The notes under the pieces were generated by a model. The model did not search any database. It saw nothing but the letters and a program-made list of their open reading frames with translations, and was not told the origin of the DNA. Made by a program: the position numbers and the translations under genes. Below, one piece after another: positions 1 through 64,000 of a stretch of 64,000 nt of DNA (position 1 is its first letter; every line of letters starts with the position of its first letter). This DNA is from Sphingomonas endolithica (lineage in GTDB: Bacteria > Pseudomonadota > Alphaproteobacteria > Sphingomonadales > Sphingomonadaceae): the NCBI RefSeq assembly GCF_025231525.1, contig NZ_CP103057.1, positions 2,800,501 to 2,864,500 of the forward strand. Reading direction: 5' to 3'.

Positions 1-167
1 CTGAGCTTCTTTGAGCCTGGTCGTGAAGGGTCGATCCAGAAGGAGCCGCCTTCCTAACGCCGATCGGAGACTTGCCCCAGTTTCAAAAGCCGAGACATAC
101 CAGCGGAGCGCCGCGCGCTCTAGAGGACGGCCGCACCGGACCACAGGTGCCAGAATTGGGCATGCTA

Positions 168-392
168 CTAATCCTCGATGATCGCCAGGCGCGCCGAGAA
201 CCGCACCGCGCTGCTCTCAGGGCTAGTACCGCGCACCCGCAGCGCTGACCCTTTCTCTACGACGCCTGTAAGCTCCACTAGAACGTCGTCCAGGCCAAGG
301 GCGGCGATAGCGCCCGGAACGTGCCGGTGGCGCGTGACGGACATCTCCGCGGTAAATAGCTGCCCTTGCTGCGTGGCTGGCGGGTTGCCGCG
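168..392 (-). pseudogene. Truncated GrlR-like gene (second copy)
   Basis: The minus-strand reading frame encodes the C-terminal two thirds of the GrlR-like protein at 1492-1826. Both copies share the core QGQLFTAEMSVTR and the ending RL-A-(M/I)-I-x-D followed by a stop, and the DNA is clearly homologous over about 215 bp. Upstream of the QQGQLF core (near 380-392) the similarity stops abruptly. The frame then runs without a credible start codon to a stop near 432, so about 40 N-terminal residues, including the conserved GLYKV start, are missing. I read it as a 5'-truncated relic of a tandem duplication; no function is expected. Confidence 0.7.
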
Positions 393-451
393 CGGTTGAG
401 CAACAGTATCGTTAGGTCGACCTCACTGGTCCGCCTCCGAAGGAATCGATT

Positions 452-712
452 ATGTCCGCCGCCGATCTACCGAAATCGTTCAAAGCCCTGCTGACTACCG
501 TAAGCCATGGCGAAGTTGGCCGGCTCACCTTTCACAAAGATCAGGCAACAGAGAGGTTGTCGTTTCGGTTCGTGAATGAAACAGCAGAAGACGTACCGGA
601 AGGGCCAGCCTCGTTACGCATGATAAGCGGCGACGAATACCCGGTTGTGATCAGTAAAGGGCAGTACGATTATCGGGCGACGCCTGATTCGCGAAACACA
701 AAGCCTCAGTAA
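452..712 (+). CDS. Small hypothetical protein
   Basis: This is an 86-residue ORF with an AGGA ribosome-binding site about 8 bases before the ATG. It is acidic to neutral with no signal peptide, membrane segment or cysteine motif, and I recognise no family. It lies between two GrlR-like copies in a stretch of decayed accessory DNA. Its 3' end overlaps, tail to tail, the end of the broken membrane-protein gene on the other strand by about 60 bp, so one of the two 3' ends may not be native. A real but orphan cargo gene is the most likely reading; a chance ORF is possible. Confidence 0.45.
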   Translation: MSAADLPKSFKALLTTVSHGEVGRLTFHKDQATERLSFRFVNETAEDVPEGPASLRMISGDEYPVVISKGQYDYRATPDSRNTKPQ

Positions 713-1007
713 GGCCGGTGTCGCGGGCAGGATCGAGCTTATCTTTAGCCGCTTCGTCATCAGCTTTCTGGGCGTGCTCAGCCGGTATCTGAACCAATCG
801 AGTGAGAAAGTGCAACACGCTGGCAACCACAAGCGTGCCGATCGCCGCAATGGCGCTCCAAGCAATGCCGCCAGTCGCTAGCTATGTGACGACGCCCGCC
901 GCGATGCCCCCCCGATCGTCATCGTAATGCGCGCCCAAATGGGCGAGCCGAACCACCGCGCGCGTATCCGTCCAAGCCTGCTTGGCGATTTGCTCCCAGT
1001 AACTCAT
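651..1007 (-). pseudogene. Small membrane protein gene with in-frame stop
   Basis: From an ATG at 1007, preceded by a strong CAGGAG ribosome-binding site, the minus strand reads MSYWEQIAKQAW and continues to an in-frame TAG near 887-889. It then resumes in the same frame with a hydrophobic helix (IAWSAIAAIGTLVVASVLHFL) and a charged tail rich in K, D and E, ending at 651. No indel is needed, only one nonsense codon, so either the gene was inactivated or a 39-residue product is made. It starts 16 bp after the stop of the 1024-1305 gene, so the two formed an operon. The family is not recognised; one transmembrane segment is predicted by eye. Confidence 0.55.
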
Positions 1008-1023
1008 GCGCTCCTGAGTGTCC

Positions 1024-1305
1024 TTATTCGTCGTCAGATTGGCGGTCGCTATCGTCGCTGTAATCGGGTGCGATCGAGGTCCATAGCGAGCCGGAATTAC
1101 CCTCAGCGTTCACGCCTTCCGGGGCGTCGTCATCCCAATTGAGCAACCACGCCGTAACGATGCCGCCATCGTTCGTGGTGGCGTAATCAAGGGTATAGGG
1201 ATGTTCGTCCAGCATGTCGGGATCAATGCCAAGTTGACCGGCTACATAAGCGCGTTCGCGCTCAGCGTTCACGGTTTCCATATGGTCGTCATACGCTCTC
1301 GACAT
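1024..1305 (-). CDS. Small acidic hypothetical protein
   Basis: About 93 residues starting MSRAYDDHMETVNAER; the start is chosen because AAAGG lies 8 bases upstream, while the frame stays open further upstream without a better site. The body has a compact alternation of polar and aromatic residues (LDYATTNDGGIVTAWLLNWDDD) and a very acidic C-terminus (DYSDDSDRQSDDE). There is no signal peptide or membrane helix. It is followed after 16 bp by the broken small membrane gene and is preceded on the same strand by the intact GrlR-like gene, so the three may once have been co-transcribed. I do not recognise a family; cytoplasmic accessory cargo is an inference. Confidence 0.55.
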   Translation of the reverse strand: MSRAYDDHMETVNAERERAYVAGQLGIDPDMLDEHPYTLDYATTNDGGIVTAWLLNWDDDAPEGVNAEGNSGSLWTSIAPDYSDDSDRQSDDE

Positions 1306-1491
1306 TGGCGTGCCTTTCATCGGGGATGAAGACAGTATGCCTAAGCTTTGCGAGTCGCGGTAGATCCTAGAACCAAACATATCTTGCGGGCGATATGGGA
1401 GGGGGGCGAGCGCCAAACGACGACGCTACGGCGCTCACAAGGAGGCTAGTTGAGCTGGCTGGCGCCACGCACCGTCTCGAGGAACGGCACT

Positions 1492-1826
1492 TAATCCGCA
1501 ATCATCGCCAACCGAGCGGAAAACCGCACTGCGCTGCTCTCGGGGCTGGTGCCGCGCACCCGCAGCGCCGCCCCCTCCTCTACGACGCCTGTAAGCTCCA
1601 CCAGAACGTCGTCCAGGCCAAGCGCGGCAATGGCGCCCGGGACGTGCCGATGACGCGTGACGGACATCTCAGCGGTGAAAAGCTGGCCTTGCTGCTGGTA
1701 CGTGCCAACGTAGCAGAGGCCGCTGTCACCGCCACGCAGGCGGCCGTCCAGCAGATACGCTACGCCGTACTCGGTTCCGGCGGGGGTATCCCAGGTTACC
1801 TTGTATAGGCCGTTTGGTAGGGGCAT
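1492..1826 (-). CDS. GrlR-like regulatory-fold protein
   Basis: About 111 residues. The sequence NGLYKV...G-G-V-LLDGRLRGGDS--CYVGTY resembles the GrlR family (small beta-barrel proteins named for the negative regulator of the LEE type III secretion locus), which also occurs as orphan genes in alphaproteobacteria. An ATG at 1826 is preferred to the GTG at 1832 because AAGGA is correctly spaced for the ATG. No type III secretion genes or GrlA-like partner are in the window, so the secretion role of the namesake should not be transferred. A 5'-truncated second copy lies about 1.1 kb away at 168-392. The family call is from remembered motif similarity. Confidence 0.6.
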
Positions 1827-2344
1827 CGTCACGTCCTTATTGGGTAGGACGGTCGATACCGGTGGTGGGGAAATGGGACCAGTGACGGTAAGATTGGATC
1901 TACCCGTTCAAGCCTTTTCAGATGCTACATGTGGGAAGCAGCCCTCCGCCATTTCCGACAACGGCCGTAATGCCCGCCCAGGCGATATTCAGCGCCCATT
2001 TCGCGATACTCATCTTCCGACATCCATTCATCTCAACCTGACGTCCGCCTCTAGCGGTTGAAAAATCGGCGATGGATGGCGAAAAGCGAGATTCAGCAGT
2101 CCTCCCAATGGTGGCCGCGCCCTTCCGGGCAACGTCGCCGAGGGTATTCTAACGAAGCGAACGACGAACATTGGTCGAGAGCCGCTGGCTGAAAACGGTT
2201 GCTCTGATCCTGTCGGCAAATGCGACCTCATCTGGCGAACCACCATGCCGAACAGCCAGCGACGCCGATCACGCCTTGCGTACCATTAAAACGCCACTGA
2301 TACTGAGCTTTATGTCGATAAGTAATAACACAGGGAATCTTTAG
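1827..2344. other. Intergenic accessory DNA
   Basis: There is no convincing gene here. The only item worth noting is a 31-codon minus-strand frame at 1918-2013 (start MSIAKWALNIAWAGITAVVG) with a GGAAG sequence just before the ATG and a hydrophobic middle; it may be a relic of a small membrane protein. Overlapping open frames on both strands look like chance. Confidence 0.4.
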
Positions 2345-3153
2345 GTGGGGGATTTAGCCAAGCTGTCGATCGCCGGCTGCAACTACGTTGAGGACGCGTT
2401 CGGTCAGCATGTATATCACGTCAACAGTCCTCATGGCCTGATGCAAGCGGTCGGCTATCTGGAACACACAGCCCAGCCCTGGGAGCGCATATATATGCGA
2501 GGTCAGGGCTGTCTATATCCTAGCTTATTGCCGACGCTTTATCGCGCAATAACTAGAAAGAACCAAGGAAAGCGTCACGAGAAGCTGCCTATTTGCTGGC
2601 GTACCTGATTACGCACAAGAACCTTTGCTGCAGCATTATGGGATACAGACTACTTGGCTGGATATCGTAGACAATGCCTGGATCGCTCTTTGGTCTGCTA
2701 CTCATAGGGCGTTAGCGTCGAGACCCAATAATCAGTTCCTACTCTGACGCTAGAAAGCCGACATCCGGCGACGACTTTTCTTATATTTTGCTAATAAAAA
2801 CTGAGGACAGTCGTCGCGAGCGCGTCAAGAGCGGTGTTGCGAAGGGCGACATTGCCGAAACGGTTGATTTAAGGATCGCCGCTCCATCCATTTTTCTCCG
2901 ACCGCATGCTCAGCATGGACTACTTTTCAGAGCGCGTGGGAAAGAAGGAGGCAGGCTTACGGATTATTCTAGCGCGATTGCTGGCGTCGTCCGCTTCACG
3001 CTCCAAGATGGAATAGACTGGCTTGGGTCGGGTGCGATGCATAACGTGAGAGCCCTGTTCCCGCCTCCGTATTTTGATAATGGATACCAAATATTGCTTG
3101 GCATGCAACAGACCGAGCAAGGCGTAGGACTAATCGGGCATATCGGAGCATGA
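2345..3153 (+). pseudogene. FRG-domain protein gene, frameshifted
   Basis: Three consecutive plus-strand frames reconstruct one protein of about 268 residues of the FRG-domain family. The first frame has the signature YMRGQGCLYPSLLPTLYR. The second, entered after an indel near 2585-2592, carries QEPLLQHYGI then WLDIVDNAWIALW and stops at 2745. The third, entered near 2738-2746, carries SYILLIKTED, LRIAAPSIFLRPHAQHGL and ALFPPPYFDNGYQILL. The order and spacing match a complete FRG protein, so two frameshifts broke a once intact gene (or there are sequence errors). FRG domains occur in prophage, toxin-like and defence-associated loci, but their biochemical role is unclear. The GTG start at 2345 is the best available; the ribosome site is weak. 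Confidence 0.75.
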
Positions 3154-3595
3154 TCGATGATGTTCGCTGCCGAAACCGCTGCTCCATACGTTGGCATTCA
3201 GGCCCGTTTCCCTCTTTTCAACTTCGGATACTCATTCGCGCGATCTGCGCCAATTTGAGGCAGCTAGATCATCCACCCATTGAAATAGCCAGTAGTGGCG
3301 GCCAATCTACTTAATCCGCTCGCCCTATCGGGTCAGAACTCGAACTGCTGAGTCTCGCCGAAGCCCTGTCGATCCTGTCTAGGAAGGTGCAATTAAAGAG
3401 GTCGCTTCCGAGCTACGGCGGGGCGCTTACCGAAAAGGCTAATAGTGCCGGTGATCGTCGGTGATTAAAGGATGATGCGGCTGGGTTCTTAGAGGGTCAA
3501 AGAGCCCGATCCACATGCACACGGGATCCAACCCCTAAGCCTGCTGAACCCATCGAACCCGACATTGGCCCCATCCGTATTTGCCGTCGCGATCA
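3154..3595. other. Intergenic gap, no feature seen
   Basis: 442 bp between the broken FRG gene and the 3' end of the OLD-family gene. I see no coding frame with codon bias or ribosome site, no RNA gene, and no inverted repeat strong enough to call a terminator. Confidence 0.5.
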
Positions 3596-5416
3596 TTATG
3601 CCGCGATGTCGATCTTCACCCCAAGAAAGTCCAGCGCCTCCTTCAGGATTGGCTCGAAGTTCGCGAACGTCGTTCGACATTGGTCGTCCGTTTGCTGGCA
3701 GAGCCGGGTCGCAGTCGGAATTTTGTGTTCGGTCGCGAAGTCGTTCTTCACCAAGTAGGCCCACGTCGGGGCCAGCTCAGCTTCGAAAGTAGTCTCGCCG
3801 AGTATGATCCGATTGACAAGATCCGGGTGGCAGATCTTACCCGGCTCACGCGGCACAAGCTTCTTTCTTTTCTCCGCCTCCCTCCAAACGTCTTCTGGAT
3901 ACAGCGCCTCGAGCGTCGCATGAACGCCGAAATGAGCGGTGCGCGCCGCCCGCAGGTTCATCGGCACCGGATACACCAGGCATTTCGCCGACCGAACGTT
4001 GTCGGGCAGCCGGTTGAAGTCCTTCTTAACCTTCTCGGCGTCACCGTCCACGATCCCCACCGCCTTTGGCCTGTCCGGATGATGCTTGTGCTGGGAACGC
4101 CACCCGATAAGCATATCGATGACGTAAGTATGGCCGGCCCCCTCTCGCTTAGTCTCGAAACGAACTTGCCCGACAGCCGCCGGGAAAAAGAGGGCAAGCG
4201 CCCGCTCCAGCACGAGTCGATCGCTCTCACCCTCGACGAAGATGCGACAGCAGCTCTCCTCCGCCATGACGGCGGCAGCGACTTTCGCTGCCTCCTGTTG
4301 CCGAATCTGCGCCACCATCTCCGAAATGCGCGGAGCCAGCATTGCCAGCGTGCCGAGGCTTTCGTCGATGCCCTTCGCGTCCGTCTTCGTCTCGCTGCCA
4401 TCGGTGTCGGTCGTGCGCGTCACGAAATGCAAAACGATGTCACTCTCCCGCTGCCCAAGATCGTAGAAGGCAGGCGAATGAGTGGTCAGCAAGATTTGAG
4501 CGGTCGCCGCCTTGGACAGTTCATGCAACTCGTCGGCGAGCTGCACCGCGCTCCCGATCTCGAGATTGTTCTCCGGCTCCTCATACGCCCAGATGCTGCT
4601 GATGGGGGCTCCCCCACGACGTTGCAGCGCCGCCTTCTTCTCCGCCATGAAACGCAGGATGAGCGGAATGTGACGGGCCTTGATCCCGTCCCCGCGGTTG
4701 TTGAGTGACACCGACTTCTCGCCGCTCAGAAAGTCTAGGCGTTCAAAGATGTGGGAAAGATCCCGCGGCAACGCCAGCCGCGTGGCGAACCCAAGCGATG
4801 TAGATATGCTCGCGGTAAGCTCGTTAAGGTGGTCGCCGATCGACTGCTCGAACGCAGTGCTCGATTCGTGAAACGTGCGGGTCGCAACCTCTGAGATAAT
4901 CCCGTAAATTCGTCCGCGCAGATCGTCGAAGTAATCCGAGTCTTTAATGGCCGGGACGTACTCGAATTCAATCTTGCGCAGCAATGCGTGCACGTTCGAC
5001 TTCTCGGGGATTTTGACGTCCTCCCGAATTTCCAGACCACGCTTGTTCTCGGTAATGCGCTGGCCGTAATAGTCGTACTCCTCGCTCCACAGACCGTCTT
5101 CACGCCAACGCTTCGTCCAGATGATGACGTGGCCGTTGGTGCCATGATAAGACTCCGGTAGGGCGATCTCTACGCGGACCACCACCTCTTTCGCCTTGCG
5201 CACCTTGACCGGAGCGAAGAAATTGTAATCTTCCGCGAAGTCGAACTCGACTCCGGGATTCGTCTCGCCGTTAAAGAAGAGGTTGAGCGACCGCAGGATA
5301 TTAGATTTTCCGCAGTCGTTCCTGCCAACGAAGATCGACAGCTGAGTCAGGTCCGCGTCTACGGACTTGATAGATCTAAAGTTCTCGATGTGGATCGACT
5401 TAATCGTTGCTGCCAT
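3596..5416 (-). CDS. OLD-family ATPase/TOPRIM nuclease
   Basis: About 606 residues. The N-terminal SMC-like ATPase domain has a Walker A GRNDCGKS (residues 31-38) and, near residue 290, the signature/Walker B region ending YEEPENNLE followed by an H-loop LLTTHSPAF. The C-terminal third is a TOPRIM domain: IFVEGESDRLVLERAL supplies the metal-binding glutamate and VGIVDGDAE the DxD. This is the layout of class 1 OLD (overcoming lysogenization defect) proteins, ATP-regulated DNA nickases/nucleases used in phage defence. No UvrD-like helicase (GajB), reverse transcriptase or other class partner is adjacent, so it looks like a solitary OLD. The ATG at 5416 is preferred over the upstream extension to 5440. 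It is the only intact large gene in the decayed segment, and its 5' side faces tRNA-Gly. Confidence 0.85.
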   Translation of the reverse strand: MAATIKSIHIENFRSIKSVDADLTQLSIFVGRNDCGKSNILRSLNLFFNGETNPGVEFDFAEDYNFFAPVKVRKAKEVVVRVEIALPESYHGTNGHVIIWTKRWREDGLWSEEYDYYGQRITENKRGLEIREDVKIPEKSNVHALLRKIEFEYVPAIKDSDYFDDLRGRIYGIISEVATRTFHESSTAFEQSIGDHLNELTASISTSLGFATRLALPRDLSHIFERLDFLSGEKSVSLNNRGDGIKARHIPLILRFMAEKKAALQRRGGAPISSIWAYEEPENNLEIGSAVQLADELHELSKAATAQILLTTHSPAFYDLGQRESDIVLHFVTRTTDTDGSETKTDAKGIDESLGTLAMLAPRISEMVAQIRQQEAAKVAAAVMAEESCCRIFVEGESDRLVLERALALFFPAAVGQVRFETKREGAGHTYVIDMLIGWRSQHKHHPDRPKAVGIVDGDAEKVKKDFNRLPDNVRSAKCLVYPVPMNLRAARTAHFGVHATLEALYPEDVWREAEKRKKLVPREPGKICHPDLVNRIILGETTFEAELAPTWAYLVKNDFATEHKIPTATRLCQQTDDQCRTTFANFEPILKEALDFLGVKIDIAA

Positions 5417-5849
5417 GGCATCCCCCCGTCTCGCCCCCAATCGCGCACCGTTGTGAGAGCGTCGAACGAGTTGTCGAGCCTGCGTCTAGGATAGTGGCGC
5501 AGTCGCGCCAAGCACCGACGAGCTCACTTCACAAAATGTGCCCTGACGGAGGAGCTATGCGGCGCTGTGGAACGCCACGGGCTGTTACCAAAGTCGGATC
5601 CAGCCGCACAGAGCGAACGCGGATCTCCGAAATACCTTGGGGGCTGCCGGAAGGCATCATGTGAACATCAATCCGCCGAGACACTCAGAGTATTCGATGG
5701 CATGGCGAGCAGTCGCACTGTCGGCATTGTCTAGGATGCTCATGCGACTAGCAAACCACCCAGAGTTACCCCGGTGTTACCCCAGACCACACGCGGCTGC
5801 CCTCAGCCCCGGCGGTCAGTTTCTAAGTGCTTGTATTTACTACGGAAAC
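5417..5849. other. Gap between OLD gene and tRNA-Gly
   Basis: About 430 bp that should carry the promoter of the OLD gene and, if the segment is a tRNA-integrated island, the attachment junction. I see no coding sequence with a ribosome site. A short direct repeat (GTTACCCC, twice near 5765-5783) is present, but no copy of the tRNA 3' end was found elsewhere in the first 5.8 kb. Confidence 0.4.
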
Positions 5850-5924
5850 TGGAGCGGGCGAAGGGATTCGAACCCTCGACCCCAACCTTGGCAAGGTTGT
5901 GCTCTACCCCTGAGCTACGCCCGC
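5850..5924 (-). tRNA. tRNA-Gly(GCC)
   Basis: The minus strand reads GCGGGCGTAGCTCAGGGGTA then a CAACC-TTGCCAA-GGTTG anticodon arm with anticodon GCC, the T-arm GGTTCGAATCC and acceptor CGCCCGC-T-CCA. CCA is encoded. The length is 75 nt including CCA and the acceptor pairs perfectly over 7 bp. The 3' end points toward the accessory region, the usual orientation of an island integrated at a tRNA 3' end. Confidence 0.97.
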
Positions 5925-6089
5925 TCTGGCGCCTAACGCCCCTGCCGGTGACCGGAGGGGGCGGGTAAGGAGGCGGCCTCTAACAGTGGTGTCGCGGATC
6001 GGCAACCCCTGTTTCGCTGTCGTGCGAAAAGGGTTGGCTTGCGGGCCCGAGCGCCCACATAAGGCGCACACCAGAAACGGAGTTCGACC

Positions 6090-7001
6090 TTGGCAACCTT
6101 GGGATTGAGTGCAGCGGAACGCGAAGCGGTGGAAAGCTTCCGCCGCGACGTCGTCGAGCCGTCGATGAACGCGCTAGTCATCATCGATTTCTGGGCCGAA
6201 TGGTGCGGGCCGTGCAAGGCGCTGACCCCGTTGCTGGAGAAGGTCGCGGCGGCCTATGCCGATAAGGGCGTGGTGCTGGCCAAAGTCGATACCGACAAGA
6301 ACCAGTTCATCGCGAGCCAATTCCAGATCAAGTCGATCCCCACCGTCTATGCGATGTTCCAGGGGCAGCTGGTCGCCGACCTGACCTCGGCGCGGACCGA
6401 ATCGCAGCTGAAGACGATGATCGACCAGATCCTCGCCAAGCTGCCGATCCCGAGCGAAGCCGCCGATCTGGAAGCGGAGCTCGAACCGCTGATCGCGATG
6501 GGCGAGCAGGTGCTGGCAGAAGGCGATGCAGAACGCGCGCTGTCGGTGTTCGACCAATTGGTCGAGATCGCACCTGAGCATCCGGCCGTGCTGTCGGGAC
6601 GGCTACGGGCACTGGTCATGGCCAATCGCGTTGACGAGGCGGATGCGGCAATCGCTGCGCTGCCGGAGGCGCTGGCGAAACTGCCGGAGATCGAACGCGC
6701 CAAGGCTACGCTGGAGCTGGCGCGCGACGCCAAGCCGGTGGACGATCTGTCGGGGTTGGCCGCCGAGGTAGCGGCGAATCCGGAGGATCACGACAAGCGT
6801 TTTGAACTGGCCGGCGGGCAGATGGCGGCGGGCGACCGTGATGCCGCGGCCGAATCGCTGCTGACGATCATTGCCGCCGACCGGGCATGGAACGAGGGCG
6901 CCGCGCGCACGCAATTGCTCAAGCTGTTCGAGGTCGTCGGGCTGGAAGACCCCTGGGTCTCGGCACAGCGGCGCAAATTGTCGGCGATCCTGTTCGGATG
7001 A
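6090..7001 (+). CDS. cnoX: CnoX/YbbN-like thioredoxin-TPR chaperedoxin
   Basis: 303 residues. An N-terminal thioredoxin domain carries WCGPC (Cys39 and Cys42) and the cis-proline region SIPTVYAM; from about residue 120 there is a TPR-like helical domain rich in alanine and glutamate. This two-domain layout is that of CnoX (YbbN), a holdase that protects clients from oxidation and hands them to GroEL/DnaK. E. coli CnoX has lost the first active-site cysteine, whereas here CGPC is complete, so redox activity is likely. The TTG start is supported by GGAG 8 bases upstream. The stop overlaps the start of the Lon-N-domain gene (ATGA), so the two are translationally coupled. Cytoplasmic. Confidence 0.85.
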   Translation: MATLGLSAAEREAVESFRRDVVEPSMNALVIIDFWAEWCGPCKALTPLLEKVAAAYADKGVVLAKVDTDKNQFIASQFQIKSIPTVYAMFQGQLVADLTSARTESQLKTMIDQILAKLPIPSEAADLEAELEPLIAMGEQVLAEGDAERALSVFDQLVEIAPEHPAVLSGRLRALVMANRVDEADAAIAALPEALAKLPEIERAKATLELARDAKPVDDLSGLAAEVAANPEDHDKRFELAGGQMAAGDRDAAAESLLTIIAADRAWNEGAARTQLLKLFEVVGLEDPWVSAQRRKLSAILFG

Positions 7002-7627
7002 GCAAACCCGTACGCCTGTCGGTCTTCCCGCTGCCGGGCGCGTTGCTCTTTCCCGGCATGCATCTGCCGCTGCACATCTTCGAGCCGCGCTACCGCGCGA
7101 TGATGAGCGACGCGATGGCGCGCGATCGCCGCATCGGCATGATCCAGCCGCGCCCCAATGCGGTCGGGCCAGGCGAAGCACCGGCGCTGTTCGATATCGG
7201 CTGCGTCGGCAGGATCGCCGAGTTCGAGGCGATGGAGGACGGGCGCTACAATCTGGTGCTGGAAGGCGTGTCGCTGTTCCGGGTACTGCGCGAACTGGAT
7301 GTCAGTACCGCCTTCCGCCAGGTCGAAGCCGAATTCCTGCCGCCAGCCGCGGAGGACGACACATTGTCGCTGTCGCGCCGATCCTCGCTGGAGATGGAAT
7401 CGCGGCGCTTCGCCGATGCGCAGGGCTATGCGGTGGATTGGGAATCGGTCGCACGGCTTGATGACGAAGCGCTGGTCAACGGCATCGCCCAGATCGCGCC
7501 GTTCGACGTGGCCGCGAAACAGGCGCTGCTCGAGGCTGAAGGGATCGAGGATCGCGCCGAATTAATCATCCAGCTGATGCAGTTCTTTGGCCGGCATGAC
7601 GGTGATGAATCGGTGACGCTGCAGTAA
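6998..7627 (+). CDS. Lon N-terminal-domain (LON) protein
   Basis: 209 residues consisting only of a Lon substrate-binding (LON/PUA-like) domain: LSVFPLPGALLFPGMHLPLHIFEPRYR at the start is diagnostic, followed by RIGMIQP, and a helical tail. There is no AAA+ or protease domain, so it is not a protease. Its ATG overlaps the stop of the CnoX-like gene. Pairing of a chaperedoxin with a Lon substrate-recognition domain suggests a role in protein quality control, but the biochemical function of these stand-alone proteins is not established. Confidence 0.85.
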   Translation: MSKPVRLSVFPLPGALLFPGMHLPLHIFEPRYRAMMSDAMARDRRIGMIQPRPNAVGPGEAPALFDIGCVGRIAEFEAMEDGRYNLVLEGVSLFRVLRELDVSTAFRQVEAEFLPPAAEDDTLSLSRRSSLEMESRRFADAQGYAVDWESVARLDDEALVNGIAQIAPFDVAAKQALLEAEGIEDRAELIIQLMQFFGRHDGDESVTLQ

Positions 7628-7656
7628 GTGTCAGTACGTTCCGCCTGATCTGAGCT

Positions 7657-7736
7657 GTCATCCGGGCTCGACCCGGGATCCAAAGTCACGGTGGCCGCCC
7701 CTTGTGGCTCTGGATCCTGACGTTCGTCAGGATGAC
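7657..7736. repeat. Intergenic palindromic element 1
   Basis: An imperfect inverted repeat with ends GTCAT and ATGAC. The left hairpin is TCCGGG-CTCGA-CCCGGGA; the right hairpin, TCCTGACG-TT-CGTCAGGA, is perfect. It lies between the convergent LON-domain and ubiH-family genes and may work as a bidirectional terminator or REP-like repeat. Confidence 0.6.
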
Positions 7737-7745
7737 GCTCGGGGG

Positions 7746-8963
7746 CTAGACCATCATCCCTTGTAGCAGCTTGGGTACCTCGCCGCTTTCGCCGCGCGCC
7801 TCGGCCATGAAGCGGTTTTTTACCATCGGCAGGCGCTGCACCGCCGATAGCCCGAGGCGGCGGGCGGCGTTGGCGGTCTTGCCGGGGATACCGAACAGCC
7901 GCTGCAGGCCGTCGGTGGCGACCGAGACCATCAGCGTGTCGAGACTGCGCCAGCGCTGGTAGCGCGCGAGCAGTGCCGGATCGCCGAGATCGAGCCCGAG
8001 CCGCTTGCCCTCGACCAGCACCTCGACCAACGTCGCCACGTCGCGGAAACCGACATTGACGCCCTGCCCGGCGATCGGGTGGATGCCGTGCGCGGCATCG
8101 CCGACCAGCGCGAGGCGGTTGGAAACGATCTGCGCCGCATGGTGAAAGCCCAGCGGATAGCTGGAGCGCGCGCCCAATGGGCCGAGTTGCCCGAGGAACC
8201 CGCCCATCTTCTTCTCCGCCTCGGCCAGGAAACCGCGCTCGGACAGTTTGAGCATGCCCGGCGCTTCGGCCCGCGACACCGACCAGACGATCGCCGAGCG
8301 ATGCCCTTCGGCATCGTCGTTCAGCGGCAGGATCGCGAACGGCCCCTGCGGGTAGAAGATCTCGAAGGCAATGTTCTCGTGGCTATGTTCATGGTGCAGC
8401 GAGGTGACGATTGCAGCATGATCATATTGCCAGCGCGCGGTGCGGATGCCGGCCGCGTCGCGGGTCGGCGAATTACGCCCTTCCGCCGCGATCAGCAGCG
8501 GCGCGGTGATCGTCGCCCCCGAATCGAGCACGGCGGTCACGCCCTGGTCGTCGCGGGTAACGGATACGGCCCGCGTGCTCATGCGCAGGTCGATATTGGG
8601 GGCGGCCACCGCGGCCTCGTACAAGGCGCCGCGCAGCAACCGATTCTCGAACATATGGCCGAGCGCGCCATCATCGGCCGATGGCGCGAAATCCAGCGCG
8701 CCGGGCTCCAGCCCATCGCTCACCCGAATCCCCGCGATCGGGCAGCCCTTGCCCGCCAGCCGGTCGATCACGCCGATCGCACTCAGCATCCGGTACGGCG
8801 CGCTGGCGATCGCCGAAGCGCGGCCATCGAAACCCGCTGCCAGGATCACTTGCGGATCGGCGATATCGACGACGATCGCCTTCAACTTGTGCGCATCGAG
8901 CGCCACGGCGAGCGCGCTGCCGACAAGGCCGCCGCCCAGAATGATGACATCTGCCTGTTCCAT
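7746..8963 (-). CDS. UbiH/COQ6-family FAD hydroxylase
   Basis: 405 residues from the ATG at 8963 (the frame is open to 8999). The N-terminal FAD fold GGGLVGSALAV, a mid-protein GRNSPTRDAAG segment and the C-terminal GDAAHGIHPIAGQGVN motif are characteristic of the UbiH/UbiF/COQ6 flavin monooxygenases that hydroxylate the ubiquinone ring, acting at the cytoplasmic face of the membrane. Which ring position it uses cannot be told from sequence. A COQ9-like gene lies at 62034-62699. It is divergent from ftsK across about 110 bp and convergent with the LON-domain gene. Confidence 0.85.
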   Translation of the reverse strand: MEQADVIILGGGLVGSALAVALDAHKLKAIVVDIADPQVILAAGFDGRASAIASAPYRMLSAIGVIDRLAGKGCPIAGIRVSDGLEPGALDFAPSADDGALGHMFENRLLRGALYEAAVAAPNIDLRMSTRAVSVTRDDQGVTAVLDSGATITAPLLIAAEGRNSPTRDAAGIRTARWQYDHAAIVTSLHHEHSHENIAFEIFYPQGPFAILPLNDDAEGHRSAIVWSVSRAEAPGMLKLSERGFLAEAEKKMGGFLGQLGPLGARSSYPLGFHHAAQIVSNRLALVGDAAHGIHPIAGQGVNVGFRDVATLVEVLVEGKRLGLDLGDPALLARYQRWRSLDTLMVSVATDGLQRLFGIPGKTANAARRLGLSAVQRLPMVKNRFMAEARGESGEVPKLLQGMMV

Positions 8964-9073
8964 GCCACGCACCGTAACCGCCGCATGCGCCGCTGCCAAT
9001 GCGGCTGCCTTGACGGCACCCGCCGCAAGGGCGATTATCCGGAACAGATAGCGGACAGACGGGACAAATTGAG

Positions 9074-11386
<2,313 letters not shown>

Positions 11387-11418
11387 CGCCCGGAAGATTC
11401 TTCCACACACACGCACGA

Positions 11419-11520
11419 CTTCGTCATTCCCGCGCAGGCGGGAATCCATATTGGCCGACGCTTCGATTTTACGGCCTAGCTTCGAGATAATGGATCCCCG
11501 CCTTCGCGGGGATGACGAAG
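11419..11520. repeat. Intergenic palindromic element 2
   Basis: A roughly 100-bp inverted repeat with perfect 9-bp ends (CTTCGTCAT ... ATGACGAAG). Each half has its own hairpin: TTCCCGC-GCAG-GCGGGAA on the left and CCCCGC-CTTC-GCGGGG on the right. It lies between ftsK and lolA. Confidence 0.7.
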
Positions 11521-11599
11521 CGCCGCATAAAGGCTCTATTGGTTCAGAGCGGGTTCAACGCGCGAACGTCAGACGACCGGCATCCCTGAGGAGAATTTC

Positions 11600-12214
11600 G
11601 TGAATTTGCGACTTAGCGCCCTGGCGCTCGCCCCTGCCCTGATCGCCGCGGCGCCCGCCGCAGTCGCACCGGGCGAGCTCGGCCTCGTCCAGAAACATCT
11701 GCAATCGGTGCAGAGCATGACGGCCAATTTCACGCAGACCGATCGCGCCAACAAGGTGCTGACCGGCGTGCTGACGCTGAAGAAGCCGGGCAAGATCCGC
11801 TTCCAGTACGAAAAGGGCGTGCCGATCCTGATCGTCGGCGACGGCAAGGCGTTGACCTTCATCGACTATTCGGTGCGGCAGGTGCAGCGCTGGCCGATCG
11901 GCAACTCGCCGCTGGCCGTGCTGCTCGATCCATCGCGTGACATGACTCGGTTCGCCAAGGTCGTGCCCGGCGTGGATCCCCGGATCATCTCGGTCGAGGC
12001 GAACGACCCCAAGCATCCCGAATATGGCCGCATCACCTTGGTGTTCCTGCGTAGCACGTCGGCTCCGGGTGGACTGATGCTGCAGGGCTGGGTCGCACTG
12101 GACAGTCAGAACAACCGGACGACGATCCGGCTGACCAATCAGCGCTTTAACGCGCCTGTTAGCGACGGAACGTTCCGCTGGAACGATCCACGGCGTGCAT
12201 CCGGGCCGAAATAA
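11600..12214 (+). CDS. lolA: LolA-family outer-membrane lipoprotein carrier
   Basis: 204 residues with an N-terminal signal peptide (LSALALAPALIAAAPAAVA). The mature part has the LolA pattern: helix with VQSMTANFTQTDR, then GVLTLKKPGKIRFQYEKG, an LIVGDGKALTFIDYSVRQV strand pair, and a C-terminal barrel. LolA carries lipoproteins through the periplasm from LolCDE to the outer membrane. The GTG start has GAGGAGA 6 bases upstream. It lies downstream of ftsK, the same order as in other proteobacteria. Confidence 0.88.
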   Translation: MNLRLSALALAPALIAAAPAAVAPGELGLVQKHLQSVQSMTANFTQTDRANKVLTGVLTLKKPGKIRFQYEKGVPILIVGDGKALTFIDYSVRQVQRWPIGNSPLAVLLDPSRDMTRFAKVVPGVDPRIISVEANDPKHPEYGRITLVFLRSTSAPGGLMLQGWVALDSQNNRTTIRLTNQRFNAPVSDGTFRWNDPRRASGPK

Positions 12215-12356
12215 CGTTTCATTCATATTGGCGACAGGTTCACTGTCCTAATTATGCCTGGCGGATGAGGGGCGGTTCGAGATTTCCCCCCTGTTGCTCG
12301 AATTGTCAGCCCCCATCCTGCCTGCGTGACGAACGCTAGGTCGGCCCTCGCTCCAT

Positions 12357-12387
12357 GCCCCCGGAGCGGGGGCCTTTCCTTTTTCAA
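12357..12387 (+). terminator. Candidate intrinsic terminator
   Basis: GCCCCC-GGAGC-GGGGGC followed by a pyrimidine run (CTTTCCTTTTT). It sits 140 bp after lolA and 50 bp before the xth start. Confidence 0.55.
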
Positions 12388-12439
12388 GTATGTAGCAGTG
12401 CACTGGCGCCGGCCGGATCGCGTAGCTACATGCTCCGCC

Positions 12440-13234
12440 ATGGCGGACACGCTCAAGATCGTTTCCTGGAACATCAATTCGGTGCGGTTCCGCATCGAGA
12501 TCGTCGAACGCTTCCTGCGCGACGTGCAGCCGCATGTGCTATGCCTGCAAGAAACCAAGGTGGTCGACGGCGACTTCCCGACCGCGCCGTTTCGCGCGCT
12601 CGGCTACGACCAGATCATCCTGCACGGGCAGAAGATGCATCACGGCGTGGCGATCATCAGCCGCGTGCCGATCGTGGAGGACGATCGCTACGACTGGCAG
12701 GCGAACATGGAGGCACGGCATGTCGGCGTGCGGCTGCCCAATGGCGTGCGCCTCGACAACGTCTATGTGCCGGCGGGGGGCGACGTTCCCGACCGCGAGG
12801 TGAATGCGAAATTCGGGCAGAAGCTGGATTTCGTCGACCGCATGACGCGCTGGTCGGCCGAGCTTGCCACCCCGACGATCTTGACCGGCGATTTTAACAT
12901 CGCACCGCTCGAGGCCGATGTGTGGAGCCACAAGCAATTGCTGAACGTCGTCAGTCACACGCCGATCGAGGTGGCGGCGCTGAATGCGCTCAAGGCGTCC
13001 AATTCCTGGGTCGATCTCGGGCGGCACTTCCATCCCTCGCCGGCGCGGTTGCACACCTGGTGGAGCTACCGCTCGCCCGATTTCACCGCCAACGACCGCG
13101 GGCGGCGGCTCGACCATATGTGGGCGACCGCCGACGTGGCAGCGACGGCGCAGGCGCACACCGTGTTCGAAGACTGCCGCAGCTGGCTGAAACCCTCCGA
13201 TCATGTGCCGATCATGACCGAGTTCGCCTGTTGA
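12440..13234 (+). CDS. xth: Exodeoxyribonuclease III
   Basis: 264 residues, the normal length for XthA-type AP endonucleases. Motifs in order: [19 protein letters not shown] (metal-binding Glu), GDFNIAP (catalytic Asp and Asn), RRLDHMWAT and the C-terminal SDHVPI (catalytic His). It repairs abasic sites and removes 3' blocking groups in base-excision repair. The ATG at 12440 (MADTLK) gives the canonical N-terminus, although no strong ribosome site is visible; the frame is open further upstream. Its stop overlaps the TTG start proposed for ribA. Confidence 0.93.
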
Positions 13235-14292
13235 GCGATGCGCAGCAGACGGCGCTTGCGATCGACGCCTTGCGCCGTGGGTGGCCGGTGGCGATCAGCG
13301 GATCGGACGGCACGTTGGCGCTGCTGCCGATCGAGACCGCCGATCCGGTCCGGCTGGCGGCATTCGACCGGGCGGGAACCGCAGCCGTCTTGTTGTCGGC
13401 GGGCCGCGCGCTGACGCTCAAGCTCGCCAATCAACGCGCCGCGGCGGTGCCCGATGCCCCGGTCCTCGTCGAGCGCGCGCCGTGGCTCGACTTCGCCACC
13501 GCCACGGCGCTGGCCGACCCGCAATTGGACCTCCAAACGCCGCTCAAGGGACCTTTCCGCGCCATCCCACTGGCCGAGAGCGAGGCGGGGGCCGCCGCAT
13601 TGCGCCTCGCGCGAATCGGCGGCGTGCTACCGGCATTCTTCGCGGTCCCTGGTGGCACCGCCGCGCTGAGCATCACGGTCGACGACATCGCCCAGCATGA
13701 GGATGCCGCGCGCCTCGCCATCGCCACCCGCGCGCGCCTGCCCGTGGCCGGCGCGGAGACGGCGGAGATCGTCGCGTTCCGCACGCCCGAAATGCCAGGC
13801 GAACATATTGCGCTGCTGATCGGCGCGCCCAACGGTCAGCCGCCGCTGGTTCGGCTGCATAGCGAATGCCTAACCGGCGATGTACTGGGCAGCCTGAAAT
13901 GCGATTGCGGGCCGCAGTTAGATGCCGCGATCGCTGCGATCACCGCGAGCGGCTGGGGCATCCTGCTGTATCTGCGGCAAGAGGGCCGCGGCATCGGGCT
14001 GATCAACAAATTGCGCGCCTATGCGCTGCAGGATCAGGGGTTCGATACGGTCGACGCCAATACCCGGCTGGGCTTTGCGGTCGACTCGCGCAACTTCCGG
14101 GTTGCCGCGCGGATGCTCGAGCTGCTCGGGCAACGCGAAGTGCGCTTGCTGACCAACAATCCCGAAAAAGTCGCGCAGCTCGAAGGTGCGGGTGTGTCGG
14201 TGGTCGAGCGCGTGCCGCATTTCCTACCCGCCAACCCGCATAATGAGCGCTATCTGGCGACCAAACGCGACCGCACCGGCCATCAGCTGTGA
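13231..14292 (+). CDS. ribA: RibA-like protein: degenerate N-domain plus GTP cyclohydrolase II
   Basis: 353 residues. The C-terminal half (from about residue 185) is GTP cyclohydrolase [20 protein letters not shown] gives the three zinc-binding cysteines, RQEGRGIGL the active-site Arg, and LTNNP follows near the end. This enzyme opens GTP for riboflavin synthesis. The N-terminal half aligns by eye with the DHBP-synthase (RibB) position of RibBA but lacks the RibB acidic EDRENEGD motif, so it should not make DHBP. The start is taken as TTG 13231, overlapping the xth stop (TTGA). The next gene begins 8 bp downstream. Confidence 0.85.
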
Positions 14293-14299
14293 CCTGCCG

Positions 14300-14824
14300 G
14301 TGAGCAAGCGCGCAAAACCGTCGCGCCAGTTGATCGTCGTGTTCGGCGCCCCCGTCCGCGCGGATGGCCGGCCAAGCCCGACATTGCGGCGGCGGATCGA
14401 TTATGCCGCGGGTGCGGCCGCCCGCTTCCCCAACGCCGATCTGTTCTGTTCGGGTGCCGCCGGCCGCGTGGGACCGTCAGAAGCGTCGGTGATGGCCGAA
14501 ATCCTCGCCAAGACCGTCGACCCCGCACGGTTGCATCTCGACGAGGAGAGTGTGGACACCTTGACGTCAGTCCGTGCCGCTGCCGCCTATTTCCGCGCCG
14601 GAGGCTATGATCAGTGCATCAGTTGCACCGACCGCTATCATCAGGCGCGGACGATGATGCTGTTCGCCTTCTACGGCATTCGTGCACGGCCAGTGATGTT
14701 CTACCGCGACGATGTCCGCACGGCGGCGTGGTGGCGGATGCGCGCGCGCGAGGGCGCAGCCTTGCCGTACGACTTCGTCGCCGGACTCGGCGCGCGAGCG
14801 CGCGATCTGCTGCGGCGACGCTAG
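14300..14824 (+). CDS. YdcF/ElyC-family (DUF218) protein
   Basis: About 174 residues from a GTG just after ribA. The start LIVVFGAPVRADGRPS with LRRRIDYAAG, then DLFCSGAAG and the ESVDTLTSV-AAA-YF pattern with the later SCTDRYHQAR, match the DUF218 fold (SanA/ElyC/YdcF), a family linked to envelope maintenance but without firm biochemistry. There is no signal peptide, so the product is cytoplasmic or peripheral. It overlaps the HAD-family gene tail to tail by 4 bp. A second DUF218 protein lies at 51659-52207. Confidence 0.7.
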   Translation: MSKRAKPSRQLIVVFGAPVRADGRPSPTLRRRIDYAAGAAARFPNADLFCSGAAGRVGPSEASVMAEILAKTVDPARLHLDEESVDTLTSVRAAAAYFRAGGYDQCISCTDRYHQARTMMLFAFYGIRARPVMFYRDDVRTAAWWRMRAREGAALPYDFVAGLGARARDLLRRR

Positions 14825-15501
14825 GCGATCAGCCGAGCAACGTCATCGAAGTCGTGCGCGATGTGCGTGACCCCGACGGCACGCAGGCGATCGGCGTGGT
14901 CGGGCGCGCAATGCGTGCCGGCGCACAGGCCGATCACCGTCGCCCCCGAAGCGACGGCAGCCGTCGCACCGACGACCGAATCCTCCAGGATGACGCACTC
15001 GGCGATCGGCACGCCCAGAACCTGGGCCGCGTGCCAATACAGATCGGGCGCCGGCTTGCCGCGCGCGACATGTTCCTTGCCACTGAAGATCATCGGCTCG
15101 AACGCATCGCGCAAGCCAAGGTGATCGAGGTGCGTGCGAATCCAGTGCGTCGAGCTCGACGAGGCGATCGCGCGGGGCAGGGCGGCGGGCAGCGCACGCA
15201 CGAAGTCGATCGCACCGGCGACGGCACCGATCCCATCGCGCAACACCCGTTCGTTCTCGGCCTCGCGCTCGGCATGGAAGTCATCGGGCACGGTACGCCC
15301 GATCCAGCGCTCGATCGCGCCCAGGAAATCGGCGCCGGACAGGCCCATGAAATTGGCCATCGACTGTTCGGCGCTGGTCGGGTGCCCGATACGCGTCAGA
15401 TAATCGGCAATCTGCATGTTGCCGGCGAATTCGCTCTCCAGCAGCACGCCGTCGAAATCGAAGATGATCGCGGCATAAAGGTTGGCGGTGGCGGCGGTCA
15501 T
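14821..15501 (-). CDS. HAD-superfamily hydrolase (subfamily IA)
   Basis: 226 residues with the four HAD motifs: IIFDFDGVLLESE (nucleophile Asp), ASSSS (motif II), the GKPAPD lysine (motif III) and ILEDSVVGATAA (motif IV). The helical cap after motif I fits the beta-phosphoglucomutase/GPH-like IA group; the substrate cannot be assigned. It follows yggS with a 4-bp overlap, so the two are one transcriptional unit. Confidence 0.85.
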   Translation of the reverse strand: MTAATANLYAAIIFDFDGVLLESEFAGNMQIADYLTRIGHPTSAEQSMANFMGLSGADFLGAIERWIGRTVPDDFHAEREAENERVLRDGIGAVAGAIDFVRALPAALPRAIASSSSTHWIRTHLDHLGLRDAFEPMIFSGKEHVARGKPAPDLYWHAAQVLGVPIAECVILEDSVVGATAAVASGATVIGLCAGTHCAPDHADRLRAVGVTHIAHDFDDVARLIA

Positions 15502-16166
15502 GCGCGTGCTCCGAACAAAGCGGTGCCGACCCGGACATGCGTGGCCCCAATGGTCACCGCGGTTTCGACATCGCTCGACATGCCCATGCTGAGCCCGGCC
15601 AGGCCGTGGTCACGCGCCATCGCGGCGAGCAGCGCGAAATAGGGGGCGGGCTCGAGGTCCGCCGGCGGAATCGCCATCAGGCCGGCGACGGGCAAGCCCA
15701 CCTCGTGCGCCAGGGTGATCAATGCCGGCAGTTCCGCGATCGGGCAGCCGCCCTTTTGCGGTTCATCGCCGATATTGACCTGCACGAAGCAATCGGGACG
15801 CTTGTCGAGCCGGTCCATCGCCTTGCCCAGTGCCGTCACCAGCGAGGGACGATCGACCGAATGAATCGAATCGAACAAGGCGACGGCTTCCTCCGCCTTG
15901 TTGGATTGCAGCTGCCCGATCAGGTGGAGCACGACGCCGGGATAGGCTTTGGCCAACGCCGGCCACTTGCCCGCCGCCTCCTGCACGCGATTCTCACCGA
16001 AATGGCGCTGCCCGACCTCCAGCAAGGGCTGGATCGCGGTGGCATCCTGCGTTTTGGAAACCGCGATCAGGGTCACGTCCTCAGCCTTGCGGCGGGCAAG
16101 GCCGGCGGCATGCTGGATCTGCTGACGCACGGCGGCGAGGGCGGTGGTGGGATCGTATGATGACAT
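15498..16166 (-). CDS. yggS: YggS/PLPBP pyridoxal-phosphate homeostasis protein
   Basis: 222 residues. LIAVSKTQ carries the PLP-binding lysine (about residue 38); HFGENRVQEAAGKW, HLIGQLQSNK, QVNIGDEPQKGG and LSMGMSSDVETAVTIGATHVRVGTALFG complete the family signature. It binds PLP and buffers B6 vitamers and amino acid pools and has no known enzyme activity. The ATG at 16166 is the canonical start; an upstream extension of the frame would run into the divergent ThiE-like gene. Confidence 0.93.
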   Translation of the reverse strand: MSSYDPTTALAAVRQQIQHAAGLARRKAEDVTLIAVSKTQDATAIQPLLEVGQRHFGENRVQEAAGKWPALAKAYPGVVLHLIGQLQSNKAEEAVALFDSIHSVDRPSLVTALGKAMDRLDKRPDCFVQVNIGDEPQKGGCPIAELPALITLAHEVGLPVAGLMAIPPADLEPAPYFALLAAMARDHGLAGLSMGMSSDVETAVTIGATHVRVGTALFGARA

Positions 16167-16188
16167 CGCCGCCGCTATAGGGTGCGGT

Positions 16189-16764
16189 GTGCGCCCCCGC
16201 CACCCTGCCCCGCCCAAGACGCTGCCGCGATTGTGGCTGATGACCGACGAACGCGTCGGCACCGAATTGTTCGCGATGCTGGAGGCCTTGCCGGCGGGCG
16301 CCGGTATCATCTTCCGGCACTATGCCACGCCCCCGGCAGAGCGCCGGGCGCTGTTTGCCGCGATCGCCGCGATCGCCCGGCGCCGGCGGCTGGTGCTCAT
16401 CCGCGCCGGCAAGACCAGGATGCCGGGGGAAGACGGCGTGCACGGCGCCGCGCGATTGCACGGCAGCGCCATTCGCACCTGGCCGGCGCATACCCGGAGC
16501 GAGGCGCTTGCCGGCCGCAGGGCAGGGGCCGACCTGCTGCTGGTATCGCCAGTGTTCGCCACCCGCTCGCATCCCGGCAAGAAGCCGCTGGGCCCGCTAC
16601 GTGCGGCTGCCATCATGCAGGGACTGGATGTGCCGGCCGTCGCGCTGGGCGGCATGCAGGCACGCCGACACCGGCGACTGGCGAATCTGGGATTTTACGG
16701 CTGGGCGGCGATCGATGCCTGGCGCCCGACGCGCGATCAGAAGCGGAAGGCAGTGCCGATATAA
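16189..16764 (+). CDS. Divergent ThiE-like (thiamine phosphate synthase fold) protein
   Basis: About 191 residues from a GTG at 16189. A TIM-barrel protein related to thiamine-phosphate synthase/TenI: LWLMTDERVG at the start, GVHG at the position of GVHLGQ, ADLLLVSPVFATRSHPGKKPLGP and a phosphate-binding VALGGM. The HLGQxD metal/pyrophosphate motif and the QLRxK strand of true ThiE are absent (here HGAARL and FRHYATP), so canonical catalysis is doubtful. It is divergent from yggS with 22 bp between starts and overlaps the outer-membrane-type gene tail to tail by 28 bp. Confidence 0.65.
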   Translation: MRPRHPAPPKTLPRLWLMTDERVGTELFAMLEALPAGAGIIFRHYATPPAERRALFAAIAAIARRRRLVLIRAGKTRMPGEDGVHGAARLHGSAIRTWPAHTRSEALAGRRAGADLLLVSPVFATRSHPGKKPLGPLRAAAIMQGLDVPAVALGGMQARRHRRLANLGFYGWAAIDAWRPTRDQKRKAVPI

Positions 16765-17444
16765 ACGGCCTGGCTGTCGAGACGATCGTCCTTCAGCCGC
16801 TCCAACCGGTCACGCTCGCTCTTGTAGCGCACGCCGGCGGTCACGTCGAAGTTGCGCGTCAACGAATAGGAGCCGCCGACGTCCAGCGCATAGGCCGGTG
16901 CATCCTCGACCAATTTGGGCGTGCCCGCGAGCGGGCGGTCGGCGGTCGCCTTCACCTGGCCGCTAAAGCGCTTGCCGGCATAGCTGAGGCCGAGATCGAC
17001 CGTCTCGCGGCTGCCCGGTAGACCGGCAAGATCGACCCGCGCCATGTCGCTCGACAAAGCGAACCGCTTCCAGCCGACCGCGACACCCAGATTATAAGCA
17101 ATCGGCGCGAGGCTCAGCGCCGATGGCGCGGTGGAGATACGCTCGCTCAATGCGGTGCGAGTCGAACGGGCACGGACCGCGACGGTCACGGCCCTGGTGC
17201 CGGTACGGCGCGATTCGGACGGTGTGAAGCGGAAGCCGCTCGAATCGAGTCCGCCCCGCGCGAACACCGCAGCGAGCCGCGGATCGGCCGAGGCCGGGGT
17301 GAACGATCCGATCGCACGCGGCGTAAAAACGCGCTTTTCCGGGCGGTTAGTGATGTCGGGGGCGCCGATCGCAGGCGCCACGGCGATACCGGCAGCGACG
17401 AGCGCTCCCACTACCATTCCCGCCATCGCGCGACCCACAACCAC
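16737..17444 (-). CDS. Putative outer-membrane beta-barrel protein
   Basis: 235 residues with a signal peptide (MAGMVVGALVAAGIAVAPAIGA) and a C-terminal half of alternating polar/hydrophobic strands (VDLGLSYAGKRFSGQVKA, YALDVGGSYSLTRNFDVTAGVRYK) ending in AFRF, a terminal aromatic residue typical of BAM substrates. The middle segment is basic and low in strands. I recognise no named family; outer-membrane location is inferred from these features only. The alternative GTG/ATG starts within the first 8 codons are equally possible. Confidence 0.65.
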   Translation of the reverse strand: MVVGRAMAGMVVGALVAAGIAVAPAIGAPDITNRPEKRVFTPRAIGSFTPASADPRLAAVFARGGLDSSGFRFTPSESRRTGTRAVTVAVRARSTRTALSERISTAPSALSLAPIAYNLGVAVGWKRFALSSDMARVDLAGLPGSRETVDLGLSYAGKRFSGQVKATADRPLAGTPKLVEDAPAYALDVGGSYSLTRNFDVTAGVRYKSERDRLERLKDDRLDSQAVYIGTAFRF

Positions 17445-17651
17445 TTCGACACCCCTTGACCGGCAAATTCCTGCCGCTGCTCCAAAACGCGTCTATCACG
17501 ATTTGGTCCGCCGTCACCACCATCAGAAAGCAGTTTACGCCAGAGTGTTGTAATCCGCCCACAGGGCCTTGCGAAACCGCCGTGCTTGCGGCGGACGCGA
17601 GACCATCTATAGATGCCGCTACATGTTGCCCTTACCCGCAGGAAACCGCCG

Positions 17652-18086
17652 ATGATCCGCCTTCCGGCCCCCATGCTTGCCCTGTTCGCGTTGCCGCTTG
17701 CCCTGACGGCATGTGGCGGCAGGGAACGGCCGAGCGCCGATCTCGCGGCATCGCGCGTCACCACCATCGGTGTGAATTCGTATCTCTGGCGCGCCAGCCT
17801 GGACACGTTGAGCTTCATGCCGCTGCTGCAGACCGATTCGAACGGCGGCGTGATCGTGACCGATTGGTACATCAACCCGGCCGTGCCGACCGAGCGCGTC
17901 AAGGTGACGGTGACGATCCTGGATCAGGATCTGCGCGCCGATGGCCTGCGCGTCGCGGCGCTGCGTGAAGTGAACCAAGGCGGGCAGTGGGTTGCCGCAC
18001 CGGTCAAGGCCGCGACCGTCCAGAAACTCGAAGATGCGATCCTGACGCGCGCCCGCGATCTGCGCCGCGCCTCTGTTGCCGGATAA
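17652..18086 (+). CDS. DUF3576-type lipoprotein
   Basis: 144 residues. A lipoprotein signal peptide ends in the lipobox LTAC (Cys about residue 20), followed by a conserved block [28 protein letters not shown] and VTDWYINP. This is the alphaproteobacterial DUF3576 family, which sits before leuS and lptE in many genomes. The ATG has AGGAAA 8 bases upstream. Its location next to lptE suggests an envelope-assembly role, but none is proven. Confidence 0.8.
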
Positions 18087-18102
18087 GAGAAAGACCAAAG
18101 AT

Positions 18103-20652
18103 ATGGCGTCGCGCTTCAATGCGCTGAAGGCGGACGCGGCGTGGCAGGGGGTGTGGGATCAACGCTCCACCTTCGCCGCGCGTGACGACAGCCCCAAGCC
18201 CCGTTCGTATGTGCTCGAGATGTTTCCGTACCCGTCGGGGCGGATCCACATGGGCCATGTGCGCAACTACACGATGGGCGACGTGCTGGCGCGCTATCGC
18301 CGCATGATCGGGCATGAAGTGCTCCATCCCATGGGCTGGGATGCGTTCGGCATGCCGGCCGAGAATGCCGCGATGGAAAAGGGCGTCCATCCCGGCCGCT
18401 GGACCCGCGCCAATATCGCGACGATGAAGGCGCAGTTGAAGCGGCTCGGTTTCGCGCTCGATTGGACGCGCGAACTGGCGACGTGCGAGCCGGATTATTA
18501 CGGCCACGAACAGGCCTTGTTCCTCGATCTGTTCAAGGCCGGGCTCGTCTACCGCAAGGAATCGGCGGTCAATTGGGATCCGGTCGACATGACCGTATTG
18601 GCCAACGAGCAGGTGATCGACGGCCGCGGCTGGCGTTCGGGGGCGCTGGTCGAGCGGCGCAAGCTCAGCCAGTGGTTCCTGAAGATCACCGATTTCGCCG
18701 ACGAGCTGCTCGACGGCCTGGACGCGCTCGATCAGTGGCCGGACAAGGTCAAGCTGATGCAGGGCAACTGGATCGGGCGCAGCCAGGGGCTGACCTTCTC
18801 GTTCAAGCTGTCGGATGGCGAAAAGGTCGACGTCTTCACCACGCGGCCGGACACGATGTTCGGCTCGAGCTTCGTCGCCGTCGCCGCCGATCACCCGATT
18901 GCGCGCAAGCTGGCCGAGACCAACGCCGAGGCCGCCGCATTCATCGATTTGTGCAAGCGCGGCGGAACGACTGCGGCCGAGCTCGAAACGCAGGAGAAGC
19001 TCGGCTTCGCGACTGGCATCACCGCGACGCATCCGCTGGATCCGACGTGGCAATTGCCGGTCTACATCGCGAACTTCGTGCTGATGGAATATGGCACCGG
19101 CGCCGTGTTCGGCGTGCCGGCGCACGATCAGCGCGATCTGGACTTCGCGCGCAAATACCGCCTGCCGGTCAAGCGCGTGGTTTCGGACGGCCCGATCGAG
19201 GATCCGGTATTCGTCGGCAACGAGGCGTGGACCGGGCCGGGGACCTTGGTGAATTCGCACTTCCTGGATGGCATGGACATCGAGGATGCCAAGCGCATCG
19301 TCATCGAACGCGCCGAGAGCGATGGCTGGGGCAAGGGCTCGACCGTGTTCCGCTTGCGCGACTGGGGCGTCAGCCGCCAGCGTTACTGGGGCACGCCGAT
19401 CCCGATCATCCATTGCGACAAATGCGGTGCAGTACCGGTGCCGCGCGAACAGCTGCCGGTGGTGTTGCCGGAGGATGTCAGCTTCGACGTGCCGGGCAAT
19501 CCGCTCGATCGTCATACCGGCTGGAATCAGGTCGATTGCCCGTCCTGCGGCGGCGCGGGGCGGCGCGAGACCGACACGCTCGACACGTTCGTCGATTCGT
19601 CCTGGTACTTCATCCGCTTCGCCAGCCAGCCCAAGGACAGGCCGTTCGACCGCGCCGTGGCCGAGAAGTGGCTGCCGGTTGGGCAATATATCGGCGGGGT
19701 CGAGCACGCGATCCTGCACCTGCTCTATGCGCGTTTCTGGACCCGCGCGCTGAAGCACATCGGCCATCTCGATGTGGCGGAACCGTTCGCCGGGCTGTTC
19801 ACGCAAGGCATGGTGACGCACGAGACGTATAGCCGGACGGTGGAGACGCTGGGTACCGACGGCGTGGACGTGATCGCCAAGCCGTTGTGGCTGGCGCCGG
19901 ACGATATCGAGCGCCGCGATGATGGTGTGTTCGACCGCGCAACGGGTGATGCCGTCACCGTCGGGCGCGTCGAGAAGATGTCCAAGTCCAAGAAGAACAC
20001 CGTCGATCCTGAACCGATCGTCGATCAATATGGCGCAGACGCGGTGCGCTGGTTCATGCTGTCGGATTCGCCGCCCGAGCGCGATCTGCCGTGGAGCGAG
20101 AGCGGCATCGAGGGTTGCTGGCGGTTCATTCAGCGGCTGTGGCGGCTGTTCGACGGCGAACGATCCGACGGATCGGGCAGGGATGCGGCGCTGGATCGCA
20201 AGCTGCACCAGACGATCGCCGGCATTGCGCTCGACATCGAAGCGCTCGGCTTCAACAAGGCGGTCGCCAAATTGTACGCGCTGGTCAACGATATCGAGAA
20301 GGCCAAGCCCTCGGCATCGCGCGACACGGCCATCGCCACCTTGATGCGGCTGGTGGCACCGATGGCGCCGCATCTGGCGGAGGAGGCCTGGTCCTTGGCC
20401 GGTAATGACGGCCTGATCGCCGATGCGCCCTGGCCCGAGGTCGATCCGGCGTTGCTGGTCGAGGACGAAGTGACGATCGCGCTGCAAGTGAACGGCAAGC
20501 TGCGCGACACAGTGAAGGTCGCCAAGGGCACGCCCAAGGATGCGATGGAGGCGCTGGCGCTCGCCAATGTCAACGTGCAGCGCGTGCTGGATGGCGCAAT
20601 GCCGAAAAAGATCGTCGTGGTACCCGATCGTCTGGTAAACCTCGTCGCATGA
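18103..20652 (+). CDS. leuS: Leucyl-tRNA synthetase
   Basis: 849 residues. Class I synthetase: [14 protein letters not shown] contains the HIGH motif (about residue 50) and [10 protein letters not shown] the KMSKS loop (about residue 625). The editing domain ([30 protein letters not shown]) and the zinc-like insert ([10 protein letters not shown]) are in normal order, with an anticodon-binding domain at the end. The ATG at 18103 gives the typical MASRFNAL N-terminus; the frame is open upstream into the DUF3576 gene. The stop overlaps the lptE start. Confidence 0.97.
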
Positions 20653-21170
20653 AGCGCATCCTCAGTCTCGCCCTCCTGACCCTCACGCTATCGGGCTGCG
20701 GCCTGCATCCGCTGTACAGCGGCGGCGGATCAGGCGCCGTGGCGACCACGCTGACGCGGATCGAAGTCGCGCCGATCCAGGGCAAGTCCGGCTGGCTGAT
20801 GGCCAATGCGCTGAACGACCGTCTGTCAGCGGGCAAGACCGCCCCCGCCTATCGCCTGGAAGTACGGCTGGACGACGATATCACGGGCCTGGGCGTACGG
20901 CGCGACAACAGTATCGCGCGCGAACGGCGCACGCTGCGCGCACGCTATCAGCTTATCGATCTCGCCAATGGATCGGTCCTGCTGGACGCGACCGCCGGCT
21001 CCGATGCCGGTATCGACGTGGTCGGATCGGAATATGCCACCATAGCGGCGGAGAATACCGCGCTTGAACGGCTGGCGGGGATCGTCGCCGATCAGATCGT
21101 GGCACGCGTCGCGCTTTATGCGCAGCGGACGCAGCCGCAATCCACGGCTGCCGCACCCGCGCCGCAATGA
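20649..21170 (+). CDS. lptE: LPS-assembly lipoprotein LptE
   Basis: 173 residues. Lipoprotein signal with lipobox [10 protein letters not shown]: the CG-x-x-P(L/I)Y motif right after the lipidated cysteine is typical of LptE. The rest is a mixed alpha/beta fold ([19 protein letters not shown]) with a proline/alanine tail. LptE plugs the LptD barrel in the outer membrane for LPS insertion; sphingomonads keep Lpt proteins although many have glycosphingolipids in place of LPS. It is coupled to leuS by ATGA overlap and followed by holA. Confidence 0.88.
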
Positions 21171-21174
21171 CGGC

Positions 21175-22188
21175 GTGAAGGCCAACACAAACCAGATCCG
21201 CGCGGCGATCGATGCCGCCGACCCGTCGATCCGCCTGTTCCTGCTGCATGGGCCCGATGAGGCAGGCGCTCAGGACCTGGCGACGAGGCTGGCGCGCAAG
21301 ATGGGGCCGGACGCCGAGCGCGTCGACCTCGAGCCCGCCTTGCTCAAGAGCAATCCCGGCCGGCTTGCCGACGAAGCGGCTTCGTTATCGCTGTTCGGCG
21401 GCGCGCGGCATATCCGCATTTCGGGCGCAGGCGAGGAATGCCTGGAGGCATTCACCCTCCTGCTGGCGACCGAACGCGCCGGAAACCCGGTCGTGGCGAT
21501 TGCACCATCGCTCAAGAGCAGCGCCAAGCTGGTCAAGCTCGCCACCGTGGCACGGGCGGCAATGGTCTGCGCGTTCTACATGCCTGAGGGCGCGGACGCG
21601 GACAAACTCGTCTCGACCATCGCGCGCGAGTTCGGCATGAGCACGACCGGAGACACCGCGACGCGGCTGGCGCTCGCCACTGGCGGCGACCGCGCGATTA
21701 TGACTCGCGAGCTGGAGAAACTGGCGCTGTTCCTCGATGCCGATGCCGAGCGGCCACGCGAGATCGACGATGCCGCGCTGGACGCGATCGGCGCGGACAT
21801 CGGCGATGCCGAGATGAGCCGCGCGATCGATGCGGCGATCGACGGTAAGCCCGACGTGCTCGGGGCGGAGCTCGCACGGCTGAACGAAGCCGGCGTATCG
21901 CCGATCCCGGTGCTGCGGCAGCTCGCGCGGCGCTTGATGACGCTGGCCGAGCTGCGCGCGCAATTGGATGGCGGGGCAGGGGTCGCGCATGTCACCGATG
22001 GCATCTTCTTCCGCGAGAAAGCGATCACCGCGCGGGCACTCCGACATTGGCAAAGCCCCATGCTGACCATTGCGATCGACCGCGTGCGCGAAGCCGAGCG
22101 CGCGATGATGGGCGCCGCCACCGCAGGCAGTGTGCTGGCCGAGGCGGCGATGCTGGCCATCGCACGGCAGGCGGCACGGCAGCGCTGA
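21175..22188 (+). CDS. holA: DNA polymerase III subunit delta
   Basis: 337 residues from GTG 21175. The core IRLFLLHGPDEAGAQDLATRLARK, DEAASLSLFGGARHIRISGAG and the ATGGDRAIMTRELEKLALF / EIDDAALDAIGADI blocks are the HolA signature; the C-terminal collar helices follow. Delta is the wrench of the clamp loader that opens the beta clamp. It begins 4 bp after lptE in the leuS-lptE-holA operon. Confidence 0.92.
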   Translation: MKANTNQIRAAIDAADPSIRLFLLHGPDEAGAQDLATRLARKMGPDAERVDLEPALLKSNPGRLADEAASLSLFGGARHIRISGAGEECLEAFTLLLATERAGNPVVAIAPSLKSSAKLVKLATVARAAMVCAFYMPEGADADKLVSTIAREFGMSTTGDTATRLALATGGDRAIMTRELEKLALFLDADAERPREIDDAALDAIGADIGDAEMSRAIDAAIDGKPDVLGAELARLNEAGVSPIPVLRQLARRLMTLAELRAQLDGGAGVAHVTDGIFFREKAITARALRHWQSPMLTIAIDRVREAERAMMGAATAGSVLAEAAMLAIARQAARQR

Positions 22189-22280
22189 CATGCCGATGAT
22201 GGTAGCAGCTGGCGCAAGCGCCGCGTGCCTTCAGCCTGACTTAACGCCTATTGGACGATAAGAGGGCAGGGGAGGCCGTG

Positions 22281-22514
22281 ATGGCGATTCGATGCAAGAT
22301 GACGGGCCATGCCCCAGAGGAACCCGGCGTGTTCAACGCCGGGCTGCACTTCACACGCTGCAACAGTTGTGGGGCGGAGCTATTCCGGCAACAGGGTGGC
22401 CGTTGGCTCCCGCTCCCGCCGCAATTTCGGGTCAGGTGGGAGCGCGAGGGGGAACATAGCATCGCGCCGTGGAAAGCGATCAACATCGCGCATCGCAAGC
22501 GCTGGCGCCTCTAA
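22281..22514 (+). CDS. Small zinc-ribbon-like hypothetical protein
   Basis: 77 residues; the ATG at 22281 is chosen because GGGGAGG is 5 bases upstream, an excellent ribosome site. The sequence has Cys5, His10, then HFTRC--CGAELF with a CxxC pair, so a small zinc-binding knuckle is likely, followed by a tryptophan/arginine-rich tail (WEREGEHSIAPWKAINIAHRKRW). I do not know its function. It lies between holA and parB, convergent with parB. Confidence 0.65.
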   Translation: MAIRCKMTGHAPEEPGVFNAGLHFTRCNSCGAELFRQQGGRWLPLPPQFRVRWEREGEHSIAPWKAINIAHRKRWRL

Positions 22515-22521
22515 CGAGCCG

Positions 22522-23433
22522 TTAAATCTGCTCTCCGCTAAGTCTTTGACAAAGCATGTCTAATTGGTCGAGCGTCGCATAGTTGAGCGTGAGCGACCCG
22601 CCCTTGGCCCCATAAGCGATGCGCACCTGCAGGCCGAGCAGGTCACCCAATTGATGTTCGAGCGCCGCGAGATCTGCGTCGCGCCCACCATCACCCGCCG
22701 ATCGCCCGCGCGGCTCCGGCTTGGCGCCGCGCGCGAGCCGCTCGGTCTCGCGCACCGACAAGCCCTTGGCGATGACCTGATCGACCAGCCCCTCGACATC
22801 GGCAACACCGATCAGCGCACGGGCATGGCCCATGGTGAGATCACCGGTGACGACGCGCTCCTGCACCGGCTGTGGCAGTTCCAACAGACGCAACAGGTTG
22901 GCGATATGGCTCCGCGACTTGTGTACCAGCTTGCCCAGCGCTTCCTGGGTATGACCGTAATCGTCGATCAGGCGATGATACGCCTCCGCCTCTTCGATCG
23001 CGTTGAGATCCTGGCGCTGGATGTTCTCGACCAGCGCGACTTCCATCGTCGCGGCATCGTCGAAATCGCGGACGATGACCGGCACCTCGTGCAACCGGGC
23101 GCGCTGCGCGGCGCGCCAGCGACGCTCCCCGGCGACGATCTGATACCCCTTGCCGTGCGGGCGTACGACGATCGGCTGGATCAGCCCGCGCGCCGCGATC
23201 GAGGTGGCGAGTTCCTCCAGCGCCGCTTCGTCGAAATGTCGCCGCGGCTGATTGGGATGCGGGCTGATCGATCCCACCGGCAAGGTCCGCAGTCCTGGAG
23301 ACAGCGACTCGCTCTGTCCGATCGGCTCTTCGCGCGCGATATCACCAAGCAACGCGTTCAGCCCACGACCAAGTCCAGATCGAGGCTTCGCACGCATCGG
23401 CGTGGCATTGTCTGGTGCAGGGGAGTCGGTCAT
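22522..23433 (-). CDS. parB: Chromosome-partitioning protein ParB
   Basis: 303 residues. The N-terminal RSGLGRGLNALLGD precedes the CTP-binding ParB fold (PHPNQPRRHFDEAALEELATSI, ivAGERRWRAAQRA) and a helix-turn-helix (TQEALGKLVHKSRSHIANLLRLL). The C-terminal dimer domain follows a variable linker. ParB loads at parS as a CTP-dependent sliding clamp and, with ParA, segregates the origin. The start overlaps the parA stop (ATGA). Two candidate parS sites lie 0.8 and 3.3 kb upstream. Confidence 0.96.
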   Translation of the reverse strand: MTDSPAPDNATPMRAKPRSGLGRGLNALLGDIAREEPIGQSESLSPGLRTLPVGSISPHPNQPRRHFDEAALEELATSIAARGLIQPIVVRPHGKGYQIVAGERRWRAAQRARLHEVPVIVRDFDDAATMEVALVENIQRQDLNAIEEAEAYHRLIDDYGHTQEALGKLVHKSRSHIANLLRLLELPQPVQERVVTGDLTMGHARALIGVADVEGLVDQVIAKGLSVRETERLARGAKPEPRGRSAGDGGRDADLAALEHQLGDLLGLQVRIAYGAKGGSLTLNYATLDQLDMLCQRLSGEQI

Positions 23434-24218
23434 GCGGCCTTCGCAGCGTCGGCGCTCTTGGGCAGGCGCGGAATGAGTTCACGGGCCAGTGCCATATACG
23501 CTTCCGATCCCGAGCAGCGATGATCGTAGATCAACGCGGGCAATCCGTGGCTCGGCGCTTCGGAAAGGCGGACGTTGCGCGGGATGACAGTGTCGAACAC
23601 CACACGGCCCAACACGGCGCGGACATCGTTCGACACCTGGTCCGTCAGCCGGTTGCGGCGATCGTACATCGTCAAGGCAACGCCCAGGATCGACAGGCCG
23701 GGATTGAAGCGCTCGCGGATGCGCTCGACCGTGCCGAGCAACTGGCTCAGGCCTTCCAACGCGAAAAACTCGCACTGCAGCGGTACGAGCAGAGAATTGG
23801 CGGCGACCATCGCGTTGAGCGTCAACAGCCCCAACGATGGCGGGCAATCGATCAGCACCACGTCCCAGCGGCTTTCGCACCGGGCAAGCGCACGGCTCAA
23901 GCGGTGCGTCCGCTCCTCATATTCGACCAACTCTATCTCGGCCCCGGACAGATCCGAATTGGCAGGTACGATGTCGAGCTTGGGCACGCAGGTCGCGAGT
24001 GCCGCATCGGTAACAGGCATCTCGCCAAGCAGGATATCGTAAGTCGACTTGCCGCGGCTGGCGCGATTAATGCCAAGGCCGGTCGACGCGTTACCTTGAG
24101 GGTCGAGATCAATGATCAATACATTGAGCCCCGTGGCGGCAAGCGCCGTCCCCACATTGATCGCGGTGGTGGTCTTGCCAACGCCACCTTTTTGATTCGC
24201 CACCGCAATGACATTCAT
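23430..24218 (-). CDS. parA: Chromosome-partitioning ATPase ParA
   Basis: 262 residues from the ATG at 24218, giving the canonical [21 protein letters not shown] with deviant Walker A (residues 10-17). The DLDPQGNAS and LIDCPPSLGLLT motifs follow. ParA forms ATP-dependent gradients on the nucleoid that move ParB-parS complexes. The start overlaps the stop of rsmG by 4 bp, so rsmG-parA-parB is one operon. Confidence 0.97.
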   Translation of the reverse strand: MNVIAVANQKGGVGKTTTAINVGTALAATGLNVLIIDLDPQGNASTGLGINRASRGKSTYDILLGEMPVTDAALATCVPKLDIVPANSDLSGAEIELVEYEERTHRLSRALARCESRWDVVLIDCPPSLGLLTLNAMVAANSLLVPLQCEFFALEGLSQLLGTVERIRERFNPGLSILGVALTMYDRRNRLTDQVSNDVRAVLGRVVFDTVIPRNVRLSEAPSHGLPALIYDHRCSGSEAYMALARELIPRLPKSADAAKAA

Positions 24219-24832
24219 CGACGAGACACCTTGCTGGCGATTACGATGAGAGATTCTGGGTCCGTAGCACTTTGTTCCACGTGGAACACTCCATGCCATG
24301 AACGCTGCGCTTGCGCTACCTCTTCTCGCGCGGTCTTGCCTTTCGGCAGGAGCCAGATGGTCTCTTTGGAGGCGCAATGCCGCGCGGAATTAAGCAGGGC
24401 GTCGATCTGTGACACTGCCCGCGCCGAGATGACACTCGCCTTCAACACCTCGGCCTCGACCTTTATGGCGGCGACGCTGATCTGATGCTGTAACCCCAGA
24501 CGCTCCACAACATGGTCCAGGAAGGCCGCACGCCGACGGCGTGGTTCAATCAGACGCGTCTCAGTTCCCGACAAGAGCGCCGTCACGATCCCCGGAAACC
24601 CTGCGCCGGTTCCAATGTCCAGCCAGGTTCCTGCCGATGCGGCGGCCGCAAGCGGCACCAGCTGCGCAGAATCGAGCATATGCCTGACCCACAGATGATC
24701 GATCGTCGAGGCGGCAATAAGGTTCTGGTTGCCGGACTCCTCGACCACCATGTCGGCAAAGAGACGCAACCGCGCGAGCGCGGCCGCGCCATATCGTTGC
24801 TCGATCCAGTCGCGAGCGTCATCCTCGGTCAT
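24215..24832 (-). CDS. rsmG: 16S rRNA (guanine-527-N7) methyltransferase
   Basis: 205 residues, the standard RsmG length. [42 protein letters not shown] and the SAM-binding [17 protein letters not shown] are diagnostic. It methylates G527 of 16S rRNA, and its loss gives low-level streptomycin resistance. The C-terminal codons for VFHVEQS span the palindrome TGTTCCACGTGGAACA, so this gene also carries a parS site. It overlaps mnmG and parA by 4 bp each. Confidence 0.96.
24273..24288. promoter_or_regulatory. parS: parS centromere-like site 1
   Basis: TGTTCCACGTGGAACA is a perfect 16-bp palindrome matching the conserved bacterial parS sequence class (TGTTNCACGTGNAACA). It lies inside the rsmG reading frame, 55 bp upstream of the parA start and about 9.2 kb from the proposed oriC. 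Confidence 0.92.
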
Positions 24833-26664
24833 GCCGCACGTCGCTTGGCGTGCAGCAGGATCGCCGTCAGTGCGGCAGGGGTGATGCCGCGAATACGACC
24901 CGCCGCGCCGAGAGTCGTCGGGCTGGCCATCGATAATCGCTCTACCATTTCGCTGGATAGTCCTGGGATCGTCGCAAAGTCCAAGTTGAGCGGCAGGACG
25001 ACGGCATCATTGTTGCGCAGCCGTGCTACTTCGTCCGACTGCCGCTCGATATAGGGCGCATAGCGTGCGTCTTCGACTGCCTCGGCGATCAACGCAGCAT
25101 CGAACGCGCCCAGGAGCGACGGGGCGACATGCATCACCGTTACGCCGGGCAGGCGCAACCATGCCGCTGCGGACCTTTTCTCGCCAGCGATCTCAGTCGC
25201 ACCGTTGCGAATCAATTCTGCAGCACTGACCGGCTGGTTCAATCGCCCAGCTATTTTGAAGAGATCGGCCTGGCGTGATGCTTGGTGCCGTCTGCGGTCA
25301 TTCCCCAAAACGCCAAGCGCCGCAGCGGTTTCCCCCAGCCGGGTCTCGGCATTGTCAGCGCGCAGCCGCAAGCGATATTCCGCGCGCGCTGTCAGCATGC
25401 GGTAAGGCTCGGTCACCCCTTGCAGAACGAGATCGTCGATCATCACACCGAGATAGCTGCTCGATCGATCGAGCAGTAGCGGATCGAGCTGCAGTGCGTG
25501 GGCTGCGGCATTGATCCCGGCGACGAGGCCCTGGCCCGCCGCCTCTTCATAGCCGGTCGTACCGTTGATCTGACCGGCGCAGAACAAGCCGCCCAACGCG
25601 CGCACCTCCAATGTCGGGGCCAAGGCGCGCGGGTCAATATAGTCATATTCCACCGCGTAACCGGGCACGATGATCTTCGTGCGCTCCAAGCCAGGGATCG
25701 AGCGTATCATTGCCGCCTGCACGTCGCTCGGCAGAGATGTGGAGATGCCGTTCGGATAGATCGCGACATCGTCCAGACCTTCCGGTTCAAGGAAGATCTG
25801 ATGCCCGTCACGATCACCGAAGCGGTGGATCTTGTCCTCGATCGACGGGCAGTATCGCGGGCCAGTCCCGTCGATCGCGCCGCTGAACAAGGGCGATCGA
25901 TCCAGGCTCGCCCGAATGATGTCGTGCGTGTGTTGCGTGGTACGGGTGATTGCGCAGAACAATTGCGGCTGGATTCGGCCGGGCGACAATGGCGACATCG
26001 TCCATTGCTCGTCGTCGCTATGCTGTTCGGGTAGCGCGGCCCAGTCGATCGTCCGACCGTCCAAGCGCGGCGGGGTGCCCGTCTTCAGACGTGCCATCGG
26101 CAAGCGTGCGTCGCGCAACTGCACGGCAAGGCGGCTCGCGGCAGCTTCGCCGATGCGTCCTCCCGTCAGCCGTTCCTCGCCCCGGAACATACGCGCGCCG
26201 AGAAAGGTGCCCGTCGCGAGCACCACGGCGGGAGCGCTGATCGATCTACCATCCGCTAGGATCACGCCCGCGACTGTGCTGTCGTTCAGGATAAGCGAGG
26301 CTGCCTCGCCACCGACAATGGTGAGGCTAGGCTGTGCATGTAGCATGCGCTGGATTGCAGCCGCATAAAGCCGTCGGTCCGCCTGCACACGAGGACCCTG
26401 AACCGCGCTGCCCTTGCTGCGGTTGAGCATGCGATAGTGGATGCCCGCATCATCCGTAGCCCGCGCGATCAAGCCATCGAATGCATCGATCTCGCGCACC
26501 AAATGGCCTTTACCAAGCCCGCCGATCGCCGGGTTGCAGGACATCGCGCCAATCTTCGCAGGGTCGAAGCTTATCAGCGCGGTCTTGGCGCCCCGCCTGG
26601 CTGCCGCGGCGGCAGCTTCGGTCCCCGCATGGCCGCCGCCGATGACGATAACGTCGAAGTTCAT
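24829..26664 (-). CDS. mnmG: tRNA uridine-5-carboxymethylaminomethyl synthase, MnmG
   Basis: 611 residues from the ATG at 26664 ([23 protein letters not shown], the FAD-binding GxGxxG). [37 protein letters not shown] and the C-terminal [23 protein letters not shown] are the GidA signature. With MnmE it forms cmnm5U34 in the wobble base of several tRNAs using FAD and methylene-tetrahydrofolate. The frame is open upstream to 26712, but that extension would read through parS site 2. The stop overlaps the rsmG start. Confidence 0.97.
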
Positions 26665-26704
26665 GCGGACGGCGCTATGCCTCACCGCATGGTCTGTCAA
26701 AGAG

Positions 26705-26720
26705 TGTTCCACGTGGAACG
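26705..26720. promoter_or_regulatory. parS: parS centromere-like site 2
   Basis: TGTTCCACGTGGAACG: a 14-bp perfect palindrome (26706-26719), differing from site 1 only at the last flanking base. It fills the 56-bp gap between mnmE and mnmG, about 6.8 kb from the proposed oriC. Confidence 0.9.
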
Positions 26721-27995
26721 CTACTTACCGATGCAAAACGCGCCGAACAGCGCGTCAAGCATGCGCTCAGTATCGCCACGCCCCGTAATCGCGTCGAGCG
26801 CGTTCCGGGCCTGACGCAGGTGTTCGGCGGTCATCAATAAATCGATAGCTCGCGCGGCAAGTAAAAGTTCGTTGGTGCACGTAGAGAGCAGATCACGCTG
26901 TCGAGCATTGAGGGCAACATCATCCAAAACCGGCAGCAGACCCGCGGCGCGACGTTCGATCTCGCTCCAGAGCGCATCCAATCCCAATGCCCTGTGCACA
27001 GAAATCGAGAATTCTGCTCCCGTTTCGGTCCGGCCAATTTCGTCAGCGCGGGCACGCAGCCAGATCGCGCCGGGAGGAGCATCGCTGTCGCCAAGCCACA
27101 ACACCACATCGGCTGCCTCAATGGCCAAACGTGCGCGCTCGATACCCTGAGCTTCGATCGGATCATCGGTCGCTTCCGCCAGGCCGGCTGTGTCCGTCAG
27201 TAAGTAAGCGATGCCGTTGCGACGAACGGGCACATCGATCCTGTCGCGTGTCGTTCCGGCAATTGAAGAAACAATCGCGGCGTCGCGCTCTGCCAGCGCG
27301 TTGATCAAGGTTGATTTGCCGCTATTCGGAGGTCCGGCGAGCACGATGCGAATGCCATCCTTCAACCGCTCGACCGGCGGCTTGGCAAGGATCGTCGTCA
27401 TCTCGCCTGCGAGCTGGCGACAGGCATCGGCAATAGCGCTTTCATCCTCCTCGGGAACGTCGTCCTCGTCGGAAAAATCGAGTTGTGCCTCCACCTGTGC
27501 TGCAATCGTCAACAGGCGGGTCAGCCAAGCCTCTACGCGCCGACGAATGCCCCCTTCGGCCGCGGTCAACGCTGCGCGCCGTTGCGTCTCTGTCTCAGCC
27601 GCAAGCAAGTCGCCCAAGCCTTCTGCCTCGCTCAGATCGATGATCCCCGCCTGCAGGGCACGCCGCGTGAACTCGCCAGGCTCGGCTCGACGCAATCCGT
27701 CGATCGCGCCGAGCGACGCCTCCACTGCGGCAACCACCGCTCGTCCCCCATGGAGGTGGAGTTCGACCAGATCCTCTCCCGTGGCCGTCCTCGGCCCGGG
27801 GAACACGATGACCAGTGCATTGTCCAAGGGCCCAGCGCTGCTAGGATCAACGAGACGGCGTAGCGAGGCGCGGCGGGGTGGGGGAAGCGCGCCGCACAAC
27901 AGGCTCGCGGCTGCGCAAGCGCGTGGGCCGCTGATGCGCAAAACGGCGATGGCGGCAGGCGGAGCGCCGCTCGACACCGCGAAGATCGTATCCAT
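26721..27995 (-). CDS. mnmE: tRNA modification GTPase MnmE
   Basis: 424 residues. The N-terminal [21 protein letters not shown] formyl-THF-binding domain is followed by EFTRRAFxxG-like [20 protein letters not shown]; the G domain has Walker A GPPNSGKS (about residue 222), GTTRD and DTAGLAEA; the C-terminus ends CIGK, the conserved catalytic motif. It is the partner of MnmG in U34 modification. The protein is slightly short because of compact inter-domain loops. mnmE and mnmG are separated only by parS site 2. Confidence 0.96.
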
Positions 27996-27998
27996 GGT

Positions 27999-28232
27999 TC
28001 AGCCGGTCGACTTACCGGAAGTCTCGAGCATCTGGCGCCAGAAGCTCAGCCCGGCATCGCTCATCGGGGCCCAGCTGCGCATCATGCCTTCCACCATCTC
28101 CGGCTGGACGACGCCGTCCAAAGCGCCGGTCAGCGAGGCGATGTACTTCTCGTGCACGGGGGTCAGGTCGGGCAGGCCCATCATGCGGCGTGCTTCCTCC
28201 GGGGTGCAATCGACCTCGACATTGAACTTCAT
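27999..28232 (-). CDS. DUF6489-family small protein
   Basis: 77 residues: MKFNVEVDCTPEEARRMMGLPDL followed by a helical segment with VQPEMVEGMMRSW and FWRQML. I recognise this as a short family conserved in sphingomonads and related alphaproteobacteria (DUF6489). No function is known; the layout (a beta start, then helices) resembles small cytoplasmic regulators. It is 3 bp upstream of mnmE on the same strand and divergent from the ogt-like gene. Confidence 0.8.
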   Translation of the reverse strand: MKFNVEVDCTPEEARRMMGLPDLTPVHEKYIASLTGALDGVVQPEMVEGMMRSWAPMSDAGLSFWRQMLETSGKSTG

Positions 28233-28282
28233 CGATCTTCTCCGCTTGAGCCGGCGCCGTGCGCGGCATAATCATCTGCCCC

Positions 28283-28765
28283 ATGTATGCGCGCGACACC
28301 GCCCTGATCGCAACGCCCATCGGCATGGTGCAGGTGAGCGGCACCGCCGAGCATGTCATCGCGATCACCATCCTGTCGTACATCACCGCAGAGCGGCAGC
28401 CGAACGGCGGTGCGGTCGCCGACGCGGCGACACAGCTACGCGCCTGGTTCGCCGGTACGCTGTTCACATTCGATCTGCCCCTTGCCCCGGCAGCGACGGA
28501 AAGAGGCGCTGTTCTCCGCACCGCGATGATCGCACTGCCTTATGGCGAGACGATCGGCTATGGCCAGCTTGCGCAGACCATCGCGTCGAGCGCGCGGGCG
28601 ATCGGCCAAGCCTGTGCCCGCAACCCGTTACCGATCATCGTGCCGTGTCGCCGCGTGCTCGATGGCAAGGGGACGCTGGGCGCTTATTCGGCGGGGGGAG
28701 GCCCTGCCACCAAACCCTGGCTGCTCGACCATGAGCGGCTCCATTCCGGAAGGACTCTCCTATGA
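28283..28765 (+). CDS. Methylated-DNA-protein cysteine methyltransferase homologue (PCRR variant)
   Basis: 160 residues. The C-terminal half is an Ogt/MGMT domain: ALPYGETIGYGQLAQTI, AIGQACARNPLPIIVPC and RRVLDGKGTLGAYSAGG. The acceptor cysteine (about residue 122) is kept, but the invariant PCHR motif reads PCRR, so the histidine that activates the cysteine is replaced by arginine. A weak N-terminal domain precedes it. O6-alkylguanine repair is the family function, but this member may be slow, non-enzymatic or a lesion binder. The ATG at 28283 is chosen for length; the stop overlaps the dienelactone hydrolase start by 4 bp. Confidence 0.8.
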   Translation: MYARDTALIATPIGMVQVSGTAEHVIAITILSYITAERQPNGGAVADAATQLRAWFAGTLFTFDLPLAPAATERGAVLRTAMIALPYGETIGYGQLAQTIASSARAIGQACARNPLPIIVPCRRVLDGKGTLGAYSAGGGPATKPWLLDHERLHSGRTLL

Positions 28766-29454
28766 CGATGACGATCGACACGCTCGACCATGATGGCAGT
28801 TTTAGCGCCTATGTCGCGCGACCTGAGGGGCAGCCGAAGGCGGCGATCATCGTCATCCAGGAAGTGTTCGGCATCAATGCCGGCATCCGCGGTAAGTGCG
28901 ATGCGCTGGCGACGGCAGGCTATTTGGCGATCGCGCCCGATCTGTTCTGGCGTACCGCGCCCGGGATCGAACTCGATCCCGACGTGCCCGAGCAGATGCA
29001 GCGTGGGCTCGACCTGTTCGGCACGTTCGACCAGGACCTAGGTATCGCGGATATCGAAGCAACGATCCGCGCGGCCCGGGCAGAGATCGGCGGCGGGAAG
29101 GTCGGCGCGGTCGGCTATTGCTTGGGCGGCCGGCTCGCATTCATGACCGCGACACGCACCGATGTGGATGCGAGCGTCGGCTATTACGGTGTCGGGATCG
29201 ACGGCCTGTTGGGCGAGAAGCACGCCATCGCCAAGCCCGTGCTGCTACACGTGCCGGTCGAGGATCACTTCGTCGACAAGGATGCCCAGGCGCGCATGCA
29301 TGCCGGCCTGGACGATCATCCCAAGGTGACGCTCTACGACTATCCGGGCGAGGATCACGGTTTCGCGACCGAGATCGGGTCACGGCGTTCGCCTGCGTCA
29401 GCCGAGTTAGCGGACGGACGGACGGCGGCGTTCTTTGCCGAGCATCTCGGGTGA
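28762..29454 (+). CDS. Dienelactone hydrolase-family protein
   Basis: 230 residues, alpha/beta hydrolase. AIIVIQEVFGINAGIRGKCDALA at the N-terminus, the nucleophile elbow GYCLGG (Cys in place of Ser, as in dienelactone hydrolase), HVPVEDHFVD (acid) and YPGEDHGFAT (His) complete the Cys-Asp-His triad. The substrate is unknown; many homologues are general carboxyl-ester hydrolases not tied to aromatic degradation. It is translationally coupled to the ogt-like gene. Confidence 0.88.
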   Translation: MTMTIDTLDHDGSFSAYVARPEGQPKAAIIVIQEVFGINAGIRGKCDALATAGYLAIAPDLFWRTAPGIELDPDVPEQMQRGLDLFGTFDQDLGIADIEATIRAARAEIGGGKVGAVGYCLGGRLAFMTATRTDVDASVGYYGVGIDGLLGEKHAIAKPVLLHVPVEDHFVDKDAQARMHAGLDDHPKVTLYDYPGEDHGFATEIGSRRSPASAELADGRTAAFFAEHLG

Positions 29455-29470
29455 TCTGATCGCCGGGTGC

Positions 29471-29553
29471 GGGGGTCCCAGTCGCGGCTGTGGTTGCGGG
29501 CGTGACGCCCGTTATCGCATGTGCCGCGACTGGGCCCCGGCCTTCGCCGGGGA
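29471..29553. repeat. Intergenic palindromic element 3
   Basis: Arms GGGTCCCAGTCGCGGC and GCCGCGACTGGGCCCC pair across about 34 bp, with an inner GGGCGTGACGCCC hairpin and an outer CCCCGG-CCTTCG-CCGGGG hairpin. It lies between the convergent dienelactone hydrolase and terC-family genes and may terminate both. Confidence 0.6.
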
Positions 29554-29572
29554 ACAGGTAGAAGGTCTCTCT

Positions 29573-30304
29573 CTAGCCGAGCGTACCAAGGAACGGCTGG
29601 AGATCGTGCCAGCCTTCCAGGATCATCTTGCCAGCGACATAGACGATGATGACCAGGCCGACCCAGGCGATCCACCGATAGCGTTCGATATATTTGGCGA
29701 TCACGTTGGCCGCGAGGCCCATCAGCGCGACCGACAGGATCAGGCCGATCACCATGATCCCGGGATGCTCGCGCGCCGCGCCGGCAACGGCCAGCACGTT
29801 GTCGAGGCTCATCGATACGTCGGCCACTGCCACTGCCCAGGCCGCTGCAATGAAGCTCTTGGCCGGCCGGATGCCGCTAGTCTCGTCGCCATCCACCTCG
29901 GGCGAGCCGCCATTGACGCTCTTGGGCTTCAACTCGCGGTACATCTTCCACGCCACCCAAAGCAGCAGCAGGCCACCGCCTAGCACCAGACCGTAATGCT
30001 TGAAGCTCTCGAGACCGTAGAGCACCGCCACGGCGAAGATGATCCGCAGCACCAGCGCGGCGAGGATACCGATCAGGATGACCTTGCGGCGCTGCTCCGC
30101 CGGCAACCCGGCAGCCAGTGCGCCGACAATGATCGCATTGTCGCCGGCCAGTGCCACGTCGAGCAGGACGACAGTGGCAAAGGCAGTCAGCGCCGATGTC
30201 GTGCCGATATTGGCAAAGTCGCTGACGATGTGGCTCCATAGCCAGCCCAGCGACATGGGTTCAACAGTGGGTGTGGCGGCGGCCAGCAGGGCGATGAGGC
30301 TCAT
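29573..30304 (-). CDS. TerC-family integral membrane protein
   Basis: 243 residues with about seven hydrophobic segments. The family motif ALAGDNAIIVG (acidic residue in a membrane helix) near the start and DVSMSLDNVLAVAGAA in the second half mark TerC/YjbE-like proteins, linked to metal (Mn, Te) handling and exoenzyme metalation. No tellurite-resistance genes are nearby, so a manganese export role is the more likely guess. It lies downstream of rho across the rho terminator. Confidence 0.82.
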   Translation of the reverse strand: MSLIALLAAATPTVEPMSLGWLWSHIVSDFANIGTTSALTAFATVVLLDVALAGDNAIIVGALAAGLPAEQRRKVILIGILAALVLRIIFAVAVLYGLESFKHYGLVLGGGLLLLWVAWKMYRELKPKSVNGGSPEVDGDETSGIRPAKSFIAAAWAVAVADVSMSLDNVLAVAGAAREHPGIMVIGLILSVALMGLAANVIAKYIERYRWIAWVGLVIIVYVAGKMILEGWHDLQPFLGTLG

Positions 30305-30342
30305 GGGGGGCTCCGCGATTGGATGATTTGGTAACGTACTTC

Positions 30343-30371
30343 AAAAAAAAGGCGTGGGCAAAGCCCACGCC
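30343..30371 (-). terminator. Intrinsic terminator after rho
   Basis: On the minus strand a perfect 9-bp stem GGCGTGGGC/GCCCACGCC with a 3-base loop is followed directly by eight T residues. It lies 77 bp past the rho stop. A second GC-only hairpin (CCGGCCGGGG...CCCCGCCGGCCGG) lies between it and the gene. Confidence 0.9.
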
Positions 30372-30447
30372 GTCGGCCGGGGTGATACCCCGCCGGCCGG
30401 ACCGGTGCGAGTCCGGATCTAGCTACGCTAAATCCGGCCGCACTCGG

Positions 30448-31704
30448 TCACTGATTCATACTGTCGAAGAAATTCTCGTTGGTCTTGGAATCCTTCATCT
30501 TGTCGAGCAGGAATTCCATCGCGTCGATCGTGCCCATCTGCATGAGGATGCGGCGCAGCACCCACATCTTGCTGAGCTTGACCTTGTCGACGAGCAACTC
30601 ATCCTTGCGGGTACCGGACTTGCCGACGTCCAGCGCCGGGAAGACGCGCTTGTCGGCAACCTTGCGATCGAGCACGATTTCCGAGTTACCCGTGCCCTTG
30701 AATTCCTCGAAGATCACTTCGTCCATGCGGCTGCCTGTATCGATCAGTGCCGTGGCGATGATCGACAGCGAACCGCCTTCCTCGATGTTGCGCGCCGCGC
30801 CGAAGAAGCGCTTCGGGCGCTGCAATGCATTGGCGTCGACACCACCGGTCAGCACCTTGCCCGAGCTCGGCACGACCGTGTTGTAGGCGCGGCCGAGACG
30901 CGTGATCGAGTCGAGAAGGATAACCACATCCTTCTTGTGCTCGACCAGGCGCTTGGCCTTTTCGATAACCATTTCAGCAACTTGCACGTGGCGCTGCGCG
31001 GGTTCATCGAAGGTGGAGGAGACGACCTCGCCCTTCACGCTGCGCTGCATGTCGGTGACTTCCTCCGGCCGCTCGTCGATCAGCAGCACGATCAGGAACA
31101 CTTCCGGGTGGTTCTCGGAAATCGCACGCGCAATGTTCTGCAGCATCACCGTCTTGCCGACGCGCGGTGGTGCCACGATCAGCGTGCGCTGACCCTTGCC
31201 CTGCGGCGACACGATATCGATGACGCGAGCCGACTTGTCCTTCTGCGTCGGATCGAGCGTGTCGAGCGTGAGCTTGCTCTCGGGATAGAGCGGCGTGAGA
31301 TTGTCGAAATTGACGCGGTGCCGGACGACATCGGGATCGTCGAAATTGACCGCGGTGAGCTTGACCAGCGCGAAATAGCGTTCGCCGTCCTTGGGCCCGC
31401 GGATCTCGCCTTCGACCGTGTCACCGGTCCGCAGGCCGAATTTGCGCACCTGGTTGGGCGACACATAGATGTCGTCGGGTCCGGCCAGGTAATTGGATTC
31501 CGGCGAGCGCAGGAAGCCGAAGCCATCCGGCAGCACCTCGATCGTGCCGAGCCCCATGATCTGCTCGCCCTCTTCGGCCTGGACCTTGAGGATCGCGAAC
31601 ATCAAGTCCTGCTTGCGCAGCGTCGATGCGCCTTCGACGCCCAACTCTTCGGCCATGCTGACCAGTTCGGCCGGTTTCTTGTTCTTGAGGTCTTTGAGAT
31701 GCAT
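30448..31704 (-). CDS. rho: Transcription termination factor Rho
   Basis: 418 residues. [22 protein letters not shown] is the Rho N-terminal helical domain; the cold-shock RNA-binding fold has [22 protein letters not shown]; the ATPase has Walker A APPRVGKT, the [15 protein letters not shown] arginine/acid cluster, and the Q-loop RLGRAYN. It is a hexameric RNA helicase that ends transcription. The upstream 250 bp contain palindromic element 4, so rho is likely transcribed alone. Confidence 0.97.
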
Positions 31705-31856
31705 GGGGATAGCGTCCGGCTAGTCTGGGAGGGCATCGGAGGGGTGCGCGAAGGACTCGGGCAAGCGATGCGGGAGGAGGATGCCGACGCGGAGAAACCG
31801 TGTGCCGACAGTCGCAGGAGGTAAGAGGGGGAGGGGGCCAAGTCAACGGGAAACCC

Positions 31857-31949
31857 GTCACCCCGGACTTGTTCCGGGGTCCACCGGCCCGCAAACGCAA
31901 CGCTTTTGGTAGTGATGCACCGTGGACCCCGGAACAAGCCCGGGGTGAC
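31857..31949. repeat. Intergenic palindromic element 4
   Basis: Outer ends GTCACCCCGG and CCGGGGTGAC; each half forms a hairpin (CCCCGGACTTGTTCCGGGG on the left, CCCCGGAACAAGCCCGGGG on the right), and the halves also pair with each other (TCCACCG / CGTGGA). It lies between hemJ and rho on the minus strand. Confidence 0.65.
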
Positions 31950-31956
31950 GACAGCG

Positions 31957-32406
31957 TTAGAACGGCTTCACGAACGCCAGGATGACGATCACCGTCGCGG
32001 CCACTGCCGGGATCTCGTTCAACATACGTAGCGTTTTGCCGCTCAGCGTCGGCTTCCCCGCCGCAAGCTTCCTGGCATAGCCGACCGCCCAGCCATGATA
32101 GCCGCTCAAGCCCAGTACGAAGAGCAGTTTGACGTGCAGCCAGCCCTCCGCCCAATGCTGGCCGATCGTCGCCAGCGTCAGGCCGAGCAGCCAGACGATG
32201 ATCATCGCCGGCGTCAGGATGATCTTGCGGATCTTGCTCTCGCGCTCGACCCACAAAGCGGCCTCGTCGGCGCGGCCGGCGGCAAGCGCTTCCTGGTGGT
32301 AGACGAGATAGCGCGGCAGCATGAACAGCCCGGCCATCCAGAAGATCACGAAGATCACATGCGCGGCGAGATACCAATTATACGCCACGATCAAACGCTC
32401 CATCAT
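31957..32406 (-). CDS. hemJ: Protoporphyrinogen oxidase HemJ
   Basis: 149 residues with four membrane helices. YNWYLAAHVIFVIFWMAGLFMLPRYLVYH holds the conserved histidine and the LPR motif of HemJ (UPF0093), WLHVKLLFVLGLSGYHGW the second histidine pair, and LNEIPAVAATVIVILAFVKPF the C-terminus. HemJ oxidises protoporphyrinogen IX in bacteria lacking HemG/HemY. It overlaps the end of hemE by 4 bp, so the haem genes are coupled. Confidence 0.92.
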   Translation of the reverse strand: MMERLIVAYNWYLAAHVIFVIFWMAGLFMLPRYLVYHQEALAAGRADEAALWVERESKIRKIILTPAMIIVWLLGLTLATIGQHWAEGWLHVKLLFVLGLSGYHGWAVGYARKLAAGKPTLSGKTLRMLNEIPAVAATVIVILAFVKPF

Positions 32407-33458
32407 CGTCGTACCCGCGCGAGGAGCGCCTCGACATGCTCTATGGGCGTGTCCGGCAGGATGCCGTGGCCCAGGTTGAAGATATGCGGCCGATCGTCGA
32501 ACGCCGCAAGCACGCGATCAATCGCTTCCTCCAGCGCAGGGCCGCCGGCGATCAATGCCAGCGGATCGAGATTGCCCTGCACCGGCATATGCTTGGGCAG
32601 ATTGGCATCCGCCCATATTGGATCGACCGTCTCGTCCAGCCCCAGCGCATCGACACCGGTCTCCCGCGCATAAGCGGGCAGCTTGCCGCCGGCGCCCTTG
32701 GGGAATCCGATGATCGGCGTGTCGGGATGGCGCGCCTTCAGTCCGGCGACGATCGTGGCATTGGGGGCGATCACCCAGCGTTCGAATTGCGCCGGGCTGA
32801 GCGATCCCGCCCAGCTGTCGAACAATTGCACCGCTTCCACGCCGGCATCGATCTGCGCGGAGAGATAGTCGATCGTCATCGCGGCGATCGCATCGATGAT
32901 CTCGCCGAAGCGCTGCGGATCGCCATAGGCCAGGCGGCGGGTCTCACCCTGGTCCTTGCTGCCTTGGCCTGCGACCATATAGGTCGCCACTGTCCAGGGA
33001 CTGCCGGCAAAGCCCAGGAACGTGGTTTCCGGCGGCAAGGCAGCCGCGACCCGGGCGACGGTCGCATAGACTGGCTCCAGCCGTTCTGCTGCCCCCTGTA
33101 GGCCCTCCAGCGTGGCGCTCGACAGCGGCGGCGCCAGACGCGGGCCTTCGCCGACGCCAAAGCTCAGATCTTGCCCCAGTGCCCAGGGCACCATCAGGAT
33201 ATCGGAAAACAGGATCGCGCCGTCGAACCCGAAGCGCCGGATCGGCTGCAGCGTGACTTCGGCCGCCGCTTCCGGATCGGTGGCGAGCGCCAGAAACCCG
33301 CCTTTCTCGGCCCGCAGCGCTCGATATTCGGGTAGATACCGGCCCGCCTGGCGCATCAGCCAGATCGGTGGGACGCTCTGCCGCACACCCTTCAACACGC
33401 TGAGCAGCGGCTTGGCCGGGAGGGGCTCCGGAGCGGGGATTTCGGACGTTATCGACAA
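32403..33458 (-). CDS. hemE: Uroporphyrinogen decarboxylase
   Basis: 351 residues from TTG 33458. PPIWLMRQAGRYLPEYR is the HemE signature, with FSDILMVPWALGQDLSFG, GFAGSPWTVATYM and FDSWAGSLSP following. It decarboxylates the four acetate side chains of uroporphyrinogen III. It sits next to the proposed replication origin, as in Caulobacter, and is divergent from ppsR across it. Confidence 0.95.
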   Translation of the reverse strand: MSITSEIPAPEPLPAKPLLSVLKGVRQSVPPIWLMRQAGRYLPEYRALRAEKGGFLALATDPEAAAEVTLQPIRRFGFDGAILFSDILMVPWALGQDLSFGVGEGPRLAPPLSSATLEGLQGAAERLEPVYATVARVAAALPPETTFLGFAGSPWTVATYMVAGQGSKDQGETRRLAYGDPQRFGEIIDAIAAMTIDYLSAQIDAGVEAVQLFDSWAGSLSPAQFERWVIAPNATIVAGLKARHPDTPIIGFPKGAGGKLPAYARETGVDALGLDETVDPIWADANLPKHMPVQGNLDPLALIAGGPALEEAIDRVLAAFDDRPHIFNLGHGILPDTPIEHVEALLARVRR

Positions 33459-33752
33459 GCCGGACGAGCCCTTACTTCAATAAGAATTAGAATCTTGAAT
33501 AGATTGTAGCGGTGGTTGGCGCGTTGGTTGTGGGGCTTATGCGCTCATCCCCGATCTGCCAACAGCTTGACCGCAACGCGCCGGACCAAAGCGTGCGATT
33601 CCCGAACGTCGTCCACGATATCCACAGGCTGTGGATGGAACCAGGTGGGTGGGAGCAATTTGTGGACAAGTTGCGGCTTATCCACCGCTTGGCGAGGGGC
33701 CGCGGTTGCGCTAGCGATTCTGCCGATGTTGTCCACAGACCTGTCCTGACCC
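33459..33752. other. oriC: Proposed chromosomal replication origin (oriC)
   Basis: This 294-bp region has no gene. Its left part (33471-33509) is strikingly AT-rich in an otherwise GC-rich genome, as expected of a DNA-unwinding element. The right part has five 9-mers close to the DnaA box TTATCCACA: ATATCCACA (33618-33626), CCATCCACA on the minus strand (33630-33638), TTGTCCACA minus (33661-33669), TTATCCACC (33678-33686) and TTGTCCACA (33729-33737). The first two form the inverted repeat ATCCACAG-G-CTGTGGAT. GANTC (CcrM) sites occur at 33490, 33597 and 33716. The flanking genes, hemE and the RP001 homologue ppsR, are those that flank the Caulobacter origin. Confidence 0.88.
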
Positions 33753-34577
33753 GTGCGATTGCACCTTCATCTGCTGTCGGATTCGACCGGCGAGACGCTG
33801 GAGAACATCGCCAAGGCGGCACTGGCGCAATATGACGACGTCGAGACGATCCGCCATTTCTGGCCGATGGTGCGGACCGAGGCGCACCTTGAACGCATCC
33901 TGCAGGAGATTGCGCAGAATCCGGGCCTGGTGATCTTCACTTTGGTCAATCACGCCACGCGGCGGACGCTGGAGGCGCGGTGTCGCGCCTTGGGCCTGCC
34001 GGCGGTGGCACCGCTCGATGCCGTGAACCATGCACTCTCCGGTATGCTCGGCCAACAGGCCAAGGCGCGGCCGGGGCGGCAACACGTTCTCGACGATGCC
34101 TATTTCGACCGGGTGGAGGCGATCCAGTTCACCATCGCGCATGACGACGGGATCGGCTGGGAGAATTGGGAACAGGCCGATATCGTGCTCGCAGGGGTAT
34201 CGCGCTCGTCCAAGACGCCGACCTCGATCTATCTCGCCAATCGCGGCTATCGCACGGCGAACATCCCGATCGTGGTGGAATCGCCGCCGCCCGACCTGCT
34301 CTACCGATTGAAGCACCCGCTGGTGATCGGGCTGACGACCAGTTCGGAACGGCTGATCCAGGTGCGGCGCAACCGTCTGCTGTCGCTCAACCAGGCGCCG
34401 GAGACATCCTATGTCGATCATGAGGCGGTCACCCGTGAAGTGGCGTTTGCGCGGCGGATTTTCGCCGACAATGATTGGCCGGTGATCGACGTGACCAGGC
34501 GTTCGATCGAGGAAACGGCGGCGGCGATCATCGCGCTGGTCAGTGAACGGCGTGGGGAATCGGCGGTTTCGGAATGA
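33753..34577 (+). CDS. ppsR: PEP synthase/PPDK regulatory kinase-pyrophosphorylase (RP001 homologue)
   Basis: 274 residues. LHLLSDSTGETLENIAKAALAQ at the start and a P-loop GVSRSSKTPTSIYLA near residue 149 are diagnostic of the DUF299 family, bifunctional enzymes that inactivate PPDK or PEP synthase with ADP and reactivate it with phosphate. Rickettsia RP001 belongs here. The GTG at 33753 starts the gene right at the end of the proposed oriC. It overlaps maf by 4 bp. Confidence 0.93.
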   Translation: MRLHLHLLSDSTGETLENIAKAALAQYDDVETIRHFWPMVRTEAHLERILQEIAQNPGLVIFTLVNHATRRTLEARCRALGLPAVAPLDAVNHALSGMLGQQAKARPGRQHVLDDAYFDRVEAIQFTIAHDDGIGWENWEQADIVLAGVSRSSKTPTSIYLANRGYRTANIPIVVESPPPDLLYRLKHPLVIGLTTSSERLIQVRRNRLLSLNQAPETSYVDHEAVTREVAFARRIFADNDWPVIDVTRRSIEETAAAIIALVSERRGESAVSE

Positions 34578-35164
34578 AGGTCGTATTGGCGTCGCAAAGC
34601 GCGTCGCGGCGGGCGATGCTCGTGGCGGCAGGCGTGCCGTTCGAAGCAGTGTCGGCCGGCGTCGACGAGGAGGCGGCCAAAGCTGGCCTGCGCGATCTGA
34701 ATGCCCGCGACCTGGCGGATGCCCTGGCCGAGTTGAAGGCATTGCGCGTCTCGGGGCGGGATCCCGATGCACTGGTGCTGGGCAGCGACTCCGTCGTCGC
34801 GCTGGAGGACGGCACCTTGCTCGACAAGCCCGAGACGCGCGAACAGGCGGCGGCCCACCTGCGGCTGATGTCGGGCAAGCGCCACGAACTGGTCAGCGCC
34901 GCGGTGATCGCCGAACAGTGCAAGCCGGTGTGGCGCGTGGTCGATCGCGCCAAGATGTATGTGCGGCCGCTGTCCGACGCTTTCATCGAGACCTATCTCG
35001 ATGCGGAATGGCCGGCGATTTCGAGCTGTGTCGGTTGCTACCGGATCGAGGGTCCGGGCGCGCAATTGTTCGCGCGGATCGAAGGCAGCCAGTTTACCGT
35101 GCTCGGGCTGCCGCTGCTGCCGGTGCTCGACTATTTGCGGGTTCGCGGAGTTTTGGCGTCATGA
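34574..35164 (+). CDS. maf: Maf-family nucleotide pyrophosphatase
   Basis: 196 residues. LASQSASRRAMLVAAGVPFE is the Maf signature (S-x-SPRR-like loop), GSDSVVALEDGTLLDKPE the catalytic Asp/Lys block, and SCVGCYRIEGPGAQLFARIEG the C-terminal motif. Maf proteins hydrolyse modified or canonical NTPs (dTTP, UTP, m7GTP, depending on the clade); some affect septation. It lies between ppsR and aroE with ATGA overlaps on both sides. Confidence 0.92.
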   Translation: MKVVLASQSASRRAMLVAAGVPFEAVSAGVDEEAAKAGLRDLNARDLADALAELKALRVSGRDPDALVLGSDSVVALEDGTLLDKPETREQAAAHLRLMSGKRHELVSAAVIAEQCKPVWRVVDRAKMYVRPLSDAFIETYLDAEWPAISSCVGCYRIEGPGAQLFARIEGSQFTVLGLPLLPVLDYLRVRGVLAS

Positions 35165-35973
35165 CGAAACCCTATGCCGAGGTGATCGGCGATCCGATCG
35201 CCCAGTCCAAATCGCCGCTGATCCACGGTTTCTGGCTGGAGGCGCTGGGCATCGATGCCGAGTATCGCCGCACGCAGGTAGGCGCGGACGATCTCGGCGC
35301 GTTCCTGGCTGGGCGGCAGCTCGATCCCGACTGGCGCGGCTGCAACATCACCATCCCGCACAAGCAGGCGGCGCTCGACCATGTCGCCGATCCGGGCGGC
35401 GTGCGCGCGTCGATCGGCGCGATCAACACCGTGTTCCGCGGCGAAGACGGCACGTTCGTCGGCACCAATACCGATGCCGGCGGCTTCTATGCGCCGATTT
35501 CCGACCTCGATTTGCCCGGCGCTCCGGTGGTGGTGATCGGCGCCGGCGGCGCGGCGCGCGCAGTGCTGTTCGCGCTGTCGCGGATCGGCGTGGGGCCGGT
35601 CACCATCCTCAACCGCAATGTGTTGAAGGCGGCTGCCTTGCTGTCGTCGTTCGGCTTGAAGGGGAAGGCCCTGCCGCTCGGCACCCCGCTGCCGCCCGCC
35701 GCCCTGCTGGTCAACACCAGCGCACTCGGCATGGTCGGTCAGCCGCCGCTGGACATCGACCTTGATCCGCTGCCCGACGATGCGGTCGTGTATGACGTGG
35801 TCTATGCCCCGCTCGAAACCCCATTGCTGAAAGCGGCGCGCGCGCGCGCGCTGGAGACGGTGGATGGGCTGGAGATGCTGGTCGGCCAGGCGGCATTGGC
35901 CTTTGAATTGCTGTTCGGGGCCGCGCCGCCGCAGGACCGCGACGATGAACTGCGCGCGTTGTTGACCGCATGA
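35161..35973 (+). CDS. aroE: Shikimate dehydrogenase
   Basis: 270 residues from the ATG at 35161. EVIGDPIAQSKSPLIHGFWLEALG and GCNITIPHKQAALDHV carry the shikimate-binding Ser and the catalytic Lys; the NADP fold has VVIGAGGAARAVLFAL; the end has DGLEMLVGQAALAFELLFG. It reduces 3-dehydroshikimate in aromatic amino acid synthesis. It is coupled to maf by ATGA. Confidence 0.95.
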   Translation: MTKPYAEVIGDPIAQSKSPLIHGFWLEALGIDAEYRRTQVGADDLGAFLAGRQLDPDWRGCNITIPHKQAALDHVADPGGVRASIGAINTVFRGEDGTFVGTNTDAGGFYAPISDLDLPGAPVVVIGAGGAARAVLFALSRIGVGPVTILNRNVLKAAALLSSFGLKGKALPLGTPLPPAALLVNTSALGMVGQPPLDIDLDPLPDDAVVYDVVYAPLETPLLKAARARALETVDGLEMLVGQAALAFELLFGAAPPQDRDDELRALLTA

Positions 35974-35983
35974 CCGTACGCCG

Positions 35984-36577
35984 ATGATCGTCCTCGGGCT
36001 CACCGGATCGATCGGCATGGGCAAGTCGACAGTAGCGGCGATGTTCACCGCCCGCGGCATCCCCGTCTTCGACGCCGACGCCGCGGTGCATCGGCTGCAA
36101 GGCAAAGACGGCCGTTTGGTCTCCGAGATCGAGGCGCTGTTCCCCGATACGACCGGGCCCCAGGGCGTGAACCGCACGGCGCTGGGCGAGGCGGTGCTCG
36201 GTGATGACGCCCAGCTCAAGCGGCTCGAGGCGCTGGTCCATCCCGCAGTGGCCGAGGAACGCGAGGCATTCCTTGGCCAGCACGAGCACGCACCGCTCGT
36301 GCTGTTCGACATACCCTTGCTGTTCGAAACCGGTGGTAACACTCGCGTCGACAAGGTCGCCGTGGTCAGCGCGCCACCCGACGTCCAGCGCGCCCGCGTC
36401 CTCGCCCGGCCCGGCATGACCGAAGCGCGGTTCGCCGCAATCCTGGCGCGCCAGATGCCCGATGCCGAGAAGCGTGCGCGTGCCGATTTCGTGATCGCGA
36501 CCGACTGTTCGCTGGACGACACGGCACGCGCGGTCGATGCGGTCATCGCTTGCCTGATCGGCCCCGACAGCCGATAA
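35984..36577 (+). CDS. coaE: Dephospho-CoA kinase
   Basis: 197 residues. The P-loop LTGSIGMGKSTVA, DADAAVHRL and the LIPLLFE-like VLFDIPLLFETG motif identify CoaE, the last step of CoA synthesis. It starts 10 bp after aroE and is followed 8 bp later by dnaQ. Confidence 0.95.
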   Translation: MIVLGLTGSIGMGKSTVAAMFTARGIPVFDADAAVHRLQGKDGRLVSEIEALFPDTTGPQGVNRTALGEAVLGDDAQLKRLEALVHPAVAEEREAFLGQHEHAPLVLFDIPLLFETGGNTRVDKVAVVSAPPDVQRARVLARPGMTEARFAAILARQMPDAEKRARADFVIATDCSLDDTARAVDAVIACLIGPDSR

Positions 36578-36585
36578 CCTGCACG

Positions 36586-37269
36586 ATGCGCGAGATAGTA
36601 TTCGATACCGAGACGACGGGATTCAACTTCGCCGATGGCGACCGGATGGTCGAGATCGGCTGCGTCGAACTGGTCAACAAGGTCGAGACCGGGCGCACCT
36701 TCCACGCCTATTTCCACCCCGAACGCAGCATGCCGGCCGAGGCGCAGCGCGTGCACGGCCTGTCGGACGCCTTCCTGTCCGACAAGAGGCGCTTTCACGA
36801 GCATGCAATCGAGTTGCTCGAGTTCATCGAAGATTGCCCGCTCGTCGCGCACAATGCCGGATTCGATTTCGGCTTTCTCAACGGCGAACTGGGCAAATGC
36901 GGCCACCCGCATGTCGGCATGCACCGCATGGTCGACACGATCGTGCTCGCGCGCAGCCGCCATCCCGGTGCCAAGCACAGCCTGGACGCTTTGTGCAATC
37001 GCTACGGCATCGATCGCAGCCACCGCGTGGTGCACGGCGCGCTGCTCGACGCGCAATTGCTGGCGCAGGTCTATGTCGAGCTGACCGGCGGGCGCCAGAT
37101 CGGGCTTGGCCTGGTCAGCGAGACGATCGAGGTGCAGACCAGTTTCCATCCCGCCGCGACACCGGCCAAGGCGCGTCCGCCGCGCATTTTCACAGCCTCC
37201 GATGCGGAACTTGCGCGTCATGCCGCGTTTATCGGTAAGCTCACCAAGCCAATTTGGGAGCAGGTGTAA
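36586..37269 (+). CDS. dnaQ: DNA polymerase III epsilon subunit
   Basis: 227 residues. DEDDh exonuclease: FDTETTGFNFADGDRMVEIGCVEL (motif I), VAHNAGFDFGFLNGEL (motif II) and HGALLDAQLLAQVY (motif III with the His and Asp). The C-terminal 45 residues are a linker and binding peptide for the alpha subunit. It is the proofreading exonuclease of the replicase. The ATG at 36586 gives MREIVFDTET. Confidence 0.94.
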   Translation: MREIVFDTETTGFNFADGDRMVEIGCVELVNKVETGRTFHAYFHPERSMPAEAQRVHGLSDAFLSDKRRFHEHAIELLEFIEDCPLVAHNAGFDFGFLNGELGKCGHPHVGMHRMVDTIVLARSRHPGAKHSLDALCNRYGIDRSHRVVHGALLDAQLLAQVYVELTGGRQIGLGLVSETIEVQTSFHPAATPAKARPPRIFTASDAELARHAAFIGKLTKPIWEQV

Positions 37270-37362
37270 GTGGGGGAGTGAACTACAAGGGGGGTCGGGG
37301 CGTCCGATTGACGCCGCTACCGGGGACGCGCACGTTGCGTGTTCCATCTAAGGAGAATGCTC

Positions 37363-37950
37363 ATGGAAATCCGGATCTCGGGTCATCAGATCGCCACTGG
37401 CGATGCGTTGAAAACCCATGTCGACGATCGGCTTCAGGGCATCGCCACCAAATATTTCGCGCGGGCGATTTCCGCGCATGTCACGTTCGGCAAGGGACCG
37501 CACGATGCCATCACCTGCGATATCGTCGCCCATGTGATGCAGGGGCTGGTGCTCAAAGGAAGCAATGACGGTCGCGACGCGCATGTCGCGTTCGATGGTA
37601 CCGCCGACAAGATCGAGAAGCAGCTGCGCCGCTACATGCGCCGCCTGAAGGATCGCAACGGCGGCACCTCGCAGGAGGTCCAGGAAGCCGGCGCCTATGA
37701 CAATGCCGGCTATACCTTGTTCAAGGAGGCGCCAGAGGACGTCGAGGCCGAGGATCATCCGCTGATCATCGCGGAAACTCGCGTCGACGTGCCGGAATCG
37801 AGCGTGTCGGATGCCGTGATGATGCTCGATCTGCGCAACACCACCGCCTTGTTGTTCAAGAACAGCGGGTCGGGTGCGTACAACATGGTCTATCGCCGCG
37901 GCGACGGCACGATCGGCTGGGTCGAACCGCAGCGCAACGCCGCCTCCTAG
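37363..37950 (+). CDS. hpf: Long-form ribosome hibernation promoting factor
   Basis: 195 residues. The N-terminal RaiA-like domain (MEIRISGHQIATGDALKTHVDDRLQ) is joined by a linker to the C-terminal dimerisation domain (MMLDLRNTTALLFKNSGSGAYNMVYRRGDGTIGWVEP). Long HPF dimerises 70S ribosomes into 100S particles in stationary phase. The ATG has AAGGAGA 7 bases upstream, so expression is probably strong. ptsN follows, as in many proteobacteria. Confidence 0.93.
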   Translation: MEIRISGHQIATGDALKTHVDDRLQGIATKYFARAISAHVTFGKGPHDAITCDIVAHVMQGLVLKGSNDGRDAHVAFDGTADKIEKQLRRYMRRLKDRNGGTSQEVQEAGAYDNAGYTLFKEAPEDVEAEDHPLIIAETRVDVPESSVSDAVMMLDLRNTTALLFKNSGSGAYNMVYRRGDGTIGWVEPQRNAAS

Positions 37951-38013
37951 CCGCTTCCGCTCCCGCTCGTTCGGCGCTAAGGCGCGCCAGCGAGCGTGGG
38001 GCATGTGCCAGCG

Positions 38014-38484
38014 ATGATGACCGATTTCAGCGACCTGCTGCTGCCCGATACCGTGATTCAAGGTGGGGCGGCGGCAACCAAGAAGACGTTGCTCCAGCAA
38101 TTGGGCAGCGTCTTCGCGGCTGCCTATGATTTGGACGCCAAGGCAGTGACCGATACGCTGGTCGCGCGCGAGAAGCTCGGCTCGACCGGTTTTGGCGGTG
38201 GCATCGCCATCCCGCACGGGAAGCTGCCCGATCTGCCGCGCGTCGTCGGCGCCTTCGTGCGCCTTGCGCAACCGATCGATTTCCAGGCGATCGACGATCT
38301 GCCCGTCGACCTGGTGTTCGTGCTGCTCTCGCCAACCGATGCGGGTGCCGATCATCTGAAGGCGCTGGCCCGAGTGTCGCGCCGGCTGCGCGATCGTGGC
38401 TTCGTGGCCAAGCTGCGCGGGGCGGGATCGCCGGATGCGCTCTATGCGCTAATGACCGACGATGAAGCACGCGATGTCGCCTGA
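38014..38484 (+). CDS. ptsN: Nitrogen PTS enzyme IIA
   Basis: 156 residues. A PTS EIIA-2 domain: LREKLGSTGFGGGIAIPHGK contains the phosphorylated His in the GIAIPHG motif, followed by PIDFQAIDDLPVDLVFVLLSP. EIIA-Ntr regulates potassium and stress responses and ppGpp levels rather than sugar uptake. It is downstream of hpf with a small hairpin between. The start codon is one of two adjacent ATGs (38014 or 38017). Confidence 0.92.
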   Translation: MMTDFSDLLLPDTVIQGGAAATKKTLLQQLGSVFAAAYDLDAKAVTDTLVAREKLGSTGFGGGIAIPHGKLPDLPRVVGAFVRLAQPIDFQAIDDLPVDLVFVLLSPTDAGADHLKALARVSRRLRDRGFVAKLRGAGSPDALYALMTDDEARDVA

Positions 38485-38944
38485 TCCGCAGCCAATCGCG
38501 GGAGAGGCAGCGCATTTCCGTGCGCTGGAGGCGCTCTACACCGCAGCGCCGATCAATCGATTGTTCGATTCGGTGCTCGAAATACCCGAACGCGGCATCG
38601 CGCGGATCCGCTTCCACGTCGACGAACGCTATTTTCACGCCGGCGGCGCGGCGCACGGCACGAGCTATTTCAAGATGCTCGACGACGCCGCCTTCTACGC
38701 CGCCAACAGCCTGGTGACCGATCGTTTCCTGCTGACCACGGCGTTCAACCTGTTGCTGACCAAGCCTCTGAACGCTGGCCCGGTGACGGCCGAGGGACGC
38801 TGGATCAGCGGCAGCCGTCGTGTGTTCGTGGCCGAAGCGCGGTTGATCGATGCCCAGGGCGAGGAAGCGGCGCGCGGTACCGGCACCTTCATGAAATCGC
38901 GTATCCCGCTGGCCACGCTACCGGGCTATCGGCCGCAGCCATGA
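38462..38944 (+). CDS. PaaI-type hotdog thioesterase
   Basis: 160 residues. The hotdog fold runs from FHVDERYFHAGGAAHGTSYFKMLDDAAFYAANS (substrate-binding His/Asp segment) to TTAFNLLLTKPLNAGPVTAEGRWISGSRRVFVAEARLID. This is the PaaI/YiiD group acting on acyl-CoA thioesters; the substrate is not known. It overlaps the end of ptsN by 23 bp; an ATG at 38474 would shorten the overlap to 11 bp. Confidence 0.8.
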   Translation: MKHAMSPDPQPIAGEAAHFRALEALYTAAPINRLFDSVLEIPERGIARIRFHVDERYFHAGGAAHGTSYFKMLDDAAFYAANSLVTDRFLLTTAFNLLLTKPLNAGPVTAEGRWISGSRRVFVAEARLIDAQGEEAARGTGTFMKSRIPLATLPGYRPQP

Positions 38945-38954
38945 CGCCGGGCAG

Positions 38955-39293
38955 GTGAGCGACCGCCTGCCCAGCGGCCTCCTGGTCGGCGCACTGCTCC
39001 GGCGCGTGAACGATGCCGGGGGCATGGGGATGATGCTCGCGCGCGGCGATCCGATGGGCGGCGCGATCCTGATCATCGCGTTAGATCGGGGCGCCAATCC
39101 GCGTGCGCTGGAGCGTGGTATCGGGCCGGACGGTCGAGTCGCGTTGCTTAGTTGGACCCCACCCGAAGCGGATCCGGACGCCATTACCCACTATTGGCAG
39201 CGCCGTCGCCGCAACGATCCCGACCTGTGGGTCGTGGAGCTAGATGTCCCATCGGTGGAACGCTTCGCCGCGGAAACCATTCTCGGCGGTTGA
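38955..39293 (+). CDS. DUF1491-family protein
   Basis: 112 residues matching DUF1491: LPSGLLVGALLRRVNDAGGMGMMLARGDPMGGAILIIALDRG, then the WTP / ITHYWQRRRRNDPDLWVVELD core. Conserved in alphaproteobacteria; no known function. The GTG start lies 10 bp after the thioesterase gene, so it is part of the same transcriptional run. Confidence 0.85.
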   Translation: MSDRLPSGLLVGALLRRVNDAGGMGMMLARGDPMGGAILIIALDRGANPRALERGIGPDGRVALLSWTPPEADPDAITHYWQRRRRNDPDLWVVELDVPSVERFAAETILGG

Positions 39294-39415
39294 CCCGCCG
39301 CGCTGCAACATGCACCGCGCTTCTCATTGTCAAAGGCGTTGTGTCGATGCGGGTGCGATCCGGGTCGATTACGCAGTCGGGGGGAAGTCCGGACGGCAGC
39401 TCGTTGCAAGACGAA

Positions 39416-39445
39416 TTGGCCGCTTCCGCACACCAACCGCATAAT
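39416..39445 (+). promoter_or_regulatory. Candidate promoter for the cell-wall hydrolase gene
   Basis: TTGGCC and CATAAT are 18 bp apart, and the start codon is 11 bp further on. A weak sigma-70-like match in a 160-bp gap; no other signal was found. Confidence 0.3.
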
Positions 39446-39456
39446 ACGAAGTACGA

Positions 39457-40107
39457 ATGTCTCTATTCCAACGGGCTGCGACGTTCGCGGCGATGACGCT
39501 CGGGATCGCCTCTTTGATCGGCGTAAGCAGCCCGGGCTTTGCTTTTCAACTGGATCGAACGGTAAACGTACCGGCCGCTGATCCGGTTCCATCGGTCCGG
39601 GCTTCGGCTACGGAATCCGATCCGACGACCTTCCGCGCTGCTGATGCCGCCCCCGCCGAGATTTTGCCGGCTGTGGTGCAGAGCGACGACCAATCCTTTT
39701 CCAGCCTCACGGCCGCCGTCGCCGGGCAGGATGACACGCCCGAGATGACGCCCGATCTGGTCTGTCTCGCCGGCGCCATCTATTTCGAAGCGAAGGGCGA
39801 ACCGCTCGCCGGTCAGCTGGCCGTCGCGGAGGTGATCATCAATCGCGCTAAATCCGGCCGCTTTGCCGCCTCGATCTGCGCCGTCGTGACCCAGCGCGGG
39901 CAATTCTCCTTCGTTCGTGGCGGCCGCATTCCGGCGATCGGCGGCAACGCTAATTATCGCACGGCCGTTGCCATCGCCCAGGTTGCGATGGGCGACGATT
40001 GGGACAGTCCTGCCCCGCGCGCACTGTATTTCCACGCCCGCCGCGCCGCGCCGGGATGGCGGATGCAGAAGGTCGCATCGATCGGCAACCACGTCTTCTA
40101 TCGGTGA
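39457..40107 (+). CDS. Cell wall hydrolase (SleB-type)
   Basis: 216 residues: a signal peptide (MTLGIASLIGVSSPGFAF), a low-complexity linker of about 70 residues, then a Hydrolase_2 domain (LVCLAGAIYFEAKGEPLAGQLAVAEVIINRAKSGRFAASICAVV, with GQFSFV and ALYFHARRAAPGW). The glutamate of YFEAKGE is the predicted catalytic acid. Related to SleB and CwlJ, which cleave spore cortex; in alphaproteobacteria it acts on the periplasmic peptidoglycan. No spore genes are expected. Confidence 0.88.
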   Translation: MSLFQRAATFAAMTLGIASLIGVSSPGFAFQLDRTVNVPAADPVPSVRASATESDPTTFRAADAAPAEILPAVVQSDDQSFSSLTAAVAGQDDTPEMTPDLVCLAGAIYFEAKGEPLAGQLAVAEVIINRAKSGRFAASICAVVTQRGQFSFVRGGRIPAIGGNANYRTAVAIAQVAMGDDWDSPAPRALYFHARRAAPGWRMQKVASIGNHVFYR

Positions 40108-40168
40108 TGATCCAAGCCTCGGCGCGTCCGGGGCTTTACCTGTTCGCGGAATGTTCTAGGATCGGCGG

Positions 40169-40663
40169 ATGCTCCAGCGTCCCCCTGATTCCTGTATCGA
40201 TGCTCCCGGTTCCCCGCTTTGTGCCGCCGATGTAGCGCGCGGCACGACGCGCATGTTGTTGCGCCACGATCTCGTGGCGATGCACGAAGTGCCGTTGGAG
40301 GGCGGCCGCCGGGCGGACCTGATGGCGATCGATTCGCGCGGCAACATCATCATCGTCGAGATCAAGGTATCGCGCGCCGATCTGCTGGGTGACGCCAAGT
40401 GGACCGACTATCTAGCGCATTGCGACCGCTTCTACTGGGCGGTGCCCGCCGGGTTCGATGCCTCGCCGATCGACGGCCCCGCCTTCCTGCCGGCGCGTAC
40501 CGGAATCATCATCGCCGATCGCTACGACGCGGCTATCGTCCGCGAGGCGCATACCGAGCCATTGCCGGCGGCGACGCGCAAGCGTTGCACGCTTGCCTTT
40601 GCCAGGCGCGCGGGGCGCAGGCTGATCGGTTCGCTCGATCCCGATGCGGATGCGATGATCTAG
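40169..40663 (+). CDS. mmcB: MmcB-family DNA repair protein
   Basis: 164 residues. A PD-(D/E)XK-like fold: LEGGRRADLMAID-SRGNIIIVEIKVSRADL carries the D..ExK core, with WTDYLAHCDRFYWAVP following. MmcB was found in Caulobacter as an SOS-induced protein needed for mitomycin C resistance. It stands alone between two non-coding stretches. Confidence 0.85.
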   Translation: MLQRPPDSCIDAPGSPLCAADVARGTTRMLLRHDLVAMHEVPLEGGRRADLMAIDSRGNIIIVEIKVSRADLLGDAKWTDYLAHCDRFYWAVPAGFDASPIDGPAFLPARTGIIIADRYDAAIVREAHTEPLPAATRKRCTLAFARRAGRRLIGSLDPDADAMI

Positions 40664-40683
40664 GGGGCGGCGAAACTCACACT

Positions 40684-40758
40684 GCTCCTGCAAAGGCAGG
40701 AGCTTAGGAACCGCCAGCGATGTACTCCGTGATCCTAAGCTCTTGCCTTCGCAGGAGC
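40684..40758. repeat. Intergenic palindromic element 5
   Basis: Two hairpins (GCTCCTGCAAAGGCAGGAGC and GCTCTTGCCTTCGCAGGAGC) joined by a roughly 35-bp spacer, with TTAGGA/TCCTAA as inner arms. It lies between mmcB and the convergent ankyrin gene. A third, single hairpin (GCTCCCCGGCGAAGGCCGGGGC) lies at 40801-40822. Confidence 0.6.
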
Positions 40759-40910
40759 ACCCCACCGACATCTGAAGCGCAACCTTAGCAATCAGCACGA
40801 GCTCCCCGGCGAAGGCCGGGGCCCAATTGCGGGACATCAGTGACAAGCCCGCACCCTTGTTACGACCACTTATCCGCCCGGACCTGGCCTCCGGCGTGAT
40901 CATGACAACC

Positions 40911-41513
40911 CTAAAACTTAGGCCCGGCCACCGCCGCCTTCGGCTTCTTCGGTGCTTCGTCGATCGCCTTGATGATCGCCGGGGACCGTCCGTCCCGCTT
41001 GGCATAATCCCGCGCGGACGTGCCCGACAGGTCGACCTGGTCGGCATCCGCGCCTGCGGTCAGCAGGGTCTGCACCATCTGCAGGTCGCGGCGCTGGACC
41101 GCGCGGATCAATGCCGTCTCGCGCGAGGCGTTGCCCAGATTGACGTTGGCCTTCCCGGCAAGCAGCTTCTCGACCAAGTCGGTACGCCCCTTGCCCGCGG
41201 CAAGCAGCAGCGGCGTGTTGCCGTCATTATCGCGCACGTTGGGATTGGCCCCGCGCGAGAGCAGGAAGCTCAGATATTCGGCATTGCCGTTCTGCACCAC
41301 GATGTGCAGCGCCGATTCCCCGCTGGTCACCGATCGCGCATTGATCACCGTCGTGCCGGGCTTGTTGAGCATTTCGACGATGTCGTTGCCCTTCTCGCTG
41401 CGCACGGCTTCCAGGAATTTGTAGCCCTCGGACTGAGTACCTTGCGCCTGGGCAGCGACGGGCAGGATGAACAAGGTTGCGGCGAGAGCCAGAGTAAACG
41501 TGCGGAATGACAT
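40911..41513 (-). CDS. Secreted ankyrin-repeat protein
   Basis: 200 residues: a signal peptide (LALAATLFILPVAAQA) and four ankyrin repeats (SALHIVVQNGNAEYLSFLLSRGANPN, TPLLLAAGKGRTDLVEKLLAGKANVN, TALIRAVQRRDLQMVQTLLTAGADAD) with a lysine-rich C-terminus. Location is probably the periplasm. No function is known for this group. It is divergent from the SCO1 gene. Confidence 0.85.
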   Translation of the reverse strand: MSFRTFTLALAATLFILPVAAQAQGTQSEGYKFLEAVRSEKGNDIVEMLNKPGTTVINARSVTSGESALHIVVQNGNAEYLSFLLSRGANPNVRDNDGNTPLLLAAGKGRTDLVEKLLAGKANVNLGNASRETALIRAVQRRDLQMVQTLLTAGADADQVDLSGTSARDYAKRDGRSPAIIKAIDEAPKKPKAAVAGPKF

Positions 41514-41571
41514 GGATGCGGAAAACCTCGTGGACGATCGGCTTAACTTGCGTGACGGGGCTTAACAGATC

Positions 41572-42177
41572 ATGGCTGGCCGCGCCATGAAACAGATCGC
41601 CCGTCTGGCCGCTGCGACGCTGATCGCGGTGCTGCCCATCGCCTGTTCGCCGTCGGCGCCGCCCGCCGCGCCGCCGCTCGAAGGCGCGCGTATCGGCGGC
41701 CCGTTTGCGCTCACCGACCAGAATGGCGCGAGCGTCACCGACCGCAGCCTGGCCGGCAAATACCGCATCATGTATTTCGGCTATACCTTCTGCCCCGACG
41801 TCTGCCCGGTCGACGTGCAGAACCTGGCCGCCGGATTGCGCGCGTTCGAGCAGCAGGATGCAGCGGCCGCGGCGAAGGTTGTGCCGGTGTTCGTGTCGAT
41901 CGATCCCGCGCGGGATACGCCGGCGGTGCTCAAGCAGTTCGTCGGTCATTTTCATCCGCGTATGATCGGGCTGACCGGTACTCCGCAGGCGATTGCCGCG
42001 ATCGCCAAGGAATATGCCGTTTATTACAAGAAGGGCGAGAGCAGCCCGGGCGGATACATGATGGATCATAGCCGCGTGGCCTATCTGATGAGTCCCGAAG
42101 GCAAGCCGATCGCGTTGTTGCCGCAGGAAGGCACGCCGCAGGCGATCGCTACGGAATTGGCACGATGGGTACGATAA
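41572..42177 (+). CDS. SCO1/SenC family copper chaperone
   Basis: 201 residues: an N-terminal lipoprotein-like signal (ATLIAVLPIACSPSAPP, possible lipobox IAC), then a thioredoxin fold with YTFCPDVCPVD (CxxxC copper ligands) and the distal MDHSRVAYLM histidine. SCO proteins load copper into the CuA centre of cytochrome oxidase. It overlaps the next gene by 13 bp. Confidence 0.9.
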   Translation: MAGRAMKQIARLAAATLIAVLPIACSPSAPPAAPPLEGARIGGPFALTDQNGASVTDRSLAGKYRIMYFGYTFCPDVCPVDVQNLAAGLRAFEQQDAAAAAKVVPVFVSIDPARDTPAVLKQFVGHFHPRMIGLTGTPQAIAAIAKEYAVYYKKGESSPGGYMMDHSRVAYLMSPEGKPIALLPQEGTPQAIATELARWVR

Positions 42178-42608
42178 TCACGCCATTCTGGGAGACGACC
42201 CCGCTCGAGCAACTCGATCGCGGCCAGTGGGAGGCATTGTGCGACGGCTGCGGCAAATGCTGCGTGCATAAATTGGAGGATGAGGAGACGGGCGAACTGC
42301 TCGCCACCAACGTGTCGTGCAAGCTGCTCGACCGGGCGAGCGCGCAATGCTCCAACTATCGCCACCGCCACGCCTTCGTCGAGGAATGCGTGCGGCTGAG
42401 CCGCGACAATGTGCACCAGATCGATTGGCTGCCGAGCACCTGCGCGTACCGGCTCCGCCGCGAAGGCGAGCCGCTACCGCGCTGGCATTATCTGGTCTGC
42501 GGCGACCGGGAGGCAGTGCACCGCGCCGGTGAGTCGGTACGCGGCTGGACCGTTTCCGAGGTCGATGCCGGCGATCTGGAAAACCACATCGTCGACCGGC
42601 GCCTGTGA
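42165..42608 (+). CDS. YcgN-family cysteine cluster protein
   Basis: 147 residues of the UPF0260/YcgN family: FWETTPLEQLDRGQWEALCDGCGKCCVHKLEDEETGELLATNVSCKLLD, then QCSNYRHR and LPSTCAYRL. The eight conserved cysteines, including CDGCGKCC, suggest a metal or Fe-S site. The function is not established. It is translationally linked to the SCO1 gene (13-bp overlap), and a YgjP-like peptidase gene starts 3 bp after its stop. Confidence 0.9.
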   Translation: MGTIITPFWETTPLEQLDRGQWEALCDGCGKCCVHKLEDEETGELLATNVSCKLLDRASAQCSNYRHRHAFVEECVRLSRDNVHQIDWLPSTCAYRLRREGEPLPRWHYLVCGDREAVHRAGESVRGWTVSEVDAGDLENHIVDRRL

Positions 42609-42611
42609 CCG

Positions 42612-43295
42612 ATGGCGGGCGCTACGCCGCCGGTTGAAGTCGTGCGCAACGCCAGGTCGCGGCGCGCCAAGCTGTCAATCGACCCGGCGAGCGGCAAGGT
42701 TCGCCTGACGCTGCCCACGCGTGCGGCGCTGAAGCCCGCGCTGCGCTGGGCTGCCGAACAGCAGGAATGGATCGACCGGCAGCAGGCGCGACTGCCCCCG
42801 GCGCGGCCGTTCGCGCCGGGATCAACCATTCCGTTCGAGGGTGTCGACCTGCGGATCGCATGGGATGAACGCGCGCCGCGGCGGATAAACCGCGACGGCG
42901 ATACGCTGCATTGTGGCGGTCCGCTGGACGGGCTGGCACGCCGCATTGCCTTGTGGCTGCAGCGCGAGGCACTGCGCCTGCTGAGCATGGAGACCGCGGA
43001 ATTTGCGGCGAAGGCGGGGGTGAGCGTCAGCAAGGTCGCGATCGGCGACGCCAAAGGCCGCTGGGGCAGTTGCACGACGCACGGCGTAATTCGTTACAGC
43101 TGGCGGCTGATCCTGGCGCCCCCCTTCGTCCGCCGCTCCACTGTCGCGCATGAGGTCGCCCACCGGCTCCACATGCACCACGGCCCGGAATTCCACGCCG
43201 CGGCTGACGCCTTGACCGAGGGCGATCCTGCCGAGTCACGCGCCTGGCTGCGCGCGAACGGCGCCGCACTTCACTGGGTGGGGCGGGATTCCTGA
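42612..43295 (+). CDS. YgjP-like zinc metallopeptidase
   Basis: 227 residues. The DUF45/YgjP core AIGDAKGRWGSCTTHGVIRYSWRLILAPP and VAHEVAHRLHMHHGPEFH carries the HExxH-type zinc site HEVAH plus a downstream His. The N-terminal half is a beta domain. Its 3' end overlaps the PBP1A gene tail to tail by 25 bp. The substrate is unknown. Confidence 0.85.
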   Translation: MAGATPPVEVVRNARSRRAKLSIDPASGKVRLTLPTRAALKPALRWAAEQQEWIDRQQARLPPARPFAPGSTIPFEGVDLRIAWDERAPRRINRDGDTLHCGGPLDGLARRIALWLQREALRLLSMETAEFAAKAGVSVSKVAIGDAKGRWGSCTTHGVIRYSWRLILAPPFVRRSTVAHEVAHRLHMHHGPEFHAAADALTEGDPAESRAWLRANGAALHWVGRDS

Positions 43296-45430
43296 AGCCG
43301 GTCGCCGGGGCGTTCCGGCGCGCGATCGATCACCGGTGCCCGCGGCGCCGGCGCGCGCGAGGGCGGGGTGTTGCGATCCAGCACCCTGTCGATCCAATCC
43401 TGGTCGAGCCGCTCGGGCGCCTGCTCCGGACGCTGGTCCGGCACCGGCCGAGTCCGGCCGCTATCATCCTCAGGCTCGGTCGGCGCGCTCTCCGGCGCCG
43501 CCGTCTGCGCGCCGGGCTCGACCGGATTGCCATCGGCATCGACGAACAGCGTATTGTCCGCCTCGCCGAAATAGGATTCCTCGTCCGGCTCCAGCTGCCA
43601 TTCGGGCAGCGTCACCTTGGTGTCGAATTCCTCCACCGGCCGGTTAGCAACCGCGGGTTTCATGAACGCCGCAAACGCCCGCGCCGGCGCGGTACCGCCC
43701 TGCAGGCCAGGCACGACACGCGCATCGTCGCGGCCCATCCACACGCCGGTGGTGATGCCGCTGGAGAAGCCGACGAACCAGCCATCCTTGTTCGAACTCG
43801 TCGTGCCGGTCTTGCCTGCCACGGGGCGGCCGATCTGCGCGGCCTTGCCGGTGCCGGTATTGACCGCGGTCTGCAGCAGATCGGTCATCTGCGCGGCGAC
43901 ATAGGGCGCGACCAGAACTTGGCTACGATCGACCGTCTGCTGGTAGATCGTCTCGCCCAGCGCCGTCACCTTGGTAATGCCGTATGGCGTGATCGCGACG
44001 CCCTTGTTGGCGACACTCGCGAAAGCGCGCGTCATGTCGATCAACCGGACGTCCGACGTGCCCAGCACCATTGCCGGATGCGTATCCACCGGCGTGGTGA
44101 TCCCGAAGCGGCGCGCCATGTCGGCGATCGTGGCAAAGCCGACTTCCTGCCCGAGCTTGGCGGCGATCGTGTTCACCGAATAGGCAAAGGCCGTGCGCAG
44201 CGTCATCGCGCCGCGATTGGCGCCCGACGAATTGCGCGGGGTCCAGCCGTTGATCGTCACCCGTTCGTCGACGACGTTGTCTTCGGGCTTGTGCCCCGCC
44301 TCAAGCGCCGCGAGATAGACGAACAGCTTCCAGGCGGATCCCGGCTGGCGCACTGCCGAGGTAGCGCGGTTATAGTTGGACGACACGTAATCGGTCCCGC
44401 CGACCATCGCACGCACCGCCCCGTCGCGATCCAGCGCGACCAAAGCACCCTGCGCACCCCGCGGCGCATTGGCGCGGATCGAGGCGTCGGCGGCACGCTG
44501 CATGTTGAGGTCGAGCGTGGTCCATACGTCCAGCGGACGTGTCGTCTCGTCGATCAGCACTTCTAGCTGCGGCAGGGCCCAGTCGGTGAAGTAGCGAACG
44601 CTGTTCTGCTTGGGTTCGGGCGCGAGCGTCACGCCGGTCGGGTTGGCACTCGCCGCCTGTTCGGCGGTAATTGCGCCAGTTTCCTGCATCACCTGGATGA
44701 CGACGCCGGCGCGGCCGACCGCAGCCTCGGCGTCGGCGGTAGGCGAATAGCGCGACGGGGCCTTGACTAGCCCGGCGATTACCGCCGCTTCGCTGAGCGA
44801 CAGCGTATCGGCACCGTGGCCGAAGAAGCGGCGCGATGCGGCATCGATGCCGTAGGCGCCTCCGCCAAAATAGACCTTGTTGAGATACAGTTCGAGGATC
44901 TGGTCCTTGGAGAATTTACGCTCCATCGCCAGCGCCAGGATCGCCTCGCGCGTTTTGCGGCCGACATCGTATTTGTTCGACAGGAAGATCGTGCGCGCGA
45001 CCTGCTGCGTGATCGTCGAGGCGCCCTGCAGCCGTCGGCCGCGCCCGCGATTCTCGTAAGCCAGCTTCACCGAGCGCGCGACGCCGATCGGATCCACCCC
45101 GATGTGCGAGCGGAAGCGCCGGTCCTCGACCGACACCATCGCATCGCGCATCACCCGCGGGATGCGGTCATAGGGCAGCCACTCGCCATAGCTCGGCCCC
45201 AGTGACACGATCACCGTGCCGTCGGCGGCATGGACGCGGATCATTTGCCCGTTGGGCGAGGATTTCAGCTCGTCATAGCTCGGCAGCTGCGCGCGCGCGA
45301 CATACACTGCAATGACCAGCCCGATGAGCGCGAGCACGCCGAGGCCGATCAGGACACGCAGCAGCAAGACCAGCCGACGGCGCCACGAAGGCTGTTTCTT
45401 GGACGGGATCGCGCGGGCCATGGGTTGCAC
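43271..45430 (-). CDS. Penicillin-binding protein 1A
   Basis: 719 residues. One transmembrane helix at residues 22-45, then glycosyltransferase 51 (VSVEDRRFRSHIGVDPIG; GASTITQQVARTIFLS) and a transpeptidase with SAVRQPGSAWK (SxxK-type Ser-Lys), SVNTIA (SxN) and KTGTTS (KTG). The last 120 residues are a proline/glutamate-rich tail. It polymerises and cross-links peptidoglycan. No ponA-type OB insertion is evident. A second ATG 3 codons in is an alternative start. Confidence 0.93.
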   Translation of the reverse strand: MQPMARAIPSKKQPSWRRRLVLLLRVLIGLGVLALIGLVIAVYVARAQLPSYDELKSSPNGQMIRVHAADGTVIVSLGPSYGEWLPYDRIPRVMRDAMVSVEDRRFRSHIGVDPIGVARSVKLAYENRGRGRRLQGASTITQQVARTIFLSNKYDVGRKTREAILALAMERKFSKDQILELYLNKVYFGGGAYGIDAASRRFFGHGADTLSLSEAAVIAGLVKAPSRYSPTADAEAAVGRAGVVIQVMQETGAITAEQAASANPTGVTLAPEPKQNSVRYFTDWALPQLEVLIDETTRPLDVWTTLDLNMQRAADASIRANAPRGAQGALVALDRDGAVRAMVGGTDYVSSNYNRATSAVRQPGSAWKLFVYLAALEAGHKPEDNVVDERVTINGWTPRNSSGANRGAMTLRTAFAYSVNTIAAKLGQEVGFATIADMARRFGITTPVDTHPAMVLGTSDVRLIDMTRAFASVANKGVAITPYGITKVTALGETIYQQTVDRSQVLVAPYVAAQMTDLLQTAVNTGTGKAAQIGRPVAGKTGTTSSNKDGWFVGFSSGITTGVWMGRDDARVVPGLQGGTAPARAFAAFMKPAVANRPVEEFDTKVTLPEWQLEPDEESYFGEADNTLFVDADGNPVEPGAQTAAPESAPTEPEDDSGRTRPVPDQRPEQAPERLDQDWIDRVLDRNTPPSRAPAPRAPVIDRAPERPGDRLQESRPTQ

Positions 45431-45490
45431 CTACGGATAGGCGCTATACGCCGCCTGAACAAGACGGCGCGGCCACGGCCGAGCGACCGA

Positions 45491-45895
45491 TTATTCGCCG
45501 TCGCTGCGGGGGCGGAAATCCAGGCTGAGCGAATTCATGCAATAGCGAAGCCCAGTCGGCGGCGGACCATCGGGGAAGACGTGGCCGAGATGCCCGTCGC
45601 ACCGTGCGCACCGCGCCTCGGTCCGGCGCATGCCATGGCTCGTGTCGCTATGTTCGATGACGTGATCCGCGGCGATCGGCTGGGTGAAGCTGGGCCAGCC
45701 CGATCCCGAATCATATTTGTCGGCGCTGTCGAACAACGGCAGGGCACAGCCGCCGCAAGGATAGATGCCGTCGGCCTTGTTGTTGTTGTAACGGCCGGAA
45801 AAGGCGCGTTCGGTGCCCGCTTCGCGCAGCACGTGATATTGTTCGGCGCTCAGCTTCTTGCGCCATTCGGCCTCGGACAGGGTCAGATGATCCAT
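45491..45895 (-). CDS. msrB: Methionine-R-sulfoxide reductase B
   Basis: 134 residues from the ATG at 45895. [40 protein letters not shown], then [39 protein letters not shown]: the four zinc cysteines (CxxC twice) and the catalytic Cys in RYCMNS are all present. Cytoplasmic repair of oxidised methionine. It follows the FAD oxidoreductase gene after about 30 bp. Confidence 0.95.
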
Positions 45896-45924
45896 TGAAT
45901 TGCTTTCGGGTTTGGTAGCGGAAG

Positions 45925-47025
45925 TCACGGCCGCACATAGCCGATGCGGGTGGCACGCGCGATGATCTCGATCAGAAATGGCGTGTGTTGCGCCAATGGC
46001 AAGAGCGCCCGGGCAATCCGCGGCCGCTCCGCCGCGTCCCGAACCAAGCCGGCAAGGCCGATCGGCCAGGCAAGGTCGCGCGCCAGGCGATGCTGGTAGC
46101 GGGTGGATGCCTGTGCGCCCCCCGCGGCATAGCAATCGGCGGCCCGGATGCCGCTGGCGATGGCGATGCCCATGCCTTCGCCCGCGAGCGACGGGATGAC
46201 GCCGGCCTGATCGCCGAGCCGGAACAGACCGGCCGTGCCCTGACGCGCGCGCCAGCCATAGGGCACGTTGGCGACCGCATCCACCTGCCCCGCTACACGC
46301 CAGGCGAGGCGCTCCGCGAGGTGCGGCATTTCCGCGGCCAGCATGTCTAGCAACGTGTCGGGCGTGCCGGCCTCGGCCAGCCGGGAGCGGTGCACTGCCA
46401 TGCACAGGTTCGCGGTACCATCCTCCTGGCGGACGATGCCGGCATAGCCGCGTTCGAACAGATGCAGTTCGATCGCGCTGCCGATCAGCCGGTCGAGCGT
46501 CGGCGACGGGCCGAGGCGCACGCGCAGACCGAGCGTGGGATCGTTGCCGCGGGCGGATTCGGGGCGAGCTAGGCCGCGAACGTCATGCTTGCCGCTGGCG
46601 AGGAACAGCGCGTCTGCCTCGATCACCGTGCCGTCGTGCAGTCGCGCGCTATTACCGGTCGTCTCGCGCACGGTGACGCCGCGCTCGATCGCGGCACCGG
46701 CCGCGGCGGCACGGGCAAGCAGCAAAGTGTCGAGATGGCGGCGCGAGACACCATGCGCCGCGCGCGGCAGCGGTGCCTCCACCATGGCCGCGCCGGCGAA
46801 CAATCGCACGGTGTGAACGCGCGCCGGGCCGAGTGCCTCGGGTTCGATGCCAAGGCTGACGAGCGATTCCAGCGTGCGCCAACTGAGAAAACCGCCGCAC
46901 AGGGCATCGCCGGTCTCTCGGCTGCGCTCGATCAGCAGATGCGGCAGGCCGGCCTGGGCCAAGCGTATCGCGGTGCTCGCACCCGCCGGGCCGCCGCCCA
47001 GGATCAGCGCAGGTGTTCGACGCAT
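45925..47025 (-). CDS. FAD-dependent oxidoreductase of the type III PKS cluster
   Basis: 366 residues. The Rossmann FAD motif [19 protein letters not shown] opens the protein; [24 protein letters not shown] near residue 265 is the second FAD motif of the geranylgeranyl-reductase/p-hydroxybenzoate-hydroxylase-like group. Together with the methyltransferase and type III PKS it forms one operon (overlaps of 22 and 4 bp). By analogy with SrsC, it would hydroxylate or oxidise a methylated phenolic-lipid ring, but this is inference. Confidence 0.85.
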
Positions 47026-47690
47026 AATCGGAACGGAAAGAAGCGGTGGATGCGAGCGCCGGTCACACCGGCTTCACCCAGCAATGGCGGCCATTCGGCG
47101 GGGCGGTAGGACCGCGCGATCGACAGGTGACCGTCGTGCCGGACGATGCGGTGCCAGCGGAACAGGCCGGCCAGGATCGGGAAGCCGTGATAGGCGAAAC
47201 GATGCCGATGGAGATCGTTGACCAGCCAACCCTTGCTTGCCCGCGCTTCCATGACGCGAAGGAAATCGAGCAGCTGCGGTCGAGTCATGTGGTGGGCGAC
47301 AAGGCTGCTGATGATGAAATCCATGCCCTCGGCGTGATCGGCATAGTCGCCGGTGATCCAGGTGATCGGCAGGTCGGCGGGCGTATGCGCGCGGGCGGCC
47401 TGTTCGCTGCGCGGGTTGAGGTCGACGCCGATAAGCTCCGTGTCCAGCCCGCGTTTGCGTGCCCAGCGCGCGATGCGGCGGAGCATGTCGCCATCGCCGA
47501 ACCCCACGTCGAGCAAGCGGAAGCGATTTAGACCGACGGTTCCGCGGGCGAGGAAGTCGAGCGTCGGGCGGGCGGCCATGGTAACCATGTTGACCCGCGC
47601 GAGATCGGCCATGACATCGGCATAGGTGCCGGCGTCGAGATCCTCGGCATCCATCAGCTCCTCGGCAATGGCGCGCGTCTCGAGCGTCAT
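47004..47690 (-). CDS. Class I SAM methyltransferase of the type III PKS cluster
   Basis: 228 residues. Motif I LLDVGFGDGDMLRRIARW, the acidic loop IGVDLNPRSEQAAR and the later IISSLVAHHMTRPQLLDFLRVME mark a class I methyltransferase. The fold gives no clue to the acceptor; the operon context suggests O- or C-methylation of a polyketide ring, as in SrsB or BpsB. Its start overlaps the stop of the type III PKS gene. Confidence 0.85.
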   Translation of the reverse strand: MTLETRAIAEELMDAEDLDAGTYADVMADLARVNMVTMAARPTLDFLARGTVGLNRFRLLDVGFGDGDMLRRIARWARKRGLDTELIGVDLNPRSEQAARAHTPADLPITWITGDYADHAEGMDFIISSLVAHHMTRPQLLDFLRVMEARASKGWLVNDLHRHRFAYHGFPILAGLFRWHRIVRHDGHLSIARSYRPAEWPPLLGEAGVTGARIHRFFPFRLCVEHLR

Positions 47691-48817
47691 GGCGCACTCG
47701 CGAAGGCGAACCCCTCGGCCGCGAGACCCGGGCCAAAGGCGAGCGCGACGCCATCACGGATCGGCGGACCGGCAAGCAGCCGCGCCAGCACGAACATCAA
47801 GGTGGCCGAGGACATGTTGCCATTTTCCGCCAGAACCCCGCGCGAGGCGGCAAGCGTCTCGGGCGCGAGGTGCAGACTCGTCTCGACCGCATCGAGGATC
47901 GAGCGGCCGCCGGCATGAACCGCCCAACCGTCGATCTGCTGCGGCGTGCGCCCGCCGGTCGCGGCAGCGGCGAACAACGGATCGGACAGCGCCGTGGCGA
48001 TTCGGCCCGGCACCTCGCCCGACAGATGCATGGCGAAGCCGCGATCGGTGATCGCCCAGCGGATCAGGTCGTGCGAATCGTCGAGCGTGGTGGCGAAGGG
48101 CTGGCCGAGCGCGAAGCCCTGCGGGTCGGCGGTCACCAGGGCCGCCGCCGCGCCGTCGCCGAATTGCAGCATGGCGAGCAGCGGCTCGATCTCAGGCGTA
48201 TCCTGCAGGTGCAATGTCGACAGCTCGACACACAGGACGAGCACGCGCGCGGCGGGCTCGGAGCGCACGATGTGGCGCGCGCTGCGCAGCGCGGCGACCG
48301 CGGCATAGCAGCCCATGAAGCCGATCAGCAGCCGTTCGACCGAGGAGGGCAGGCCAAGGCGGCGGGCGACGATCTGGTCGATGCCGGGCGCGACGAAGCC
48401 GGTGCAACTGGCAACCACGAGATGCGTGATGCCCTCCAGCGACGCCTCAGCGCGCAGCCGATCGATCGCGGCCAGCCCCAGTATCGGCGCGGCCTCGGCA
48501 TAGAGCAGCATGCGATCGCCCGTGCCGGGCAGGATCGCATCGGCATAGAAGCCGCCGGGATCGACCGGTGATCCGCCATCCGCCTGCGCCGGCAGCACCG
48601 ACCAGCGATGCCCAATGCCGGCGCGCGACGCCATGCGGTCGAACAGCCTGGCGGCACGCGGATCGGGCAGCCGTTGGCGTGCCCAGCCGATGAACGCGTG
48701 GTGGATGTCATGGTCCGGAACGGCGGTGCCGATGGCGTTGAGATAGGCGTGGGCGGACGATGCTGAGGACAAGTAGCGGCTTTCAGGCGCGCGGAGGTGT
48801 CTCCGCGTCGGTAACAT
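47687..48817 (-). CDS. Type III polyketide synthase
   Basis: 376 residues, the normal length for chalcone/stilbene-synthase-like enzymes. The catalytic triad is complete: Cys138 in VVASCTGFVAPGID, His301 in GWAVHAGGRSILD and Asn334 in ENGNMSSATLM. The GFMGCYAAVAAL and QFGDGAAAALV blocks are family hallmarks. The product class (alkylresorcinol, alkylpyrone or small phenol) cannot be read from sequence. First gene of a three-gene operon. The start is uncertain because no clear ribosome site precedes ATG 48817. Confidence 0.92.
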   Translation of the reverse strand: MLPTRRHLRAPESRYLSSASSAHAYLNAIGTAVPDHDIHHAFIGWARQRLPDPRAARLFDRMASRAGIGHRWSVLPAQADGGSPVDPGGFYADAILPGTGDRMLLYAEAAPILGLAAIDRLRAEASLEGITHLVVASCTGFVAPGIDQIVARRLGLPSSVERLLIGFMGCYAAVAALRSARHIVRSEPAARVLVLCVELSTLHLQDTPEIEPLLAMLQFGDGAAAALVTADPQGFALGQPFATTLDDSHDLIRWAITDRGFAMHLSGEVPGRIATALSDPLFAAAATGGRTPQQIDGWAVHAGGRSILDAVETSLHLAPETLAASRGVLAENGNMSSATLMFVLARLLAGPPIRDGVALAFGPGLAAEGFAFASAP

Positions 48818-48885
48818 AACGCTAGTATGTCACAGTCGATCCGCCAGCGCCGATTGCGCTGGCTGCGTCGGAAGCTCTGGAAAAT

Positions 48886-48972
48886 TGGTGCGGCCGAGAA
48901 GACTCGAACTTCCACGGGCTTTCGCCCACAACGACCTCAACGTTGCGCGTCTACCAGTTCCGCCACGGCCGC
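48886..48972 (-). tRNA. tRNA-Leu(GAG)
   Basis: The minus strand begins GCGGCCGTGGCGGAACTGG, has an anticodon stem CAACG/CGTTG with loop TTGAGGT (anticodon GAG), a long variable arm (GTGGGCGAAAGCCCGT), T-arm GTTCGAGTC and acceptor CGGCCGC-A-CCA. Length 87 nt with CCA, as expected for tRNA-Leu. Confidence 0.97.
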
Positions 48973-49092
48973 ACGTAACTTGGAGCCGGGCGAACCCGGC
49001 AGCTGGTAGGCGAGCGCCCCTAGCAAGCAGCAGGCACGATGGCAAGCGGTGCGATGCGTGAGGCGCCGAGCGTCACCCTGCTGTGGGCGCGC

Positions 49093-49860
49093 TCAGCGCG
49101 CGCCGGCGAAACTGAGCACCAGTTTTTCGGAATTCACCGGCACGTCGAGCTTGGCGCTGTTGAACTCCACGCTACCACGCGGTGGCAGTGCCATCTTCTC
49201 CGGCCGGATCGTCCAGTTATACACCAGCCGCCCCTGCGCATCGCGCAATTCGACGCGGATGTCGGGCACCGGCTGCTTTGTGTCGGTCGGATTGACGACC
49301 TTGCCGCTGACCGCGAACATCTCGCTGCCATTGGCGAGATCGCGGCGCTCGATCGGGTTCTCGACCATGCGCAGCGGCGACTCCTCGGCGGCGATCGGCA
49401 GGCCGAGCTGTCCGGCAATGTTCGAGCTGCCGAAATACAGCAGCGCGGCAAGAGCGGCGAGCATCAGCATGCCCGTGGCGAGCGCGACCATCGTCCAAAG
49501 TCGCGCCGGGTTGCGCCGCGGCCGGAAGGGCGGTTGATGCGCGAAGGCGTCGTAATCGGGATCACTGGGTGGCGTGATCACCTCGCGTACGATCGGTGCG
49601 GCAGGCGCGTCGATGGCAGTGGGGGCGAGCGCGGCCACCGGCGATGGCGCCGTCGGGGCGGGGGGCGGAACAGGGGCCGGCGGCGCCACGGCGGGCGCGA
49701 GCTTGGCGCGCTCGATCAGGTCGAGCGGCGGCGCGACCGGTGCCGGTGCCTGGAACCAGCTGTGCCGGCAGGCGGCGCAGCGCACCGTGCGGCCATCGGG
49801 GCCGATGGCGCTATCGGGTACGACGTAACGGGTGTGGCATTCGGTACATTCGAGGATCAT
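49093..49860 (-). CDS. Zinc-ribbon / DUF3426-like membrane protein
   Basis: 255 residues. The N-terminal [35 protein letters not shown] is an MJ0042-type zinc ribbon (two CxxC pairs). A proline-rich linker is followed by one transmembrane helix ([20 protein letters not shown]) and a C-terminal beta domain ([26 protein letters not shown]... WTIRP) resembling DUF3426. This group is common near ftsE in alphaproteobacteria; no function is proven. It is divergent from ftsE by 198 bp. Confidence 0.8.
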
Positions 49861-50058
49861 CGGGCGGCTTCGCTTCAGCAGACGTCCGGAGCCGGAACGC
49901 GTTATCGCTAAACTAAACACCCGAAGCGGCCAGCGCGCAAGGGCTGCGGCGACCGGTCGGCGCGGCGTGTCGCCCGCCCTCGTGCTTGCTGCGCAGGGTG
50001 TGATCGTGCGAAGACCTTAACAGGGCAGTGTATTCAGCGAGACGGGCACGCGCCGGTA

Positions 50059-50766
50059 ATGGCCAATATCGTACAATTCGAGAATGTCGGCCTCCGCTAC
50101 GGCGCGGGCCAGGAGACGCTGAGCGACGTCAGCTTCACGCTGGCCAGCGGCGCCTTCTATTTTCTCACCGGATCGAGCGGCGCGGGCAAGACATCGCTGC
50201 TGAAGTTGCTGTATCTGTCGCAACGCCCGACGCGCGGGCTGATCAAGCTGTTCGGCGAGGATGCGGTGACGTTGCCGCGCAAGCGCCTGCCGGGCTTTCG
50301 CCGCCGCATCGGCGTGGTGTTCCAGGATTTCCGGCTGGTGCCGCATCTGTCTGCCTATGACAATATCGCGCTGCCGCTGCGCGTATCGGGCGTGCCTGAG
50401 GCCGATATCGCGGCGCCGGTGCGCGAGATGCTGGCCTGGGTCGGCCTCTCCGACAAGCTTCGCGCCAAGCCGCCGACCATGTCGGGCGGCGAGCAGCAGC
50501 GTGTGGCGATCGCCCGCGCGGTAATCAGTCGGCCCGAAATCCTGGTTGCAGACGAACCGACCGGGAACGTCGATCCCGACATGGCGGAACGGCTGCTGCA
50601 TTTGTTCGAATCGCTCAACCGGCTAGGGACGACGGTGGTCGTCGCAACGCACGATTTCCACCTGCTCGGCCGCATCCCCAACGCCAACATGATGCGGCTC
50701 GACAACGGCAAGCTGCTCGACCCGACCGGATCGCTGCGCTTCCCGCTGCCGCCACCTGAGCGATAA
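50059..50766 (+). CDS. ftsE: Cell division ATP-binding protein FtsE
   Basis: 235 residues. ABC ATPase: Walker A GSSGAGKTS, Q-loop VVFQDFRLVPHLSAYDN, signature MSGGEQQRVAIARA, Walker B ILVADEPTGNVD, H-loop ATHD. FtsE and FtsX couple ATP hydrolysis to activation of periplasmic amidases at the division site. ftsX starts 2 bp after its stop. Confidence 0.94.
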   Translation: MANIVQFENVGLRYGAGQETLSDVSFTLASGAFYFLTGSSGAGKTSLLKLLYLSQRPTRGLIKLFGEDAVTLPRKRLPGFRRRIGVVFQDFRLVPHLSAYDNIALPLRVSGVPEADIAAPVREMLAWVGLSDKLRAKPPTMSGGEQQRVAIARAVISRPEILVADEPTGNVDPDMAERLLHLFESLNRLGTTVVVATHDFHLLGRIPNANMMRLDNGKLLDPTGSLRFPLPPPER

Positions 50767-50768
50767 AG

Positions 50769-51662
50769 TTGGCGATCAAGCTAGTTCCTTCGTCCGCCGA
50801 TCGGCGCTTGCTCGACGAACGTCGCGGCACGCGCGCGATGATGTGGATCATGGCGATCATGCTGTTCCTGACGGTGCTTGCCGGTGCATTGGGGCTGGCG
50901 ACACGCTCGGCTTCGTCGTTGCTCGACCGTCAGCTCGCCGGGCGCCTGACGGTGCAGATCCTGGCGCCGGTGGAAGGCGAACGCGCCCGGGAGGCGGCGG
51001 CGGCACTGGCGACGCTCCGGGCGCAGCCGCAGGTGCGGCACGCTGCGGCGGTGGATCGCGCCGCGCTGGCGTCGCTGCTGCGCCCGTGGCTTGGCTCGGA
51101 CGGCGCCGATCCCGATCTGCCGATCCCGGCGATGATCGACGCCGATCTGCGCGTTACCGACGCCGCCGCGCTGGCGCAGGTGCGCGGGGCGGTGCTGGCG
51201 GCAGCGCCATCGGCGCGGATCGATCGGCAGGAAAGCTGGATGTCGCCGGTGGCCGACTTCATGGACATGGTAACCGGGCTGGCGCTCGCACTGGTGCTGT
51301 TGATGGCAGCGGCCACCGCGGTGGTGGTAATCCTGGCGGCACGCGCGGGGCTGGAGACGCATAACGACACGATCGAAGTGCTGCACATGCTGGGATCGAC
51401 CGACATCCAGGTGTCGCGCCTGTTCCAGCGGCGCATCGCGCTCGATACGCTGCTGGGCGGAGCGCTGGGGGCGGTGTTGGCAGGCGGCGTGATCGTGGTG
51501 GTGGGGTCGCAGCTCGGGCTGCTGGGATCGGACCTGCTCGGCGGCATGACGCTGGCGACGGGCGACTGGATCGCGCTGGCGCTCCTGCCGGTGGCGTTCG
51601 CCTTGCTCGCGACGATGGCGGCGCGGGTCGCAATCATCGCCGCGCTGAGCAAGATCCTGTGA
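50769..51662 (+). CDS. ftsX: Cell division protein FtsX
   Basis: 297 residues from TTG 50769. Four membrane helices: one near residues 22-40, then three after residue 160 (LALALVLLMAAATAVVVILA, LGGALGAVLAGGVIVVVG, WIALALLPVAFALLATMAA), with a periplasmic loop between the first and second. The typical MacB/FtsX layout. It overlaps the next gene by 4 bp. Confidence 0.9.
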   Translation: MAIKLVPSSADRRLLDERRGTRAMMWIMAIMLFLTVLAGALGLATRSASSLLDRQLAGRLTVQILAPVEGERAREAAAALATLRAQPQVRHAAAVDRAALASLLRPWLGSDGADPDLPIPAMIDADLRVTDAAALAQVRGAVLAAAPSARIDRQESWMSPVADFMDMVTGLALALVLLMAAATAVVVILAARAGLETHNDTIEVLHMLGSTDIQVSRLFQRRIALDTLLGGALGAVLAGGVIVVVGSQLGLLGSDLLGGMTLATGDWIALALLPVAFALLATMAARVAIIAALSKIL

Positions 51663-52207
51663 TCCGCCGCCTCATCGGCATCGTCGTCTTCCTGTGGCTC
51701 ACCGGCTTCGCGCTGTTCATGCTAGCGCTGGCCAAGCCGCTGGAGAATGTGCGGACCGACGCGATCGTCGTGCCGACCGGCGGCGCAGGGCGGATCGATC
51801 GCGGGCTGGTGTTGCTCAAGGCCAAGGCTGCGCGGCGCATGCTGATCAGCGGCGTGGCACCGGAGGTTCGCGTCGTCGAACTGGCGGTGCACTATAAGAG
51901 TGCGCGCTTGTTCGCCTGCTGCATCGATCTGGGGCACGAGGCCGTCGATACGCAATCCAATGCCGAGGAGACCGCGCAATGGGTGCAGGCGCATGGCTAT
52001 ACATCGGTACGACTGGTGACGTCGGACTGGCATGTCGCACGCGCGCGGCTGGAACTGGTCAACGCGCTGCACCGGCTCGAGCCGGAACGCGACGTGCGCG
52101 TGGTGGGTGATGGCGTGCGGAGCCACCCGCGATTGATGCTGCTCGTCGCCGAGTACAACAAATTGTTGCTGCGCCAGTTCGCCATGTGGGTAGGGATCGG
52201 GCGATGA
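51659..52207 (+). CDS. YdcF-family (DUF218) membrane-anchored protein
   Basis: 182 residues with an N-terminal membrane anchor (LIGIVVFLWLTGFALFMLALA) and the DUF218 core: AIVVPTGGAGRIDRGLVLLKAKAARRMLISG, DTQSNAEETAQWVQ, VTSDWHVARARLELV. Coupled to ftsX (GTGA overlap) and to plsC (4-bp overlap), so ftsE-ftsX-ydcF-plsC is one operon; an envelope role is likely, but the chemistry is unknown. Confidence 0.85.
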   Translation: MIRRLIGIVVFLWLTGFALFMLALAKPLENVRTDAIVVPTGGAGRIDRGLVLLKAKAARRMLISGVAPEVRVVELAVHYKSARLFACCIDLGHEAVDTQSNAEETAQWVQAHGYTSVRLVTSDWHVARARLELVNALHRLEPERDVRVVGDGVRSHPRLMLLVAEYNKLLLRQFAMWVGIGR

Positions 52208-52896
52208 TCTGGCTGCGCAACATCCTTTACATGATGGTGTTCTACACCATCTCCGCCCCGATCGTGCTGGCGACGCCGATCACCGCCTTGTTCGGGCGCC
52301 GCGCGATGGTGCTGCACACGCATTTCTGGACGCGCTTCCATCATTGGGCAACGCGCACGTTCCTGGGGATCCGCCAGCAGATCGAGGGGCAGCCGGTGCT
52401 CGGCACGCCAGTGATCTATGCCGCCAAGCACCAGGCGATGTACGAGGCGATCGAACTGGGGCGGATGCTCAGCACCTCGGCGGTGGTGATGAAGGAGGAA
52501 TTGGCCAACATCCCGGTGTGGGGCTGGGCGGCGAAACGCTACGGCGTCATCGTCGTCGATCGCGAGGCATCGGCGGCGGCGCTGATGCGCATGGTGCGCG
52601 AGGCGAAGGCAGCGCTCGCCGAGGGGAGATCGATCGTGATCTTTCCCGAAGGCACGCGCGTACCGCCAGGCGAGCAGCCGCCGCTGCGTGCGGGTTTCGC
52701 CGGATTGTACCAGATGCTGAAGGTGCCGGTGGTGCCGATCGCGATCGACAGTGCCACCGTGTGGCCGCGCAAGGGGCCGAAACGATCGGGGATCGTGCGC
52801 TTCCGCTTCGGGGAGGCGATCCCACCGGGGCTGCCGCGCGCCGAAGCGGAGGCGCGGGTGCATGCAGCGATCAACGTGCTGGATGTGCCGGGGTGA
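52204..52896 (+). CDS. plsC: 1-acyl-sn-glycerol-3-phosphate acyltransferase
   Basis: 230 residues from ATG 52204. One or two N-terminal hydrophobic segments, then the acyltransferase motifs: AAKHQAMYEAIEL (HX4D-type motif with Glu in place of Asp), VVDREASAAA (motif II), VIFPEGTRVPPG (motif III) and VPVVPIAID (motif IV). It makes phosphatidic acid at the membrane. The Glu in motif I is conservative; activity is likely. Confidence 0.9.
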   Translation: MIWLRNILYMMVFYTISAPIVLATPITALFGRRAMVLHTHFWTRFHHWATRTFLGIRQQIEGQPVLGTPVIYAAKHQAMYEAIELGRMLSTSAVVMKEELANIPVWGWAAKRYGVIVVDREASAAALMRMVREAKAALAEGRSIVIFPEGTRVPPGEQPPLRAGFAGLYQMLKVPVVPIAIDSATVWPRKGPKRSGIVRFRFGEAIPPGLPRAEAEARVHAAINVLDVPG

Positions 52897-52913
52897 CGAC
52901 TGGCTAAGTGAGC

Positions 52914-53822
52914 CTAATCATGCGTGCGGCCGAAATCGGGCGCGGGGTCGTCCTGGCCTTGTTCGATGATGCCGCGGCGGATCGCGCGGGTGCGGGTGAA
53001 ATGGTCGAACAACTCGTCGCCTTTGCCCAGGCGGATGGCGCGTTGCAGGGCGGTGAGATCCTCCGAAAAACGCTGCAGCATGTCGAGCACCGCTTCCCGG
53101 TTGGTGAGGAACACGTCGCGCCACATCGTCGGATCGGATGCCGCGATGCGCGTGAAATCGCGAAACCCGCCGGCAGAATATTTGATCACCTCGGATTGCG
53201 TCACTTCCTCGAGATCCGAGGCGGTGCCGACGATCGTATAGGCGATGAGATGCGGTAGGTGGCTGGTGACGGCGAGGACACGGTCATGATGCTCGGGCGC
53301 CATGGTTTCGATATCGGCGCCCAGACGCCGCCAGAATTCGGAAACGCGCTCGACAGCGACCGAATTGGCGTTCTCTGGCGGGGTAATGATGCACCAGCGC
53401 TTCTGGAACAGCGAGGCAAAGCCGGCCTCGGGGCCGCTGCGTTCGGTGCCGGCGACGGGATGGGCGGGAACGATCGTCGCGCCGGGCAGCGCCGCGGTCA
53501 GCACGCGAAGCACTTCGGCTTTGGACGACCCGACATCGCTGACGATCGCATCGGCAGGAAGGTCGGCGGCGAGATCGGCAGCGGCGGCGGCCATTGCGCC
53601 GACGGGCACGCACAGGACGACGAGATCGGCGTCGATCACCGCGGCGCCGGCAGAATCGGTGACGTCGTCGCATAATTGCAAGCGATCGACGGTGGCGCGC
53701 ACGTCCGGATCGGCGTCATAGCCGGTGAGGCGCACGTTCGGCATATGCGCGCGCACCGCGCGGGCGATTGACGAGCCGATCAGCCCGAGCCCGACGATCG
53801 TGACGCGCGCGAAGGGCAGCAT
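52914..53822 (-). CDS. tyrC: Prephenate/arogenate dehydrogenase
   Basis: 302 residues. The Rossmann motif VTIVGLGLIGSSIARAVR, the SDVGSSKAEV and AHPVAGTERSGPEAG motifs and the catalytic His/Arg segment EHHDRVLAVTSHLPHLIAY identify the TyrA family. Cofactor and substrate preference (prephenate or arogenate) cannot be assigned. It is coupled to hisC by a 1-bp overlap (ATGA reading of stop and start). Confidence 0.9.
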   Translation of the reverse strand: MLPFARVTIVGLGLIGSSIARAVRAHMPNVRLTGYDADPDVRATVDRLQLCDDVTDSAGAAVIDADLVVLCVPVGAMAAAAADLAADLPADAIVSDVGSSKAEVLRVLTAALPGATIVPAHPVAGTERSGPEAGFASLFQKRWCIITPPENANSVAVERVSEFWRRLGADIETMAPEHHDRVLAVTSHLPHLIAYTIVGTASDLEEVTQSEVIKYSAGGFRDFTRIAASDPTMWRDVFLTNREAVLDMLQRFSEDLTALQRAIRLGKGDELFDHFTRTRAIRRGIIEQGQDDPAPDFGRTHD

Positions 53823-54922
53823 CAGCCGGCGTCGTCGACCAGCTTGCGCAGCGCCGCCGCAACGCCTTGTGTCTCGTCCGCGGTGCCGATGGTGATGCGA
53901 AGGCCGTGGGGCAGTCCCTGACCCGGGAGCCAGCGGACGATATAGCCGGCGTCCATCAGCCCTTTGTACGCGACCTCGGCCGTCAGCTTGCCCTCGAACA
54001 GGACGAGCACGAAGTTCGCTTGGCTGGGTACGGCGCGCAGGCCCGCATTGCCGAGCTTGCCAATCTCATCCGAGAACCAGCGCCGCCACTTAGCATTGTG
54101 CGCTTTGGTGTGCGCGACGAAGTCGGTGTCGCCGAGCGCGGCGACCGCCGCGGCAGTCCCGGCGATGGTGATGCTGAACGGCAGCCGGATGCGGTGCATC
54201 GCGTCGATGATCGGTTGCGCGGCATAGCCCCAGCCGATGCGCTCGGCGGCCAGCCCATACATCTTGGAGAAGGTGCGCGTGACGAGCACGTTGCTGGCGG
54301 TCTCCGCCAGCGCCATGCCGCCATCCTCGGCATCGCCGTCGATATATTCGGCATAGGCATGGTCGAGCACGAGCAGAATGTCGGGGCGGAGACCGGCGTG
54401 CAGGCGGGCGATCTCGTCGCGTGCGGCGTAGGTGCCGGTCGGGTTATTGGGATTGGCGATGTAGATCACGCGCGTGCGATCGGTGACGCAGGCGAGCACC
54501 GCGTCGACGTCGGTGGCGTAATCCTTGTCGGGGGCGATGACCGGTTCGGCGCCGACGCGGCGGGTGGCGATCTCGTAGACAGCGAAGCCGTAGCGCACGT
54601 GGATGATCTCGTCGCCCGGCCCGGCATAGGCGCCGGCAATCAGGTGGAGCACTTCATCGGAACCGTTGCCGTAGATGATGCGGGCGGGATCCAGGCCGTG
54701 CCTGGCCGCCAGCACCTCGCGCAGTTCGGTCGCGCCGGCGTCGGGATAGCGTTCCAGCGTGTCGGCTGCGCCGGCAAACGTCGCACGCGCGGCGGGGCTG
54801 GTGCCGAGCGGGTTTTCGTTCGACGAGAGCTTGACGACCTTGCGCCCGTCATCGGTGGTCGAGCGGCCGGGAATGTATGGCGCGATGGCCATGATCCAGG
54901 GTTTTGGCTGAGGTGCTGTCAT
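53822..54922 (-). CDS. hisC: Histidinol-phosphate/aromatic aminotransferase
   Basis: 366 residues from the ATG at 54922 (MTAPQPKPWIMAI). KLSSNENPLGTSP, YGNGSDEVLHLI, IANPNNPTGTYA and the PLP-lysine motif TFSKMYGLAAERIGWG are those of HisC. In alphaproteobacteria this enzyme often serves both histidine and tyrosine/phenylalanine synthesis, consistent with its position before tyrC. It is divergent from metX across 66 bp. Confidence 0.93.
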   Translation of the reverse strand: MTAPQPKPWIMAIAPYIPGRSTTDDGRKVVKLSSNENPLGTSPAARATFAGAADTLERYPDAGATELREVLAARHGLDPARIIYGNGSDEVLHLIAGAYAGPGDEIIHVRYGFAVYEIATRRVGAEPVIAPDKDYATDVDAVLACVTDRTRVIYIANPNNPTGTYAARDEIARLHAGLRPDILLVLDHAYAEYIDGDAEDGGMALAETASNVLVTRTFSKMYGLAAERIGWGYAAQPIIDAMHRIRLPFSITIAGTAAAVAALGDTDFVAHTKAHNAKWRRWFSDEIGKLGNAGLRAVPSQANFVLVLFEGKLTAEVAYKGLMDAGYIVRWLPGQGLPHGLRITIGTADETQGVAAALRKLVDDAG

Positions 54923-54951
54923 GGTTGCCGGGCATAGCGAGCGGGGGAAAA

Positions 54952-54980
54952 TTGACAAGCAGGGCAGACGCACCCTAGCG
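54952..54980 (+). promoter_or_regulatory. Candidate metX promoter
   Basis: TTGACA at 54952-54957 is 17 bp before CTAGCG. Start codon about 10 bp beyond the -10 would make metX near-leaderless. Only the -35 is convincing. Confidence 0.3.
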
Positions 54981-54988
54981 CTCCGCGC

Positions 54989-56137
54989 GTGACCGTCACC
55001 GACCCCGCAAGCGACCAACGCTTTGGCCTCGACCGCCGCATCACGCTGGCAGGGCCGCTGCGGCTCGACGGCGGCGGGCTGCTGTCGCCGGTGGACATCG
55101 CTTACGAGACGTACGGCACGCTGGATGCCGAGCGCAGCAACGCGATCCTGATCTGTCATGCGCTGACCGGCGACCAGCATGTCGCCAGCAGCCATCCGGC
55201 GACGGGAAAGCCCGGTTGGTGGGCGCGCATGGTGGGTCCGGGCAAACCGGTCGATCCGGCGCGGCACTTCATCGTCTGTGCCAATGTGCTGGGCAGTTGC
55301 ATGGGATCGTCGGGGCCGGCGACCGTCAACCCCGCGACCGGCGCGCCATGGGCGATGGCCTTCCCGGTGATCACCATTCGCGACATGGTGCGCGCGCAAG
55401 CCATGCTGCTCGATCATCTCGGCATCGCCACGCTGCAGGCGGTGGTCGGCGGATCGATGGGCGGCATGCAGGCGCTGAGCTGGCCCGCGACCTTCCCCGA
55501 ACGCGTGAAAGCGTGCGTGGTGATCGCCTCCACGGCGCGGCACACGGCGCAGAACATCGCGTTTCATGAGGTCGGGCGGCAGGCGGTGATGGCCGATCCC
55601 AAGTGGCGCGGCGGGGCCTATTACGGCGATCAGGATCCGCCGGCCGCCGGCCTTGCGGTAGCTCGGATGGCCGCGCACATCACCTACCTGTCCGAGGCGG
55701 GTCTAACGGAGAAATTCGGCCGCAAGTTGCAGGCGCGTCCCGATCATCCCAATGGCGCCAAGACGTTCGGGTTCGACGCGGATTTCCAGATCGAAAGCTA
55801 TTTGCGTCACCAGGGGATCGCCTTCGTCGATCGCTTCGATGCGAACTCCTATCTCTACATCACGCGGGCGATGGATTATTTCGATCTTGCCGAGGAACAT
55901 GGCGGACATCTGGCCAAGGCATTCGCCGCCAGCAAGGCGCGCTTCTGCCTGGTCAGCTTCGACACCGACTGGCTGTATCCGACCGCGGAGTCGCGCGCGA
56001 TCGTCCATGCGCTGAACGCCGCCGGCGCGCCGGTAAGCTTCGTCGAGCTTTCCAGCCCGTTCGGCCATGATGCGTTCCTGCTCGAGTCACCCGAGTTGAA
56101 CCGGGTGGTGGATGGCTTCCTGAGGGCGTGGCAGTGA
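54989..56137 (+). CDS. metX: Homoserine O-acetyltransferase/succinyltransferase (MetX type)
   Basis: 382 residues from GTG 54989. Alpha/beta hydrolase Met[42 protein letters not shown] (nucleophile Ser) and C-terminal [10 protein letters not shown] / [10 protein letters not shown] with the Asp and His of the triad. It acylates homoserine in methionine synthesis; whether acetyl or succinyl is used is not clear from sequence. A GNAT gene overlaps its stop by 4 bp. Confidence 0.93.
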
Positions 56138-56571
56138 GCGAGATCATCCTGTCCGACGACAAGGCGCTGCTCCAGGTCGATCGCATCCATAACTGGCTGG
56201 CATCGAGCTACTGGTCGCCGGGCATCGAACGGGCGCTGGTCGAGCGTGCGATCTCCGGATCGCATTGTCTGGGCGCCTATCGGGATGGCGAGCAATTGGG
56301 GTATGCGCGCGCAATTACCGATCATGCGACCTTCGCGTGGATCGCCGATGTATGGGTTGATGAAGCCGGGCGTGGGCAGGGGCTGGGGCGGCGCATGGTC
56401 AGTTGGTTCGTCGATCATCCTCTCTTCGCGGGCATCCGGCGCATCCCTTTGGCGACGCTCGATGCGCACGGCGTCTACGAGGGCATTGGCTTTCACGCGC
56501 CGATCCGGCCGGAGCGCTACATGGAACGGCTCCAGCCCGGCGCGGCCGACATCTTGCGAAACCAGCCATGA
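56134..56571 (+). CDS. GNAT-family acetyltransferase
   Basis: 145 residues from the GTG that overlaps the metX stop. [28 protein letters not shown] holds the Q/RxxGxG/A acetyl-CoA motif; the N-terminal half ([24 protein letters not shown]) resembles YjgM/YafP-like small GNATs of the metX neighbourhood. The substrate is unknown. It sits between metX and metW, whose products normally lie side by side, with overlaps on both sides. Confidence 0.8.
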
Positions 56572-57155
56572 GCCTGCGCCCCGATCTTGCAATCATCGCC
56601 GAGCATGTCGCGGCCGGGTCACGCGTCCTGGACGTCGGCTGCGGCGATGGCGCGCTGATGGCGGCGTTGCAAAGCACGCGGGGTGCCGATGCCCGGGGGC
56701 TGGAGATTGACGGCGGCAATGTCGCGGCAGCTGTGTCGCGCGGCCTGTCCGTGATCCAGGGCGATGCCGACACCGATCTGGCGGATTATCCTGATGCCAG
56801 CTTCGACTACGCGATCCTCAGTCAGACGCTGCAGACCGCCCGGCGGCCGGACGTGGTGCTCGATCAATTGCTGCGGATCGGTCGGCGTGCGTTCGTCTCC
56901 TTTCCCAATTTCGCGCATTGGCGGGTGCGCGCTTCGCTGTTGTGGGGCGGACGGATGCCGGTGACCCGTTTGTTGCCGGAACGCTGGTTCGACACGCCCA
57001 ACATCCACCACCTGACGATAGATGATTTTCGGGCCTATGTGCAGGAACATGGGGTGACCGTGGAGGGCGCCTGGTTCCTGTCCGGCGACAAGCAGACGAC
57101 GTCGGCTGCGGCCAACTTCCTGGCCGAGCATGCGGTGTTCCTGCTAAGGCATTGA
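56568..57155 (+). CDS. metW: Methionine biosynthesis protein MetW
   Basis: 195 residues from ATG 56568. The MetW signature RVLDVGCGDGALMAALQ followed by GLEIDGGNVAAAVSRGLSVIQGDADTDL, ILSQTLQTARRPDVVLDQLLRIG and SFPNFAHWRVR is clear. MetW is a methyltransferase-like partner of MetX needed for methionine synthesis in pseudomonads and alphaproteobacteria. It overlaps the GNAT stop by 4 bp. Confidence 0.93.
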   Translation: MSLRPDLAIIAEHVAAGSRVLDVGCGDGALMAALQSTRGADARGLEIDGGNVAAAVSRGLSVIQGDADTDLADYPDASFDYAILSQTLQTARRPDVVLDQLLRIGRRAFVSFPNFAHWRVRASLLWGGRMPVTRLLPERWFDTPNIHHLTIDDFRAYVQEHGVTVEGAWFLSGDKQTTSAAANFLAEHAVFLLRH

Positions 57156-57164
57156 TCTCGATCA

Positions 57165-57189
57165 GGAACCAATCTATCGCCGGATGGTT
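57165..57189 (+). promoter_or_regulatory. Candidate EcfG (general stress) promoter
   Basis: GGAAC-N17-GTT matches the EcfG-type consensus (GGAAC, 16-17 bases, CGTT) except that the base before GTT is G. It lies about 30 bp before the start of the receiver-domain gene. Confidence 0.4.
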
Positions 57190-57219
57190 GACTTTACGAA
57201 TATCGTCATCGGAACTTGA

Positions 57220-57615
57220 ATGTCTGCCACCGCCCTTATCGTAGAAGACGAAATATTCGTCGCTCTGGACCTAGAGCGCATCCTCACCGATGCCGGATAC
57301 AAGGTGAAGGCGATCGCCGCGGATTGCTCGACCGCGATCGAAGAGGCGGACGAATGCAGCTTCGCGCTGGTCGACATCAACTTGCGCGATGGACCAACCG
57401 GGCCGGAACTCGCCGCCAGATTATCGCGGGAATACGGGATGAAGGTGGTGTTCGTCACCGCCAATCCGGCGCAGATCGGCACGCCGACCAGCGCGCTCGG
57501 CTATGTGCGCAAACCGTTCAGCGAGGCAGCGATCCTGGCTGCGGCTGCATTGGCGAGCGCGAGCCATGCCGCGCCCGTGCCGAGCGGTGATCTGGTGTTA
57601 ATAGACGAGGATTGA
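57220..57615 (+). CDS. Single-domain response regulator
   Basis: 131 residues, only a receiver domain. Acidic pocket VEDE (Asp10, Glu11), phosphoacceptor Asp52 in FALVDINLRDGPTG, the Thr in VVFVTANP and Lys in GYVRKPF are all present. No output domain, so it is a phosphorelay or adaptor protein (CheY/SdrG-like). The VTANPAQIG segment does not carry the FATGUY motif. Convergent with an HWE-type kinase gene 18 bp away. Confidence 0.9.
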   Translation: MSATALIVEDEIFVALDLERILTDAGYKVKAIAADCSTAIEEADECSFALVDINLRDGPTGPELAARLSREYGMKVVFVTANPAQIGTPTSALGYVRKPFSEAAILAAAALASASHAAPVPSGDLVLIDED

Positions 57616-57632
57616 GCCTCGCAGCTCTAGGC

Positions 57633-59204
57633 TTAGCTGCGGCTGAACGAACGTTGCGGCACGCGGATCGTCACGCGAAGACCTTCGGGACGCCAGTCTC
57701 GCTCCATCTTGCCACCCAGTTGGCGTACGGCGCTCATCTCCATCAACTGCGAGCCGAAACCGGCGGCTGCAGGAGCCGCGCCGATCGTCGGGCCACCCGT
57801 CTCGGTCCAGCACAACGTCACCTGGCCATCGCTGGTAGTGCACTCTAGTGTGATGGTGCCACCGTCCTTGGACAGCGCGCCATATTTGGTCGCGTTGGTG
57901 GCTAGCTCGTGGAACAGCAAGGCAAGCGGGGTGGCGGAGCGATCGTCGATCGCGACATCGTTACCCGAAACCATGATGCGCGGCGCGTCGGCCGGCTGAT
58001 AGGCCGCGAACAATTCGCCAAGTAGCCCGTGCAGGCTGCCCTGCGCTGCCGAGGGACGCGATTGCACGCTGTGCGGCCGGACGAAATCATGCGCCCGGCC
58101 AAGCGCCATCACACGCTCGCGCAGATCGTCGGAGATGCTACGGAAGCCGGGATTGGCACGCGCCGCAAAGCCGATCAGGCCGGAAATGACGGCGAAGATG
58201 TTCTTGATCCGGTGCGACAATTCCTGCGCGATGATCTCGCGTTCCTCGCTTGCTTCCTTTGCTTCATGCACGTCGGTGCAGGTGCCAAACCAGCGCACGA
58301 TCTCGCCCGCGTCGTTGCGCAACGGCAGCGCGCGGCCGAGCGTCCAGCGATAATCGCCATCATGACGGCGCAGCCGGTACTCGATCTGATAGGGTTCCCC
58401 GGTGGCCAGGCTGTGTCGCCACAGCTCGAAAGCGCGTTCCTGATCGTCTGGATGGAACATCCCGTTCCATTCGATTCCGTCGGTCGATCCCTCGGCCATG
58501 CCGGTGAATTCGTACCAGCGCGCATTGTAATAATCGTGATAGCCGTCAGGGAGCGTCGACCACACCATCTGCGGCATCGAATCCGCCAGCACGCGAAAGC
58601 GATTATGGCTCTCGGTCAGCGCGCGATGGCTCGCATTCTCGCTGTCGCGCCAGGCCGCCGCATCGCGGCTGTCGCGCAGGCGGGCCATCACCTGCTCGGC
58701 GAGCGTGGTAAGCCCCTGGCGCTGCAGCGGCGTCAGGTCGGCGCGCGGCTTGGTATCGATCACGCACAGCGAGCCGAGCGGTACGCCGTCATCGGCAACG
58801 AGCGGTGCACCGGCGTAGAAGCGGATATGCGGATCGCCGGTGACTAGCGGGTTCTCGGCAAAGCGCGGATCGACGCGGGCGTCGGGCACGACCATGATGT
58901 CGTCCTCACGCATCGCAAAGGCGCAGAAGCTGGTCTCGCGCGGCGTGTCGGTTGCGTCTAGCCCGGTGCGCGCGATGAAGGTCTGACGGCGCTCCTCGAC
59001 TAGGCTGACCAGGGCGATCGGCACTTCGCACAAGGCAGCCGCGAAATCGGTGATCGACTTTAGGTTCGCCGCATCGCGCAGCGATTCGATATCGTGGCTG
59101 GCGATGGCGGTGGCGCGCGCCGCCTCGTCGACCTGCCAGCCGATCGTGGCGGGCAGATCGACAGCGGTTACGTCACTGGCGTCGGGGCTGCTCTCGAGCC
59201 TCAA
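57633..59204 (-). CDS. GAF-PAS sensor histidine kinase, HWE type
   Basis: 523 residues. GAF domain (about 45-175, with [45 protein letters not shown]), PAS domain (about 200-325, [22 protein letters not shown] and [17 protein letters not shown]) and a kinase with ISHRIKN-like [11 protein letters not shown] and the N-box [15 protein letters not shown]. The HRxKN/HELxTNAxKYGALS combination is the HWE group. No membrane helix, so it is a cytosolic sensor, plausibly redox or light through the PAS, but no cofactor residue was identified. TTG start overlaps the ssb stop. Confidence 0.85.
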
Positions 59205-59764
59205 AACGGAACGTCGTCGTCGAGATCATCGGCGAAGCTCTGCCGCCCGCCGCCGCCGGATCCCGCTCCTGCGCCGCCACGACCACCGCCATAGCCGCCG
59301 GCCGATCCGCCACCGGACCCGCCGCCAAAATCGTTGCCGCCGCCAAAGTCATCGCGCGCACCGCCACCGAAGCCGCCGCCCGACGCGCTGCCGCCACCGC
59401 CTGCACCGCCGCCGGGGCCATCGAGCATCGTCAGGACGCTGTTGAAGCCCTGCAGCACGATCTCGGTCGAATATTTATCCTGGCCCTGCGCATCCTGCCA
59501 TTTGCGGGTCTTGAGCGCGCCCTCGATATACACCTTGCTGCCCTTGCGCAGATAGCGCTCGGCGACATTGGCAAGGCCCTCGTTGAAAATCGCCACCGAA
59601 TGCCATTCGGTCGCTTCCTTGCGCTCGCCGGTATTCTTGTCCTTCCACGAATCGGACGTGGCGATGCGCAGGTTGACCACCTTGCCGCCGTTCTGGAAGC
59701 TCTTGCTTTCCGGATCGCGGCCGAGATTGCCGACGATGATCACCTTGTTGACGCTGCCCGCCAT
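59201..59764 (-). CDS. ssb: Single-stranded DNA-binding protein
   Basis: 187 residues. OB fold [82 protein letters not shown] glycine-rich tail of about 60 residues leads to the acidic tip DDDVPF that binds partner proteins. It coats single-stranded DNA in replication and repair. The kinase gene starts within its stop. Confidence 0.96.
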
Positions 59765-59790
59765 ATCTCAATTCCTACGCTTGATCGGCC

Positions 59791-61656
59791 TTACAGACCG
59801 AGTCCCACCGCGGCCCAATAGGTCGCTCCTGCTGCGATGTAGGCGAGGGCGAACAAATAGCCAACCATGAAGGCGGGCCACTTCCATCCATTGGTCTCTC
59901 GCCTCGTCACGGCGATGGTCGAGATGCATTGCGGGGCGAAGACGAACCACATCAGGAAGGCAAGCGCGGTCGGCAGGCTCCAGCGCCCACGCAGGTTCTG
60001 CGACAATTTGCCCTGGCCGGCTTCGTCGTCGGGATTGTCGATCGCATAGACGGTGGCCATCGCACCGACCGCCGCCTCGCGCGCCGCCATCGCGGGCAGC
60101 AGCGAGAGTGCGATATCGTGGTTGAAGCCGATCGGCGCCACGACCACCTCGATGCCGCTGGCGATGCGCCCGGCGATCGAATATTCGCTCTGCCGCACGC
60201 CGGCGGGCGCGACCGGGTAGCTCGCTAGCACCCACAGCAACGCAACCGTCACCGCGATCGTCGTGCCGGCGCGCTTGAGGAAGATCAGCGCGCGGCTCCA
60301 CAGCCCGAGCGCCACGTCGCCCAGCCGGGGCCATTGATATTTGGGCATCTCCATCATGAAGCCCGAGGACGGCCCGGCGGTGACGGTGCGGCGCAGGACG
60401 AGTGCTGCGACATAAGCGGAGATGATGCCCAGCACGTAGAGCGCGAACATCACCATTCCCTGCAGCCCGACAAACGGCAGCACCTTCGTATTGGGGATCA
60501 GCGCGCCGATCACCAAGGTATAGACCGGCAGGCGCGCCGAACAGGTCATCAGCGGCGCGATCAGGATCGTGGTCAGGCGATCCTTCTCGTCGTCGATCGT
60601 GCGCGTGGCCATGATGCCGGGCACCGCGCAGGCGAAGCTGGAGAGCAACGGAATGAACGCGCGGCCTGACAGGCCGACGCCCGCCATCAGCCGGTCCATC
60701 ATGAAGGCGGCGCGGACCATATAGCCGGTCGCCTCCAGCACCAGGATGAAGGTGAAGAGGATCAAGATCTGCGGCAGGAACACGATCACCGCGCCTACGC
60801 CTGCGATCACGCCCTCGGTCAGGAACGAGCGCACGAACCCTGGCGGCAGCGCGGCGGAGACGCCGTTCTCAATCCCGGCGAACAATGTCTCGATCCAGCT
60901 GATCGGCGCCTCGGACCAGGCGAACACCGCCTGGAACATCAGGAACAGCAAGGCGAGCAGCAGGATCGGGCCGCTTACCGGGTGCAGCGCCACGGCATCG
61001 AACAGGTGCGTCCAGCGCCGGCCACTCGTTTCCGATACCGTGGCGGCGACGGAAATCGCGCGTGCACGACGTTGCAACGTGACGATATCCTCGCCGACAT
61101 GGCCCTGATTGGCGCGAACGCGCATCGCGCCGCCAGCCGTACCCTCGATCAGGCAGGTCAGCCGTGCCTTCAGCTGTTCCAGCCCGCGCTTGCGTACCGC
61201 GACGGTGGGAACCACGGGCACGCCGAGTTCGCGCTCCAGCACGGCGGCGTCGAGCGTCAGCCCGTCCCGCTCGGCGAGATCGACCATGTTGAGCGCGACA
61301 ATCACTGGCAGGCCGAGCGCGATCAGCTGCAGCGTGAAGCGCAGATGATTGTCGAGATTGGAGGCGTCGACGACGACGACGATCGCATCGGGCAGCCGCT
61401 CGCCGACTTGTGCGCCGGTCACCACGTCGCGCGTGACGCGTTCGTCGGGGCTGCTTGGATCGAGGCTGTAGGCGCCGGGCAGGTCGACCAGTTCTATCGG
61501 GCGGCCATCGTCCAGTGCGAGACGGCCGGAATGGCGCTCGACCGTCACGCCGGGATAGTTGCCGACCTTCTGCCGTGCCCCGGTCAGGGCGTTGAACAGC
61601 GCGCTCTTGCCGGCATTGGGGTTACCGACCAACGCGACCAGCGGCAGGATGCTCAT
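59791..61656 (-). CDS. feoB: Ferrous iron transporter FeoB
   Basis: 621 residues from ATG 61656. The N-terminal G domain has G1 GNPNAGKS (residues 11-18), G2 PGVTVERHSG, G3 DLPGAYSL and G4 NMVD; a helical spacer domain follows; then about eight membrane helices with the two Gate motifs (SFACAVPGIMATRTI; AAREAAVGAMATVYAI). GTP-driven Fe2+ uptake at the inner membrane. feoA lies 19 bp upstream on the same strand. Confidence 0.95.
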   Translation of the reverse strand: MSILPLVALVGNPNAGKSALFNALTGARQKVGNYPGVTVERHSGRLALDDGRPIELVDLPGAYSLDPSSPDERVTRDVVTGAQVGERLPDAIVVVVDASNLDNHLRFTLQLIALGLPVIVALNMVDLAERDGLTLDAAVLERELGVPVVPTVAVRKRGLEQLKARLTCLIEGTAGGAMRVRANQGHVGEDIVTLQRRARAISVAATVSETSGRRWTHLFDAVALHPVSGPILLLALLFLMFQAVFAWSEAPISWIETLFAGIENGVSAALPPGFVRSFLTEGVIAGVGAVIVFLPQILILFTFILVLEATGYMVRAAFMMDRLMAGVGLSGRAFIPLLSSFACAVPGIMATRTIDDEKDRLTTILIAPLMTCSARLPVYTLVIGALIPNTKVLPFVGLQGMVMFALYVLGIISAYVAALVLRRTVTAGPSSGFMMEMPKYQWPRLGDVALGLWSRALIFLKRAGTTIAVTVALLWVLASYPVAPAGVRQSEYSIAGRIASGIEVVVAPIGFNHDIALSLLPAMAAREAAVGAMATVYAIDNPDDEAGQGKLSQNLRGRWSLPTALAFLMWFVFAPQCISTIAVTRRETNGWKWPAFMVGYLFALAYIAAGATYWAAVGLGL

Positions 61657-61675
61657 GCTGTAAAGCGGCGTTGGA

Positions 61676-61942
61676 TCAGGCGGGGAGCACGCGCACCGAG
61701 GCAGCGACCGCACGGCGCAGCGCGACCGTCATACGCCCGATCCGGCAGGCGATCGGCCCGTTGCCGAATGGCGAACGGTGCAGCACCTCGACATCGACAC
61801 CTTCGTCGAAGCCCAGTTCACGCAAGCGGCGCGCCTCCGGGAGCGTCAGGCCCGACCAGTCGATCTGTGCGACGCGTGCCTGGTGACGGCGGGGTAGCCT
61901 CTCGAGGCTGACGGGACTCGCAATGGCTGCTGCTGCGTTCAT
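61676..61942 (-). CDS. feoA: Ferrous iron transport protein FeoA
   Basis: 88 residues, SH3-like fold: TLPEARRLRELGFDEGVDVEVLHRSPFGNGPIACRIGRMTVALRRAVAASVRV is the FeoA pattern. It supports FeoB activity at the cytoplasmic side. The gene order feoA-feoB is usual. A Fur-box-like palindrome lies just upstream of the start. Confidence 0.92.
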   Translation of the reverse strand: MNAAAAIASPVSLERLPRRHQARVAQIDWSGLTLPEARRLRELGFDEGVDVEVLHRSPFGNGPIACRIGRMTVALRRAVAASVRVLPA

Positions 61943-61946
61943 TGCG

Positions 61947-61959
61947 ATTGATTATCAAT
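61947..61959 (-). promoter_or_regulatory. Candidate Fur box of feoAB
   Basis: ATTGATTATCAAT is a palindrome with 6-bp arms and a central TTA, similar to the core of bacterial Fur-family operators. It lies 4 bp upstream of the feoA start codon in an AT-rich patch of a GC-rich region. In alphaproteobacteria, Fur/Mur and Irr boxes overlap in sequence, so the regulator is not certain. Confidence 0.5.
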
Positions 61960-62033
61960 AACTGCGCGGCATTGCCAGTGGCAATTTGCCTGGGCTGCAG
62001 ATTGCCGGGCCGGCGCCTAATGGAATCAGGCGC

Positions 62034-62699
62034 TTAGACCGCCGGGTAGCGCAATCGGCCGATGAACCGCGAGAGGCTGGGACGATGCTGTCCGCGGCCG
62101 AGCAGCCGCGCCTTGGCCTTTTCGAAGGTCATGATGCCGTCGATGCGGCGCGCCAGGAAGGCACGCGTGTCGGCATAGTCCGCGCTGTCATCATCGAGGA
62201 AGACGGTGACGGTGGCGCCGTAGACCCCGGCCAGGATCGTGCGCTTGGTATAATGGTTATAGTCAGTCGCCGTGTCGCCCGCCGCGCGCCACATCACGTC
62301 GGCCGCATGCCAGGCAAGGCGCGTGGCGGCGGCCAGGTTCTGCGGCATGGCCAGGATCGCCAGTGCGCGGCGCAGCGCCTCGCGGTCACGTGCCACTGCC
62401 TCCAGCCGTGCTTCCACCAGCGCGGCAATCTTCTCGCGGATCTTCATCGATGCCAGCCGTTCGGGGGGCAGTGCGACCAGCATGGCGGCATCGACATAAG
62501 CGAACCAGGCGGAGATCATGTCGACCGCGCCGCCGGGAAAAGCGAGCAAGGCGACATCGCGATCGACCCCCACCGCGTCCGCTGCGGCGTCCCGCGCGAT
62601 ATCGCCCCAGCCGTCAAAGGCGGCATTGGCGGCAAGCAATGGGGCGAGACCGGCGCGGATCTCGTCCAATGTGGCATCGGCAGGCAGCGGTTCGATCAT
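62034..62699 (-). CDS. COQ9-family protein
   Basis: 221 residues. The COQ9 core AFDGWGDIARDAAADAVGVDRDVALLAFPGGAVDMISAW followed by the helical lipid-binding region with AWHAADVMWRAAGDTATDYNHYTKRTILAGVYGATVTVFL. COQ9 presents ubiquinone intermediates to the COQ7/UbiF step; alphaproteobacteria are the closest bacterial relatives. Coupled to the transporter gene by a 4-bp overlap. Confidence 0.88.
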   Translation of the reverse strand: MIEPLPADATLDEIRAGLAPLLAANAAFDGWGDIARDAAADAVGVDRDVALLAFPGGAVDMISAWFAYVDAAMLVALPPERLASMKIREKIAALVEARLEAVARDREALRRALAILAMPQNLAAATRLAWHAADVMWRAAGDTATDYNHYTKRTILAGVYGATVTVFLDDDSADYADTRAFLARRIDGIMTFEKAKARLLGRGQHRPSLSRFIGRLRYPAV

Positions 62700-63604
62700 G
62701 ATATGTCCTTCGCCGCCATTCTAGGCCCGGCATCGGCGGGTGCAACCGCAGGCGTGCGCCGGACCAGCACCAGCGCTACCGCCACGAGGCCTGCGCCGAT
62801 CAAATCGGGGAAGCCCAGCCGTTCGTCATACACGATCCAGCCGATCGCCGCGGCGACCACCGGCTGCGTCAGCAATGCCAGCCCGACGACCAGCGGCGAC
62901 AAACGCCCCAGCGCGTAGATCATCAGCCCCTGGCCGATCAGCTGGCTGGCCAGTGCCAGGCCGACCAGCGGGGTCCAGTCGTTGGGCATCACCTTTTCAC
63001 CCAGGGCCAGGGCGAACACCAGCAACGGCACGATCCCGGCAATCGTCGATAGCGCCAGCGCGGGCAGCGGCGCCATCGTGTCGCGCGCCCGCGCCATGCA
63101 GATGAAGTACAAGGTGTAGAGAATGCCAGCGAGCAGGCACAGCAGGTCGCCGGCCAGATTACGCGGGTTGAGGCTGTACGACTGGCCCATCAGCAACGCC
63201 GCGCCGATCGCCGCCAGCAGCAACGCCACGCCTTGCATGCGACTGGGCCAGGCGCGAGCGATCAGGAAGCCGTAGAGCGGGAAGATCAACGTCGCCGAAT
63301 TGCCGAACAAGGTCGCATTGGCAAGCGTCGTGCGCAGGATGCCGAGGTGCCAGCTAGCAAGATCCGCCGCAAAGCTCACTCCCGCGACCGCCAGCATCAG
63401 CCAAAGCCCGCGACCGAGCCCGGTCGGCCGCCACCCGGTACCGAATGCCGCCGCCAGCAGTACCGGTGCCGCCAGCGTCACGCGCCAGAAGCCTGCGGCG
63501 ACCGGCCCGGTATCTGCCATGCGCACGAACCATGGGCCGAAAGCCAATGCGACATTGGCGCCGATCAGTGCGGCGAAAGCGAGCCGGTTGGCACCGCTGG
63601 TCAT
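62696..63604 (-). CDS. EamA/DMT-superfamily transporter
   Basis: 302 residues from ATG 63604; a GTG at 63622 is an alternative. Ten hydrophobic helices in two homologous EamA halves (FAALIGANVALAFGPWFVRMADTGPVAAGFWRV; LAGDLLCLLAGILYTLYFICMARARDTMAP). Inner-membrane exporter of unknown metabolite. Its stop overlaps the COQ9 start. It is divergent from the Old Yellow Enzyme gene. Confidence 0.88.
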   Translation of the reverse strand: MTSGANRLAFAALIGANVALAFGPWFVRMADTGPVAAGFWRVTLAAPVLLAAAFGTGWRPTGLGRGLWLMLAVAGVSFAADLASWHLGILRTTLANATLFGNSATLIFPLYGFLIARAWPSRMQGVALLLAAIGAALLMGQSYSLNPRNLAGDLLCLLAGILYTLYFICMARARDTMAPLPALALSTIAGIVPLLVFALALGEKVMPNDWTPLVGLALASQLIGQGLMIYALGRLSPLVVGLALLTQPVVAAAIGWIVYDERLGFPDLIGAGLVAVALVLVRRTPAVAPADAGPRMAAKDIS

Positions 63605-63703
63605 CACGCTGGTTTCGGCCACGTTAGTTTTTCTTGGGGGTTGCGGGATGCATGCCGCGCTGTAGCGCCCTATCTTTGCTGCGTCACAGCAAAAGGAAAT
63701 TTC

Positions 63704-64000
63704 GTGCCCAGCCTGTTCGATCCCATTCAGCTGGGTGCCATTACCGCCCCCAACCGTATCCTCATGGCGCCGCTGACGCGCGGGCGCGCTGATCGCAATC
63801 ACGTGCCGACCGAGATCATGGCCGAATATTATACGCAGCGCGCCCGCGCGGGGCTGATCATCAGCGAAGCGACCGGTATCAGCCGTGAAGGTCTCGGTTG
63901 GCCGTATGCCCCGGGGCTGTGGAACGACGAGCAGGTCGAGGCGTGGAAGCCGATCACGTCGTCGCTCCATGCCGCAGGCGGGCATATCGTCGCGCAATTG
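63704..64000 (+). CDS. Old Yellow Enzyme family oxidoreductase (partial)
   Basis: The first 99 codons of an OYE-type FMN ene-reductase; the gene runs off the window. PSLFDPIQLGAITAPNRILMAPLTRGRAD, then YYTQRARAGLIISEATGISREGLGWPYAPGLWNDEQVEAWKPI match the NemA/XenB-like group (the MAPLTRxRA and TQRAxAGLIISEAT motifs). The GTG start has AGGA 8 bases upstream. NADPH-dependent reduction of activated alkenes. Confidence 0.9.
   Translation, partial: MPSLFDPIQLGAITAPNRILMAPLTRGRADRNHVPTEIMAEYYTQRARAGLIISEATGISREGLGWPYAPGLWNDEQVEAWKPITSSLHAAGGHIVAQL

Follow-up and report, generated by a model that had tools for sequence, protein, structure and literature searches.

The divergent genes hemE and ppsR in this Sphingomonas-type genome are separated by a short gap, and the question arises of whether this gap is the chromosomal origin of replication, oriC. 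The window, i.e., the whole 64-kb stretch of DNA that was analyzed, corresponds to positions 2,800,501–2,864,500 of a single-contig genome of 4,093,801 bp, with the locus at 2.834 Mb. The gap (33459–33752, 294 bp) is gene-free according to the ORF list and Pfam. Its left flank is hemE (uroporphyrinogen decarboxylase; 32403–33458, minus strand; Pfam URO-D, 6.4e-114), whose TTG start codon lies at the edge of the putative origin region, and its right flank is ppsR of the RP001 family (kinase-PPPase; 33753–34577, plus strand; Pfam PF03618, Kinase-PPPase, 4.9e-91), which starts with GTG. The hemE side carries hemJ (UPF0093), rho, mnmE, mnmG, parA, and parB, and the opposite side carries maf and coaE; a presumed aroE ORF (34959–35765) gave no Pfam match. 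By ppsR, the nearest named locus is that of Sphingomonas hylomeconis (92%). An SSU rRNA search found none in the genome, this search having detected only 9 of 14 control genomes. An earlier note had described the gap as a gene-free region between divergent hemE and ppsR, with an AT-rich 40-bp element, five DnaA-like boxes including an inverted pair, three GANTC sites, and parS and parAB nearby, with an origin location that appeared to be conserved from Caulobacter into this lineage; nearly every detail was recovered, as described below. We conclude that the hemE–ppsR gap, at ~33,449–33,752, is very probably oriC. The evidence for this comes from the order of the genes, the parABS system, a box cluster that is unique in the genome, a local minimum of the skew, and the conservation of the gap throughout the family.

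DnaA-like boxes were defined by at most two mismatches to TTATCCACA and counted inside 33459–33752. Five were found, each matching at 7 or 8 of the nine positions: ATATCCACA at 33618–33626 (plus strand, 8/9), CCATCCACA at 33630–33638 (minus, 7/9), TTGTCCACA at 33661–33669 (minus, 8/9), TTATCCACC at 33678–33686 (plus, 8/9), and again TTGTCCACA at 33729–33737 (plus, 8/9), which adjoins the ppsR start. A sixth, TTATCGACA (33449–33457, plus, 8/9), lies inside the hemE 5′ end, just outside the gap. The boxes at 33618 and 33630 are inverted partners, and the pair ATCCACAG-G-CTGTGGAT can be read directly at 33620–33636. Among 90 genus-level family sequences, the slot at 33729–33737 was the best conserved (79/90 with ≤2 mismatches, 66/90 with ≤1), followed by those at 33618 (67/90, ≤2 mismatches) and 33630 (42/90, ≤2 mismatches). 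The slots at 33661 and 33678 were kept in only 13/90 and 2/90, counts that are possibly too low since the alignment has many gaps around both slots. Not all of the five boxes are thus conserved in relatives.

The clustering of these boxes was compared with chance and with the remainder of the genome. The weighted box score of the gap was 9, whereas 2000 dinucleotide shuffles of the 294 bp averaged 0.63 and never exceeded 5. For comparison with the genome itself, 99 stretches of 10 kb were sampled and scored in 48,114 overlapping windows, the best of which reached 6. A second, weaker cluster with this score at ~1.973 Mb was discarded, as on reading it resembled insertion-sequence DNA. Single boxes with ≤1 mismatch showed no excess over the whole window (7 where 3.9 were expected, a count that 13 of 100 shuffles also reached), and it is therefore the clustering, rather than the number, of boxes that is unusual. 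The variant TTDTCCACA occurs 18 times in the genome, and the two copies in the gap are the only pair less than 300 bp apart, the next closest pair being separated by 3.8 kb; the scan for variants beyond TTDTCCACA covered the sampled stretches, about a third of the genome. Exact TTATCCACA was absent from the region and occurs eight times elsewhere in the genome, never within 3.8 kb of another copy, indicating that the putative origin uses weak boxes.

Among all 40-mers of the window, those starting at 33469–33472 have the lowest GC content (27.5%) and mark an AT-rich element at 33469–33511, which bears out the previously described 40-bp element in terms of composition. This element is likely the DNA unwinding element, and it may also hold the hemE promoter. 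Between it and a GC-rich cluster lies a DnaA-trio-like run, TTG TAG CGG TGG TTG (33504–33518, plus strand). In 107 aligned loci, G recurred at 3-nt steps with frequencies of 0.99, 0.94, 0.78, 0.78, and 0.71. When 87 of the 90 genus-level sequences were anchored on the last G, the G frequencies were 0.97, 0.72, 0.84, 0.70, and 0.59 at 3, 7, 10, 13, and 16 bases upstream; of the resulting peaks (0, 3, 7, 10, 13, 16), that at 0 is set by the anchoring, and the phase has one extra base. The trio excess was weak without the anchor (0.609 against 0.569). Long runs of trio triplets sought without the anchor were set aside, as they showed a modest excess over shuffles and were present on both strands. 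The box slot nearest the AT-rich element (33521–33529, minus strand) is degenerate in this genome, and a box with ≤2 mismatches was found within 3 bases of it in 49 of the 90 genus-level sequences. In locus L214, which belongs to a small-genome genus, the origin reads TTG TTG ATG TTG TTG, then GGAC, then a perfect TGTGGATAA in this slot. From this arrangement, we infer that the run of 3-nt-spaced G may have DnaA-trio function. A candidate stem, GTTGGC (33515) with GCCAAC (33558), was rejected, being broken by eye in several relatives.

A further conserved element is the 15-mer TGCCAACAGCTTGAC (33557–33571, plus strand), of which this genome has one copy. The form TGCCAACANNTTGAC was present in 65 of 78 named loci and had matches in 32 of 119 family genomes, where 28 of 33 matches were at the oriC slot. 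Class-wide, a match was found in 35 of 385 genomes, and among the 30 class-wide loci listed, only those of this genome and one genus-mate were beside both hemE and ppsR. In Sphingomonas and some other members of its family, TGCCAACANNTTGAC is usually single-copy and holds a fixed position ~200 bp away from ppsR. In some relatives, the slot holds the box-like TTGTCCACAG or TATCGACAG, and it scores as a box with ≤2 mismatches in only 6 of the 90 genus-level sequences; it is possible that the 15-mer is a weak DnaA box. A bolder proposal, which we regard as doubtful, is that TGCCAACANNTTGAC would be the site of a clade-particular origin-binding factor and not a drifted DnaA box, perhaps in the role that CtrA has in Caulobacter, with the adjoining run of TTG/ATG-type trios as the DnaA single-strand loading element.

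GANTC sites, the CcrM methylation type, were found by motif scan at 33490–33494 within the AT-rich element, at 33597–33601 in the center of the gap, and at 33716–33720 near ppsR. The central site was within 3 bases of the same column in 102 of 107 aligned loci, many of which are close relatives, and its N was T in 70, G in 31, and A in 1, indicating that a methylation-type site is kept rather than one sequence. GANTC occurred 14.9 times per kb in the gaps and 2.1 times per kb elsewhere in the loci. A protein with a RAMA domain, a domain that CcrM also has, is encoded at 3.03 Mb; it scored above the cut-off and is a candidate CcrM-type enzyme. A GcrA gene is also present in the genome.

The partition genes lie on the hemE side: parA at 23430–24377 (minus strand; Pfam AAA_31) and parB at 22522–23433 (minus strand; Pfam ParB_N, HTH_ParB, and ParB_C). 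A parS motif match, TGTTCCACGTGGAACA, is at 24273–24288, and a second parS-like site with one mismatch is at 26705–26720, both 7–9 kb from the gap; no further site within one mismatch of TGTTNCACGTGNAACA was found in the genome. In the same part of the window, 22 kb from the putative origin, is ftsK (9074–11386), with four FtsK Pfam domains. Positions 1–5950 form a low-GC stretch (54–61%) that ends at tRNA-Gly (5850–5924) and includes a 614-aa AAA_15/OLD-like ATPase, for which the best PADLOC matches were AriA, Old, and GajA. This stretch resembles a genomic island beside a tRNA gene, with a defense-type gene ~28 kb from the putative origin.

The conservation of this arrangement was then examined across the family. 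Of 119 family genomes, 113 contained ppsR, and in 112 of these hemE was divergent and directly upstream of it. In these 112 gaps, boxes with ≤1 mismatch averaged 2.15 per gap against 0.03 in the adjoining hemE coding DNA, and GANTC averaged 4.97 against 0.60. The hemE control DNA had the length of the gap, or less where the locus ended. Because each gap was taken to begin at the first hemE residue in the match, a few hemE codons are included. Three of the 112 gaps had no box with ≤1 mismatch. The enrichment of boxes and GANTC in so constant a gap points to an origin location that is conserved across the family. Among 80 named loci, hemE was seen in 78, the other two being L107, which ends 300 bp upstream, and L147, which gave no hemE match.

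Genomes lacking one of the two neighbors serve as natural experiments. L204 has no hemE match within the 1.5 kb examined, and its block is complete, with an exact box and another that has one mismatch. L214 and L215, from one genus, have no ppsR match in the genome, and each has a strong box cluster beside hemE (11 and 12 boxes with ≤1 mismatch, of which 7 and 6 are perfect TTATCCACA). The origin regions of this small-genome genus (L214, 2579–2821; L215, 1179–1437) thus carry perfect boxes, unlike the weak ones here. In L147, from a metagenome-assembled genome, hemE is missing and hemJ appears to abut; the block is recognizable by eye before ppsR, although it holds no box with ≤1 mismatch. The block can therefore outlast either neighbor, as it is kept in L204, where hemE is unseen, and in L214 and L215, which have no ppsR, the L147 case being weak. 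These genomes suggest that selection may hold the origin itself and not the gene pair. Six family genomes gave no ppsR match. Two of them are those with the cluster, and the other four are uninformative: two gave no hemE match, another (L213) has a single exact box ~290 bp from the hemE match, and in a low-quality one (L216 and L217) the hemE match is split and boxes with ≤1 mismatch are absent. Separately, the ppsR–hemE locus of the record Arthrobacter sp. TPD3018 is Sphingomonas-like (85% in ppsR), and this record is probably mislabeled or contaminated.

Strand composition was analyzed both locally and genome-wide. The cumulative G−C minimum over window positions 20,000–60,000 was at 33,398, which is 61 bp outside the gap; the curve for the full 64 kb was deepest at 5,946, within the low-GC stretch. 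Genome-wide skew was computed from 100 samples of 10 kb and placed the terminus at 0.53–0.66 Mb, with a scrambled plateau at ~2.25–3.45 Mb that contains the locus. Within the plateau, strand composition was mostly positive at 2.60–2.72 Mb and mostly negative at 2.865–2.99 Mb. Two-step fits of GC skew gave an origin at 3.60 Mb (arms 20–80%) or 3.40 Mb (arms 30–70%; 5–95% of 150 bootstraps, 3.25–3.44), i.e., 0.4–0.8 Mb from the locus, and the sampled cumulative minimum was at 3.23 Mb. The prediction in the earlier note of a genome-wide cumulative minimum at the locus thus failed, and genome-wide GC skew alone gives the locus no support. The orientation of KOPS switched at 2.99 Mb, with a 5–95% bootstrap interval of 2.82–3.11; the KOPS terminus was at 0.655 Mb, the antipode of which is 2.70 Mb. 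A 6-mer strand model meant to sharpen the skew was abandoned, as it gave contradictory switches at 2.60 and 3.59 Mb and none at 2.834 Mb. When the genome was split at 2.834 Mb, the mean GC skew was −0.014 (54 samples) against +0.023 (46), and the KOPS net was −52 of 80 against +54 of 100. Over the nearest 600 kb, the flanks of the locus were alike (GC skew −0.0045 and −0.008; KOPS net −1 of 19 and +4 of 30). A skew switch elsewhere had been named as a refutation, and this is partly what was seen: the GC fits at 3.40–3.60 Mb leave out the locus, the KOPS interval just includes it, and the local minimum at 33,398 stands beside the gap. Our reading is that the plateau may have arisen by rearrangement near the origin.

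These data could mean that the working origin lies elsewhere, at a GC-skew switch (~2.60 or 3.2–3.6 Mb), and that the hemE–ppsR gap is an ancestral or silent origin, as would suit the GC fits, the cumulative minimum at 3.23 Mb, and the strand-model switches. However, these switches mutually disagree, as rearrangements would presumably cause, and the KOPS interval includes 2.834 Mb, if barely. Moreover, no other TTDTCCACA pair within 300 bp exists in the genome (wider box variants having been scanned in about a third of it), parS-like sites occur only near the gap, and the box slots are conserved in relatives, so that we consider an origin elsewhere unlikely. An origin at dnaA, as in many bacteria, would have a natural candidate in the single dnaA copy at 4.069 Mb, 1.24 Mb from the gap. 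The flanks of dnaA, however, show no switch, with GC skews of +0.048 and +0.043, one sign throughout the arm, and a KOPS net that is positive on both sides (+19 of 25; +8); only one box with ≤1 mismatch occurs in the 12 kb around dnaA, and no parS-like site is there. The lack of a skew switch rules this site out, and we give it practically no weight.

Alternatively, the gap could be no more than the shared promoter region of hemE and ppsR, carrying DnaA sites that regulate these divergent genes, with the AT-rich stretch as the hemE promoter. Both genes diverge from the gap, promoters are expected to be AT-rich, and DnaA boxes have regulatory uses in general. Nevertheless, the block persists without ppsR (L214, L215) or without an adjoining hemE (L204 and, by eye and with weak boxes, L147), and for TTDTCCACA the cluster is unique in the genome, making a purely promoter function very improbable, although the gap may act as a promoter region as well as oriC.

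With the gap taken as oriC, its anatomy, conservation, and genome-uniqueness, and the genes for DnaA, a RAMA-domain (CcrM-type) protein, GcrA, ParA, and ParB, are seen in the genome, and we infer binding, melting, methylation, and timing from them. DnaA would load on the boxes, of which 33618–33638 and 33729–33737 hold the best conserved, and would spread toward the 3-nt-spaced G run and the AT-rich element at 33469–33511, which would then open. The GANTC sites would be methylated by a CcrM-type enzyme and may time or tune initiation, and ParB on the nearby parS would move the new origins apart. A Sphingomonas-type origin is placed here by several independent signals, while genome-wide GC skew points several hundred kilobases off; predictions from skew alone need care in the Sphingomonas group. 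In addition, the family alignment singles out particular bases, namely the central GANTC, the 15-mer, and the 3-nt run. It is chiefly these small conserved elements, and the way in which genome-wide skew misleads, that are of interest.

Finally, we compared the locus with known origins. In the DnaA-trio or basal unwinding system of Bacillus subtilis and others, an AT-rich element, a 3-nt repeat ending in G, a GC-rich cluster, and a DnaA box similarly follow one another on one strand, and L214 has the version with a perfect box. The triplets here are mostly TTG, ATG, and TAG, whereas DnaA-trio triplets are typically of the TAG type, and the box slot next to the run is degenerate here. The hemE–RP001 origin type of Alphaproteobacteria includes Cori of Caulobacter crescentus and also the origin of Rickettsia prowazekii. 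The Caulobacter origin is flanked by hemE and RP001. Unlike Cori, this oriC has no CtrA-type TTAA-N7-TTAA, up to one mismatch, in 33439–33760. In the 112 family gaps, a full CtrA-type site was found in 1 and one with ≤1 mismatch in 18, i.e., 0.39 CtrA-like sites per gap against 0.13 in shuffles, so that some relatives may keep CtrA sites. The strict IHF consensus was absent from this oriC and present in 1 of the 112 gaps. Also unlike Caulobacter, where dnaA is near the origin, dnaA here is far from it. The likenesses are a position between divergent hemE and RP001 family genes; parA, parB, mnmG, mnmE, and rho on the hemE side and maf and coaE on the other, which is also the Caulobacter order; weak DnaA boxes with an AT-rich element and GANTC sites; and a genome that encodes GcrA and a protein with a RAMA domain. 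Thus, the locus has what marks a hemE–RP001 type oriC, namely its position between divergent hemE and RP001/ppsR, a cluster of DnaA boxes beyond chance, an AT-rich element beside them (judged on composition), and parS and parAB within ~10 kb, together with the conserved GANTC sites expected of a CcrM-methylated origin. This oriC is an expected, Caulobacter-like origin of an already known kind.
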